Virus record (IMG/VR): IMGVR_UViG_3300044621_001683
Location: 1-41,200 of that record
Source: a virus
Length of the DNA stretch: 41,200 bases
Strand: one strand, 5' to 3'
In this document: positions 1 through 41,200 of the stretch, piece after piece
How the letters are laid out: every line of letters begins with the position of its first letter
Numbering within the stretch: position 1 is the first letter of the stretch
The notes under the pieces: generated by a model
Databases searched by the model: none
Told to the model about the DNA's origin: nothing
What the model saw: the letters and a program-made list of their open reading frames with translations, nothing else
Position numbers and translations under genes: made by a program

Positions 1-1080
1 ATGCAGCCCTCAACCGGGATGCTGGTGGCAGGCCCGGGCGGCAGCACGAAATGGCAGCCGGGCACGGGACCGGGCACGACGCTGCCACCGATGACCGCGC
101 CCAATCAGATGCCGGCACGCCCGCCGGTTCCTGCTGGCTCGATGCCGCAGACCATGCCGACGATGGCCGCTAGCCCGATGCCTTTTAACAATGGCAGCCG
201 CATCGCTCAAGCCCCGCAAAACCGTCCGTATGGTGAGTTGGTAGGCAGCACCGGCAGCCTGGCCAATCGCGGCGTGCGCCCGATTGGTCGCAGTGCGAAT
301 GATCCGACGCGGATCGCGGAGCAGATGCGCCGCCGGGGTGATCCCCGGGCGATCATGCAGCTCGGCCAGATGCAGATGGGACAAAACTTTGCGCGGGAGC
401 GCGATGCGGTGAATTTCGCGCAGAGCCAAGCCATGTTTGGCCAGCAGCAACAGGCCATAAATCAGCGTGATGCAGCAAATTTTGAGCAAGGACGAATCAT
501 GTTTGGCGAACAGCAGAACGCCATGAACCAGCGCGATGAGCGAAACTTTGCGCAGCAGCAGCAGCTCGAAGCGGAGCGCCGCGCGGCGGAGCTGGCGGCG
601 CAGAACGAGGCCCGCAACCGTCAGCCCAATGTTTCATTCCAGCCGATTCCAGGCACGGATTACGGCATACCCAGCGCGGACGGCCGCCCAATGGGCACGC
701 TGCCGGTCAACAAGCCTAAGTCTACGTCTTACGTCCCAGTGGCAGGCGTGCCGGGCCTGATGGTGCCGACGGGCCCGGGCGCGGGTAAGCTGCCACCAAT
801 GCAGCAGACGCCGAATCCGGGCTGGAGCGTGACGGGCCAGCCCAAGACGCGGATGGATCCGATGGGCGGCGCGACACCGAAAGCCCCCAGCGGCATCCAA
901 TACACCTACGACGCGGACGGCAATGTGACGGGCGGTTTTTATCCGCGCTTCAATCCCGCCACAGGTCGCTTTGTGATTTCCAAACTGGACATGGATGGCG
1001 ACGGCGTGCCCGATGCGCAGCAGGGCGGCGCTGGAGCAGGCGCGGCGAAGGTGCCTGCGTGGAAGTCGCTGATGCAGTGA
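1..1080 (+). CDS. C-terminal part of repeat-rich virion protein (5' end off the window)
   Basis: The frame is open at the first base and stops at 1078-1080, giving 359 codons. Residues 1-55 are one copy of the Pro/Gly/Met-rich repeat that also ends the window, so this is most likely the 3' part of the gene starting at 40322. Residues about 130-200 are Gln-rich with two imperfect 22-residue repeats (NFxQxxxMFGxQQxAxNQRD), probably helical or coiled-coil. Near the C-terminus DMDGDGVPD resembles a calcium-binding DxDxDG loop. It lies 76 bp upstream of the 2105-residue protein and in the same direction. I infer a tail or internal virion protein. The exact function is not recognised. Confidence 0.75.
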   Translation: MQPSTGMLVAGPGGSTKWQPGTGPGTTLPPMTAPNQMPARPPVPAGSMPQTMPTMAASPMPFNNGSRIAQAPQNRPYGELVGSTGSLANRGVRPIGRSANDPTRIAEQMRRRGDPRAIMQLGQMQMGQNFARERDAVNFAQSQAMFGQQQQAINQRDAANFEQGRIMFGEQQNAMNQRDERNFAQQQQLEAERRAAELAAQNEARNRQPNVSFQPIPGTDYGIPSADGRPMGTLPVNKPKSTSYVPVAGVPGLMVPTGPGAGKLPPMQQTPNPGWSVTGQPKTRMDPMGGATPKAPSGIQYTYDADGNVTGGFYPRFNPATGRFVISKLDMDGDGVPDAQQGGAGAGAAKVPAWKSLMQ

Positions 1081-1084
1081 AAAC

Positions 1085-1137
1085 CCGTGCTGCGCACGGA
1101 ATGACGAAACCAGAATGGCGAATGATGAATGATCGTA
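1085..1137. repeat. intergenic hairpin plus gaatga-type repeat
   Basis: After the stop at 1080 there is a 6-bp stem (CCGTGC at 1085-1090, GCACGG at 1094-1099) with a 3-nt loop. It is followed by short degenerate repeats of the type gaatgacgaa and gaatgatgaa. A similar run follows the integrase gene near 9390. Such repeats are, to my knowledge, frequent between genes of Planctomycetes and Verrucomicrobia. The hairpin has no T tract, so it is only a weak terminator candidate. Confidence 0.45.
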
Positions 1138-1156
1138 ATCCCAACGTGCACTTTCT

Positions 1157-4100
1157 ATGACACCGGCAGACATTGAGGACATGCTTACGGACGCGGAGTT
1201 TCAGGCGCTGCCGTTTGATCAACGGCAGACCGTGGCGGAACGCGCCATCGGCACGGCTGGACAATGGGTAGCCGACAATGGCGGATGGACGCCGGAGAAA
1301 TGGCGCACGTTTGGGGATCTGGCGCAGCAGACGCGGACGCAGATCGCGGACAGCGAAACGCTGGGCGAGAAGGCGGCCTGGGCCGGTGGCGTGGTGGTGG
1401 ATACGCTGAAGGATGCCATCAAAACGGCAGGCGTCGGTGTGGCCGGTCTGTCTCCGGTGGCGGCTCCTCGGGATGCGGCGGGCGGTGGCTCGCGCTTGGA
1501 AGCGCAGATGCCAGGCAAAACGCTGGGCAAGTCCTTTGCTGCCAATGCGGCGGCGCTGGCCACGGGTGTGGCGGACAAGTTGCTCAAGGATGCCGAGCCG
1601 GTGGACACCGAGCTCGCGGCGCTGCGCACGGAGATCGACCAGGGTGCTTTCTTTGATCACCCGAAAGGCGTGCAGGGCTGGCTGGATGATCGTGCGCAGG
1701 CGGTGCAGGCGAAGCAGGCGAAGTATTACGAGGACGAAAACTGGGCGCAGCAGAATGATCTGCTGGCCAACCCGGACAACGCGGCGCTGCTGAATGATTA
1801 CCTGCTCACGCGGAGCCCGCAGAGCTGGGATGCGCTGCGCAGCGCGGTGCTGCGCACGCCGGGGCAGGAGATGATCCGCGCGGCGAAGCAAGACATCACG
1901 CAAAACAGCGCGCTGGGCCGCAGCTTCCCGGGCAATGAGCAGTATATCAGCGAGGCGACCGATCCGGCGGAGCTGGCGGGCACGGTGTTTTCCGTGGGCG
2001 CGGGCAAGCTGGCGATCACCGGCGGCCGCAATTTGATGCAGCGCGGCGCGGCTTTGGCCGGCGGCGTGGCGGCTGAAACGGCGGGCGAGCAGGTGAGCGC
2101 CTTCATGGATGATCCCAACATGACGTGGGAACAGCGTCGCGAAATCGCCAAGCAAAGCGTCATCGCCAGTCTCGGCCTCGCCGGGGTAGGCGCGGGCGTG
2201 ACGGCGGCGAAGCGCGCGCTGACGACGACTCCCGAGAATGCCAGCGTAAATGACAGGACTGTCCCAATGCCCCCGGCCGATCAAACGGTGCCGGATGCAG
2301 GGACTGGTGCAGGTTCGACTCCTGCCGCTGGCTCCTTTGTCTCGCCGCTGCCGGGCATCGCGCAGCGCGCGGGCACGGTCGATGTGGCACCGCTGGTGCC
2401 CGGGCTGGAGGCGGAGGATCTGGGACCGCTGACGGCGGCGGATGTAACAGACCTTAATCCGGCTCCTGCTGCTGCTCCGACTCGCCAGCCGATCCTCACG
2501 AATGTGCCGGATGCACGCACGGCGGCGCAAATTGCGGAGAGCCAGCGCATCGAGGAGGCACGCCAGGCCAAGGAAGCGGAGATGCGGATGCTGGATGCGA
2601 AGGCGCGCGGCATGCCGTTGATTCCGGACAGCCCGATGGGTAGCCGGGACATTCTCGACTGGGCCAATGAGAACCCCATTTACCTGCCACCGGGCTTTTC
2701 GGAAGATCGCAAACTGCCAGAGTATGAATCGCTGAAGCGCAATCCGCTGCCGAATTACTGGCGGCAATTCGTGGCGAGCGCCAAACAGGGCGGCAACCCG
2801 GACAGCGTGGCGCAGCGGGCCTTTGATGCGGGCCTCATTCCCGAGCCGTCGGCGGATGCTTATTTTGCCGCGCTGCAGGATGGGATCGCGGCGCGGAAAC
2901 AATACCGGGTGCAATTCCAAGCGCGTGACAAAGCGCTGGCACAGGAGGAGAAACGCGTGGTCGATTTCGAGAAGTCGCAGACCAAGCTGGCCAAGAAGCC
3001 CGCCGCGCAGGAAGTGCCTTTTGATGAGATCGTGCCCGGTGACCGCATGACGATCGACGGCGAAAACGCCGTGGTGAAAAATGTGGAATACAACGAGGAC
3101 GGCTACCTCACGAACGTGGTGATCGAGGACGGCAAGCGCTTTGGCCTCATGCAGTTCGACGCGCAGAATCGCGGTGGCATCCTGGTGGATGAGTTTAAGC
3201 CGCAGCCGCGGCAGGCAGTGGAGGATTTTGCGCCGGAGGCAGTTACCACCACCACGCTGCCAGCCACGTCAGCAGCCACAACGCCAGCGCCAGCAAGCCG
3301 GGCCACATCGGGCCCGGGGGCGGGCGGGCAGACAATCGGGGAAACCAGCGGCGGCGCATTGTTGGACGTAGCACCGAGCACCCGCCCCCGCAATCGCGGC
3401 GAGACGACGGCACCGCAACGCGCGGATGTGCTGGCCGAGCTGGGCGCAGCCACGCGCGAGGGCGAAGCCAATCAAGCGCAGGGGCGTCTCGGCCTCGGCA
3501 CGGGCCTGAATCCGTCTGGCATGACGGCGGGCTTTGTAAATGCGGACATCGTGAACGAGGCGCTGGATCTCGTGGTGCGCGGCGTGCGTGATGCGGCAGC
3601 CTGGACGGCGGCGATGGTGCAGCGTTTTGGCGAGGCGATCCGGCAGTATCTGGCCGGGCTGTGGCAACACGTGCAGGCGCAGGTGCAGAGTCGCGAGGTG
3701 CGCTTTGGCGGCACGACATCCCGGTTGCGCCCGAGCGCAGAGATGGGGTTTGTGGCGGCCGGGGCCAATGAAACGCAGAGCCGTTTTGCCAGCCCAGATG
3801 CAGCGCAGCGCGTGATCAATGGGCCGCGCGCGGATGTGGATGTGGCGGCGGAGGCGTCGGCGTGGCTGGACTCGCTCAGCAGTGAGGCGGCCGTGGATGC
3901 GTTTGCCTCGCGGGCGGTGCCGCTGCCGCTGGATGCGGCGGAGTTTGCGGCGGCCACGTTGATTTCCCGTCTGACCATGCAGGGCGAGCAGGCAAAGACC
4001 GAGGCCGGAAGGCTGGCGGCGCACGTGCAGGCGCAGCGGATGGCCCGTGTGTGGACGAAGGAATATTTGTCTGCCGATCCGGCGCGGGCACTGCGTCAAC

Positions 4101-7100
4101 GCGGCGTGGCCAACAACACAATCCTGCGGCCCATCGCTCCGGTGATGGCGGCGCAAGGTATCCTGGTGGACCGCGCGGACGCGGTAATGGATAAGCGCTT
4201 TGAAGGCGGTGCCGGGGGCGTAACGGAGAAAGTGAAAGCTATCCTCGAAAAGGCGGACATCGACATCACGGAACGCGTCGAGGCCATCCTTTCGGCGGTG
4301 ATGGGATCGCGTTTGCAGCCGCGGGTGACGCTGGCGCAGGCCGTGGCTGGGCTGGTGAATGGCAAGACGCAGCGGCAGCAGATGATCGACGATGTGGCGC
4401 GGGCGCTGATGCAGCGGGCGAAGAGTCGCGAAGTGAAACCGGGCACGCAGACGGCACTGGCGGCCCTCGTGGCCAGCCTGAAGCGCACGCTGGGCGCGGC
4501 GGTGAAGGGCGAGGCGCTGAAGCCGGAGACGCTGAAGATGGGCGAACTGCTGGCCCGCACCTTTGTGGATCAGGTGGCGGAGGCTCCGCTGTTTGAGGAG
4601 GCGTGGACGGCAGGCCGTGAGCAGGTGCGTGCGATGCTGATCGAGACGGGCCTGAGTCAAACGCAGGCGGACAAACGGCTGAATGAGCTGATGCCCGCCA
4701 CGCCGACGGTGGCCTATGCGCCGGGCATGGTGAAGCAGGCGGTGCAGCGTGGCTTTGAGCAGGCGGGTTATGGCCAGACGCTGACGACACGCATGGACCG
4801 CAGCGGCCAACGGCAGGTGGATGTGCGGGCGGAGGCGCTGCGCAATCCGCAGAAGGCCATGGAAGCGGTGATGAAGGTCTGGGATGAGGAGGCGGATGCG
4901 GCCGGCATTTCACCGGAGGCCTGGGCGCAGGGCCGAGCACTGGCATGGAAGGCGCTGAGCGAGACGATGCAGCAATGGCAGTCACAGCAGCAGGCAACGC
5001 AGGCCAAGGCGGATGCGGCGGCGAAAGCCAAGCTGCTGGAGAAGGACAGCCCGACACTGGCGAAGCTGCTGAAGTCGCTGAAGGATAAGATCGCCCCCGG
5101 CATGAGCTGGGCGGACATCTTCATGGACATGCCAAGCTCTCAACGGGAGCGGCAGCGGGAGATTTACCGCCGCCTCATGCTCGATGAGCGACTGAAGGGG
5201 CTCACGATGGAGCAGCGGCTGGATCTGACCAACGAGCTGGACCGCGCCTGGCAACGGGAGCGCAAGGCGGTGTTCAATCGCGAGCTGGAGAAGGCGGGCA
5301 TCCTGGGCGAGAAGGACAAGGGTGATCGTGACAAGGTGAAGAAGGCGCTGCCGAAGCTGCTGCGCATGATCAACCTGGGCATGTTCAACTCGGAGATGTG
5401 GCGCGAGATCGTGGCGCCGGAGTATGGCCTGAAGATGCTGACGGCGGCAGACACCGCGCAGCTTCGCGGCATGGCCGAGGCAGCATGGAAGCTGCCGGAA
5501 GGGATTCTTCAGAATAAAAAGCTCTTGGATTTGCTAAAGTCTATCCAAGCAAAAACAGGGGCAAGCTGGGTGGAAGTGCTGAACTCCTACTGGACCTCGT
5601 CCATTTTATCGGGCATGCGCACGCAGTTTGACACGTGGCTGGCAGGCCTCAATGGCATGGGCACCAACTTGATTCAGATCGGCGGCCTCATCGCCCGCGG
5701 CAAGGGGCGGTCCGCCATTGACGCGCATGCGCAATGGTGGCGTGGTTTGTTTGAAGGGGTGCGTGAAAGTGGACAAATCCTGTTCAAAGGTGACACCAGT
5801 TATCTAAAGCGCTTTGGCGCAGACCTTCAGAAAGCGCTGGAGGGAGACGCGTCTGCAATGCCGGTGCCAATGGGTGAGCACCTGTGGCGTAATGGCAACA
5901 CCTTCCAAAAATATGGTCTGGCTCCGGTAATGCTATTTAGTGGGCGTTTGATGGCGGCAGCGGATCACATCAACAACACGGCGACTACGCAAGGTGCCAT
6001 CGCGGTGGCGCGGGCGCTGCACCCTGAGCTTTACCAGGGCAAGGTGGGATTTACCCCTGCCGAGCGGGCCAATGCCCGAGCCCAAGCGCTGCGCGAGGTG
6101 ACCGGCGGACGCGAGCCGCAGACGAGCGAAGAGCGTGCCACGGTAAGCGCGCGGGCTCGCGAGATACTCAACGGCAGTCTGAAGGCGGAGGACTATGCTG
6201 CGGCTAGTGAGATCGGTGACATGGCGGCCTATCAGAATGATCCGACGGGATTGTTTGGCGTGCTTTACAGTGCGATGAAACAAGGGTTGGGCAGCATCCA
6301 GCGCGGCCTGAATGATTACTCGCAGGACGTGACGGCCAATCGCTTTGCTCGCATCGTGGCGGGCGTAATGGCGGGCTCGCTGCATGGCGTGACGGGCACG
6401 CGGTTCATGCGCTTTGGAGCCAACTTTGGCGCGGACATGACGCGCTACATCCCCGGCAGCTATGTGCTGGGCAAGGCGGGGTTTTACGGTCGCGACGTGA
6501 GCCGCATGCAGCAGGAGCTGCTGCTGGGCAAGAACATCGTGGGCCTGATGCTGGCGAGCACGCTGGCGTCGGTGTTTCTCAACTCGGACGACAAAGATGA
6601 AGGCTGGCAGATCGAGGGCGACTGGAGCACGCTGAATCCGCAGCAGGTCAAAGAGCGCATGGCGGCCGGTATGGAGCGGATGACGCTGTGGAAACGTGAG
6701 GGCGACAAGGTGCGCCGGGTGAGTTACAAGCAATGGCCGACGATGGGGCTGTTCTCCGTCGTGGGTGGCATGCTGGATGAGAAACGCCACAAGCCTGCGC
6801 AGTTTGCCGAGCACGGCGCTGCTGGTCATCTGCTGCGCGGGCTGGCCACGGGCTACACGCAGGTCAAGAACGTCTCTGCCGTGCGCAATCTCGTGGAACT
6901 GTTTGGCGAGCCCACTTTCTCCGCCGATGCGGTGGACGGCACGATTGAGAAAATGATCAAGACGGGCACCAATTTTGCCGGTGGCTTTGTCCCGACGCTG
7001 ATCAAGGATGCAGACATCTGGGCGGATTCGCGCAGCTTCAAGCCGGAGGGCGTGGCAGAAATGATGATGCGCAACACGCCGATCCTGCGGCGGTTTGTGA

Positions 7101-7474
7101 ACGATGGCCGCCCGCAGCTCAATCTGCTGGGCGAGGAGGTCAAACTGCAACGCGCGCCGTGGTCGCGGGCCTACACCAACGTGGCCAGCGGTGAAGCGCA
7201 TCGCGTGCTCGGAGCGCTGCTGGCGCGGGGTTTGTCACTGCCGATGCCGAGCGATCAAGTGCGGGTGACGCAAGGCGGTGCGCGTGTTCCTTTGGAATCG
7301 CTGGGCCGTGAGGCCGTGTGGCAATACGAGCGCGCCGTCGGCCAAGGTTACAAAGACTGGCTGGCCACAGACGGTGCCAAACTGCTGGCGTTGCCCGTGG
7401 AGCAGGCGGAGAAATTCATTCAACGACGCGCTGAAGGCATCAAGCGGCAAGCGCTCGGGAGGGTGATGCGGTGA
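1157..7474 (+). CDS. giant polyvalent / internal virion-type protein, 2105 aa
   Basis: This is the largest gene of the genome. The N-terminal 400 residues include Ala/Gly-rich helical segments that could touch membrane (about 270-350). Residues 400-780 are partly low-complexity linker. Residues about 1320-1380 are a charged helical region. The last 650 residues follow the order seen in large phage polyvalent proteins: a YWTSSILSGMRT-type segment (about 1478), an SGRLMAAADHINNT-type segment (about 1595), a hydrophobic segment IVGLMLASTLASVFLN (about 1794), and a C-terminal YKQWPTMGLFSVVGGML stretch. No lysozyme, protease or polymerase motif was recognised. Its place at the end of the late genes, after the repeat-rich virion protein, suggests an ejected internal protein. 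That role is inference. The start ATG at 1157 has no clear Shine-Dalgarno sequence. Confidence 0.8.
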   Translation: MTPADIEDMLTDAEFQALPFDQRQTVAERAIGTAGQWVADNGGWTPEKWRTFGDLAQQTRTQIADSETLGEKAAWAGGVVVDTLKDAIKTAGVGVAGLSPVAAPRDAAGGGSRLEAQMPGKTLGKSFAANAAALATGVADKLLKDAEPVDTELAALRTEIDQGAFFDHPKGVQGWLDDRAQAVQAKQAKYYEDENWAQQNDLLANPDNAALLNDYLLTRSPQSWDALRSAVLRTPGQEMIRAAKQDITQNSALGRSFPGNEQYISEATDPAELAGTVFSVGAGKLAITGGRNLMQRGAALAGGVAAETAGEQVSAFMDDPNMTWEQRREIAKQSVIASLGLAGVGAGVTAAKRALTTTPENASVNDRTVPMPPADQTVPDAGTGAGSTPAAGSFVSPLPGIAQRAGTVDVAPLVPGLEAEDLGPLTAADVTDLNPAPAAAPTRQPILTNVPDARTAAQIAESQRIEEARQAKEAEMRMLDAKARGMPLIPDSPMGSRDILDWANENPIYLPPGFSEDRKLPEYESLKRNPLPNYWRQFVASAKQGGNPDSVAQRAFDAGLIPEPSADAYFAALQDGIAARKQYRVQFQARDKALAQEEKRVVDFEKSQTKLAKKPAAQEVPFDEIVPGDRMTIDGENAVVKNVEYNEDGYLTNVVIEDGKRFGLMQFDAQNRGGILVDEFKPQPRQAVEDFAPEAVTTTTLPATSAATTPAPASRATSGPGAGGQTIGETSGGALLDVAPSTRPRNRGETTAPQRADVLAELGAATREGEANQAQGRLGLGTGLNPSGMTAGFVNADIVNEALDLVVRGVRDAAAWTAAMVQRFGEAIRQYLAGLWQHVQAQVQSREVRFGGTTSRLRPSAEMGFVAAGANETQSRFASPDAAQRVINGPRADVDVAAEASAWLDSLSSEAAVDAFASRAVPLPLDAAEFAAATLISRLTMQGEQAKTEAGRLAAHVQAQRMARVWTKEYLSADPARALRQRGVANNTILRPIAPVMAAQGILVDRADAVMDKRFEGGAGGVTEKVKAILEKADIDITERVEAILSAVMGSRLQPRVTLAQAVAGLVNGKTQRQQMIDDVARALMQRAKSREVKPGTQTALAALVASLKRTLGAAVKGEALKPETLKMGELLARTFVDQVAEAPLFEEAWTAGREQVRAMLIETGLSQTQADKRLNELMPATPTVAYAPGMVKQAVQRGFEQAGYGQTLTTRMDRSGQRQVDVRAEALRNPQKAMEAVMKVWDEEADAAGISPEAWAQGRALAWKALSETMQQWQSQQQATQAKADAAAKAKLLEKDSPTLAKLLKSLKDKIAPGMSWADIFMDMPSSQRERQREIYRRLMLDERLKGLTMEQRLDLTNELDRAWQRERKAVFNRELEKAGILGEKDKGDRDKVKKALPKLLRMINLGMFNSEMWREIVAPEYGLKMLTAADTAQLRGMAEAAWKLPEGILQNKKLLDLLKSIQAKTGASWVEVLNSYWTSSILSGMRTQFDTWLAGLNGMGTNLIQIGGLIARGKGRSAIDAHAQWWRGLFEGVRESGQILFKGDTSYLKRFGADLQKALEGDASAMPVPMGEHLWRNGNTFQKYGLAPVMLFSGRLMAAADHINNTATTQGAIAVARALHPELYQGKVGFTPAERANARAQALREVTGGREPQTSEERATVSARAREILNGSLKAEDYAAASEIGDMAAYQNDPTGLFGVLYSAMKQGLGSIQRGLNDYSQDVTANRFARIVAGVMAGSLHGVTGTRFMRFGANFGADMTRYIPGSYVLGKAGFYGRDVSRMQQELLLGKNIVGLMLASTLASVFLNSDDKDEGWQIEGDWSTLNPQQVKERMAAGMERMTLWKREGDKVRRVSYKQWPTMGLFSVVGGMLDEKRHKPAQFAEHGAAGHLLRGLATGYTQVKNVSAVRNLVELFGEPTFSADAVDGTIEKMIKTGTNFAGGFVPTLIKDADIWADSRSFKPEGVAEMMMRNTPILRRFVNDGRPQLNLLGEEVKLQRAPWSRAYTNVASGEAHRVLGALLARGLSLPMPSDQVRVTQGGARVPLESLGREAVWQYERAVGQGYKDWLATDGAKLLALPVEQAEKFIQRRAEGIKRQALGRVMR

Positions 7475-7501
7475 TTTGACATCCGTGATACACTGGCAGC
7501 C

Positions 7502-7819
7502 ATGAAAACGCTGATTACCTGCCTTTGCCTCACGGCTGCCGCTTTTCTCTTTGCCACGGACAACACGCCACCGAGCCCGGAAGGCATTGCGGTGAATCGG
7601 TATCAGCTCGCCTCGGGCGTGGTGCCGACGTTCAGCGATCGACAAGCCCCGCAGCCGACCATGTTCCGCATCGACTCCGCCACCGGCCGCGTCTGGAACC
7701 TCGTCGCCGTGCCCATGCTGACCCAAGGCCAAGCTCAACCCGTCATGACGTGGATCGAACTCCACGAAACGAACGGCATCCTCTACCAGAAAGCCTTGGA
7801 GTCCCTCAAAGCCCCCTGA
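7502..7819 (+). CDS. small exported protein next to attP
   Basis: The gene encodes 105 aa. The N-terminus MKTLITCLCLTAAAFLFA is a typical Sec signal peptide with likely cleavage before TDN. There is no good lipobox, although two cysteines lie within the signal. The mature part contains FRIDSATGRVWNL and ends with WIELHETNG. No family is recognised with certainty. A TTGACA hexamer lies at 7476-7481, about 20 bp upstream, so the gene may have its own promoter. A gene between the late operon and attP is a classic place for a lysogenic-conversion gene, so expression from the prophage is plausible. A role in lysis cannot be excluded. Confidence 0.75.
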   Translation: MKTLITCLCLTAAAFLFATDNTPPSPEGIAVNRYQLASGVVPTFSDRQAPQPTMFRIDSATGRVWNLVAVPMLTQGQAQPVMTWIELHETNGILYQKALESLKAP

Positions 7820-7829
7820 TCTGTGGCAA

Positions 7830-7851
7830 GCCCTGTGACACGGGCCGTTTT
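7830..7851 (+). terminator. candidate terminator of the late operon
   Basis: GCCC (7830-7833) pairs with GGGC (7842-7845), and the GTG and CAC inside can extend the stem. CGTTTT follows directly. It sits 10 bp after the stop of the exported-protein gene and before attP, where a late-transcript terminator would be expected. Confidence 0.45.
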
Positions 7852-7895
7852 GAGGGCGTGCATTTGCCTTGAAATCAGTGTTTTACACCTGACCG

Positions 7896-7958
7896 GCCAG
7901 CGGGCTTAAAATCCGCTGCTCTGTGAAGGGCTTCCGGGTTCGAGTCCCGGCATCGGCA
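7896..7958 (+). other. attP: attP core: 3' part of a tRNA-Leu(UAA) gene
   Basis: The segment folds as the 3' part of a class II tRNA. The anticodon stem is GCGGG (7900-7904) with TCCGC (7912-7916), and the loop CTTAAAA carries anticodon TAA at 7907-7909. A long variable arm runs 7917-7933. The T stem is CCGGG/CCCGG with loop TTCGAGT (7934-7950). The 3' acceptor strand CATCGGC is at 7951-7957 and discriminator A at 7958. The matching 5' acceptor (GCCGATG) and the D arm are absent upstream, so this is not a functional tRNA. A partial tRNA 3' end 150 bp from a tyrosine integrase gene is the usual form of an attP core. A single copy inside continuous phage genes fits an unintegrated phage. Confidence 0.85.
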
Positions 7959-7959
7959 C

Positions 7960-8106
7960 TGGGGAAAGTGGGTTTTACGTGGGGAAATGGGCTGGCGCTG
8001 GGCGGGTTTGAGGGAGTGGATGGAGGGCGAATTGAGGCGTAAATGGGATGTATATAAACGTATATAGGCTTGACGGAGTGTGACGTTGGGTGTTACAAAG
8101 TGTGAC
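7960..8106 (+). promoter_or_regulatory. attP arm / integrase promoter region with phased repeats
   Basis: Three short repeat families lie between the attP core and the integrase start. TGGGGAAA followed by a G-run occurs at 7960 and 7980 (20 bp apart). GTATATA occurs at 8050 and 8060 (10 bp apart). GTGTGAC or GTGTTAC occurs at 8078, 8090 and 8100. Helical spacing and position suit integrase arm-type sites or operators for integrase control. The AT-rich tatata tracts may also contain the promoter. The binding roles are inference. Confidence 0.5.
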
Positions 8107-9363
8107 ATGAGCGACCGCAACGACTCTTCCCCTGCCCTTTCCTCTGCCGTGTCTTCGGGTTCTTTGGTGCCTTCGGGTGCTGCACAGGGCGTGAAGGCGT
8201 CTCGGCCGGCTTCGCTGAAGCGACGCATTGCGGGGGTGAAGGTGCGGTTTTATAAGCGCACGGTGGCATCGAATCTGAGCATGGATTTTGAGCTGGAGGG
8301 TGAGCGGTTTCAGGAGTCCACCGGGTGGCCGCACATCGCGGATGCGGAGCGGGTGGCGCTGCGGCGGATTGAGGAGATCAAGGCGGCGCGTTTTGCGCTG
8401 GGGGCCGGTGCGCTGGTGCGTGGCTCGATGGCGACGGTGGGGGATGTTTGCGAGGCGGTGACGGGCGGGGATAAGGTGATGGAGGATCGGACGCGGGCGC
8501 GGTATCTGGAAGCGTTGAAGCGGCTGGCGCGGGTGGTGGATGAGGCGCGGCCGGATGCGGTGGCGCTGGATGCGGTGCTGAATCGCGGGCTGCTGGAGCG
8601 GTTTGTGAGTGTGGGACAAGGCCGCGATGGCCGAGGCGTGAATTGGCATGATGCGCTGCCGGGGAATGTGGGCCTAAATTCGACGCTGCGGAATGCGGCG
8701 AGTGTGTTTCAGGAGCGGATTGTGGAGCGGCACCTGAAGGGGTTGCGGCTGCCTCCGCTGGATGCGCTGCGGAAGTTTCCGGCGCTGCCGACGCCGCCGA
8801 CGCATTTTGTGCCGTGGCCGACGGAGAATCTGGCGGCGATGGATGCGGCGGCGCAGGTGTTGAAGGTGGAAGAGCCGGAGCTTTACCTGTGCCACATCAT
8901 GCTGCGTCGCCTCGGGCTGCGGGATGCGGAGCTGCTGGCGGCGCGGGCGAGCTGGGTGCAGTGGAATGAGGCGGAGGGGAAGGCGTGGCTGGATGTGCGG
9001 CCTCGGGCTGCGGAGGGTGGCGAGCCGGGTTTCAGGCTGCTGAAGGGTGGCAGGCCGCGGCGTTTGGCGCTGGATGCGGAGATCCAGGGGCTGCTGAAGG
9101 GGCGCGCGGGGTTTTTGATCGGTGACGGCTGGACGGATTCACGCCGCTATGATTTCATTTATCGGGATCATTGCGAGTGGCTGCGGCCGTTTGTGCCGGC
9201 GGGGCGCTCGAAGGTGAACCATGAGCTGCGGAAGCTGAGCGCGAGTCGCGTTTATACGGCGCACGGCATCGCGGCGGCGGCGTATTTCCTGGGGGATTCG
9301 GTGGCGACGACGGAGGGGTATTATGCGACCTGGACGGGCGAGGCTCCGGTGGTGGAGTGGTGA
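8107..9363 (+). CDS. int: tyrosine recombinase (phage integrase)
   Basis: The gene encodes 418 aa from ATG 8107. A GTG at 8080 is in frame but lies within the GTGTGAC repeats. The C-terminal catalytic domain shows the tyrosine-recombinase order: an LRRLGLRDAELLAARASW helix with Arg about 272, KGGRPRRL with Lys about 313, HELR with His about 372 and Arg about 375, then LGDS, where Asp replaces the usual His, and GYY with the nucleophile at about 405-406. The N-terminal half holds a likely core-binding domain. It catalyses integration and excision at the adjacent tRNA-Leu attP. It is convergent with the leftward accessory block. The His-to-Asp change at the LGH position is unusual but occurs in divergent integrases. 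Confidence 0.9.
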   Translation: MSDRNDSSPALSSAVSSGSLVPSGAAQGVKASRPASLKRRIAGVKVRFYKRTVASNLSMDFELEGERFQESTGWPHIADAERVALRRIEEIKAARFALGAGALVRGSMATVGDVCEAVTGGDKVMEDRTRARYLEALKRLARVVDEARPDAVALDAVLNRGLLERFVSVGQGRDGRGVNWHDALPGNVGLNSTLRNAASVFQERIVERHLKGLRLPPLDALRKFPALPTPPTHFVPWPTENLAAMDAAAQVLKVEEPELYLCHIMLRRLGLRDAELLAARASWVQWNEAEGKAWLDVRPRAAEGGEPGFRLLKGGRPRRLALDAEIQGLLKGRAGFLIGDGWTDSRRYDFIYRDHCEWLRPFVPAGRSKVNHELRKLSASRVYTAHGIAAAAYFLGDSVATTEGYYATWTGEAPVVEW

Positions 9364-9369
9364 GCGGAA

Positions 9370-9418
9370 CAAATGTCGAAAGCAGAACGAGGAAACCAAA
9401 ATGAGGAATGAGGAAGCG
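9370..9418. repeat. gaaacca-aatg-gaatga type intergenic repeat
   Basis: The stretch after the integrase stop contains gaaaccaaaatgaggaatg. This resembles gaaaccagaatggcgaatg in the repeat near 1106. Both lie just after the stop of a rightward gene. It is probably a dispersed repeat acquired from the host lineage rather than a gene. Confidence 0.45.
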
Positions 9419-9447
9419 ACGAGGCGGTATTTCTGGTTTTGCCGGTG

Positions 9448-10017
9448 CTATCCAGAAATGTGTTCTGGATAATCTTTGGTATGTGTAGTGATGGAGTGTC
9501 CGCACTTGGGGCATTTCCAGACAGGCACGAGAGGGGCTTTTGTGCTCCACATGGCGTAGCTGCATGTCCCCTCGTCGCTGCATTGTATCGCTGGAGGTAT
9601 GGCCATACCTTGAGTCATCGGCACGTTGCAGCGGCGGCACACATACCCAGCCGCAGCAGCGCAACCTTCGGTCGCGGCGGTGATTTTATTCTGATTTTCG
9701 GTGCTCATATTTCCGCTCCCTCGGTTGCTGTGCTTGTCGTCAGCGGTAAGAGGCGATTTGCTGACGTGCATGAGCCACCACATTTCCTCATTCGTCAGCC
9801 AACGGCACGCCGACATCTCCACAATGCACCGCTCATGTGTTTCAGGATGGCACACCACGAAACCCGTGATGTTGTGCCCGCTGCGGTTGATGATTGATGC
9901 GGTTTTCATCGCCGTGAGATCAGCGGCTTGAGCATCGCGGAGAACCGCTAACAAATCGCTGGTGCCAAGCTTTGGAGGCTCGGCCTTCGGCGTTTCATTC
10001 TGGTCAGTAAGCTGCAT
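9448..10017 (-). CDS. zinc-ribbon protein of unknown function, 189 aa
   Basis: The start is ATG at 10015-10017, 5 bp after the stop of the upstream gene, which suggests translational coupling. The C-terminal half has two Cys pairs that could form a zinc ribbon: CRRC in the middle and WKCPKCGHS near the end. A further Cys pair lies between them in CSDEGTC. The N-terminal half includes LGTSDLLAVLRDAQAADLTAMKTASIINRSGH. It is the last gene of the leftward block. Its stop codon lies inside a 9-bp inverted repeat. No family is recognised. An internal ATG before STENQNK could give a shorter zinc-ribbon-only product. Confidence 0.65.
   Translation of the reverse strand: MQLTDQNETPKAEPPKLGTSDLLAVLRDAQAADLTAMKTASIINRSGHNITGFVVCHPETHERCIVEMSACRWLTNEEMWWLMHVSKSPLTADDKHSNRGSGNMSTENQNKITAATEGCAAAAGYVCRRCNVPMTQGMAIPPAIQCSDEGTCSYAMWSTKAPLVPVWKCPKCGHSITTHTKDYPEHISG
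9449..9471. repeat. inverted repeat, copy 1 (TATCCAGAA / TTCTGGATA)
   Basis: The two 9-bp arms TATCCAGAA (9449-9457) and TTCTGGATA (9463-9471) pair perfectly around ATGTG. The repeat lies at the convergent junction between the integrase and the leftward block, and it includes the stop of the zinc-ribbon gene. A related copy is at 12141-12163: over 27 nt from the preceding C to TATAATC-like flanks, 23 positions agree. It could be a bidirectional terminator or an operator. Confidence 0.6.
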
Positions 10018-10022
10018 AGTAT

Positions 10023-10313
10023 TCAATGGGTTGAATCTTCGTTTTCGGCTGGCACAGCTTGGTCGTTCAGCCAACGTGAGATGATGGCGTTCACCTCGTC
10101 TTCGGCGTGCAGGTGAATTGATGCGTGCCAGTGCCGACCTTCGCCGCCATCCGCTGAGCGTTTTGTCAGCAGTGCGTTGGTCAGTTGCTCCAGCCGGTCT
10201 ATGGCATCCCATTCGGTTTCATCTGCGCCATGCTTTGCCAGAAACTCCCGCAAAGGCTGAACAAAACGATGGAGAGGAACGCCATGGGCGTTGTTGTCGG
10301 TGGTGTTATTCAT
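10023..10313 (-). CDS. hypothetical protein, 96 aa
   Basis: The protein is acidic and helical. It begins MNNTTDNNAHG and contains WDAIDRLEQLTNALLTK and HLHAEDEVNAIISRWLND. No family is recognised. It lies in the leftward block, 42 bp downstream of the DpdA-like gene and 5 bp upstream of the zinc-ribbon gene, so the three are probably cotranscribed. Confidence 0.65.
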   Translation of the reverse strand: MNNTTDNNAHGVPLHRFVQPLREFLAKHGADETEWDAIDRLEQLTNALLTKRSADGGEGRHWHASIHLHAEDEVNAIISRWLNDQAVPAENEDSTH

Positions 10314-10355
10314 GATCTTTTGCGCCCATGGCGCCCCTCATCTCATCGTTGTGGC

Positions 10356-11117
10356 TCATGCTGCGAGTCCTAGCTCGCGGGGTGGTAGCGCCTTGCCTTC
10401 GAGCCAGTGGCCGAGCGCCTTTGCTTGTCTGCCGTTTTCGGTGCCTTGCATCCAGCCGGTGCCGTCCACGGATTCGACTCTCCATCGTTCGCAGATGTGG
10501 AGTCGTTCAACTTCATTCACACGGCCCACATGCACGCGGGCACCTGTCCGCGCCCACATGGGCAGCGAGCGCCATTTCCATTCGGTAGTGCCACCGATGA
10601 AGATCACTTCGGCGTTCGTGGGGATGTCGGCGGGCGTCATTCCATCTTGCACGGCGATTGCCAGCGTCCAGCCGTAGCGAACTGCGACAGGTGCGTATTG
10701 CTCCCACTTCGCCAGCGTGGCCACACGGTCTGCCACCACATCGGGCACGAGCACCCATTTAGGCGTCAGTCCCTGCGCTCTTACGTTGCCTAGCATTGCC
10801 AGCCATGCAGCTTCGTCCCACGGCCTGCCCGTTGTCCAACTCGCGAAGGCGTCATTGTCGAGTGCGAACGGCATCCATGGCCGGAGCTTGGTCTTTTTCA
10901 TCGCGGACGGCCCGACCAGCCAGCCAATGCGCCCTTCGTATTTGCCCGCCCAAAAATGAACGATGGCGCTGGAGTTATTGGACGGCATCACCATCAGTTT
11001 CCGCTTCTCATCGCGTGCCATGACCTGCGCCCAATGCAACCCGCCACAACCATGCGCTGCATGGAATGCCGCAGGGGCATCATGCGCGAGGTCGAAGGCT
11101 GGAGGTGCGGCATCCAT
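10356..11117 (-). CDS. DpdA / tRNA-guanine transglycosylase-like protein
   Basis: Numbered from ATG 11117 (253 aa), the protein has, in order, ALDNDAF (Asp87), VPDVVAD (Asp126), AVQDG (Gln157), FIGGTTEWKW (Gly175-Gly176) and SVDGTGW (Asp218). This mirrors the TGT TIM-barrel active site: the DSGGFQ Asp, the DECT Asp, the Gln-Gly pair, the double Gly and the nucleophilic Asp. In phages, DpdA-type relatives exchange guanine in DNA for a 7-deazaguanine. Here the role is inferred, and substrate (DNA or tRNA) is unknown. The true start may be Met33 (11021) or Met42 (10994), because the conserved part begins near VMPSNNS. ATG 11117 lies 3 nt after the upstream stop. No queuosine-precursor genes (folE, queD, queE, queC) were seen. 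Confidence 0.65.
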   Translation of the reverse strand: MDAAPPAFDLAHDAPAAFHAAHGCGGLHWAQVMARDEKRKLMVMPSNNSSAIVHFWAGKYEGRIGWLVGPSAMKKTKLRPWMPFALDNDAFASWTTGRPWDEAAWLAMLGNVRAQGLTPKWVLVPDVVADRVATLAKWEQYAPVAVRYGWTLAIAVQDGMTPADIPTNAEVIFIGGTTEWKWRSLPMWARTGARVHVGRVNEVERLHICERWRVESVDGTGWMQGTENGRQAKALGHWLEGKALPPRELGLAA

Positions 11118-11120
11118 GAG

Positions 11121-11381
11121 CTATGCGTTGAGGTCACAAAACATGTGGCATTGGCAGTCGGGGCATTGGCAAAGCGTCGAGTCATATTCGCGATTGCATT
11201 GGAGGCAGCGGCGCCGGAGTCCATGCTGTGGGAGCAGTGGCATGCCAAACATGAGCCGGAACCGATTTCCTGCATGCAGCTTTGAGAGTGCGCGGTGATT
11301 GGCCGCGCGCTGTTCCGGCGTGGGAATTGGAACAAGATCGCCGCATGGGGGCTGATCGTTGGCGTGCATGGAATTAGGCAT
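11121..11381 (-). CDS. small Cys-rich zinc-binding protein, 86 aa
   Basis: The C-terminal third has CLQC, then CQCPDCQC and a final FC, enough cysteines for a treble-clef or zinc-ribbon site. The N-terminal half contains TPEQRAANHRALSKLHAGNRF. The start overlaps the end of the upstream gene by 8 bp, and the stop is 3 nt before the DpdA-like ATG, so it is tightly coupled to that gene. The function is unknown. A partner role for the transglycosylase is possible only from context. Confidence 0.65.
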   Translation of the reverse strand: MPNSMHANDQPPCGDLVPIPTPEQRAANHRALSKLHAGNRFRLMFGMPLLPQHGLRRRCLQCNREYDSTLCQCPDCQCHMFCDLNA

Positions 11382-11928
11382 TTGATGGGACGGTGGAGAG
11401 GATCTCGGCCTCGATGACCGTGCTGCTTTGCTGTTCGAGGGCGGCGGCTTTGGCGGCGGCGGCTTTGGCGCGGGCCTCTGCTAAGCGATCCTGGGCGCTG
11501 ATCGTGACGACGGCTTTGATTTCGGTGGGCATGCCGTTGAGGGAGCGCTCGATGTCGTGGGCGAGTTTGCTGCTCATGGAGACGGCCATGAGGTCGGACT
11601 TTTTGGCGTCGGGGATGAGCTCGGCCATTTTACTGGTGCCCTGAAGGCGGGCGATGGCGGCGTTTTTGGCGGCGAGGTCGGCGAGCTGCTCAATGCTGAA
11701 CTCGCTGCGCATGAGGGCGGCGATGGTTTGGCGGGATTTGTCGATTTCGAGGGTTTTGAGTTCGCGCTGGAGATCGGAGATGGAGGTGATGCCGTGCTGG
11801 GTGATCATCTCAATGCAGACGGCGTAGGAGTCGGGGTCGCTGGATTTCCAGTTTTTGGCGGTGTGCTCGCGCCAGGCGTCGATGGGACGCGGGGGGAGAT
11901 CGGCGAGGGGGAGAGAGGGGGTGTCCAT
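11374..11928 (-). CDS. hypothetical protein with helical, Ala-rich C-terminus
   Basis: ATG 11928 (MDTPSLPLADL) is preferred to an in-frame TTG at 11952. The 184-aa product has a central segment ITSISDLQRELKTLEIDKSRQTIAALM that could be a helix-turn-helix. Long helices follow, with LAEARAKAAAAKAAALEQQ near the end. I do not recognise the family. A DNA-binding or small structural role is possible. It overlaps the next gene in the leftward block by 8 bp. Confidence 0.6.
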   Translation of the reverse strand: MDTPSLPLADLPPRPIDAWREHTAKNWKSSDPDSYAVCIEMITQHGITSISDLQRELKTLEIDKSRQTIAALMRSEFSIEQLADLAAKNAAIARLQGTSKMAELIPDAKKSDLMAVSMSSKLAHDIERSLNGMPTEIKAVVTISAQDRLAEARAKAAAAKAAALEQQSSTVIEAEILSTVPSNA

Positions 11929-11973
11929 GGAGGTGGAAAGACAATGGGACAATCAGATGGGGAGACTGGGAGA

Positions 11974-12111
11974 CTAAGCGGCGCGGGCGCAGGTTTTGAC
12001 GTGGGCGGCAAAACGGCAGATCCAGCCCGCGTAGCTGTTTTCGGTGTGCCGTGACAGTCTGCGCATGCGGCAGCTGAGACGCACTTGTTCTTCTGTTTCG
12101 GCTGTTGTCAT
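11974..12111 (-). pseudogene. orphan integrase core-binding domain fragment, 45 aa
   Basis: The frame beginning MTTAETEEQ contains RLSRHTENSYAGWICRFAAH. This matches the first helices of the SAM-like core-binding domain of integron or Xer-type tyrosine recombinases (the yS.rTe.aYvgWi.rF pattern). It stops right after that domain, with no catalytic part. It is on the opposite strand and in a different subfamily style from the phage integrase at 8107-9363. It is probably a remnant of a lost integrase or cassette, but a stand-alone DNA-binding peptide is possible. The frame is open upstream to 12189. Confidence 0.5.
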
Positions 12112-12140
12112 GGCGGCGGGTTTCGGGTTTGAGGGGTGGC

Positions 12141-12163
12141 TATCTGGAAAGGTGTTCGGGATA
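12141..12163. repeat. inverted repeat, copy 2
   Basis: TATCTGGAA (12141-12149) and TTCGGGATA (12155-12163) pair at 8 of 9 positions if one G-T pair is allowed. The copy lies 14 bp after the stop of the PAPS-reductase-like gene. With the flanking C and ATC it matches 23 of 27 positions of the copy at 9448-9474. Confidence 0.55.
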
Positions 12164-12176
12164 ATCAGTGTTCCCT

Positions 12177-13028
12177 TTACATGTTCCACGCGCCATGCAG
12201 AGACTTCGGTTGTTCGCCCGCTCGGATCGCATCGCGGACGCTGTTGATCGAGCGTCCATTCTGGAATGTGTGTCCGATTTCATTTTCGAGTTCGCAGTAT
12301 TCATCAAGCAGGTCGGGGTTGGCGCGGCCTGCCACCAGGAGGGCTTCACGCGGAGCGAAGATGCAGAATCGACACGAGAGCCGTGGCATTCCCAGATCGT
12401 AGGCGGCATGGTGCGGCACGCCGCTTTCACGGATGCTTTTCCACACTTCACCCTCGCTCCATTCATGGATCGGGAGCCAGTCCCACACCTCGCGTTGCCC
12501 GGATGAGAAGCGGGAGTTCCGCACGAAGGTTTTCTTCTTCGCCCTGGCTGGCGATTCATCGGCACGGAAGCCATAGACGTTGAGCACTGGCCCCGCTTCC
12601 TCACGGAAGAGTTTTACGATCACCCGCCCACCTGGGCCGCGTTTGAACTCCGATGTGCAGAAGCGGTTTTGTGAGTCCGGCCATTTCCGCCTGGCTCGCA
12701 CGTAATCCAACAGCGTGCTTTCGGTGCCGTGCTTGTCTCGATATTTCGATACCTCGACACGCAGCCCATAGTGAGCGGCCTGTTGCTCTACCAGATCGCG
12801 CGTTCCTTCCCATTCCATGCGCCCAAGGCACTGGTGAGATACCACGATCCGGGAGCGATCCACGCCTTGCCGGTCGCACTCTTCCACCACGACGCGGAGG
12901 GCGGTTTGTGAGTCCTTGCCACCCGACGAATTGACCACAATCCACCTCCACAAAGAGAGGGAACCAGGCGCTGGATGGAACGCCGAGGGCGCGCCATCTG
13001 AGAGCGGAGATTGTAGGGCGGCGTCCAT
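12177..13028 (-). CDS. PAPS-reductase-like PP-loop ATPase
   Basis: ATG 13028 (MDAALQSP) lies 4 nt after the upstream stop and gives 283 aa. NSSGGKDS (residues about 33-40) is the PP-loop of N-type ATP pyrophosphatases. RIVVSHQCLGRMEWEGT, RFCTSEFKRGP and a late LSCRFCIFAPR (Cys219 and Cys222) match the PAPS reductase/DndC-like superfamily that is common in phages. Members use ATP to activate a substrate. Phage members have no settled reaction, and true sulfate assimilation is unlikely here. It shares a leftward gene run with the DpdA-like protein, so a nucleic-acid modification role is a reasonable guess. It is not a clear QueC. Confidence 0.8.
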   Translation of the reverse strand: MDAALQSPLSDGAPSAFHPAPGSLSLWRWIVVNSSGGKDSQTALRVVVEECDRQGVDRSRIVVSHQCLGRMEWEGTRDLVEQQAAHYGLRVEVSKYRDKHGTESTLLDYVRARRKWPDSQNRFCTSEFKRGPGGRVIVKLFREEAGPVLNVYGFRADESPARAKKKTFVRNSRFSSGQREVWDWLPIHEWSEGEVWKSIRESGVPHHAAYDLGMPRLSCRFCIFAPREALLVAGRANPDLLDEYCELENEIGHTFQNGRSINSVRDAIRAGEQPKSLHGAWNM

Positions 13029-13032
13029 CAGC

Positions 13033-13260
13033 TTAATCGTTATGCCTTGGCCCCGCCAACCTGCCGTAAATCCACACGGCGAACAGAGCGACAACTTGGA
13101 ACCATGTCCGTTCCCCGGCGTCGGCCCAATGTTGCCCGGCGCATAGTTGGTATCCGAAGTTCCCCAGCATCAAGCCCAGCGCCAACCCGGCCAAGGCATA
13201 ACCAGTCACTGCACCACTAACTGCGGGCCGCTCCGGTTCGATAGGTGTTGGTTCATTCAT
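13033..13260 (-). CDS. small membrane protein, two TM helices
   Basis: The 75-aa protein has one hydrophobic segment at about residues 17-40 (GYALAGLALGLMLGNFGY) and a second at about 52-67 (FQVVALFAVWIYG). Its ATG overlaps the previous stop by 4 bp (ATGA). The size and topology would suit a holin, but the lysis genes are elsewhere, near 36.2-37.9 kb. A superinfection-exclusion or other prophage membrane function fits this accessory location better. No family is recognised. Confidence 0.6.
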   Translation of the reverse strand: MNEPTPIEPERPAVSGAVTGYALAGLALGLMLGNFGYQLCAGQHWADAGERTWFQVVALFAVWIYGRLAGPRHND

Positions 13261-13595
13261 GGCTTTGAGTGTTGAGATTGCGCGTCCCCAGCCCGCAGCG
13301 GGTGAGTTCCAGCGTTCGCAGGATACACCTCGACACTGTGCGGACGCGGGTAGCGAATACCGATGTCACAGCCGCCGGGCCGATTTTCACCTTCGAGATA
13401 TTTGGGTTCGTGCATCCAGACAAGAGCGTTCACGGGATCAGCCCACCACCGCTCCCAACGGCCTCCGTGAAGTTTCCGCGCCCACCTCCACTCCGAGCAC
13501 CACACTTCAAGGAACCTGCGAACAATCAGGTGCAGGCGACCACCCTTGGCGCGGTTGTCGTGCGAAGGCTCCGTCGTTTCGATTTTACTTTTCAT
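13257..13595 (-). CDS. hypothetical protein, 112 aa
   Basis: The protein is basic and Trp-rich, with VRRFLEVWCSEWRWARKLH in the N-terminal half and then KYLEGENRPGGCDIGIRYPRP. The N-terminus overlaps the preceding gene by 11 bp, and the stop overlaps the membrane-protein ATG by 4 bp. This close packing supports translation. The function is unknown. Confidence 0.6.
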   Translation of the reverse strand: MKSKIETTEPSHDNRAKGGRLHLIVRRFLEVWCSEWRWARKLHGGRWERWWADPVNALVWMHEPKYLEGENRPGGCDIGIRYPRPHSVEVYPANAGTHPLRAGDAQSQHSKP

Positions 13596-14235
13596 CGGTT
13601 TGAATGTCTGGGGTTTCTTTGCGGGTGATCGCCTGACCTGAAGCGTTCTCCCAATGCTTCCAGCGTTGGAGCCGTTCGATGAATCGCTGTAATTTCATCT
13701 CGGTGTCTTTGTTGACGAGATAGGTATCCGCCTCGGGCTTTTGTGGCTTCAAGTGCCTTGGCTGCTTGATCCAGTTACCCAGAAACACAGGAAGCAGTTT
13801 ATCGTGGGGGCCACTGTCGCTGAGTTGTCCCCAGTTCTTCCATTGAATGCGATTGTTTTTGTCGGCGTTGATTTGAACGTCGAAGTGCAGAAACTCGCTT
13901 TCCCATTCACTGGGATCATCTGCTCGACAGAGGCCGATGCTAAAATCCATTTGGACGCTTTGAGAGCGACCACCGTAATCTTTCTCATCCTCTTCGTCCG
14001 GCCTGTAGCCTCGCACCCAAAATACCATGACTCGAAGGCGAGGATGGTTTTTGAGATAACGGGCAGCCATCACATCGCCGCGTTGCGCCCTCGTCATGAT
14101 TATGTCAGACACTAGCTCGTCTTGCTTTTTGACCGACAGCGACTTGAACACCTCCAAGGGAGAACAAATCGCGGCAGGGTCAACCGCCTGGACGGTTTGG
14201 CCTTCGTTGGTTTCTGGCTTCGGTGAATGTGGCAT
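13585..14235 (-). CDS. hypothetical protein, 216 aa
   Basis: ATG 14235 (MPHSPKPETNEG) is chosen because the longer frame up to 14343 runs into the upstream gene. The leader before this ATG is A/C-rich without a Shine-Dalgarno sequence. The protein is charged. LSVKKQDELVSDIIMTRAQRGDVMAARYL in the middle looks helical, and KLQRFIERLQRWKHWE lies near the C-terminus. I do not recognise a family. Confidence 0.6.
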   Translation of the reverse strand: MPHSPKPETNEGQTVQAVDPAAICSPLEVFKSLSVKKQDELVSDIIMTRAQRGDVMAARYLKNHPRLRVMVFWVRGYRPDEEDEKDYGGRSQSVQMDFSIGLCRADDPSEWESEFLHFDVQINADKNNRIQWKNWGQLSDSGPHDKLLPVFLGNWIKQPRHLKPQKPEADTYLVNKDTEMKLQRFIERLQRWKHWENASGQAITRKETPDIQTDEK

Positions 14236-14257
14236 TGTGTGCGTGGGTTGATTGTGG

Positions 14258-14917
14258 TTAGTCGGCGGTGCCTGCGCTTGAGTCGTTCTCCTGATAGGGA
14301 TTTCGTCCGAACAGGCAGTCAGCAGCGACAACGGAGTTGCCATTCATCGAGGTCCACATGCCTTCTTTGGCAAGTATCTCGATGATGGGCCTACCGATGC
14401 AGATCGGGATTCTGGCGGCGTCTCGTTCGCGTTCCAGTTTTCTGGCATGGATACTCAGCGACAGATAATGTTCTGACCATTCGGTGGCATCCTTTGGCAT
14501 GTGATCCACTAGAGCGGCATCAGTCTCAGGCGTCTCCGAAACAGGAGAACAAGCCTGCTGGAGACAACCCCCTTGGGCGTCTTGATCTTCGATAGCGTCT
14601 AGCTCCGGCGTGGGTGCATTGGTATTCGAGTGCAGCAAGGTGCCTCCAAAGCCCGCTGCCATGATTGGCACGTTTTTCACCACTGAGCGCAAGACAGATT
14701 CGCATTCGTGCAAGCGGCGAGTCATTGCGTCCGGTGGCACATAAAAGTTGTGGCTGCATCCGCCGCAGCACACATCAGCAGCGTGACCGTCGTAAAGCCA
14801 GAGTTTGCCGCAGTTTGGACATTCAACAAACTGCTTGACCACGAAAGCGGAACCAGCGGATGCAGGCAAACCAGTGGGTCGGTTTGTCGGAGTTTGAGAG
14901 TCGGTTTCTTCGGTCAT
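14258..14917 (-). CDS. zinc-ribbon protein with ETDA motif, 219 aa
   Basis: CPNCGKLW at about residues 34-41 and CCGGC at about 51-55 form a zinc ribbon. The C-terminal half has TPETDAALVDH followed by HARKLERERDAAR. This combination recurs in many phage accessory proteins of unknown function, which are often mosaics of such short modules. The gene lies 22 bp upstream of the next leftward gene. The function is unknown. Confidence 0.6.
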   Translation of the reverse strand: MTEETDSQTPTNRPTGLPASAGSAFVVKQFVECPNCGKLWLYDGHAADVCCGGCSHNFYVPPDAMTRRLHECESVLRSVVKNVPIMAAGFGGTLLHSNTNAPTPELDAIEDQDAQGGCLQQACSPVSETPETDAALVDHMPKDATEWSEHYLSLSIHARKLERERDAARIPICIGRPIIEILAKEGMWTSMNGNSVVAADCLFGRNPYQENDSSAGTAD

Positions 14918-14978
14918 GTATTTGAGGCTGGTGAGTGTCTTTCGTGGTTATGCCCCAGGGTTGCCTGATCCTGGTCGT

Positions 14979-15437
14979 TCACTTTTCGCCGAGGATGAGG
15001 TTGACGGTCTTGATGAACCATTTGGCGAGGGAGTTGTCGGCCTGGATGGCGGATTGGAGGCGGTGCCAGGCTTCTAAGACGGCGGCGGGGCTGGTGTCGA
15101 TGTGGCCGGTGGTGTGGGCGGTGACGGCTTCGCGGAGGGTGCCGGGATCGGACTCAGCGATGGCGGCGATGGTGATCTCTAGGCGGGGTAGGTAGTCGGG
15201 CGGGCAGTCGTCGCGCAAATAGGCGATGAGCCAGCGGCGGGCGGTTTCGTCATCGACGGCGCGGAGGAGCTGGCCAAAGCGCTCGGGGCGCGGATGCTGG
15301 TCGCGGCGGATGCTGTCGATGGTGCCGCGTTTGAGGCCGGCGGTGCCTTCGAGGCTGAGGATGGTGCGCGTGGGGTTACGCTGAAGGTAGTCTTCAAGCT
15401 GGACGGATAGATGGCTCATGCGTCCAGCTTGGTGCAT
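14979..15437 (-). CDS. candidate Cro/CI-like repressor (HTH protein), 152 aa
   Basis: The N-terminal segment LEDYLQRNPTRTILSLEGTAGLKRGTIDSIRRDQHP resembles a small helix-turn-helix: a loosely conserved recognition helix at about residues 35-48, then PERFGQLLRAV. The C-terminal part is helical (AVLEAWHRLQSAIQADNSLAKWF) and could dimerise. In a temperate phage this is the best candidate for the lysogeny repressor, but the family assignment is weak. The starts at 15437 and 15419 both lack a clear Shine-Dalgarno sequence. A short palindrome, TTGTT-TTC-AACAA, lies just upstream at 15445-15457 and could be an operator. Confidence 0.55.
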   Translation of the reverse strand: MHQAGRMSHLSVQLEDYLQRNPTRTILSLEGTAGLKRGTIDSIRRDQHPRPERFGQLLRAVDDETARRWLIAYLRDDCPPDYLPRLEITIAAIAESDPGTLREAVTAHTTGHIDTSPAAVLEAWHRLQSAIQADNSLAKWFIKTVNLILGEK

Positions 15438-15450
15438 TAAATCGTTGTTT

Positions 15451-15771
15451 TCAACAATTTTTTGATGCGGGAGGGTGTGCGGGCTTTTGAGTTTGGGCGC
15501 GGGGCTTTTTAGCTCCGGGGGTGCGTGGAGGGGTCTGAGGCCGTGGATCCTCGGTGCTGTGGCTGGGGGCTGCGGCGGGGCTGGGAACGGCTAAAATGGC
15601 GGCCTGGAGGGCGTCGGCGAGGCTGAGGCGGTGGGCCTGGGCGTAGGCGAGGAGGTGGGCGTGGGCGGTGGCGCTGACGCGCGGGAGCGTGGTGCGGCGG
15701 GGCTGCTGGAGGGCGGGACGGCCGCGGCTGCGCTTGCGGGCGGTGTTTTTGGTGTTAGGCTGGGGGATCAT
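15451..15771 (-). CDS. small basic protein with AT-hook-like motif, 106 aa
   Basis: ATG 15771 (MIPQPNTKNTARKRSRGRPAL) is chosen, since the longer frame upstream is compositionally implausible. KRSRGRP resembles an AT hook. VSATAHAHLLAYAQAHRLSLADALQAAILAV could be a short ribbon-helix-helix or helical domain. The tail is Pro/Lys-rich. A DNA-binding regulator is inferred. Its stop lies in the small palindrome upstream of the HTH gene. Confidence 0.5.
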   Translation of the reverse strand: MIPQPNTKNTARKRSRGRPALQQPRRTTLPRVSATAHAHLLAYAQAHRLSLADALQAAILAVPSPAAAPSHSTEDPRPQTPPRTPGAKKPRAQTQKPAHPPASKNC

Positions 15772-15803
15772 GGCGTTGGTGAATGCTGGCGCTGTTTGTG
15801 ATG

Positions 15804-15834
15804 AGCCCCCGGCGATTTGCGGTCGCCGGGGGCT
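15804..15834. terminator. strong 12-bp hairpin between two leftward genes
   Basis: AGCCCCCGGCGA (15804-15815) pairs perfectly with TCGCCGGGGGCT (15823-15834) around TTTGCGG. It lies 32 bp upstream of the 106-aa gene and 38 bp past the stop of the 84-aa gene. For leftward RNA no U-run follows, so it is either a weak terminator, an RNA-protecting structure, or a leader hairpin of the 106-aa gene. For rightward RNA it is followed by TTTGTG. Confidence 0.6.
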
Positions 15835-15847
15835 TTGTGCGTTTGGG

Positions 15848-15875
15848 TGACGTTGTTGACCTGGTTGACGGGTTA
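15848..15875. repeat. direct repeat, short copy (tgacgttgttgacctggttg...)
   Basis: This 28-nt sequence ends with the stop of the 84-aa gene. The same sequence with a 9-nt internal insertion is at 16252-16288, ending with the stop of the next gene upstream. The two copies bracket the 84-aa gene together with its leader. Confidence 0.7.
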
Positions 15876-16127
15876 GGCGGCTTCGGTTTCGGTTTCGGTG
15901 GCCAACAGGCTGATGGTGTCGCCTTCGTGGAGCTGGCACTCGCCTTCCAAGATGACCCAGCCGCCGCGCAGGTTGCCGCCTGTTGAGCGGCCGATGCCTG
16001 TGCAGCGTTGGCCGAGTTGGCCGAGGTCGAAATCTTCGACAGTGTGGTCGTCTGGGCCGGACCATTCCAGGTGGGCGGTTTTGATGCCGTGGTTGTCTTC
16101 AATGCGGGTGATGGTGGCGGTGGTCAT
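15873..16127 (-). CDS. hypothetical 84-aa protein in a repeat-flanked cassette
   Basis: The protein is acidic and beta-rich, starting MTTATITRIEDNHGIKTAHLEW, with GGNLRGGWVILEGECQLHEGDTISL in the second half. No family is recognised. It has its own leader with promoter-like boxes and a hairpin (16152-16222), which is nearly duplicated upstream of the DUF932 gene. Direct repeats flank it. This suggests a self-contained, separately transcribed module. Confidence 0.65.
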   Translation of the reverse strand: MTTATITRIEDNHGIKTAHLEWSGPDDHTVEDFDLGQLGQRCTGIGRSTGGNLRGGWVILEGECQLHEGDTISLLATETETEAA

Positions 16128-16151
16128 GGCGGTGTTTGTGAGGTGGTGGTT

Positions 16152-16222
16152 GCGTTTGCGGTGCAGTGCTCGGGATGAGCATGTGGGAGCTTAATGCGTG
16201 ATTTGTTGCGTGCAATAATTAT
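16152..16222 (-). promoter_or_regulatory. leader copy A: promoter boxes and hairpin
   Basis: Read leftward, TTGCAC (16210-16215) and TAAGCT (16188-16193) have a 16-bp spacer and could be -35 and -10 boxes. A hairpin TGCTC-ATCCC-GAGCA follows at 16167-16181, then CACAAACA just before the ATG at 16127. The same layout with many identical bases is found at 17669-17743. Conservation of both promoter and hairpin suggests shared control. Confidence 0.6.
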
Positions 16223-16251
16223 TTGTTGAAATGTTTAACGGTGACGGACGG

Positions 16252-16288
16252 TGACGTTGTTGACCTGGTTGACGTTGTTGACGGGTTA
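16252..16288. repeat. direct repeat, long copy
   Basis: It is the same sequence as at 15848-15875 but with an extra GTTGTTGAC-like 9-mer inside. The end of the repeat is the stop of the 135-aa zinc-ribbon gene. The T/G-rich GTTGAC units look like slipped copies of one short motif. Confidence 0.7.
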
Positions 16289-16693
16289 AAGATCCCAATG
16301 AATGCCGCGCGTGCCGTAGTAGGAGGTCGCAGCGGCTTCGCCTTCTTTGTGGGCTGTGGCGTTTCCGCACGGGGTGCAGACGCCATAACCGGTGTCTCTG
16401 TTCCACCATTGGCGGCCTTTGGTGCGCTGACCGCAGCAACAACAACTGAGGTTGCGCGCTGGGCGAACGGGGGCCGCGCTTTGACGGCGGAAGATGGTCG
16501 CGAGATCGGGCAGGAGGTAATCGCCGCTAGGCTGTAAGCGCGGGCGGTGGGCAAGGCCGCGACTGCGGGCGGCGCGCAGAAGATAAGCAACGCGGGCACG
16601 CGGCACATCGTGTGCGCGCTGCTCGCTGTAATAAACGAGGCTGAATGCGGCTTTGATGCGGACGGGCTGGGCAGGTGTTTGGGGAATGGACAT
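16286..16693 (-). CDS. zinc-ribbon protein, 135 aa
   Basis: The last third has LSCCCCGQRTKG and GYGVCTPCGNA, which form a Cys4-type zinc ribbon around WWNRDTGYG. The N-terminal part is basic, with RARVAYLLRAARSRGLAHRP followed by a DLATIFRR segment. The protein may bind nucleic acid. It lies 58 bp downstream of the DUF932 gene and is probably in the same transcript. The family is not recognised. Confidence 0.65.
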   Translation of the reverse strand: MSIPQTPAQPVRIKAAFSLVYYSEQRAHDVPRARVAYLLRAARSRGLAHRPRLQPSGDYLLPDLATIFRRQSAAPVRPARNLSCCCCGQRTKGRQWWNRDTGYGVCTPCGNATAHKEGEAAATSYYGTRGIHWDL

Positions 16694-16751
16694 GAAATGA
16701 TGAGCGGTGAAAATTTGCCCGCGTGTGGGATGCGCGGCCCCCGTGTGGGGT

Positions 16752-17636
16752 TTAGGCTTTGAGTTTCTTCATCTCTTCGGCCAAGGCCCAGAGGGCGCGG
16801 TTGACGGTGGTGTTTTGGTCGATGCCGCCGATCTCGCGTGTCTGGCGGCGTGCCACACGGCGGCCTTTGTCGTCGCGCTGGACGTAGCGGAGGCCGCCGC
16901 GAATGAGGCTTTCTTGCACGGTGTTCAGCGTGTTCCAAATGGTCGGCGCGGCGTCTTCATGGCGGCGAAGGGTAAGCACCTGGTCTGGAGTGACAGGAGC
17001 GGCTTTGTCTTCGTAGCGTGCGACGAGTGCGGCGGTGGCAAAGGCGCGTTGCTCGCCTGCGGTGAGCTGCATGCTGGCCATGCTGCGGACGCTTTCATTG
17101 ACTTCGGGGAGCTTTTCCATGAGGGACACGCATCCGTCGATCACCTGGCCGGTGACATCGCCCTTGTGAGGGACGCGGATGTCTTCGATCATGTTTTGTG
17201 CGACGACGAGGCCGTTGCCGCAGACGAGGCGGAAGATGCCTGCCATGAGGCGATAAGAGCTGGTGCCGTCGTGCGAATTGAGCAGGACGATCTCGTTGTG
17301 ATTGCCGCCGACTTCGAGTTTTTGGCTGTCGTGGCGGAGGCGAATCAGATGCTTGGTGAAGCCGCGCTTTTCTTCGTCGCGAGAGCCGCCTTGCATGACG
17401 GCGTAAGGGCGGAAGCCTTCGCGCATGAGGCTGGTGAGGACTTCGCTGGTGGGGATGTAGCTATAAACGGCGGAGCGGCTGCTGTGGGCCTGCTCGGCGA
17501 AGATGCTGGGGGCGATGCTGCGGAGCTGGTCGAGATCCAAAGGCTGGCGGGAGGTGTAATTGACCGCGCCGTTGCTGCGGGTGTGGGTGCGAGCGAAACG
17601 GGAGATGTGGGAGGAGTAGGAGCCGAGGATGTTCAT
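16752..17636 (-). CDS. DUF932 family protein
   Basis: ATG 17636 (MNILGSYSSH) gives 294 aa. The signature region GFRPYAVMQGGSRDEEKRGFTKHLIRL, then NEIVLLNSHDGTSSYRLMAG and FRLVCGNGLVV, is typical of DUF932 phage/plasmid proteins, whose function is unknown. It is the first leftward gene, next to the divergent switch region, and has the structured leader at 17669-17743. Early, strong expression is therefore likely. The length is normal for the family. Confidence 0.85.
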   Translation of the reverse strand: MNILGSYSSHISRFARTHTRSNGAVNYTSRQPLDLDQLRSIAPSIFAEQAHSSRSAVYSYIPTSEVLTSLMREGFRPYAVMQGGSRDEEKRGFTKHLIRLRHDSQKLEVGGNHNEIVLLNSHDGTSSYRLMAGIFRLVCGNGLVVAQNMIEDIRVPHKGDVTGQVIDGCVSLMEKLPEVNESVRSMASMQLTAGEQRAFATAALVARYEDKAAPVTPDQVLTLRRHEDAAPTIWNTLNTVQESLIRGGLRYVQRDDKGRRVARRQTREIGGIDQNTTVNRALWALAEEMKKLKA

Positions 17637-17668
17637 GATGATGCTGTTTGTGATGTGGTTTGAGGTTC

Positions 17669-17743
17669 GCGTTTGCGGCGCGGTGCTCGGTGATGAGCAC
17701 GAGGGGAGATTAATGCGGGAATTGTTGCGTGCAAGTATTAATT
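17669..17743 (-). promoter_or_regulatory. leader copy B: promoter boxes and hairpin
   Basis: Leftward TTGCAC (17729-17734) and TAATCT (17707-17712) are spaced by 16 bp. The hairpin GTGCTC-ATCACC-GAGCAC (17683-17700) follows, then a C/A-rich stretch with CACAAACA before the ATG of the DUF932 gene. It corresponds block by block to leader copy A at 16152-16222. The hairpin is extended by one base pair relative to copy A, with both arms changed. Confidence 0.6.
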
Positions 17744-17772
17744 GCAGGAAAATGTTGTTTGCGTCTTTTTGG

Positions 17773-17799
17773 TTGACTATGGGGTAACCTGTGTAATTC
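17773..17799 (+). promoter_or_regulatory. candidate rightward early promoter
   Basis: TTGACT (17773-17778) and TAATTC (17794-17799, preceded by TGTG) lie 27 bp before the first rightward gene. The spacer of 15 bp is short for sigma-70. This is the only plausible promoter seen in the divergent region for the early genes, so confidence is low. Confidence 0.3.
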
Positions 17800-17825
17800 T
17801 TCGGCGTATCCGTTTTCTCAACGCT

Positions 17826-18029
17826 ATGCCGAACGACGACACTCCGCCCCCGACGCCGCCCGATTTGATCGTGCTGGAAGCCCTCAAGGAGACCTGCGAG
17901 CAGGTGCGCCGCCACAATAGCAATCCGGAGGTGGCGAAGGCTGCGCTCCAATGGGAGACGCGCTTTGCCGCGAGCATGAAGAAGCACGAAACGGGAGGCG
18001 CTGGCCGCGAGGTGGCGACGACGGCGTGA
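17826..18029 (+). CDS. small hypothetical early protein, 67 aa
   Basis: This is the first rightward gene. The protein starts MPNDDTPPPTPPDLI and then forms a helical segment (VLEALKETCEQVRRHNSNPEVAKAA). It is mostly charged and has no recognised family. Its last codons overlap the next frame by 4 bp (GTGA). Confidence 0.6.
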   Translation: MPNDDTPPPTPPDLIVLEALKETCEQVRRHNSNPEVAKAALQWETRFAASMKKHETGGAGREVATTA

Positions 18030-18223
18030 TTTCGGATCTGCAACAACGCATTTCCGCCGCTCTGCGCAAGGGCAAGCGGCAGGTCGAGGCCACGGGCGCG
18101 GGAGCGCTGGGGAGTGCTTCCCGCGCCCCGGTGGCCCGGGCTTACGAGGTCCGGGAGTCGTGCGGTAATGTGCGGCGCTCTTTTTTGCTGTGGCATCCCC
18201 TTAAACAAGGAGGTCGGCCATGA
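18026..18223 (+). CDS. possible small basic early protein, 65 aa
   Basis: A GTG start at 18026 overlaps the stop of the previous gene (GTGA), with GAGGTGG about 11 bp upstream. The frame encodes ISDLQQRISAALRKGKRQVE, then a less convincing Gly/Ala-rich part. It ends by overlapping the next ATG (ATGA). The overlaps at both ends support translation. The composition is ordinary and there is no recognised family. Confidence 0.4.
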   Translation: MISDLQQRISAALRKGKRQVEATGAGALGSASRAPVARAYEVRESCGNVRRSFLLWHPLKQGGRP

Positions 18224-18393
18224 TCGCGGCGGCTTTTTTTGTGCTGACTGTGCTCGTGATCTGGCTGGGCGCGGCGGCGGTGGCGGCTCTGGCGCTGCCT
18301 GAGCGCGATTGGCGCGCGGAGGATTTCGAGCTTCGCGAATACGCGCAGTGGAAGCGGGAACGTGAGGGCCGCGGCGATGCCGACGGCAAGTGA
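18220..18393 (+). CDS. single-TM small membrane protein, 57 aa
   Basis: A perfect AAGGAGGT at 18207-18214, 5 nt from ATG 18220, marks the start. Residues 1-27 (MIAAAFFVLTVLVIWLGAAA and on to about ALPE) form one transmembrane helix. A charged tail of about 30 residues follows (WRAEDFELREYAQWKRERE). It lies among early genes, so it is not an obvious holin. The function is unknown. Confidence 0.7.
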   Translation: MIAAAFFVLTVLVIWLGAAAVAALALPERDWRAEDFELREYAQWKREREGRGDADGK

Positions 18394-18427
18394 TCGGGCG
18401 GGCTTTTTCTTTTTTGTGACTCTTACC

Positions 18428-18820
18428 ATGTCGAAGCGTGCTTTCTCCACTCCTACCGCGGCGGCGGTGCTCCAGAACGGGCGCTGGTCGGCCGCTGAGG
18501 TGGCGACGCTGCTGGATGTGCCGGTGTCGCTGGTGGAGCGCTGGGCGCAAACCGGCCTGGTGCCGGGGTGCTCAGTGGTGGCGGGGCGGTGGATGCTGCC
18601 GGGGCGCTCTCTTTTTCTTTTTTTGGGCCGACGCATTGAGCCGCACTACTCTATCCAAACGGTGGCGACGCTGCTGGATCGGCCGGTGAACACGGTGCGC
18701 AATTGGCTGCGGCTGGGTCGGCTGTCGAGCGTGAAGCTCGGGCTGGCACGGAAAGCGGCGTGTCTGGTGCCGGAAAGCGCGGTGCTGAAGCTGCTGCGAG
18801 GCGAAGGAGGTGCGGCATGA
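18428..18820 (+). CDS. double excisionase/MerR-like HTH protein
   Basis: Two similar helix-turn-helix units occur in 130 aa. The first is WSAAEVATLLDVPVSLVERW at about residues 20-39, and the second is YSIQTVATLLDRPVNTVRNW at about 74-93. Each is followed by a wing-like segment. Both share the VATLLDxPVxxVxxW core of excisionase or MerR-type DNA-binding domains, so the gene looks like an internal duplication. It may be a regulator or excisionase, by inference. It overlaps the next gene by 4 bp. Confidence 0.7.
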   Translation: MSKRAFSTPTAAAVLQNGRWSAAEVATLLDVPVSLVERWAQTGLVPGCSVVAGRWMLPGRSLFLFLGRRIEPHYSIQTVATLLDRPVNTVRNWLRLGRLSSVKLGLARKAACLVPESAVLKLLRGEGGAA

Positions 18821-19494
18821 CTGCGTCACAAAATGTGGTGCAATCCGGCGGCTGCAATGTGTGTGTGGCTGTGGCTGCGCTGGCCGGTCCGGCTGCCGGG
18901 ATGGATTGTGTGGCGGGGGAAGTTTCGGCAATGGGCGCGGCGGTCGCGACGGTGGCCGCTGGGCCGGATCGGGTGCCTGGCGCGGGTGCCGGGATGGCGT
19001 CAGCGGATGCGGAATCCGCTGTGGATTTCGGTTTTCCCTGCGTAAATGCGGCATTAGCTGCTTCATGTCACACTTCTTGCCACACTTCGACCGGGCAGGG
19101 TGCTGACCTGGGCGGCGCGGTGGCGGTGGTTTTGAACGAGGGGGGGCGGGGGTCGGTCGCGACGACGGCCGGCGTCCCTATAATCGGATTCGAGGTCACA
19201 GAAAATTTTGTCAATGTCCATGCCGCCGCGTTCACCGATGCAGGCCAGTTGCTGGCGCGCGAGATCCGCACCGGAGCCATCGTGCTGGTGCAGGTAGCGG
19301 CTGGGCTGGATTGCTCGACGCTTGCGCTTCCGGCTGTTTTGGCCTGCCGCAAAAAAAAGGGCGGCGCGCTGGTGTTTGAAGGACCGGTGCCGGAGTGGAA
19401 ATGCCCGCAGTGCTGGCTTGCCCATCCGCGCGATTGCATGGAGCAGCCTTGTGGCTGGCAGGACAAACCCAAAAAAAAGGGGGGCGCGGCATGA
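18817..19494 (+). CDS. hypothetical protein with C-terminal Cys motif; reading frame partly uncertain
   Basis: AAGGAGGT at 18804-18811, 5 nt before ATG 18817, strongly supports this start, which gives 225 aa. The C-terminal part (GFEVTENFVNVHAAAFTDAG, then EWKCPQCW and CMEQPCGW) looks like a real protein with a zinc-binding Cys set. The first 120 residues are Ala/Gly/Val-rich and unusual. In 18833-19045 the base pattern fits another frame better (a Trp/Arg-rich 70-aa frame, in phase with the upstream HTH gene). Either the genes overlap or a frameshift exists. Two A8 runs (19351 and 19471) lie in the coding part. It overlaps the next ATG by 4 bp. Confidence 0.55.
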   Translation: MTASQNVVQSGGCNVCVAVAALAGPAAGMDCVAGEVSAMGAAVATVAAGPDRVPGAGAGMASADAESAVDFGFPCVNAALAASCHTSCHTSTGQGADLGGAVAVVLNEGGRGSVATTAGVPIIGFEVTENFVNVHAAAFTDAGQLLAREIRTGAIVLVQVAAGLDCSTLALPAVLACRKKKGGALVFEGPVPEWKCPQCWLAHPRDCMEQPCGWQDKPKKKGGAA

Positions 19495-19793
19495 GCACGG
19501 CCACCGTCAGCCTTTGGGACACCGCCCCGGCCACCGCGGCCGTGCGTGAGCGTCCCGTGCACGAGCTGCTGCACCAGCGCGCCAAGCTGGACGAATGGAG
19601 CGAGCAGATCCGCGTCATCCGCGATTTGCTGCCCGATCTCGATGTGAGCCCGACTGAGCGCTTGGCGCTCAGCATGGAGCTCGCCGTCGCCAAATGCGGC
19701 GCCCTGGCCTGTGCCAACGCCATAACCGCCTGCGAGGAGCGCATGCGCCAGCAGCACGCCCGCATGCAGCGCACCCATGGTCATTTGCTTTGA
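19491..19793 (+). CDS. hypothetical helical protein, 100 aa
   Basis: ATG 19491 overlaps the upstream stop by 4 bp. The protein is mainly helical (ELLHQRAKLDEWSEQIRVI, then ERLALSMELAVAK and EERMRQQHARMQR), with two or three Cys in the middle of the last helices. No family is recognised. It sits in the early operon upstream of the replication genes. Confidence 0.65.
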   Translation: MSTATVSLWDTAPATAAVRERPVHELLHQRAKLDEWSEQIRVIRDLLPDLDVSPTERLALSMELAVAKCGALACANAITACEERMRQQHARMQRTHGHLL

Positions 19794-19802
19794 ATTTTCC
19801 CC

Positions 19803-20078
19803 ATGAACGACAACGACTCCCCAACTGACTCCTCACCGCCTGAGTTCACCATTCAGGTGCTCCGGCACAAACCGAATGCGCAGACCCGCGTGCTTGAGCC
19901 TTGGCCCATGGCCACGATCAACATCACGCAGGCAGGCACCGTCTGCTTCTCTGGCGATGCCAGCAAAAGCTACGGCCCCATGCAGCAAGCCTTTGAGGCC
20001 ACCGTCACCGCCTTTGCCCAGGCCGCGGCCAAGATCATCGAGCGGCAAATCATTGTCAAAGCCGACAAAACTCTATGA
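19803..20078 (+). CDS. hypothetical protein, 91 aa
   Basis: The protein begins MNDNDSPTDSSPPEFTIQVL. It has a beta-like middle segment (MATINITQAGTVCFSGDASK) and a helical end (FEATVTAFAQAAAKIIERQ). The leader is TTTTCCCC before ATG without a Shine-Dalgarno sequence. The function is unknown. Confidence 0.6.
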   Translation: MNDNDSPTDSSPPEFTIQVLRHKPNAQTRVLEPWPMATINITQAGTVCFSGDASKSYGPMQQAFEATVTAFAQAAAKIIERQIIVKADKTL

Positions 20079-20081
20079 GCC

Positions 20082-20389
20082 ATGAAACTCACCGCCTGGG
20101 TGCGCGAATCCGCCGCCAATCTCCGCGTCAAGCCGACCACGCTCTGGCGCACCCTGTATCGGCAACGGCTCCCGTGGCCGGCCATGATCAAAAAAAACCG
20201 GCGCGTGTTCGACGTGCTGGATCCGCCGCTGTTCCCGTCGTGCGTGCCATCTGGCGTGATGCCACGGGCACGCGCGTCCGCCTCACCTACGTCACCCGCG
20301 GCACCGTCGATTACCAAAACCTCGACACCGGCGGCCATGGCGTCATGAGCCGCGTTTGGCTCGAGAAACACTTCACTCCCCTGCCCTGA
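20082..20389 (+). CDS. DNA-binding-like protein split over two frames (frameshift or recoding)
   Basis: The frame from ATG 20082 begins MKLTAWVRESAANLRVKPTT and then LWRTLYRQRLPWPAMIKKNR, which looks like an HTH of the excisionase type. After about 20235 this frame loses its coding character but stays open to 20348. From there the -1 frame becomes convincing (VVRAIWRDATGTRVRLTYV and EKHFTPLP) and ends with a TGATG stop-start overlap onto the DUF1376 gene at 20389. One protein made by a -1 shift fits best. An A AAA AAC slippery heptamer lies at 20192-20198, but the GC pattern places the switch nearer 20235. An assembly indel or true pseudogene is also possible. Confidence 0.5.
20192..20198 (+). 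other. A AAA AAC slippery heptamer
   Basis: The heptamer lies in the zero frame of the gene at 20082 in the arrangement NNA AAA AAC used for -1 ribosomal frameshifting. It belongs to an 8-A run (20190-20197) in a GC-rich gene. The -1 frame continues to the TGATG overlap at 20387-20391. Use in recoding is not shown. Confidence 0.4.
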
Positions 20390-21369
20390 TGCACAAGTAT
20401 TGGAGACACATCGGCGATTACGCCAAGGACACTCGGCACCTCTCCATCCTGGAGCACGGCGCTTTCACCCTCATGCTCGACTGGTGCTATGCCTCCGAAA
20501 AGCCGCTGCCCGAGGATGAAAAGGTGCTTTTCCGGCTCTGTGGAGCCTTCGACAAGGCCGAACAGAAGGCCGTGCTGGCTGTTCGCGATGAATTTTTCAC
20601 TCGTGAGGAGTCCGGCTGGACACAGAAACGCGTGCTCGAAGAGATCGCCGACTTCCGCGACAAGCAGGCCAAAGCCAAGAAGGCAGCGGACGAAAGCTGG
20701 AAGAGCAGGCGCAATGCGGACGCAATGCAGACGCATAGCGAACGCATCCAAAATGCAGGGTCCAATGCAATGCCTCGCGCGCACGTTCCAGCAACCAACA
20801 ACCAACAACCAGCAACCAATCTACTCTTGCTCGCACCTCACGGTGCTGAGCCGACGGCCGATGATCCCGAAGGCTCCGCCGCAGCCACCCCAGAAGGTTC
20901 TGGCGAAAAAAAGAAAAGGGGGGCGGCGGTGGAAGACTTGGCCTGGGCACCGGACACGGGTTGGACGGGTTTCACGGACACGCTCATGGACGAGCTGGCG
21001 GGCGCTTACCCGGCCTGCGACATCCGGCGGCAGATGCTTGCCATGGAGCAGTGGTTGAAGGCGAACAAGGCCAAGGCTCGCAAGAGCAACTGGCGCAAGT
21101 TCGTCACCAACTGGCTCGCCAAGGAGCAGGATCGCGGTGGTGATCTGCGCGGCAAGACACCCTTCCAAGCCTTCTCGGATAGCTTTGGCGCGAAAAAAGA
21201 AGCGCCGCCGCTCACGGTGGAGCTTCCGCCGGACGGCTACGAGCAGGCCATGACCGCCCTTTGGGGTGATGGCTGGGAGGGCACCGTGCCCGGCTGGCCG
21301 CAAATGGTCGCCAGTGACAAGGCACAGATCCGCCGCTGGCTCGCTGAGCATGGGAAGGAGGCAGCATGA
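20389..21369 (+). CDS. DUF1376-type replication protein
   Basis: The start is ATG 20389, which overlaps TGA of the preceding -1 frame (TGATG). The product has 326 aa. The N-terminal MHKYWRHIGDYAKDTRHLSI and LMLDWCYASEKPLPEDEKVL match the DUF1376 (YdaU-like) domain common in phage replication initiators. A low-complexity linker with PATNNQQPATN and an A7 run follows. The C-terminal helical region (SNWRKFVTNWLAKEQD) resembles the end of DnaT/helicase-loader-like proteins. It overlaps dnaB by 4 bp, so a helicase-loading role is likely. Confidence 0.75.
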   Translation: MHKYWRHIGDYAKDTRHLSILEHGAFTLMLDWCYASEKPLPEDEKVLFRLCGAFDKAEQKAVLAVRDEFFTREESGWTQKRVLEEIADFRDKQAKAKKAADESWKSRRNADAMQTHSERIQNAGSNAMPRAHVPATNNQQPATNLLLLAPHGAEPTADDPEGSAAATPEGSGEKKKRGAAVEDLAWAPDTGWTGFTDTLMDELAGAYPACDIRRQMLAMEQWLKANKAKARKSNWRKFVTNWLAKEQDRGGDLRGKTPFQAFSDSFGAKKEAPPLTVELPPDGYEQAMTALWGDGWEGTVPGWPQMVASDKAQIRRWLAEHGKEAA

Positions 21370-23030
21370 GTGATCAACCTGCCAAAGACCGCGCCGTGAC
21401 CACCGAGGAGCGGCTGGCCAAAATCAACCGCGCCCTTCCCTTCTCCGATGAGGCAGAGAAAGGGCTGCTGTCCTGCCTCATGCAAGATCCGGAGCGCATC
21501 GCCGAAGTGCGCGCCAAGCTGCCGGCCGAGGCGTTTTACCACGCGGGCAACCGCACCTTGTTCGAGGTCATGCTGGACATGCTGGATAAAAACCTGCCGG
21601 TGGAACCGGTGTCTCTGACACACCGGCTGCGTGATCAGGAAAAGCTCGAGCGAGTGGGCGGCGCTGCGCACGTAAGCGAGCTTTACGATTTCACACCGAT
21701 CGCCGCGCATTATCCGCATTACGTGCACATCATGCGTGAGAAATGGGCGCTGCGGCAGACCATTCACGCCTGCGCCGAAAGCATCGACGAGTGCCTGCAT
21801 CACGGCACGGAAACGAATGACGAAGACATCACGGCCGTGGTTGGTCGCGCGGAGAGCCGCGTGTTTGAATGCGTGCAGGCGCTGCAAGCCTCCGGCGAGT
21901 ATTCCACCGGCCCCGTGCATGCGCGGCGCGGCGTGATTGATTGGGTCGAGCGCACGGAGCAGACCATCGCGAATCGTGGCAAGATCATGGGCCTCGAAAC
22001 CGGCATCTTGGAGCTCGATCAAACCGTGCACGGACTCGATGACGCACAGGGCGAAATCGTCGTCATCGCGGGCCGTCCCGGCCAGGGCAAGACCGCTATG
22101 GCGACCACGCTCATCCACAACCTTGCCGTCGAGCGCAACGTGCCCGGCCTCGTGTTCTCCGCCGAAATGAGCAGCGTGCAGCTCTACGACCGCATCATTC
22201 TCGGCGGTGCCAGCATCGACACCAGCAAAGCCATCACCGGCATGTTCTCCCGCGCCGATCAGGACGCCATGCAGGGGAAGGTGCGCCAGGTGCAAACCGC
22301 GCCGTTGCTCATCTCCGACGGCTCCGCCATCTCCACCGCCGACATCCGCAGCCAGGTGCAAGTCGCCAAACGCCAGCACGGCATCCGCTGGATCGTCGTC
22401 GATCACCTGCACCTCATCAAAGCCGTCAGCAAACGCGGCCTCAAAGACGAGCGCGAGGCACTGGTCGAGGTCATGGAGACGCTGCAATTCGTCAAGAAGT
22501 TCTACAAGCTCACCGTGCTCCTCATGGTGCAGCTCAACCGCGAAACCGACCGCAACGCAGGCAAGCCGCCCGTGCTCGCCGATCTGAGCGGCAGCGCCGC
22601 CATTGAGTGGTATGCGGACCACGTGTGGATGCTGCATCGCGACCCGTATTTCTTCGGCTGGCACACGCTCAGCGAGGAGAAGAAGAAAGGCTGGGCCGAT
22701 GCCGTCGAGCCGCGTCGCGAGCGCAACCCGCAATGCTGGAGCAGCGGTGGCAAATACGGCGAGGAAGACGGCGGCTGGCCCCGCGAGGACTACGAGCAGG
22801 ACGCCAAAATTTACGTCCGCAAGAATCGCCGCGGCCCGACACCCGAGTTGCATGTGCGCTTCGAGGACTGGCGCACCTGGTTCAGCAGCCGCATGCCCAA
22901 ACTCAACAGCACCGACTGGCGCGACTGGCAGTTTGGCAGCTACGCCGTGCCCAAGAAAGAGCCCCGCAGCAAACCCTCCGGCAAATCCAAACGCACCGAC
23001 GACGGCTGGGACGCCGATTTCAAAGATTGA
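21366..23030 (+). CDS. dnaB: replicative DNA helicase, DnaB family
   Basis: The product has 554 aa. The N-terminal DnaB domain (DEAEKGLLSCLMQDPERIAE) is at about residues 24-43. Walker A is GRPGQGKTAMA at about 236-246. The Walker B strand is IRWIVVDHLHLIK at about 340, with Asp-His instead of the usual Asp-Tyr. LMVQLNRETD is at about 385, followed by the LSGSAAIEWYAD segment. An insertion of about 70 residues lies between this and the C-terminal KNRRGPT part. It unwinds the phage replication fork. Its start overlaps the DUF1376 gene (ATGA). Confidence 0.95.
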   Translation: MSDQPAKDRAVTTEERLAKINRALPFSDEAEKGLLSCLMQDPERIAEVRAKLPAEAFYHAGNRTLFEVMLDMLDKNLPVEPVSLTHRLRDQEKLERVGGAAHVSELYDFTPIAAHYPHYVHIMREKWALRQTIHACAESIDECLHHGTETNDEDITAVVGRAESRVFECVQALQASGEYSTGPVHARRGVIDWVERTEQTIANRGKIMGLETGILELDQTVHGLDDAQGEIVVIAGRPGQGKTAMATTLIHNLAVERNVPGLVFSAEMSSVQLYDRIILGGASIDTSKAITGMFSRADQDAMQGKVRQVQTAPLLISDGSAISTADIRSQVQVAKRQHGIRWIVVDHLHLIKAVSKRGLKDEREALVEVMETLQFVKKFYKLTVLLMVQLNRETDRNAGKPPVLADLSGSAAIEWYADHVWMLHRDPYFFGWHTLSEEKKKGWADAVEPRRERNPQCWSSGGKYGEEDGGWPREDYEQDAKIYVRKNRRGPTPELHVRFEDWRTWFSSRMPKLNSTDWRDWQFGSYAVPKKEPRSKPSGKSKRTDDGWDADFKD

Positions 23031-23066
23031 TTCACCCACAACCCACACACCACACCGACACCCACC

Positions 23067-23471
23067 ATGCCCAACAAACTCAACGCCTACATTGACCCCG
23101 CCAAGCTGCAAGGAGCGCATCTGATGCAGATCAAAGACCGCGCTGGCACGCCGCAGGAATGCCTTGTCATCGTGCTCAAGGACTCGCGCATCCGTCGCTC
23201 CGAGAAATCGGGCAAGCTCGGCCTTTCCATTGACATCGTGCCCAACAAGGACGGCAAAGACGAGTATGGAAACACGCACTGGATCAAAGAAAGCACCACC
23301 AAAGCCGAGCGCGAAAGCCCGCAGCCTCCCAATCTGCACTTCCTCGGCAATGCCCGTGAGTTTGAACTTGGTGGCCAGCGCACCGCCCGCCCCGCCGCAG
23401 GCTCGCCCGTGACCGGCGGCAGCGAGGCACCCATGGCCGACGGCATGGAGGACGATGACATCCCGTTTTGA
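23067..23471 (+). CDS. SSB-like protein with DDDIPF tail
   Basis: The 134-aa protein ends in GMEDDDIPF, the acidic tip that single-stranded DNA-binding proteins use to recruit replication partners. The body (MPNKLNAYIDPAKLQGAHLM, QECLVIVLKDSRIRRSEKSG, LHFLGNAREFELGGQ) could be an OB fold, but a canonical SSB signature is not visible. Position directly after dnaB supports the role. The leader is C/A-rich (ACACCCACC before ATG) and has no Shine-Dalgarno sequence. Confidence 0.65.
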   Translation: MPNKLNAYIDPAKLQGAHLMQIKDRAGTPQECLVIVLKDSRIRRSEKSGKLGLSIDIVPNKDGKDEYGNTHWIKESTTKAERESPQPPNLHFLGNAREFELGGQRTARPAAGSPVTGGSEAPMADGMEDDDIPF

Positions 23472-23510
23472 ACTGTGAAGGGAAATGCACGCCAACGACC
23501 AAGGTATGCC

Positions 23511-24338
23511 ATGAATGCCGCGCCCTCCAGCTCCGCCTCGCCAATGACTCCAACGCGGCAGTCATTGGCATCACCGTCTGGTTCTGGCCCTTTGCGGGTA
23601 TTGGTGGCGTGCGAGTATTCAGGTGCAGTGCGTGACAGCTTCATTGCTCTCGGGCATGATGCTATGTCTTGCGATCTCCTACCGACTGATGCCCCTGGCC
23701 CACATCACACTGGCGATGTGGCGGAGCTACTGAGTCGGCAATGGGACATCCTGATAGCCTTCCCGCCATGCACCTATCTGTGCTCGTCTGGAATGCACTG
23801 GACGGTGAGAGGACTGCGTGATCCAAAGCTAACCGAGGATGCGCTAGAGTTCGTGCGCTCACTGATGGGCGCAAATGTGCCGCACATCGCACTAGAGAAT
23901 CCAGTGGGCGCAATCTCCACACGCATCCGCAAACCTGACTGCGTGGTTCACCCGTGGCAATACGGACACCCTGAATCGAAAACCACATGCCTATGGCTCA
24001 AGAACCTGCCAGCACTCAACCCCACCAACGTCCTGCAAAAGCCGGAAAGCGGAAGGTGGGAAAACCAAACGCCAAGCGGCCAGAACAAACTCGCGCCAAG
24101 CAAAAACCGATGGAAGGAGCGGAGCAAGACATACAAGGGCATCGCGCAAGCGATGGCGGAACAGTGGAGCGCGTTCGTATTGTCTTCGCGCATGAACTCC
24201 CCGAGTGTGAATGCTGCGGAGAGCCTTGGTGCGCTGTTCACCTGGAACACTACGCCGACTGTGACTGCATCGGACCCCACAACGCTGAAGATGAAGGGTA
24301 TCGACTGGTCGATGAGAACGGAACCATCTACGGACTAA
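23511..24338 (+). CDS. phage cytosine-C5-methylase-like protein
   Basis: ATG 23511 is preceded by AAGGT. The 275-aa product has VLVACEYSGAVRDSFIALGH (motif I-like SAM loop), a CDLLPTDAPGPHHTGDV segment and DILIAFPPCTYLCSSGMHW (PPC catalytic-type motif IV), followed by VPHIALENPVGAIS (ENP motif). It belongs to the short phage Dcm-like family. The usual C-terminal block SKTYKGIAQAMAEQW ends near 24170. The last 55 residues have no family look and overlap another gene in a different frame. It may protect phage DNA or modify it. The target is unknown. Confidence 0.8.
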   Translation: MNAAPSSSASPMTPTRQSLASPSGSGPLRVLVACEYSGAVRDSFIALGHDAMSCDLLPTDAPGPHHTGDVAELLSRQWDILIAFPPCTYLCSSGMHWTVRGLRDPKLTEDALEFVRSLMGANVPHIALENPVGAISTRIRKPDCVVHPWQYGHPESKTTCLWLKNLPALNPTNVLQKPESGRWENQTPSGQNKLAPSKNRWKERSKTYKGIAQAMAEQWSAFVLSSRMNSPSVNAAESLGALFTWNTTPTVTASDPTTLKMKGIDWSMRTEPSTD

Positions 24339-24346
24339 AACCATGA
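24164..24346 (+). CDS. small conserved Cys/His-rich phage protein, 60 aa
   Basis: GTG 24164 opens a frame reading ERVRIVFAHELPECECCGEP, then WCAVHLEHYADCDCIGP. The dense Cys/His pattern CxCC, WC, HxxHY and DCxC looks like a zinc-binding site that I have seen in small phage proteins of unknown function. The gene lies entirely over the tail of the methylase gene, in another frame. Its stop overlaps the next ATG (ATGA), which supports translation. The open frame extends upstream to 23987, so the start is uncertain. Confidence 0.6.
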   Translation: MERVRIVFAHELPECECCGEPWCAVHLEHYADCDCIGPHNAEDEGYRLVDENGTIYGLKP

Positions 24347-24525
24347 AAACGGACATCAAGAAAATCAGACTCGAAGGCCGCAAGGTCTGGCAATGGACCA
24401 ACAAGGAAGGGCGTCGAATCGTCTCACGCGGATACTGCCGCACGAAACGCGATGCAGTGAACGATGCGCTGATAGTCTCAGGCCAGAACCGTCGAAAATC
24501 AGGCGACGGCGAGCGCCAAGCCTGA
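24343..24525 (+). CDS. small basic protein, 60 aa
   Basis: ATG 24343 overlaps the preceding stop (ATGA). The protein is basic (MKTDIKKIRLEGRKVWQWTN, then GRRIVSRGYCRTKRDAVNDAL) and could bind nucleic acid or protein. No family is recognised. The 82 bp that follow hold no gene. Confidence 0.6.
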   Translation: MKTDIKKIRLEGRKVWQWTNKEGRRIVSRGYCRTKRDAVNDALIVSGQNRRKSGDGERQA

Positions 24526-24607
24526 TTTGCACGACAGATGATCTTCGAGCCGCGGCCTGCATTTTCTTTGTTCAGCATCAAAGTCCAAACATCAACCTTA
24601 TCACATT

Positions 24608-24805
24608 ATGACCCCCGAAAACTTTTGTTATTGGCTGCAAGGCTTGTTTGAGGTGCAAACCCCCCGAGCACTGACCGAAGCACAAACCGCCGTGGTGAAG
24701 GAACACCTTCAAACTGTATTCAATAAACGCACAAAGAAGACCGTCGAGCGCACTGAATCGCTCCCGGCTCAGTCGCCTCCAACGCGGGGTGGCCGCATAT
24801 GCTGA
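24608..24805 (+). CDS. small conserved phage protein (MTPENFCYWLQG type), 65 aa
   Basis: The start MTPENFCYWLQGLFEVQTP and the following LTEAQTAVVKEHLQTVFNK match a small protein found just upstream of terminase genes in many phages. Its function is unknown. The C-terminal 20 residues are less regular. The leader CATCAACCTTATCACATT has no Shine-Dalgarno sequence. The late operon begins 65 bp downstream, and a weak TATAAT-like CATAAT near 24832 could belong to its promoter. Confidence 0.7.
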   Translation: MTPENFCYWLQGLFEVQTPRALTEAQTAVVKEHLQTVFNKRTKKTVERTESLPAQSPPTRGGRIC

Positions 24806-24869
24806 ACGGTAATTATTCCAACCGCCATTCCGCATAATACCCGCAAAACCGGAAACATCCCCATCACCC

Positions 24870-26810
24870 ATGATCTCACCCGACACCCAGCTTGTCATTG
24901 AAGCTCTGCATGCAGGGCAAGAGGCGCATCCGGTGATTGAGCCGTTGGCGCTGGATGAGTTGCTGGTGCTGGGCGAGGAAGGCGCGGCGGAGGCGGTGGC
25001 GGCGCGGGCGGATGCGATTCGCGAAATGGCGGAGCAACCGCTGGATCAGGGCTGGGTGCCGCAGGATTGGTGGCTGTTCTTGTTGGAGCTGTGCCGGAAG
25101 CGTCTGGAGCATCCAGGGCGCGTTCTGGAGGTGCTGGTGAGCGGCGGGATTCGTGCGGGCAAAACGCATGTGGCGGCCTCGCTGGCGGTGCAGCATTGGA
25201 AGCATGCGCAGAAGGCCACGGTGTTCTGCATGAGCCGTCGCGAGGAGGACTCGCAAAACCTTCAGCAGAAGCCCATCGAGTCGTTCCTGCCGCCCGAGGC
25301 TCTGGGCGGTGCGGCGGGCAAGATCAAGCAGGATAAGCACCAGAAGGCGAAGTTCAGCGGCGGCAAGTTCACCGATAACCAGTTCAGCCGTTACCTCATC
25401 GTCACCGGGGCCAATGGCGAGCGCTACACCGGCGGCGGCATGGTGCAGTTCCGCTTCTTCACGCAGGAACTGGAGAGCTTCCGGGGCTACGCGCTCACGT
25501 TTGTGTGGTCGGACGAAGGCATTCCCGTCGATCACGTCAAAGCGCTGAAGGATCGTCTCGCCTCGCGAGCCATCGAAACGCAACGCGATGAGCACCGGAA
25601 GCAAATGCTGGCGCTGCAAAGCTACCTCGTGCCGCTCGCGGATGGCGTGCCCGGTGCCAAACGGCCGCATGGCGAGCTGCTCGGGGCGCTCATGCACGGC
25701 GTGCATCTCATCACCTACACGCCCGAGGAAGGCTTTACGCCGACGGTGCGCTACTTCATGCAGGGCGCGGTGAAGCCCGACAAGTTCAAGGTCATTGCCC
25801 CCGAGCTGGCGGCGAAGGGCGGCTGCAAAGATCCGCGTGTGCCCAAGATCGCGTATCCGCTGGAGCCGACCCGGTTGGTTTGTTACCTGCACACCGCCGC
25901 GAACAAATACGTCAACGTCTATCCCCAGCTCTCCAAGGACTACGCTGGAGCCGATGAGAAGACCGTCCGCATCAAGCTCTACGGCGACGCCGAGGCCGCC
26001 AGCCGCAGCGAGTTCGAGGCCGTGTGGAAACCGGAGCAGCACCTGTGCGATTGGAAAGACCTGCCTCGCGATGGCACGCTCTACGAGATCATCGACGGCG
26101 CGGAGGCCAAGCCGTTTTTCATCGGCTGGTTCATCGTCGATCCGATGGGGCGGTTCTGGCAGGCGCAGGAATGGCCGTGTGAAAGCATTGCGATCGACGA
26201 CATGATGCCCGGCCCGTGGGCTGTGATGAGCGAAAAGGACCGCATGAATGGCGACGAAGGCCCGGCGCAAAAGCTGCGTCTCGGCTGGAACTTCGAGCAG
26301 TATGCCGAGCTGGTGTGGCAGATGCGGCATCGCCTGCTGGAGAAGATGAAGGAAACCGGCGGCGAGTGGCAGGGCCGCACCGTGCAGCATCCCGTGAAAA
26401 GCGGCGATGCCATCCTGTGCGCCGAGCCGTTCGAGACGTATGGCGATCCGCGTTGGAGCCAGTGGAAGAGCGGAGCCACCGGAGCGACCATCCAGCAGGA
26501 GTTCTACGACCTGCCCAATGGCTTCACCATCCTCGTGCCCGAAGGTGTGCGCGTGCAGGAAGGGCTCGCCCTCGTGCGCGATGCCTTCGCCACCACCATC
26601 CTCATGCAGCCCAAAGCCCGCGTGAACCGCGAATGCACCAACACCATTTTTGGTTTGCAGAATTTCACGATCCCCGACTACGCCGAGCAGACCAAACGCA
26701 AAGACGAAGCCTGCAAAGACCCCGTGGACGTGTGGCGCTACTTCTGCCTCGCCGGGCCGGAGCATGTGCCGCCCGCGGGTTTGGAGATCGTCAGGGGCGG
26801 GAGTTATTGA
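24870..26810 (+). CDS. terL: terminase large subunit
   Basis: The product has 646 aa. Walker A is SGGIRAGKTH at about residues 91-100, and the Walker B region is FVWSDEGIP at about 209-217. RYTGGGMVQFRFFTQ lies between them. In the C-terminal nuclease part, FIGWFIVDPMGRFW (Asp at about 421) and the late DPVDVWRYFC are plausible RNase H-fold metal ligands. It drives ATP-dependent packaging and cuts concatemers. It is the first late gene and lies two small genes upstream of portal. No separate small subunit is recognised. The HTH gene at 27000 is a candidate. Confidence 0.9.
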   Translation: MISPDTQLVIEALHAGQEAHPVIEPLALDELLVLGEEGAAEAVAARADAIREMAEQPLDQGWVPQDWWLFLLELCRKRLEHPGRVLEVLVSGGIRAGKTHVAASLAVQHWKHAQKATVFCMSRREEDSQNLQQKPIESFLPPEALGGAAGKIKQDKHQKAKFSGGKFTDNQFSRYLIVTGANGERYTGGGMVQFRFFTQELESFRGYALTFVWSDEGIPVDHVKALKDRLASRAIETQRDEHRKQMLALQSYLVPLADGVPGAKRPHGELLGALMHGVHLITYTPEEGFTPTVRYFMQGAVKPDKFKVIAPELAAKGGCKDPRVPKIAYPLEPTRLVCYLHTAANKYVNVYPQLSKDYAGADEKTVRIKLYGDAEAASRSEFEAVWKPEQHLCDWKDLPRDGTLYEIIDGAEAKPFFIGWFIVDPMGRFWQAQEWPCESIAIDDMMPGPWAVMSEKDRMNGDEGPAQKLRLGWNFEQYAELVWQMRHRLLEKMKETGGEWQGRTVQHPVKSGDAILCAEPFETYGDPRWSQWKSGATGATIQQEFYDLPNGFTILVPEGVRVQEGLALVRDAFATTILMQPKARVNRECTNTIFGLQNFTIPDYAEQTKRKDEACKDPVDVWRYFCLAGPEHVPPAGLEIVRGGSY

Positions 26811-26838
26811 GACAATCAAACAAGGAGACAATCAGACT

Positions 26839-27003
26839 GTGAGCGACACACCAACAACACCAACATCCGACTACGGCGAGCCGTGGAAAGTCGGTCGCAT
26901 TGATCGCCCAATGGAAGGCCGTCATGGGCACGATCCACTGATGCTGCACCGCACTGCCGACGCCATGATCGCTTACCGCAATTCCACCTCGACAAAGCCA
27001 TGA
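26839..27003 (+). CDS. small hypothetical protein, 54 aa
   Basis: GTG 26839 is preceded by AAGGAGA with a 10-nt gap. The protein starts SDTPTTPTSDYGEPWKVGRI and contains LMLHRTADAMIAYRN. The GEPWxV followed by TADAMIAY pattern recalls small phage accessory proteins of unknown function. Its stop overlaps the next ATG (ATGA). Confidence 0.55.
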   Translation: MSDTPTTPTSDYGEPWKVGRIDRPMEGRHGHDPLMLHRTADAMIAYRNSTSTKP

Positions 27004-27233
27004 CCACCACCCCAAAACCCACCGCTGCCGCCAAAGCGCCAAGCAAGCCCGCGTTGAAAACCTTGATCACCTGGGCGGAGGTGATGGCGCATGCGCGGCG
27101 GGCTCGGATTGGCGAGCACACGGCGCGGAAGATCATCTGCCGGCAGGACAGCCCGGCTAGAATCCTCTTGCCAACCATGACGGCTTACCGCTATGATGAG
27201 GCCGTTGTGCTGCGGGAGTTTGGGCTGCTTTGA
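27000..27233 (+). CDS. small HTH protein between terminase and portal
   Basis: The product has 77 aa. LITWAEVMAHARRARIGEHTARKIICRQD resembles an excisionase or AlpA-type helix-turn-helix, followed by a short beta segment (ARILLPTMTAYRYD). Placement between terL and portal makes it a candidate small terminase or packaging-site binder. That role is inference. It is short compared with usual small terminases. Confidence 0.6.
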   Translation: MTTTPKPTAAAKAPSKPALKTLITWAEVMAHARRARIGEHTARKIICRQDSPARILLPTMTAYRYDEAVVLREFGLL

Positions 27234-27254
27234 TCCATTCCTGCCCGCACGGCC

Positions 27255-29534
27255 ATGCTCACTTCCGACCTCGAAACCGGCGAAACCTACGTCGTCGCCT
27301 CCGATGAAACGCTCGATCCCACCTGGGTGATCGACGAGATGACGCTCTCGCTCACCGATCTCGGGCCGTGGATTCAGGACATGCAGGACCATGAGCGCAC
27401 CGCGCTGGCTGTTTGGGCCGGGCAGTCGCAGGATGGGCGCAAGCATGCCGCGAACTACGGCAAGAAAGTGTTCCCCTTCGAGGGCTCCGCCGATTCCCGC
27501 GTGCATCTGGCAGGCGAAGCCATCGACCAGCTCACCATGCTGGAGATGTTGGCGATCGAGAGCGCCAAGGTGCAGGTCATTGCCATGGAGGCCAGTGATG
27601 CGGCCGCGTCCAAGAAGGTCGAGACGCTGATGAAATACGAGACGCGGCAACGCCTGCGGGCCGAGCTGTGGCGCGAGCGCAATTTCGCCCGGCAGATCAA
27701 GCACACCTGGGGCCATGCCGTGATGCACGTCGGCTGGGAGCAGCGCATGGGCACGGCGCAGGTCACGCTCAGCATTGAGGATCTGGTGCAAGATCACACG
27801 CAAACCAAACTCGCCGAGGCCCGCCTGCAAGCCGCCGAGGCAGGCATGCAGCCCATCGACGCCGATGGCGAACTGCTCACACCCGAGCAGCAGCTCGCCA
27901 TTGCCGATGCTGCCGAGGCCGAGCTGAACGACTTGCTGCGGGCGGAAGATGTCGCGCCCATCGTCGCGATGATCCGCCGCCGTCACCCGCTGCTCTCGCC
28001 CGTGCGGGCGCGGCGTGTGGCGCGTGAATTGCGCACCGAGGACAGCGTGACCTTCACCGCGCCGTATCGCAAACCGGGCAAACCCTGCGTCCGCGCCTAC
28101 CTGCCCGGCATTGATGTGTTTTACCCGCACTGGTGCGGCCAGGTGGACCGCGCTCCGTGGGTGGCGCACGTCGAGCAATACACCGAACCTGAGATCAAAG
28201 CCAAAGCCAAGACCGACGGCTGGAACGAGGAAGCCATCGACGCCCTGCTGGACATGGGACCGAAGCCCGTTGTCGATACCTCTGCCGTGCTCAATACCAC
28301 CGCCGCCAGTGTCGAGCGCATCCTGAACGAGCCCGCCCGCGACACCTTCACCGCCCGCTATCGCAATCGCGAACAGACCTGGTATGAGGTGCTGCGCATC
28401 ACCGTGCAGACCGTCGATGAGGAAGGCTATCCTGCCGTGCAAGAGCTGATCCTGCATCCGTCATTGGTCGGCAAGGATCGCCGCAAAGCGGACAAGGAAC
28501 TCGTGTTCGTCAACCGCTTGCTCGATTACTACTTTGACGGCGGCTGCTACGTCGATCTGCGTCGTGAATACAAGGCACGTCCGCTGTTTGAGAGCCGCGG
28601 CGTGCCGGAAATGGTTGGCACGCATCAATACCTGCTCAAGAGCACGCGCGATGCCAGCATGGACCGCACGAGCTTTGCCACCATGCCCATCGTGAAGGTC
28701 ACCGGCCGCCGTGCTGGCAGTGGTGCCCGCTGGGACTATGAGCCCGGCACGAAGCTGCCCGTCGAGTCTGGCGGCGATGCCGACTACATGCGCCCGCCTC
28801 CCTTGGATCAAGGCACGATCCTCGATGCCAACGAGATCCGCAAGGACGTGGCCAATCTGCTCGGCCTGCATCATCGCGAGATCGACGTGGCGAAGGTGCA
28901 GATGCACCAGCAATGGATCGTCGCCGGAGCCCTCATGGAGGAGCGCGAGATCCTGCGCCGCATCCTTGCGCTCGATCAGCAGTTCATGGACCCGCTCTAT
29001 GTCAGCCGGGTGCTTGGCAATGGCCCGCAGCCTTTTCAGGTCACCCGCGAGGAGATCGCAGGCAGCTTTGATTTCGTGCTGGAGTTCGACGTGAAGAGCC
29101 TGGACATGGAGTATCTGCAAAAGCGCTGGAGCGCTTTGAAGGACGCCTTCAGCATTCCCGGCGTCGCCGGACAGGTGCCCACAGTGCCCGTCGTGTCGTG
29201 GCTGCTCAACAACATCGACCCCGGCCTGGCCGATCTGGTCACCGGCAGCCTCAGCGAGCGCAATGCTGCCGAGGCTGAAGAGGAAAAAGCCGCCATCGCC
29301 ATGCTGCTGACTGGCGTCGAGCCCACCGTCACCGAGAGCATGGATGCCGCCACCCGTTTGCAGGTGGATCAAGAGCAGATGCAGAAGAACCCCGCCGTGG
29401 CCCAAGCCTACGCCGCCGGTGGCATGTTCACCGAGATGCTCAACCGTCGCATGGCCGCTTTCCAGTTTGCCGTCCAGCAGCGCACGGAAAATGCGCAGGT
29501 GGGGCGCACCGGTTTCAAACCTGTTGTTGAATAA
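27255..29534 (+). CDS. portal protein
   Basis: The product has 759 aa and is the large gene after terminase. The N-terminal WIQDMQDHERTALAVWAGQ and KKVFPFEGSADSRVHLAGEA match the entry region of large podophage-type portals. An acidic helical segment, PGIDVFYPHWCGQVDRAPW (about residue 285) and the C-terminal GSLSERNAAEAEEEKAAIAM follow. The portal ring forms the packaging vertex. The assignment rests on order (TerL, portal, scaffold, capsid), on size and on these segments. The leader TCCTGCCCGCACGGCC before ATG lacks a clear Shine-Dalgarno sequence. Confidence 0.8.
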   Translation: MLTSDLETGETYVVASDETLDPTWVIDEMTLSLTDLGPWIQDMQDHERTALAVWAGQSQDGRKHAANYGKKVFPFEGSADSRVHLAGEAIDQLTMLEMLAIESAKVQVIAMEASDAAASKKVETLMKYETRQRLRAELWRERNFARQIKHTWGHAVMHVGWEQRMGTAQVTLSIEDLVQDHTQTKLAEARLQAAEAGMQPIDADGELLTPEQQLAIADAAEAELNDLLRAEDVAPIVAMIRRRHPLLSPVRARRVARELRTEDSVTFTAPYRKPGKPCVRAYLPGIDVFYPHWCGQVDRAPWVAHVEQYTEPEIKAKAKTDGWNEEAIDALLDMGPKPVVDTSAVLNTTAASVERILNEPARDTFTARYRNREQTWYEVLRITVQTVDEEGYPAVQELILHPSLVGKDRRKADKELVFVNRLLDYYFDGGCYVDLRREYKARPLFESRGVPEMVGTHQYLLKSTRDASMDRTSFATMPIVKVTGRRAGSGARWDYEPGTKLPVESGGDADYMRPPPLDQGTILDANEIRKDVANLLGLHHREIDVAKVQMHQQWIVAGALMEEREILRRILALDQQFMDPLYVSRVLGNGPQPFQVTREEIAGSFDFVLEFDVKSLDMEYLQKRWSALKDAFSIPGVAGQVPTVPVVSWLLNNIDPGLADLVTGSLSERNAAEAEEEKAAIAMLLTGVEPTVTESMDAATRLQVDQEQMQKNPAVAQAYAAGGMFTEMLNRRMAAFQFAVQQRTENAQVGRTGFKPVVE

Positions 29535-29542
29535 TTGATCTC

Positions 29543-29836
29543 ATGCCACGCCCAGCCAAACGCCTGCTCATTGAAACCTGCATGGAGGCCGGTCCTTTGA
29601 CCGAAGGCCAGATTGCGGATGCACTCGAAGCCACGCATGACACGCGGGAGATGCGGGCCGTGATGAGCTTGCTGGAATGCTTCATCGGCGAAGCGCATGC
29701 GGAGATGACCGTGCGCAATCAAGAGCCGCGCATCCGCGATGAGGCCAGCGGCGCGGCACGATACCTAAAGGACTTGCGAGCGGACATCATTCGGTTGACG
29801 GCGCGGACGATGCCGCAGGCCAAAGCGGAAAACTGA
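29543..29836 (+). CDS. hypothetical protein after portal, 97 aa
   Basis: The start MPRPAKRLLIETCMEAGPLT is 8 bp after the portal stop. It has a winged-helix-like N-terminal part (AGPLTEGQIADALEATHDTR) and a helical C-terminal part (ASGAARYLKDLRADIIRLTA). It may be a small head-assembly or regulatory protein. No family is recognised. Its stop lies just before phased CAAAC repeats. Confidence 0.65.
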   Translation: MPRPAKRLLIETCMEAGPLTEGQIADALEATHDTREMRAVMSLLECFIGEAHAEMTVRNQEPRIRDEASGAARYLKDLRADIIRLTARTMPQAKAEN

Positions 29837-29839
29837 ACC

Positions 29840-29890
29840 GCAAACGACCGCAAAGCATGGCAAACGGTGGCAAACGAGGGCAAACCGGGA
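29840..29890. repeat. five CAAA(C) decamers with exact 10-bp phase
   Basis: Decamers starting at 29841, 29851, 29861, 29871 and 29881 all begin CAAAC or CAAAG, and each has G before it (consensus G-CAAACGNNG). A single imperfect unit lies at 29821. Exact helical phasing suggests a protein-binding array. It sits between the portal-linked gene and the scaffold gene. Confidence 0.65.
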
Positions 29891-29955
29891 GCGCGTGAGA
29901 TTGTCGGCAGGCTGCCGGTGTGATGCAGTGGCGGCGTGCGCAGGGCGCACGTCTT

Positions 29956-31212
29956 ATGTTCATCTCAACTCATGCGGTTCCAAACGCACCGGCTGCCCGC
30001 TCGGCAGGTGGTGATGTCGCCTCCGCAGGCGGCACGGGCTCGAACGCACCCGTAGAAGCTGGCGTTCAGGGCGGTCCTGGCGGATCTCCGTTGTCCATTT
30101 TTGAGTCTCTTGCCGGCCACACGGTTGCCGAGCAGTTGGCCGCGATGGGTGCAGCGGAAGGAGTCAAGACAGAGCCGGTGAAGGCCAAGGCCAAAAGCCA
30201 GCCGACACAAGCCGCCGCAAAACCGAAGTCTCCACCTGTCACCTCGACAGCCGACGATGACGACGACGCGGGAACCGATGACGCCGATGAGTCCAACAAC
30301 ACGGACGGGACCAATCAGGACCGCGATGCGATCCTGCCCGACGATGAGGATGAGTCTGCCGAGGTGACCGCCGAGGACGAATCGGATGCTGACGAATCCA
30401 ACGACGATGCGGACGACGGGGAAGCAGGCGACAATGACGACGCTCCCGAGGACACGAAGGAAGCCGCCGCCAAGCTCAAGGCACTGGAAAAGGACAATTT
30501 CAAGACGCGGGCCAAAAACCGCGAACTGCGCGAGCAGCTTGAGAAAATCCAAACCCGTGTGCAGGAGATGGAAAGCCAGGGCACCACAGCAGGCACGCCG
30601 CTCTACGGCATGCCGGAAGGATTCGAGGCCGTGAAAACGGAGCAGGATCTGACCCAGCTCGAAGCGCAATGGCAGGCAGCCAAAGAGTGGGCCGAGGATC
30701 ACGAGCAGGAAGGCTACACCGGCAAGGACGCACAAGGCAACGAGGTGGAATACACCCCGCAGCAGGTGCGCCAATACCGCCGCCAGATGGAGAAAGCACT
30801 GAAGCAGGCCGACAAAGCCCGCAGCGTGCTGAAGGACCGCCTGGCCAAGGAGTCCGATGCCAAGGCCATCGCCAGCAGGAAGTATCCCTTCGTGCTCGAT
30901 GCCACCAGCAGCCGCCATGCCCTCGTGAAAGAGATCGAGTCCGAGCATCCCGAGATCAGCCTGAGCCCGCAGCGCGCCCTTCTTCTGGGCCGCCTCGCCG
31001 TGGCGAAGCTGCTCGAAAGCGGTGCTTATGAACTCGTGAAGAAAGGCAGCAGCAAACCCGCCGCCGCCAGCGTCGCCAAGAAAGTCGCCCCGCCTGCTCC
31101 CCCGCCGCCTGCTCGCCGCCAGGCATCTGCCTCTGACGCCTCCGCACCCTTTGCCAGTCTCGCCATGAGCCTCGCGCAAAACACGGTCGCCAGTCTGAAG
31201 CATGCCGCCTGA
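29956..31212 (+). CDS. scaffolding protein (acidic, coiled-coil)
   Basis: ATG 29956 (MFISTHAVPNAPAARSAGGD) gives 418 aa. The middle third is extremely acidic, with DDDDDAGTDDADE and similar runs. It is followed by a helical region KLKALEKDNFKTRAKNRELRE with heptads that continues to about residue 210. Further helices lead to a Pro/Lys-rich segment before the C-terminus. Acidic linker plus coiled coil between portal and capsid is typical of scaffolding proteins, which guide capsid assembly and then leave. A start at 29920 is also possible. Confidence 0.8.
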   Translation: MFISTHAVPNAPAARSAGGDVASAGGTGSNAPVEAGVQGGPGGSPLSIFESLAGHTVAEQLAAMGAAEGVKTEPVKAKAKSQPTQAAAKPKSPPVTSTADDDDDAGTDDADESNNTDGTNQDRDAILPDDEDESAEVTAEDESDADESNDDADDGEAGDNDDAPEDTKEAAAKLKALEKDNFKTRAKNRELREQLEKIQTRVQEMESQGTTAGTPLYGMPEGFEAVKTEQDLTQLEAQWQAAKEWAEDHEQEGYTGKDAQGNEVEYTPQQVRQYRRQMEKALKQADKARSVLKDRLAKESDAKAIASRKYPFVLDATSSRHALVKEIESEHPEISLSPQRALLLGRLAVAKLLESGAYELVKKGSSKPAAASVAKKVAPPAPPPPARRQASASDASAPFASLAMSLAQNTVASLKHAA

Positions 31213-31273
31213 CCTGTGAGACCCGGACCTTTTGCGGAAAACCTGAACCTCAAACTTCACCTTTTCCAAGATC

Positions 31274-32269
31274 ATGCCCGCCACCTTTGAACGCACCCAA
31301 GTGGGACGCCGCGAAGACCTCGCCGACGCCATCTACAACATCGACGCGAAGGACTATCCTTTGCTCTCCGCCATCCCGAAAGGGAAAGCCGCCGTCAAGA
31401 CCCGCTTTGACTGGCAGGCCGACAGCTATGCCACCCCGAGCACCGACGGCGTTGTCGATGGTGCCGACGTGAGCACCTACGAAGACGCCGCCGAAAATCG
31501 CGGCCTGCTCTCCAACTACGTCCAGAAGGTGCGCCGCACCCCGATGGTCACGGAGATGGCGCAGGACGTGTCCGACGTGGCCGGCCTCGCATCCGAAATG
31601 GCTGGTGCCATCGCCAAGAAGACCATCGAGTGCAAACGCGATGTCGAAGCCACCCTCGGCAGCGACAACGAAGCACAGGCCGACAACGGCACGGTGCCTT
31701 ACAAGACGCGCGGCCTCGGCAAGTGGGCGCTCAGCACCGCGCAAGCCGTGCTTCCGGTGCCCTCCGCCTTCCGCACGCCCTCCGCCAGCATCGACGCCAC
31801 CGCGCTTGCCAGCGTGACCCGCGCCGTGGTGAACAACGTCATGAAGAGCCAGTATGCCCAGACCGGCAAACGCGGCACCTACATGTTCGTGTGCGGCACC
31901 AGCCTCAAGGCCCGCTTCACCGAAATGGTCGGCTACTCGCCCACCGTGTCCAACTTCACCGCCATCACCCAGACCAATCGCGGCCAGGGCTCGAAGTGGA
32001 GCGACACGATCGAGAGCTTCACCGGTGACTTCGGCACCTACGACCTCGTGCTGTCCAACTGGCTCGGCTTCTCCGCCGGTGCGGCCGATGCCCGCCGCGG
32101 CTACGCCATCGACCCCTCCATGATGGAACTCAAGTTCAACAAGCAGTGGGCCTACAAGGCGCTGCCTGACCTGGACGGCGGCCCACGTGGTGTGATCAGC
32201 GCCATCTTCGGCCTCGCGGTCAAGAACCCGCTCGGCCTCGCGAAGTTCGCCGCTACCGCCGACAGCTAA
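31274..32269 (+). CDS. major capsid protein, SU10/DUF5309-like
   Basis: The product has 331 aa. The start MPATFERTQVGRREDLADAI and YNIDAKDYPLLSAIPKGKAA, then KTRFDWQADSYATP, resemble the N-terminal signature of SU10/DUF5309 capsid proteins (lxDxIxnIdPxdtP...tr.eWqtDsl). RGTYMFVCGTSLKARFTEMV and WAYKALPDLDGG in the second half are also consistent. It forms the head shell with an HK97-type fold, and it follows the scaffold gene. A good terminator hairpin lies right after it. Confidence 0.85.
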   Translation: MPATFERTQVGRREDLADAIYNIDAKDYPLLSAIPKGKAAVKTRFDWQADSYATPSTDGVVDGADVSTYEDAAENRGLLSNYVQKVRRTPMVTEMAQDVSDVAGLASEMAGAIAKKTIECKRDVEATLGSDNEAQADNGTVPYKTRGLGKWALSTAQAVLPVPSAFRTPSASIDATALASVTRAVVNNVMKSQYAQTGKRGTYMFVCGTSLKARFTEMVGYSPTVSNFTAITQTNRGQGSKWSDTIESFTGDFGTYDLVLSNWLGFSAGAADARRGYAIDPSMMELKFNKQWAYKALPDLDGGPRGVISAIFGLAVKNPLGLAKFAATADS

Positions 32270-32277
32270 CCCTGACA

Positions 32278-32306
32278 CCGGGGCCGCGTGACGAGCGCGG
32301 CCCCGG
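32278..32306 (+). terminator. terminator hairpin after capsid gene
   Basis: CCGGGGCCGCG (32278-32288) pairs perfectly with CGCGGCCCCGG (32296-32306) around a 7-nt loop. It is followed by ATTTCTTCCCC. The 11-bp GC stem and T-rich tail make a credible intrinsic terminator or mRNA 3'-end protector that lowers expression of genes after the capsid. Confidence 0.75.
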
Positions 32307-32358
32307 ATTTCTTCCCCTCGCAGATTCATTCTCACCCACTTTTTGAAAGGACACCTTT

Positions 32359-32856
32359 ATGGCTGACCAAGCAGTTACCCTCTCCACCGCCACCAGCGCC
32401 AGCAATGGCGTCAAGATCGCCGTTCTCTCGGCAGAAGTCGCCGCGCAGACCGGCTTCACGCACGCCTTCCGCGTGCCGTTCGACATCCTCAACAACTCCT
32501 CGTGGACCACGCAGGGCGATACCGTCACGGTCACGCTCGGCACCACTTCGGCCCGCTACCAGGTGGACCGCGTGGCGGTCAACGTCCCGACGGCTTTCGC
32601 CACCAACGGCACGCTCACGATCAGCGTCGGCACCAGCAGCAACACCGCGCTGGCCCTCGCCGCCGCGAGCTGCAAGAGCGACACGCAGCTCACCGCTGCC
32701 GCTGGCTGTGTCACGGCCAACAAGGTCGAAGGCACCAGCGCTGCCACGCTGCAATGCCGCTTCACCACGCAGGGCAGCACCGGAGCCCCGTCGGACATCA
32801 CCGCAGGCGTCGCCGAGATCTTCCTGCGGATCATCGACGTGGCCGCGCTGATCTAA
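32359..32856 (+). CDS. small head-decoration or structural protein, 165 aa
   Basis: The protein is Ala/Thr/Ser-rich and beta-like (MADQAVTLSTATSASNGVKI; DTVTVTLGTTSARYQVDRVA). AAAGGAC lies before the ATG. It is directly downstream of the capsid gene and framed by terminator-like hairpins on both sides. A capsid decoration or head protein is likely from position and composition, but no family is recognised. Confidence 0.65.
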   Translation: MADQAVTLSTATSASNGVKIAVLSAEVAAQTGFTHAFRVPFDILNNSSWTTQGDTVTVTLGTTSARYQVDRVAVNVPTAFATNGTLTISVGTSSNTALALAAASCKSDTQLTAAAGCVTANKVEGTSAATLQCRFTTQGSTGAPSDITAGVAEIFLRIIDVAALI

Positions 32857-32859
32857 TGT

Positions 32860-32938
32860 TTTGCCGTCGATCCTGACGGCAAACCCAACGCCTCACAGCA
32901 CAACCTGCTGCGGCTCGGATCACACCGGGCCGCAGCAG
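32860..32938 (+). terminator. two successive hairpins after the decoration gene
   Basis: The first stem, TTTGCCGTC (32860-32868) with GACGGCAAA (32875-32883), has 9 perfect pairs. The second, CTGCTGCGG (32905-32913) with CCGCAGCAG (32930-32938), has 9 perfect pairs around a 16-nt loop. No T tract follows either, so they may be RNA-stability elements or weak terminators rather than strong stops. Confidence 0.55.
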
Positions 32939-32997
32939 GGGTGAAGGCGGTTCCTTGTTCGTTGTTCTTTGTTCCTACCTTCTGCCTTTCCTGACTC

Positions 32998-33429
32998 ATG
33001 TTTGACTCCGAAGAACTCATTGCCGAGCTGCACGCGCAGGGTGGACCCTCGCTGGTGGCTGCTGTGGAGCGGGAGTTTCGCACGGGCTGGGAATTGCAGA
33101 AGCACTGGGCCATGCAGAAGGAGCAAAGCCGCGCTGAAGTGGGCCATGCCCGCAGCGCCGCCGTCGATGGCCTGGGTTACATCTCCAGCAGCATCGACTC
33201 CAATTCCTACTTCTACTGGCTCAACAAAGGCCGGAATGAACTCGGCTGTCAAAACGTGTGGGCAGAGGACGAATTCCGCCGCGACTACGCCAAGAAGAAC
33301 ACGCAGACCGTGGTCAAGTATCAAAGCGCGCAACCGCGCAGCGGCTGGACGCCTGACATGGATACCTCGCGCGGCACCGCGCCGCAGCTCGTGCTCGGCA
33401 GCAAATACGGAATGGGGGTGGCTGCATGA
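32998..33429 (+). CDS. hypothetical structural protein, 143 aa
   Basis: The gene starts at ATG 32998 after a leader with a (GAACAA)-type repeat on the other strand. The protein includes SLVAAVEREFRTGWELQKHW and SNSYFYWLNKGRNELGCQNV. It lies between the capsid and adaptor genes and overlaps the next gene by 4 bp. A minor head protein is likely. The family is not recognised. Confidence 0.6.
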   Translation: MFDSEELIAELHAQGGPSLVAAVEREFRTGWELQKHWAMQKEQSRAEVGHARSAAVDGLGYISSSIDSNSYFYWLNKGRNELGCQNVWAEDEFRRDYAKKNTQTVVKYQSAQPRSGWTPDMDTSRGTAPQLVLGSKYGMGVAA

Positions 33430-34109
33430 ATGGCGTCGCTTTCAAAACGCTGCGTGACGGCTGCATCGAGGACGCAGGCCTGCTCAGCGCGCAGGACGCC
33501 ACGCTCAATGCGCGGTTCACCTCCTACATCAACACGGCGCTCGATTACGCCTATCCGTGGAATCTCGACGGCTGGCGCGAACTGCGAAAAGCCACCTCCG
33601 AAACGGTGACTTCGCAGGTCATTGATCTGAATGCCGTTGGCGCGGGCTACTGGGGCGTGTGTCACGTGCTCGGCGTCACCAAAGAGCACCCGTGGAAAAG
33701 CAGCAACCCCACGCCGCGCGAGTATGACGTGGCCGGCACGGACATCATCGTGCCCGACACCGTGACCGATGCCACGCTGTGGGTCGCGCATATCGAGGCA
33801 CCGCCCGTGTTCTCCAGCACCGCTTGGGCCACCGGCACCCCGTATGTCGTCGGCAATGTGCGGCTCGAAGGCAACGATTGTTACTACTGCCTCACCGCGC
33901 ACACCAGCGGCACCTTTGCCACCGATCTGGCCGCCAGTAAGTGGGCCATCCTCAAGGTGCCCGGCTTCCTCAACATCCCCGTCCGGCAAGCCGTCGTGCA
34001 GGCCTATCTCCGCACCGATGGCCAGGAGCAGACCAGCCAAAGCATCCAGCGCCTGCTCGATACTCATCTCAATCAAATCGCCACCCGGCACACCCCAGCC
34101 ATCCGCTGA
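33426..34109 (+). CDS. head-tail adaptor-like protein with carbohydrate-binding-like insert
   Basis: ATG 33426 overlaps the preceding stop. The 227-aa product has an N-terminal helical part (ARFTSYINTALDYAYPWNLD) and a C-terminal helical part (VPGFLNIPVRQAVVQAYLRT), as in small adaptors near the portal. Between them, AWATGTPYVVGNVRLEGNDC then YYCLTAHTSGTF and KWAI at about residues 137-178 match the W-G-x-Y-x-x-G-D...YxCxxAHTS...W pattern of CBM5/12-like chitin-binding modules. The insert may sit at the tail to bind host glycans. The adaptor role is inferred from position only. Confidence 0.6.
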   Translation: MNGVAFKTLRDGCIEDAGLLSAQDATLNARFTSYINTALDYAYPWNLDGWRELRKATSETVTSQVIDLNAVGAGYWGVCHVLGVTKEHPWKSSNPTPREYDVAGTDIIVPDTVTDATLWVAHIEAPPVFSSTAWATGTPYVVGNVRLEGNDCYYCLTAHTSGTFATDLAASKWAILKVPGFLNIPVRQAVVQAYLRTDGQEQTSQSIQRLLDTHLNQIATRHTPAIR

Positions 34110-34114
34110 CCGCT

Positions 34115-34435
34115 ATGCAGACCACCATCGACACCAAAAACTTCCAAAGCGCTGGCGTCCCCAGCAACTACACCGTAGCCACCGCTGACGGCACCGTGTT
34201 CACCCTCGCCAAAGGCGAAGTCGGTTTCATCCAGAACCTCGACGACGCCGCGCTCGCGGTGAAGTTCGGAGCTACCGCCAGCACGACCAGCTTCAACGTC
34301 ATCCTCCAAGCCGGATCGGCCGCCGGTTATGGCACGGGAGGCTTCATCTACGTCACCGATTACGTCGGCGTCGTCAGTGTCGCCGCCACCAGCGGCACCC
34401 CCAACTACATCGCCTGGAAACGCGTGCTTGCCTGA
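34115..34435 (+). CDS. small tail or head structural protein, 106 aa
   Basis: ATG 34115 starts MQTTIDTKNFQSAGVPSNYT. The protein is beta-rich with Gly/Ser/Thr loops (AGSAAGYGTGGFIYVTDYVG). It resembles small beta-sandwich virion proteins, but no family is recognised. It lies between the adaptor-like and fibre genes. Confidence 0.6.
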   Translation: MQTTIDTKNFQSAGVPSNYTVATADGTVFTLAKGEVGFIQNLDDAALAVKFGATASTTSFNVILQAGSAAGYGTGGFIYVTDYVGVVSVAATSGTPNYIAWKRVLA

Positions 34436-34439
34436 CCTC

Positions 34440-35348
34440 ATGACGCCCCTGCTCCGCAGTTCTTCGCAACTGGTGAACCCGCTGGCCCGTCAGCGGTTCC
34501 TGGGGTTTGGGACGGCTGCGGGCGGGGCGGCGTTTGTCGGGGCGCTCGATGCGCTGACGGCAAATCTGGATGTTGCATGGAGCGTTTCGCGGCGGCTGCT
34601 GGCTAGTTATTCAGGCAGTTTGATCCGAGTGCGGCGCAGTAGCGACAACACCGAAATGGACATTGGCTTTACCAGTTTGGGATTGTTGGACACCTCTGCT
34701 TTGCTCACCTTTGCGGGCGCTGGCTCTGCGTTTGTCACCAAGATTTACGCGCAGACAGGAGCCAAAGACTTTGTGCAATCAACGGCGGCGGCGCAACCGC
34801 GCATTGTGAATGCGGGAGCTCTTGAAACCATGGGCACCAACAGCCGTGCTGCGGCCTGCGTTTATACCGCCAACACGCACCGCATGGCAACGGCGTCGTT
34901 TACTGTGATGACTGGCACAAGTTTGACGCTCAATGCGGTTTGTTATCTGCCTAGCACGTCCGGGTGGCGATTGGTTGGCTCTTGTCCTGCTGGCGGTAAC
35001 GATAGCTCAACGGACGGCTGGCTTGCTGCGTATGCGACCGGCTCGGGTATTGCCTCCTATGAGGCTAGCGCCAATAAAGCATCAGTAACTGTGACGACGC
35101 CTGCGCTGGCAGCTTATTCATCGCGGGCGCTTTCATCGGGCCACAAAATTCAAGTTTCCGGCTCATCCAATTCGTCAGCCTTTACCGGCTCCGCCAAGAA
35201 CCTGACCAATCATCTGCTGTTCTGTTTTAACCCATCAAGCGGGCTGGCTGCGGTCGGGGCAAAGTTTGGTGAGGCGGCCATTTGGACCGCAGACAATGAC
35301 GCGAACATGGCCGCCTTGATTGCGGCCCAAACGACCTTTTACGGATGA
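34440..35348 (+). CDS. tail fibre-type protein with arabinofuranosidase-like lectin domain
   Basis: ATG 34440 gives 302 aa. VAWSVSRRLLASYSGSLIRV, then RRSSDNTEMDIGF, LDTSALLTFAGAG and AQPRIVNAG follow the pattern of ABF-B catalytic/concanavalin-type domains (YSlRrLlsaYtGpl.rVRRssDn...DIGF...LD..AL..f.G). The rest is a beta-rich lectin-like body. Such domains are reused in phage fibres for glycan binding, and catalytic residues were not verified. It probably contributes to host recognition. The stop overlaps the next start (35345). Confidence 0.7.
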   Translation: MTPLLRSSSQLVNPLARQRFLGFGTAAGGAAFVGALDALTANLDVAWSVSRRLLASYSGSLIRVRRSSDNTEMDIGFTSLGLLDTSALLTFAGAGSAFVTKIYAQTGAKDFVQSTAAAQPRIVNAGALETMGTNSRAAACVYTANTHRMATASFTVMTGTSLTLNAVCYLPSTSGWRLVGSCPAGGNDSSTDGWLAAYATGSGIASYEASANKASVTVTTPALAAYSSRALSSGHKIQVSGSSNSSAFTGSAKNLTNHLLFCFNPSSGLAAVGAKFGEAAIWTADNDANMAALIAAQTTFYG

Positions 35349-35749
35349 TCCGCTACGTTCCATCTTCCTCCGCTGCACTTCTGAGCACCTCGCTGTGGGG
35401 CTTGGCTCGCCCGCCTGAGTATCGCGGCGAACAGGATACGCAGTGCATGTTTCCGTGGATCGACGATTTGCAAACGCCGCCGAAACGCTGGCTGGTGGTT
35501 GATACGGAGTTCACCATTCCGGTGCATCCGGAGGCGGTGCTGGATGGCGTGGCGGATGTGCTGCAACCGTGGATCGACGGCGGGCACCTGCCAGCGGATA
35601 CCAATGCGGTGCTGGCCGAGTTTGTGGAGTCGAAGCGCGGTCAGAATCTGACCGTGTATGACGCCTTTCCGCAGTTCTTCAAAGATCAGAGCAAAACTTA
35701 CGCCGAGATGATCGCGGCAGGCTTTTTAACAGAAGGGGGAATGTCGTGA
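35345..35749 (+). CDS. hypothetical protein, 134 aa
   Basis: The start overlaps the fibre gene by 4 bp, and the stop overlaps the next GTG. It contains QCMFPWIDDLQTPPKRWLVV, then PHAVLDGVADVLQPW-like helices and a C-terminal FKDQSKTYAEMIAAGF segment. No family is recognised. It may be a tail-related or pre-lysis gene. Confidence 0.6.
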   Translation: MIRYVPSSSAALLSTSLWGLARPPEYRGEQDTQCMFPWIDDLQTPPKRWLVVDTEFTIPVHPEAVLDGVADVLQPWIDGGHLPADTNAVLAEFVESKRGQNLTVYDAFPQFFKDQSKTYAEMIAAGFLTEGGMS

Positions 35750-36210
35750 GCATTATGGATGATAACCAAGAAATCATCAAACTGGGGACGGTTCATGGGT
35801 GGGTATTCAAAATTTCTCTGTGGGCGGCTCCGTTGTTCTTTGTTTGGACGGTTAACACCATCCTCGCTCACGATCGCGACATTGCCGTAATGAAAATGCA
35901 AATCGCGATGCAAAGCGGTGGCAAGGGCAACATCTCCAACAGCATCAACATGGGCAGCGCGGGGGCGGACACCGAGATGGTGGACAGTGCGCGCACTTGG
36001 CTGACTACGAAGGATGTGGCTACTCGCGAGGGCTGCGACGAGCGCACCGTTTTGAACTACATCGCGCGCGGTCAAATCGTGCCGATGCCCGAGAAGGACG
36101 GGAAAAGCTGGCGCATTTCCGAAAATTTCCGAATCATTCCGAATCCCGCCGAATCTGGCGGAAAGGTCGCAGCCAAGCTCCAACCTGAATGCGAGGAGGC
36201 CACGCCATGA
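35746..36210 (+). CDS. membrane-anchored protein with HTH domain
   Basis: GTG 35746 is coupled to the previous stop, and ATG 35755 is an alternative. The protein has about 154 aa. ISLWAAPLFFVWTVNTILAH (about residues 23-42) is a transmembrane helix, followed by a short charged linker. WLTTKDVATREGCDERTVLNYIARGQIVPM and KSWRIS (about residues 86-126) form an excisionase/MerR-type HTH. The domain order (N-terminal TM, C-terminal HTH) is unusual in a lysis-adjacent gene. It may be a fusion with a signalling or regulatory function. Confidence 0.65.
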   Translation: MSIMDDNQEIIKLGTVHGWVFKISLWAAPLFFVWTVNTILAHDRDIAVMKMQIAMQSGGKGNISNSINMGSAGADTEMVDSARTWLTTKDVATREGCDERTVLNYIARGQIVPMPEKDGKSWRISENFRIIPNPAESGGKVAAKLQPECEEATP

Positions 36211-36854
36211 GCCGTCGCGTCGTCTATTTCATCCTGAACGGCATCCACACGAACCCGGCGCAGACGGACGGCTGGGTCGATGAAGCCGCGACGCTGCTGA
36301 ATCGGCAGACGCCTGACTACGTGAAGCCGGAAAAGTTTGAGTATTACACGACGGCGCTGACTCGCAGGCTGTTCCAGGCGCGCCGCGCGGAGAAGCTGCT
36401 GCACAAGGCGCTCGGTTACGCGGAGGACGGCTGGACCGTGCGCATGATCGGACACAGCAACGGCTGCGACCTCATCGCGCGCGTGGCGCTGGCGGCGGCG
36501 AAGAAACAGATCCCGACTCTGCGACTTGACAGCGTGCATCTCATCGCGCCAGCGGCGGAGGATGCGGACTTTGCACAAGCGGTGCAATGTGGCGCGATTC
36601 GTCGCGTGCACATCTACGGGAGCGCAAACGACAAGGCGCTGCAAGCGGCCGGTTTGTCGGCCAAGCTGCTCAATTTTGTCGGCCTGGGCTTTGGCTCGCT
36701 AGGCCTGCGCGGCAAGGCGCTGGCTGACTGCTTTCCGGGCCGCGTGTTTGATCACTCGCGGCACCACTACGGACACAGCACGTGGCTCGGTGGCCTCGCG
36801 CTGCCGGGCACGGTGCGCGAAATCCTGCAACACGACGACCTTTTGCCAGCATGA
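36207..36854 (+). CDS. alpha/beta-hydrolase (esterase-like) in lysis region
   Basis: ATG 36207 has GAGGAGG upstream. The 215-aa product shows MSRRVVYFILNGIHTNPAQT at the N-terminus, a nucleophile elbow MIGHSNGCDLIARVAL with Ser at about residue 91, and DHSRHHYGHSTWL with a possible catalytic His near residue 195. This suits an esterase or lipase fold. The gene precedes a one-TM protein and the M15 endolysin, so it could hydrolyse envelope lipids or esters during lysis, by analogy with LysB-type enzymes. The catalytic Asp was not pinned down. Confidence 0.7.
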   Translation: MSRRVVYFILNGIHTNPAQTDGWVDEAATLLNRQTPDYVKPEKFEYYTTALTRRLFQARRAEKLLHKALGYAEDGWTVRMIGHSNGCDLIARVALAAAKKQIPTLRLDSVHLIAPAAEDADFAQAVQCGAIRRVHIYGSANDKALQAAGLSAKLLNFVGLGFGSLGLRGKALADCFPGRVFDHSRHHYGHSTWLGGLALPGTVREILQHDDLLPA

Positions 36855-36976
36855 AACTGCTTTTCCAACTCGCTGACCTTCCCCTGCCTGAAGCGGGTGC
36901 TCGCATCATTTTGGCCATCGCCGTAATGATCGGGCTGGTGGTCGGCTGTTTTTACTACGCGTCCAAAAAGCCATGA
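36851..36976 (+). CDS. tiny one-TM protein, holin candidate (41 aa)
   Basis: ATG 36851 overlaps the hydrolase stop. Residues about 16-38 (GARIILAIAVMIGLVVGCFY) form one transmembrane helix, followed by a short basic tail (ASKKP). It is located just before the endolysin gene, with one gene in between. One-TM holins of this size exist, so a holin or pinholin role is plausible. The stop overlaps the next ATG. Confidence 0.6.
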   Translation: MKLLFQLADLPLPEAGARIILAIAVMIGLVVGCFYYASKKP

Positions 36977-37323
36977 GTTCACCCGCTCCATCTGCTGTCT
37001 CGCACCTGCTCACCGCGCTCGGTTTCGAGTGCCTGGGCCATTCGCGGGCGCATGACGGCGCGGTGATGTGGATGCTGAGCCTCGGCGCGCGGGACATCCT
37101 GATCACGCTGCCAGAAAACGCCACCGTGAGCGACGCTGCGGAGTCGATCTACGACGCCGGAGCGCGCGACAAGCGCGATGAAATCCAAGGCCGCTGGAGC
37201 GATTTCCAAAACGCGCTGAAGTATTCCCGCACGGACACGCTCTGGACCGAAGCGCGCGAGCTGCAACGCCTCGCCCGCGAGGAACGGGAGAAAGCGGCGA
37301 GCATGCCGAAGAACGAAGCCTGA
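36973..37323 (+). CDS. hypothetical protein in lysis cassette, 116 aa
   Basis: ATG 36973 is coupled to the previous stop. The protein has a mixed alpha/beta N-terminal part (HLLTALGFECLGHSRAHDGA; ARDILITLPENATVSDAAES) and a helical, charged C-terminal tail (ARELQRLAREEREKAAS). No signal peptide or TM is seen, so it is not an obvious spanin. The function is unknown. Confidence 0.6.
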   Translation: MSSPAPSAVSHLLTALGFECLGHSRAHDGAVMWMLSLGARDILITLPENATVSDAAESIYDAGARDKRDEIQGRWSDFQNALKYSRTDTLWTEARELQRLAREEREKAASMPKNEA

Positions 37324-37338
37324 ACTTTGAACCCTTTT

Positions 37339-37911
37339 ATGACTACGGAACAAATCATTGCCATGCAAAAGCGCGTCGGTGCAAAGCCGGATGGCTTTTG
37401 GGGGCCGCGTTCGCAAGAGATGTGCCGCCTGTATCTGCGCACGCTGATGCCCGCGCCGAATCCGTGGCCGGCCAGTGATGGACGGAGTCTGCGGGCGTTT
37501 TATGGCGAACCGGGCGAGGCAAATCTGGTCAACCTCGCGCCGCCATATCCGATGCTCTATGAGGGCAAGGTGATCAAAACGCTGCGCTGTCACCGCAAGG
37601 TGGCGGACTCGCTGCTGCGCGTGCTGAATAGCATCAAGGATTTGATCGCGGAGAATCCGCAGGATCGCGACGAGGCGCAGGATTACGGCGGCTGCTACAA
37701 CTTCCGCAACAAACGCGGTGGCACCACGCTTTCGCTGCATGCCTGGGGCGCGGCAATTGATTTGGATGCCGACGACAACACGTTTCGCGATTCGTGGCCG
37801 ATGAAAGCGGATATGCCGCTCAGCATCATGGAGGCTTTTGCCCGTGAGGGCTGGCTGTCTGCGGGTGCGTTCTGGGGTTACGACGCGATGCACTTTCAAG
37901 CCACACGCTGA
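37339..37911 (+). CDS. endolysin, peptidase M15 (VanY-like) type
   Basis: ATG 37339 gives 190 aa; a TTG 4 codons upstream is in frame. The N-terminal QIIAMQKRVGAKPDGFWGPR resembles a short peptidoglycan-binding repeat. The C-terminal CYNFRNKRGGTTLSLHAWGA, then AIDLDADDN, EAFAREGW and GYDAMHFQ show the M15 zinc set: His and Asp in HAWGAAIDLD and the final HF. It cuts peptide cross-links of peptidoglycan. There is no signal peptide, so release probably needs a holin. Confidence 0.85.
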   Translation: MTTEQIIAMQKRVGAKPDGFWGPRSQEMCRLYLRTLMPAPNPWPASDGRSLRAFYGEPGEANLVNLAPPYPMLYEGKVIKTLRCHRKVADSLLRVLNSIKDLIAENPQDRDEAQDYGGCYNFRNKRGGTTLSLHAWGAAIDLDADDNTFRDSWPMKADMPLSIMEAFAREGWLSAGAFWGYDAMHFQATR

Positions 37912-37939
37912 AGCGTGAACAACTTACCCGATCCCGATT

Positions 37940-38686
37940 ATGCCCACCACTTATTCCAAGTTTCGACTCTACGACCAGGAGAACGGCGCTTACGTCACGC
38001 CGGAGATCCCGAACATCATCGACGTGGTCGATTTGACCAGCGTTTCGACTTCCAGCGGCAGCAATGAAGTCACGGTGGCGAGCACGACGGGGCTTTTCCC
38101 CGGCATGAGCTTGCACATCGCGACGCTGCCGCAGGGCGCTTTCATTCACGCGATCAAATCGAGCACGGTGATCGTGGCGCATGCGCCTGCGTTTGATACG
38201 GCCACGGGCACCTGGACGGTGAGCGCGGCCAATGCCAACGCCACGGCCACGGCCAGCAGCATGACGGGCTCAGCCCGCGGCGCGAATGCCATCGGCATCC
38301 CCATGGTGGATGCGAATGGCAGCACCTACCGCAACGAGTTTGGCCACACCGGCGCGGCTTGGAATGCGCACGGCGAATACACCAGCAGCGGGCCGACGAC
38401 CAACAAGGCGGTCGATCCGGTGGCGGGGCAGCCGGGTGTGGTAATGACGCCGGATAGCGTGAGCGTGCTGCCCATCGGCGCGGGCACGACGGCGCAGACG
38501 GCCGTAAAGCTGTCCGCCACCGCCATCACGCCCAAGATCAGCGACAGCGTGAAGGGCACGCCGCCTCGCCCGATGCCGCTGTGGACGACGTGGTGGCTGC
38601 TGGTGGCCTCGACGGGTGCGGTGACCCTGCTGCGCAAGAGTCCGCAGGTGCAGCTCGTGCGCACCGGTTCGAGCACGGCCTCGTAA
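37940..38686 (+). CDS. virion protein with hydrophobic C-terminus, 248 aa
   Basis: The protein is beta-rich and Thr/Ser/Ala-rich. It starts MPTTYSKFRLYDQENGAYVT, with a body containing TWTVSAANANATATASSM and RGANAIGIPMVDANGSTYRN. Near the end, PLWTTWWLLVASTGAVTLLR is hydrophobic enough to be a membrane-active segment. It is a probable tail-associated protein by position. No family is recognised. Confidence 0.6.
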   Translation: MPTTYSKFRLYDQENGAYVTPEIPNIIDVVDLTSVSTSSGSNEVTVASTTGLFPGMSLHIATLPQGAFIHAIKSSTVIVAHAPAFDTATGTWTVSAANANATATASSMTGSARGANAIGIPMVDANGSTYRNEFGHTGAAWNAHGEYTSSGPTTNKAVDPVAGQPGVVMTPDSVSVLPIGAGTTAQTAVKLSATAITPKISDSVKGTPPRPMPLWTTWWLLVASTGAVTLLRKSPQVQLVRTGSSTAS

Positions 38687-38708
38687 TTTCCCTTTTTCCT
38701 CCCCTCTC

Positions 38709-39524
38709 ATGGATCCGCAAGAAGTCCAAATCGCCGAGCCCGTCGCCTCGCCCATCCCCGGGGTGCTGGCGCTGCGCTTCCGCGTGCCGAAGAGCAAGCT
38801 GCGCCAGGCGATCATGCCGACGCCGCTGGAGACGACGTATCTGGAATGCCAGCTCCCCGGCCGCATCCGGCTGGATGAGTTTGGCAGCTACGTGTTCAGC
38901 TCGGATCAGGACGGGCCTGCGGGGTATCACGAGTTTTTGTTTGTGCCGGAACGCAGCGCGGCGGAAATCGCCACGCCGGTGCCCAGCCTGAGCCATCCGG
39001 ATACGCAACCGTTTCCATGGAAGCCGTGCCTCATTCAGCTCGGCGCGCTGGAGGATGACACGCAGCCGCTGACGTTTGAAAGCGGCGGCACCACGGTGGA
39101 GGTGGCGCGGTTGTTTGGTCGCATGCACCTGCTGCCCGGCGGGATGTATGCCAGCGAGGTGGAAACGGAGGTGTTTGTGTGCCATCGGCCGTTCACGCGG
39201 GAGGAAATGGGCGTGCTGGAAACGCAGGTGACCACGCGGGTGCAGTGGCAAGGCCGCAATCTCGACGTGGATCTGGACTGCCTGCATGGCTTGGTGGAGT
39301 TCCCCGAGACGCAGACGAGCGGGCGCGCGGTGTCCGGCCTGGGCACGGTGAACAATCCGCTCGTGCTCACGGGCAAGACGGTGTTTCCGCCGACGCCGAT
39401 GCCAAAATGGAAGCGTCATTTGTTTGACCAACGGCATGAGCCGGTGGGCGGCATGTGGCGGCTGACGAATCAATGGGTCAACCCGCCGCGTGGCGCGCGG
39501 CGCATCCTGGGGGCGGCGGTATGA
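38709..39524 (+). CDS. structural protein, 271 aa
   Basis: [20 protein letters not shown] opens a mixed protein with [38 protein letters not shown] and [18 protein letters not shown]. The family is not recognised. It sits between the endolysin/tail genes and the collagen-like fibre, and its stop overlaps the next ATG (ATGA). A tail or baseplate-type role is inferred from position. Confidence 0.6.
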
Positions 39525-40276
39525 CGCATGCCGAGCGATTCACCACGGCGCGGCCTTCGCTGACCGAGGCTTTGCCGCAAGCGGCCAGCGCATCCGCGTT
39601 TGGTGGCGGACTGACGGTGCCGAATCGCGTCCGTTCGTTGGATGATTCGACGCGGCGCGGACCTGCGGGTGATACCGGCCCCGCAGGTGCCACGGGAGCC
39701 ACCGGCCCGGCGGGCGCGGATGGGGCGGATGGAGCCGATGGAGCCACGGGTGCGACCGGCCCTCAAGGCGAGCAAGGCATCCAAGGTGAAACCGGCCCCG
39801 CTGGACCGACCGGCCCCGCAGGTCCGACAGGACCAACGGGCCCCCAAGGCGACTCGGGACCGCAAGGCGACCAAGGTGCGCAAGGTGACACCGGCCCGCA
39901 AGGTCCCCAAGGCGAGACAGGGCCCCAAGGCCCCAAAGGCGGTGACAGCATCCGCACCAATACGCACGGGACCAAAGCCGTCGGCATTGTGGAAGGCACG
40001 CAGGGGCAATGGCTGGACCTGGTGCCGCATGGCGAGCCCATTGAGCCGTGGCTGGAAGACGAACTGGTGGAGCCAGTGCGCTTTGTGAGTGAGTGCGGGC
40101 GCTTTGACCTCATCGTGGGCGTTCCCAAGCACTGCGAGCACTGGCGCATGCCGACCAAAACGCCGCAGCAAGCTGAGGCGGCCAAGGCACAGTGGCGGGA
40201 GATTTCACAGAACACGCTGCTGGCTCGAATCGAATCGTTAGAAGATGCCATCGCCCAGATAAAAGGCGTGGCGTAG
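39521..40276 (+). CDS. collagen-like tail fibre protein
   Basis: ATG 39521 gives 251 aa. After a short head region, 31 uninterrupted Gly-X-Y triplets run from about residue 47 to 139, first rich in GAT/GAD and then in GPQ. The C-terminal part has [20 protein letters not shown] and a short coiled coil, [20 protein letters not shown]. Such triple-helical stalks are common in phage fibres that reach for a receptor. It is the last complete gene before the repeat-rich virion gene. Confidence 0.85.
39659..39937 (+). repeat. collagen-like Gly-X-Y coding repeat
   Basis: There are 31 triplets of 9 bp, with blocks such as [15 protein letters not shown] and GPQ-G. The sequence is internally repetitive, so length variation by slippage is likely. 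Confidence 0.85.
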
Positions 40277-40321
40277 CATTGGTTTTTCAGATAGACTCCA
40301 CCTCAACCATCACATTCCCTT

Positions 40322-41200
40322 ATGAGTGCCGTTTCTCAAACCGACGCCATGTTTCGCTGGCACCAGCAAAACCAAGAGGCCCAGCACAACGCCAGGATGG
40401 GCGGCGGCGGGCCTGTCATGTTTTCACTGAATCCGCTCCTGCGTGATCCCGCAACGGGAGCCATGCTTAGCGCGCCGACGCAAGGCAGCATTCCCCCCGT
40501 GCCGTTTGGCGGTTTCCGCGCGAAGGGCGGGCCGGTGCGGCCGGGCCGCGCGTATGTGGTCGGCGAGCGAGGGCCGGAGCTGATGGTGCCCTCCACGCCG
40601 GGGACAATCGTGCCCAATTCCGCGCTGAATCCTGTGAATGGACGGCCTTCAACCTTTGATGGACAAAGCCGCACAATGTTCTTCGGTAAAGCCATGCAGG
40701 ATGATCCTTCGCGCGGCCGTGCCGTAGGCGATGGCAGCGGGGTGTATGGTGACATCATGCGCGAGGCGGTGGGCCAAGCACCGCGCGTGGATCCGCGCAG
40801 CTTCGGCACGGGTGGCAGTCGCTTTGTGGGGCCGCCAGCTCCTGCTGGCTCGATGCCGCAGACCATGCCGGGACAGGGCGCGCCCATGCCGCCGATGCAG
40901 CCCTCGACCGGAATGCTGGTGGCAGGCCCGGGAGGGAGCACGAAATGGCAGCCGGGCACGGGACCGGGCACGACGCTGCCACCGATGACCGCGCCCAATC
41001 AGATGCCGGCACGCCCGCCAGCTCCTGCTGGCTCGATGCCGCAGACCACGCCGCCGGGACCGGGCGCGCCGATGATGCCGCCGATGCAGCCCTCGACCGG
41101 AATGCTGGTGGCGGGCCCGGGAGGGAGCACGAAATGGCAGCCGGGCACGGGACCGGGCACGACGCTGCCACCGATGACCGCGCCCAATCAGATGCCGGCA
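40322..41200 (+). CDS. repeat-rich virion protein with tape-measure-like motif (3' end off the window)
   Basis: ATG 40322 opens 293 codons with no stop before the edge. The N-terminus is MSAVSQTDAMFRWHQQNQEA. KGGPVRPGRAYVVGERGPEL then MVPSTPGTIVP at about residues 70-101 is the GGPVxxGrxYxVGErGpElxxPstxGxIvPN motif known near the C-terminus of tail tape-measure proteins. From about residue 170 to the edge there are Pro/Gly/Met-rich tandem repeats of 61-63 residues. The gene very probably continues at position 1 of the window. The gene may encode a tail or internal virion protein. Confidence 0.8.
   Translation, partial: MSAVSQTDAMFRWHQQNQEAQHNARMGGGGPVMFSLNPLLRDPATGAMLSAPTQGSIPPVPFGGFRAKGGPVRPGRAYVVGERGPELMVPSTPGTIVPNSALNPVNGRPSTFDGQSRTMFFGKAMQDDPSRGRAVGDGSGVYGDIMREAVGQAPRVDPRSFGTGGSRFVGPPAPAGSMPQTMPGQGAPMPPMQPSTGMLVAGPGGSTKWQPGTGPGTTLPPMTAPNQMPARPPAPAGSMPQTTPPGPGAPMMPPMQPSTGMLVAGPGGSTKWQPGTGPGTTLPPMTAPNQMPA
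40832..41200 (+). repeat. 183-189 bp tandem repeat at the contig end
   Basis: Unit starts (CCGCCAGCTCCTGCTGGCTC) are at 40832 and 41015. The ATGCAGCCCTC anchor is at 40895 and 41084, so the period is 183-189 bp with an in-frame 6-bp indel. The last 117 bases of the window closely match bases 1-117, with a few mismatches limited to the first 45. A third distinct copy is therefore at the window start. Confidence 0.9.

Follow-up and report, generated by a model that had tools for sequence, protein, structure and literature searches.

We report that a short viral gene, P0001 (10356..11117, minus strand), probably encodes a compact DpdA-type DNA-guanine transglycosylase that would insert host-supplied preQ0, or a derivative of it, as an anti-restriction measure. 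The gene lies in IMG/VR virus record IMGVR_UViG_3300044621_001683, of which positions 1-41,200 form the window analysed here; these 41.2 kb are what we call the record. A preliminary description of this DNA had proposed a DpdA/TGT-like transglycosylase, and the proposal is now backed by the predicted fold, by a profile match to DpdA and by the operon company of queC and queD in relatives. Catalytic activity, DNA as the substrate, preQ0 as the base, the anti-restriction benefit and supply by the host are the parts of this explanation that we infer.

P0001 is under purifying selection and belongs to a short viral protein family

P0001 starts with ATG and forms an ORF of 253 aa. Three bases upstream lies an 86-aa ORF (11121..11381, minus strand) without a Pfam or PHROG match, which is presumed to share its transcript. 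The N-terminal ~26 residues of P0001 are predicted to be disordered and are missing from many relatives. Scans with Pfam, NCBIfam and PADLOC gave nothing usable for this protein, and its PHROGs match is family 15826 (E = 3.3e-32), which carries no function. Searching phage records by tblastn returned 23 matches at 30-38% identity, several of them labelled 'DpdA-like tRNA-guanine transglycosylase', and more than 400 stretches of IMG/VR match P0001, the closest at 80-100% identity. Against seven homologues pN/pS was 0.09-0.23 with pS up to 0.81, a low ratio which argues that the protein is kept by selection. P0001 is therefore a genuine gene on which purifying selection acts, and many viral contigs carry relatives of it.

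Named members of the same short family include the proteins annotated 'DpdA-like tRNA-guanine transglycosylase' in actinophages (Arthrobacter phages Sonali gp81 and Aoka gp40; Mycobacterium phage Mangethe gp54) and likewise gp03 of Rhodococcus phage ReqiPine5, in PHROG 15826. These share 30-37% identity and the invariant residues with P0001. Relatives also occur in 170 records of a plasmid collection, 142 of them from Pseudomonas, and those listed are all annotated as hypothetical; examples lie at 1701-2573 of L087 (P. aeruginosa), 8782-9660 of L089 (Burkholderia) and 8022-8834 of L090 (Deinococcus). A single-sequence scan of cellular genomes with P0001 found no match, and a scan with an alignment turned up distant copies spread over several phyla. 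Relatives of the capsid and helicase fixed no host for the P0001 phage.

The conserved residues align with the active site of canonical DpdA

Profile-profile alignment of the short family (A3) with canonical phage DpdA (A4) by hhalign gave a score of 46.6 (E 9.6e-6). This is well above the controls, in which 60 column-shuffled profiles reached at most 21.6 and the QueC, QueD, QueE and FolE families at most 23.5. The active-site residues fall in register, pairing D87 of P0001 with D72 of DpdA, D126 with D114, G175-G176 with GG162-163, H196 with H196 and D218 with D215. At the level of sequence profiles, then, the P0001 family is homologous to canonical DpdA beyond chance.

Invariance was scored in two alignments, one of 55 diverse relatives and one of 23 rows that include isolate phages and plasmids. 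Thirteen positions are invariant in the former (D87, N88, P125, D126, T134, Q157, G175, G176, K181, H196, R199, D218 and G221), and D87, P125-D126, Q157, G175-G176, H196, R199 and D218 are so in the latter too. The ordered TGT-like residues that the preliminary description had read in the ORF at 10356-11117 are all there (D87, D126, Q157, G175-G176, D218), except that its 'Gln-Gly-type pair' is in fact Gln-Asp-Gly (Q157-D158-G159). All of the corresponding codons are on the minus strand. D87 (LDNDAF; 10857..10859), the counterpart of D72 in the DSGAF motif of DpdA, occupies what we take to be the position of the general acid/base Asp of TGT. D126 (VPDV; 10740..10742) is a proposed base-recognition Asp, and Q157-D158-G159 (AVQDGM; 10641..10649), invariant as a triplet in the 23 rows, is a proposed base-recognition loop. 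G175-G176 (GGTTEWKW) is encoded at 10590..10595, and H196 (RVHVGRVN; 10530..10532) corresponds to the DpdA-type histidine, found within KVHGFGIT in 9g. D218 (VDGTGW; 10464..10466), matching D215 of CDSSSW, is the proposed nucleophile.

The chemistry that these residues could support is drawn by analogy with TGT, from which the roles of D218 and D87 are presumably carried over. D218 would attack C1' of guanosine so that guanine is released, D87 would serve as general acid/base, and D126, Q157 and G175-G176 would hold the incoming 7-deazaguanine. preQ0, or a derivative such as ADG, would thereby take the place of guanine in phage DNA, and the modified DNA would be shielded from restriction enzymes.

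With the canonical phage DpdA proteins of the Nonagvirus/Seuratvirus type (9g, CAjan, phiG7), P0001 has in common the residue order D-D-GG-H-D with the H196-type histidine, and its family shares with them a predicted TGT-like barrel and the tie to queC/queD. Yet the relation holds at profile level only: canonical DpdA has ~300-317 aa, whereas the short family has ~210-250 aa, and the motifs differ throughout, with DN(G/D)AF in place of DSGAF, VPDV of LDGIGD, QDGM of FHxGE, GGTTEWKW of GGMVG and DGTGW of DSSSW. The invariant elements GGTTxWKW and R199-x-N201 are specific to the short family, and GGTTEWKW...DGTGW serves as the signature of this divergent group. The 9g-type DpdA has a conserved histidine at position 196 that DpdA2 lacks (PMC6884629). 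H196 of P0001 aligns with H196 of 9g DpdA, which speaks against placing it with DpdA2 of the Vibrio phage nt-1 type; nt-1 R9TGF0 gave a weak fold match.

The DpdA of Salmonella phage 7-11, a singleton, gave a match with E 3e-7 over LDNGAF...VPDVIG. Like P0001 it is a dpdA without precursor genes, but its C-terminal half has diverged (GCMGKHKS, DSSY) and tblastn with P0001 missed it. DNDAF had been put forward as an unusual variant; DN for DS turns out to be the rule of the family, and because 7-11 DpdA also has LDNGAF, the variant belongs to a DN-type group and is not unique. Outside the P0001 clade, the second D of DNDAF occurs in just a few sister rows (L021, L023, L024).

P0001 is predicted to fold as a TGT-like barrel

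The AlphaFold2 model of P0001 is a barrel, predicted with high confidence (pLDDT 87.7, pTM 0.82). The model puts the conserved residues where successive strands (E84-86, 122-123, 152-156, 171-174, 194-197 and 216-219) end on their C-terminal side, or close to these ends, as expected for a barrel active site. Of the 50 best PDB matches that Foldseek returned for the model from the deeper alignment, most were TGT chains (TMq 0.50-0.53, E ~1e-4), including entries with bound preQ0, preQ1 and queuine. The prediction is of a TGT-like barrel with TGT dominant among its matches, and other TIM barrels (TrpA, KGPDC) scored almost as high. When viral models were compared, the earlier P0001 model had its best named matches in phage queuine tRNA-ribosyltransferases/DpdA, including Sonali gp87 and Vibrio nt-1 R9TGF0.

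Bacterial TGT resembles P0001 in the barrel, predicted for the latter, and in that its conserved residues lie close to where comparable strands end; it differs in its zinc-binding Cys/His cluster and in length, P0001 being ~120 aa shorter. The TGT zinc site (CxCxxC...H after the catalytic Asp) has no equivalent cluster in P0001 or its relatives. The short-family profile did not match the TGT profile significantly in hhalign (score 17.5), nor was there a Pfam match to PF01702, and identification of P0001 as a TGT by sequence profile was dropped. The canonical DpdA profile also fails to reach TGT (score 23.7).

Since the solved structures closest to it belong to tRNA enzymes, P0001 might instead act on tRNA or another RNA and, in infected cells or lysogens, exchange particular guanines for preQ0 or preQ1. 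The queC and queD genes linked to relatives (see below) could feed a tRNA pathway equally well, and a canonical TGT is already present in each of the 8 cellular assemblies with a relative, 7 of the 8 having QueC as well. We nevertheless consider action on RNA unlikely: P0001 lacks the zinc site and the C-terminal part of TGT and has the DpdA-type H196, its profile aligns with the DNA-modifying DpdA and not with TGT, and the gene lies downstream of a DnaB-like helicase in several relatives and adjoins DNA polymerase genes in those of isolate phages.

queC and queD are tightly linked to relatives of P0001

The strongest evidence for the function of the short family is its linkage to queC and queD. 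Loci were searched with profiles for QueC, QueD, QueE, FolE, canonical DpdA and a PAPS-reductase-like gene. In 934 kb of flank from 78 distinct IMG/VR loci, among which related loci are non-independent, 33 QueD, QueC or QueE ORFs were found. Every one of the 33 shares the strand of the short gene and lies within 585 bases of it, mostly overlapping it as stop-to-stop ORFs; elsewhere in the 934 kb there was none. Because the loci had been picked by the transglycosylase alone, the link is no product of how they were chosen. Where at least 1.2 kb was available on both sides, 20 of 56 distinct loci had a Que ORF. Four linked QueD proteins that were tested pass the NCBIfam QueD equivalog cut-off and 1 QueC passes its own, with 2 more QueC falling ~6 bits or less below, and the C..HGH.Y motif is kept in most of the linked QueD proteins checked. 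Near-identical short-DpdA genes occur both with and without an adjacent QueD and with different downstream genes (L040, L043 and L048 versus L031 and L035), which points to closely related phages having recently gained or lost queD.

Short-family members also coexist with canonical DpdA, in Sonali, phiG7, R29Z and L160; in Escherichia phage phiG7 the short paralogue is split into two ORFs, and Sonali, unlike the P0001 record, also has a full preQ0 gene set. Short paralogues in phages or contigs with canonical DpdA and preQ0 genes lie at 9941-10533 of L083, 8004-8621 of L084, 4767-5351 of L105 and 10876-11514 of L160. Such members may have another job, and this coexistence is our main ground for thinking that some members may differ in product or site preference. 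For P0001 itself, a different base-exchange job (insertion of another base, removal of 7-deazaguanine or another site specificity) would fit with the occurrence of Sonali gp81 and its counterparts in R29Z, phiG7 (split) and L160 beside canonical DpdA, with the family's own invariant GGTTxWKW and R199-x-N201, and with loci that have QueD without QueC. It is improbable all the same, for in the main viral clades the gene adjoins QueC/QueD while a canonical DpdA is absent from the surrounding 10 kb, as expected of the inserting enzyme itself.

The P0001 lineage has probably lost its precursor genes

Searches of the 41.2-kb record for QueC, QueD/PTPS, QueE and GTP cyclohydrolase I (FolE) found none, confirming for this possibly incomplete record the earlier statement that folE, queD, queE and queC are absent; the canonical phage DpdA systems differ from it in this respect. 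Positions 1-159 repeat sequence in the last 370 bases (95-96% identity, ~189-base units). With both ends in the same tandem repeat, the contig may be incomplete and probably breaks inside a tandem-repeat gene.

A PP-loop/PAPS-reductase-like protein is encoded at 12177-13094 (minus strand; PF01507 1.7e-14, PADLOC BrxP 6e-13, DndC and SspD weaker). It was considered as a QueC stand-in or partner and rejected, as among close relatives only the near-identical L001 has it. Otherwise, PP-loop genes of that broad family were seen close to short-DpdA genes in two places only, a Burkholderia vietnamiensis plasmid and Rhodococcus phage ReqiPine5.

In a quick maximum-likelihood tree with 95 rows, P0001 fell in a clade of 18 (support 96), of which 14 could be scored for linkage: 13 are unlinked and 1, L188, is QueD-linked. 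The rows neighbouring this clade (L093, L023, L197, L189, L190, L021, L024 and L196) are all QueC- and/or QueD-linked. The simplest reading of the tree would be that the P0001 lineage lost its precursor genes, given that the sister rows are Que-linked and that L188 inside the clade still has QueD. The ancestral unit would have been a transglycosylase with adjacent queD and/or queC, and the P0001 clade, with these largely lost, would depend on preQ0 that the host makes or salvages. The QueC found in 7 of the 8 cellular assemblies means that bacteria in which such copies were binned can usually make preQ0.

The precursor-less state had been regarded as unusual, but phages with dpdA and no precursor genes were already the largest class in a 2019 survey (76 phages; PMC6884629). 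Of these 76, 7-11 had dADG in its DNA and Orion had no 7-deazaguanine. In Pantoea phage MED16, which according to the literature resembles the P0001 phage in having dpdA without precursor genes, dADG replaces ~0.13% of Gs (PMC8306585). The missing precursor genes and the unmodified DNA of Orion would also fit an effectively idle P0001, an inherited cassette whose substrate is missing in the host, as has been proposed for Orion in M. smegmatis. We regard this as very unlikely in view of the purifying selection and intact active site across the precursor-less clade, and of the recurrence of the gene at 80-96% identity amid mostly unrelated neighbours, which suggests a benefit.

The gene moves among otherwise different phages

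Within the P0001 clade, copies with 80-91% identity sit in phages that otherwise differ, which indicates that the gene moves like a mobile cassette. In the P0001 clade we found no conserved neighbour besides a DnaB helicase or terminase-like gene, the highest neighbour counts being opposite-strand shadows of the gene itself. The placement of P0001 in a leftward block was borne out: the block is bordered by a tyrosine-recombinase-like ORF (8080..9363, plus strand) with box II/III motifs HELRK and LGDSVATTEGYY and weak HMM hits (E = 0.01-0.03). This position had been called unusual, but it varies among relatives, being on the helicase side in several and beside an integrase-like ORF, as in the P0001 record, in L002, L003, L012 and L013, so the placement is not diagnostic. 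A promoter and terminator scan of the leftward block stayed at about chance level.

Several other genes of the record were noted. An ORF of 2105 residues (1157-7474, plus strand) has no PHROG match, and part of it recurs in L002 and L003 at ~67% identity. The DNA methyltransferase gene at 23475-24338 (plus strand; phrog_757, E 1.2e-62) is a possible second anti-restriction function. The major head protein is encoded at 31274-32269 (plus strand; phrog_1328) and a probable portal at 27255-29534 (plus strand); most of the portal is covered by one database phage only, 'Phage C75C1', at 22% identity, so the phage belongs to a poorly sampled group.

Implications

DpdA itself, phages with dpdA but no precursor genes and some 'DpdA-like' annotations of the short family are already known. 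The definition of the short family, its tight linkage to queC/queD and its mobility appear to be new within the literature searched. We see a small chance that this is an unrecognised DpdA family with another 7-deazaguanine or other sites, spreading between unrelated phages and plasmids as a mobile cassette of 1-3 genes, the transglycosylase alone or together with queD, queC or both, and that beside an integrase it could modify the chromosome of the lysogen.

The preferred reading of P0001 as a compact DNA-modifying DpdA offers a probable role for viral proteins that had none assigned, those of PHROG 15826 and its relatives in the IMG/VR stretches. The recurring minimal cassette of a transglycosylase with queD and/or queC escapes searches by gene name or Pfam, and the extent of deazaguanine-modified phage DNA may therefore be underestimated. 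The natural series of QueC- and QueD-linked, QueD-linked and unlinked genes is suited to the study of how phages become dependent on the preQ0 of their hosts.
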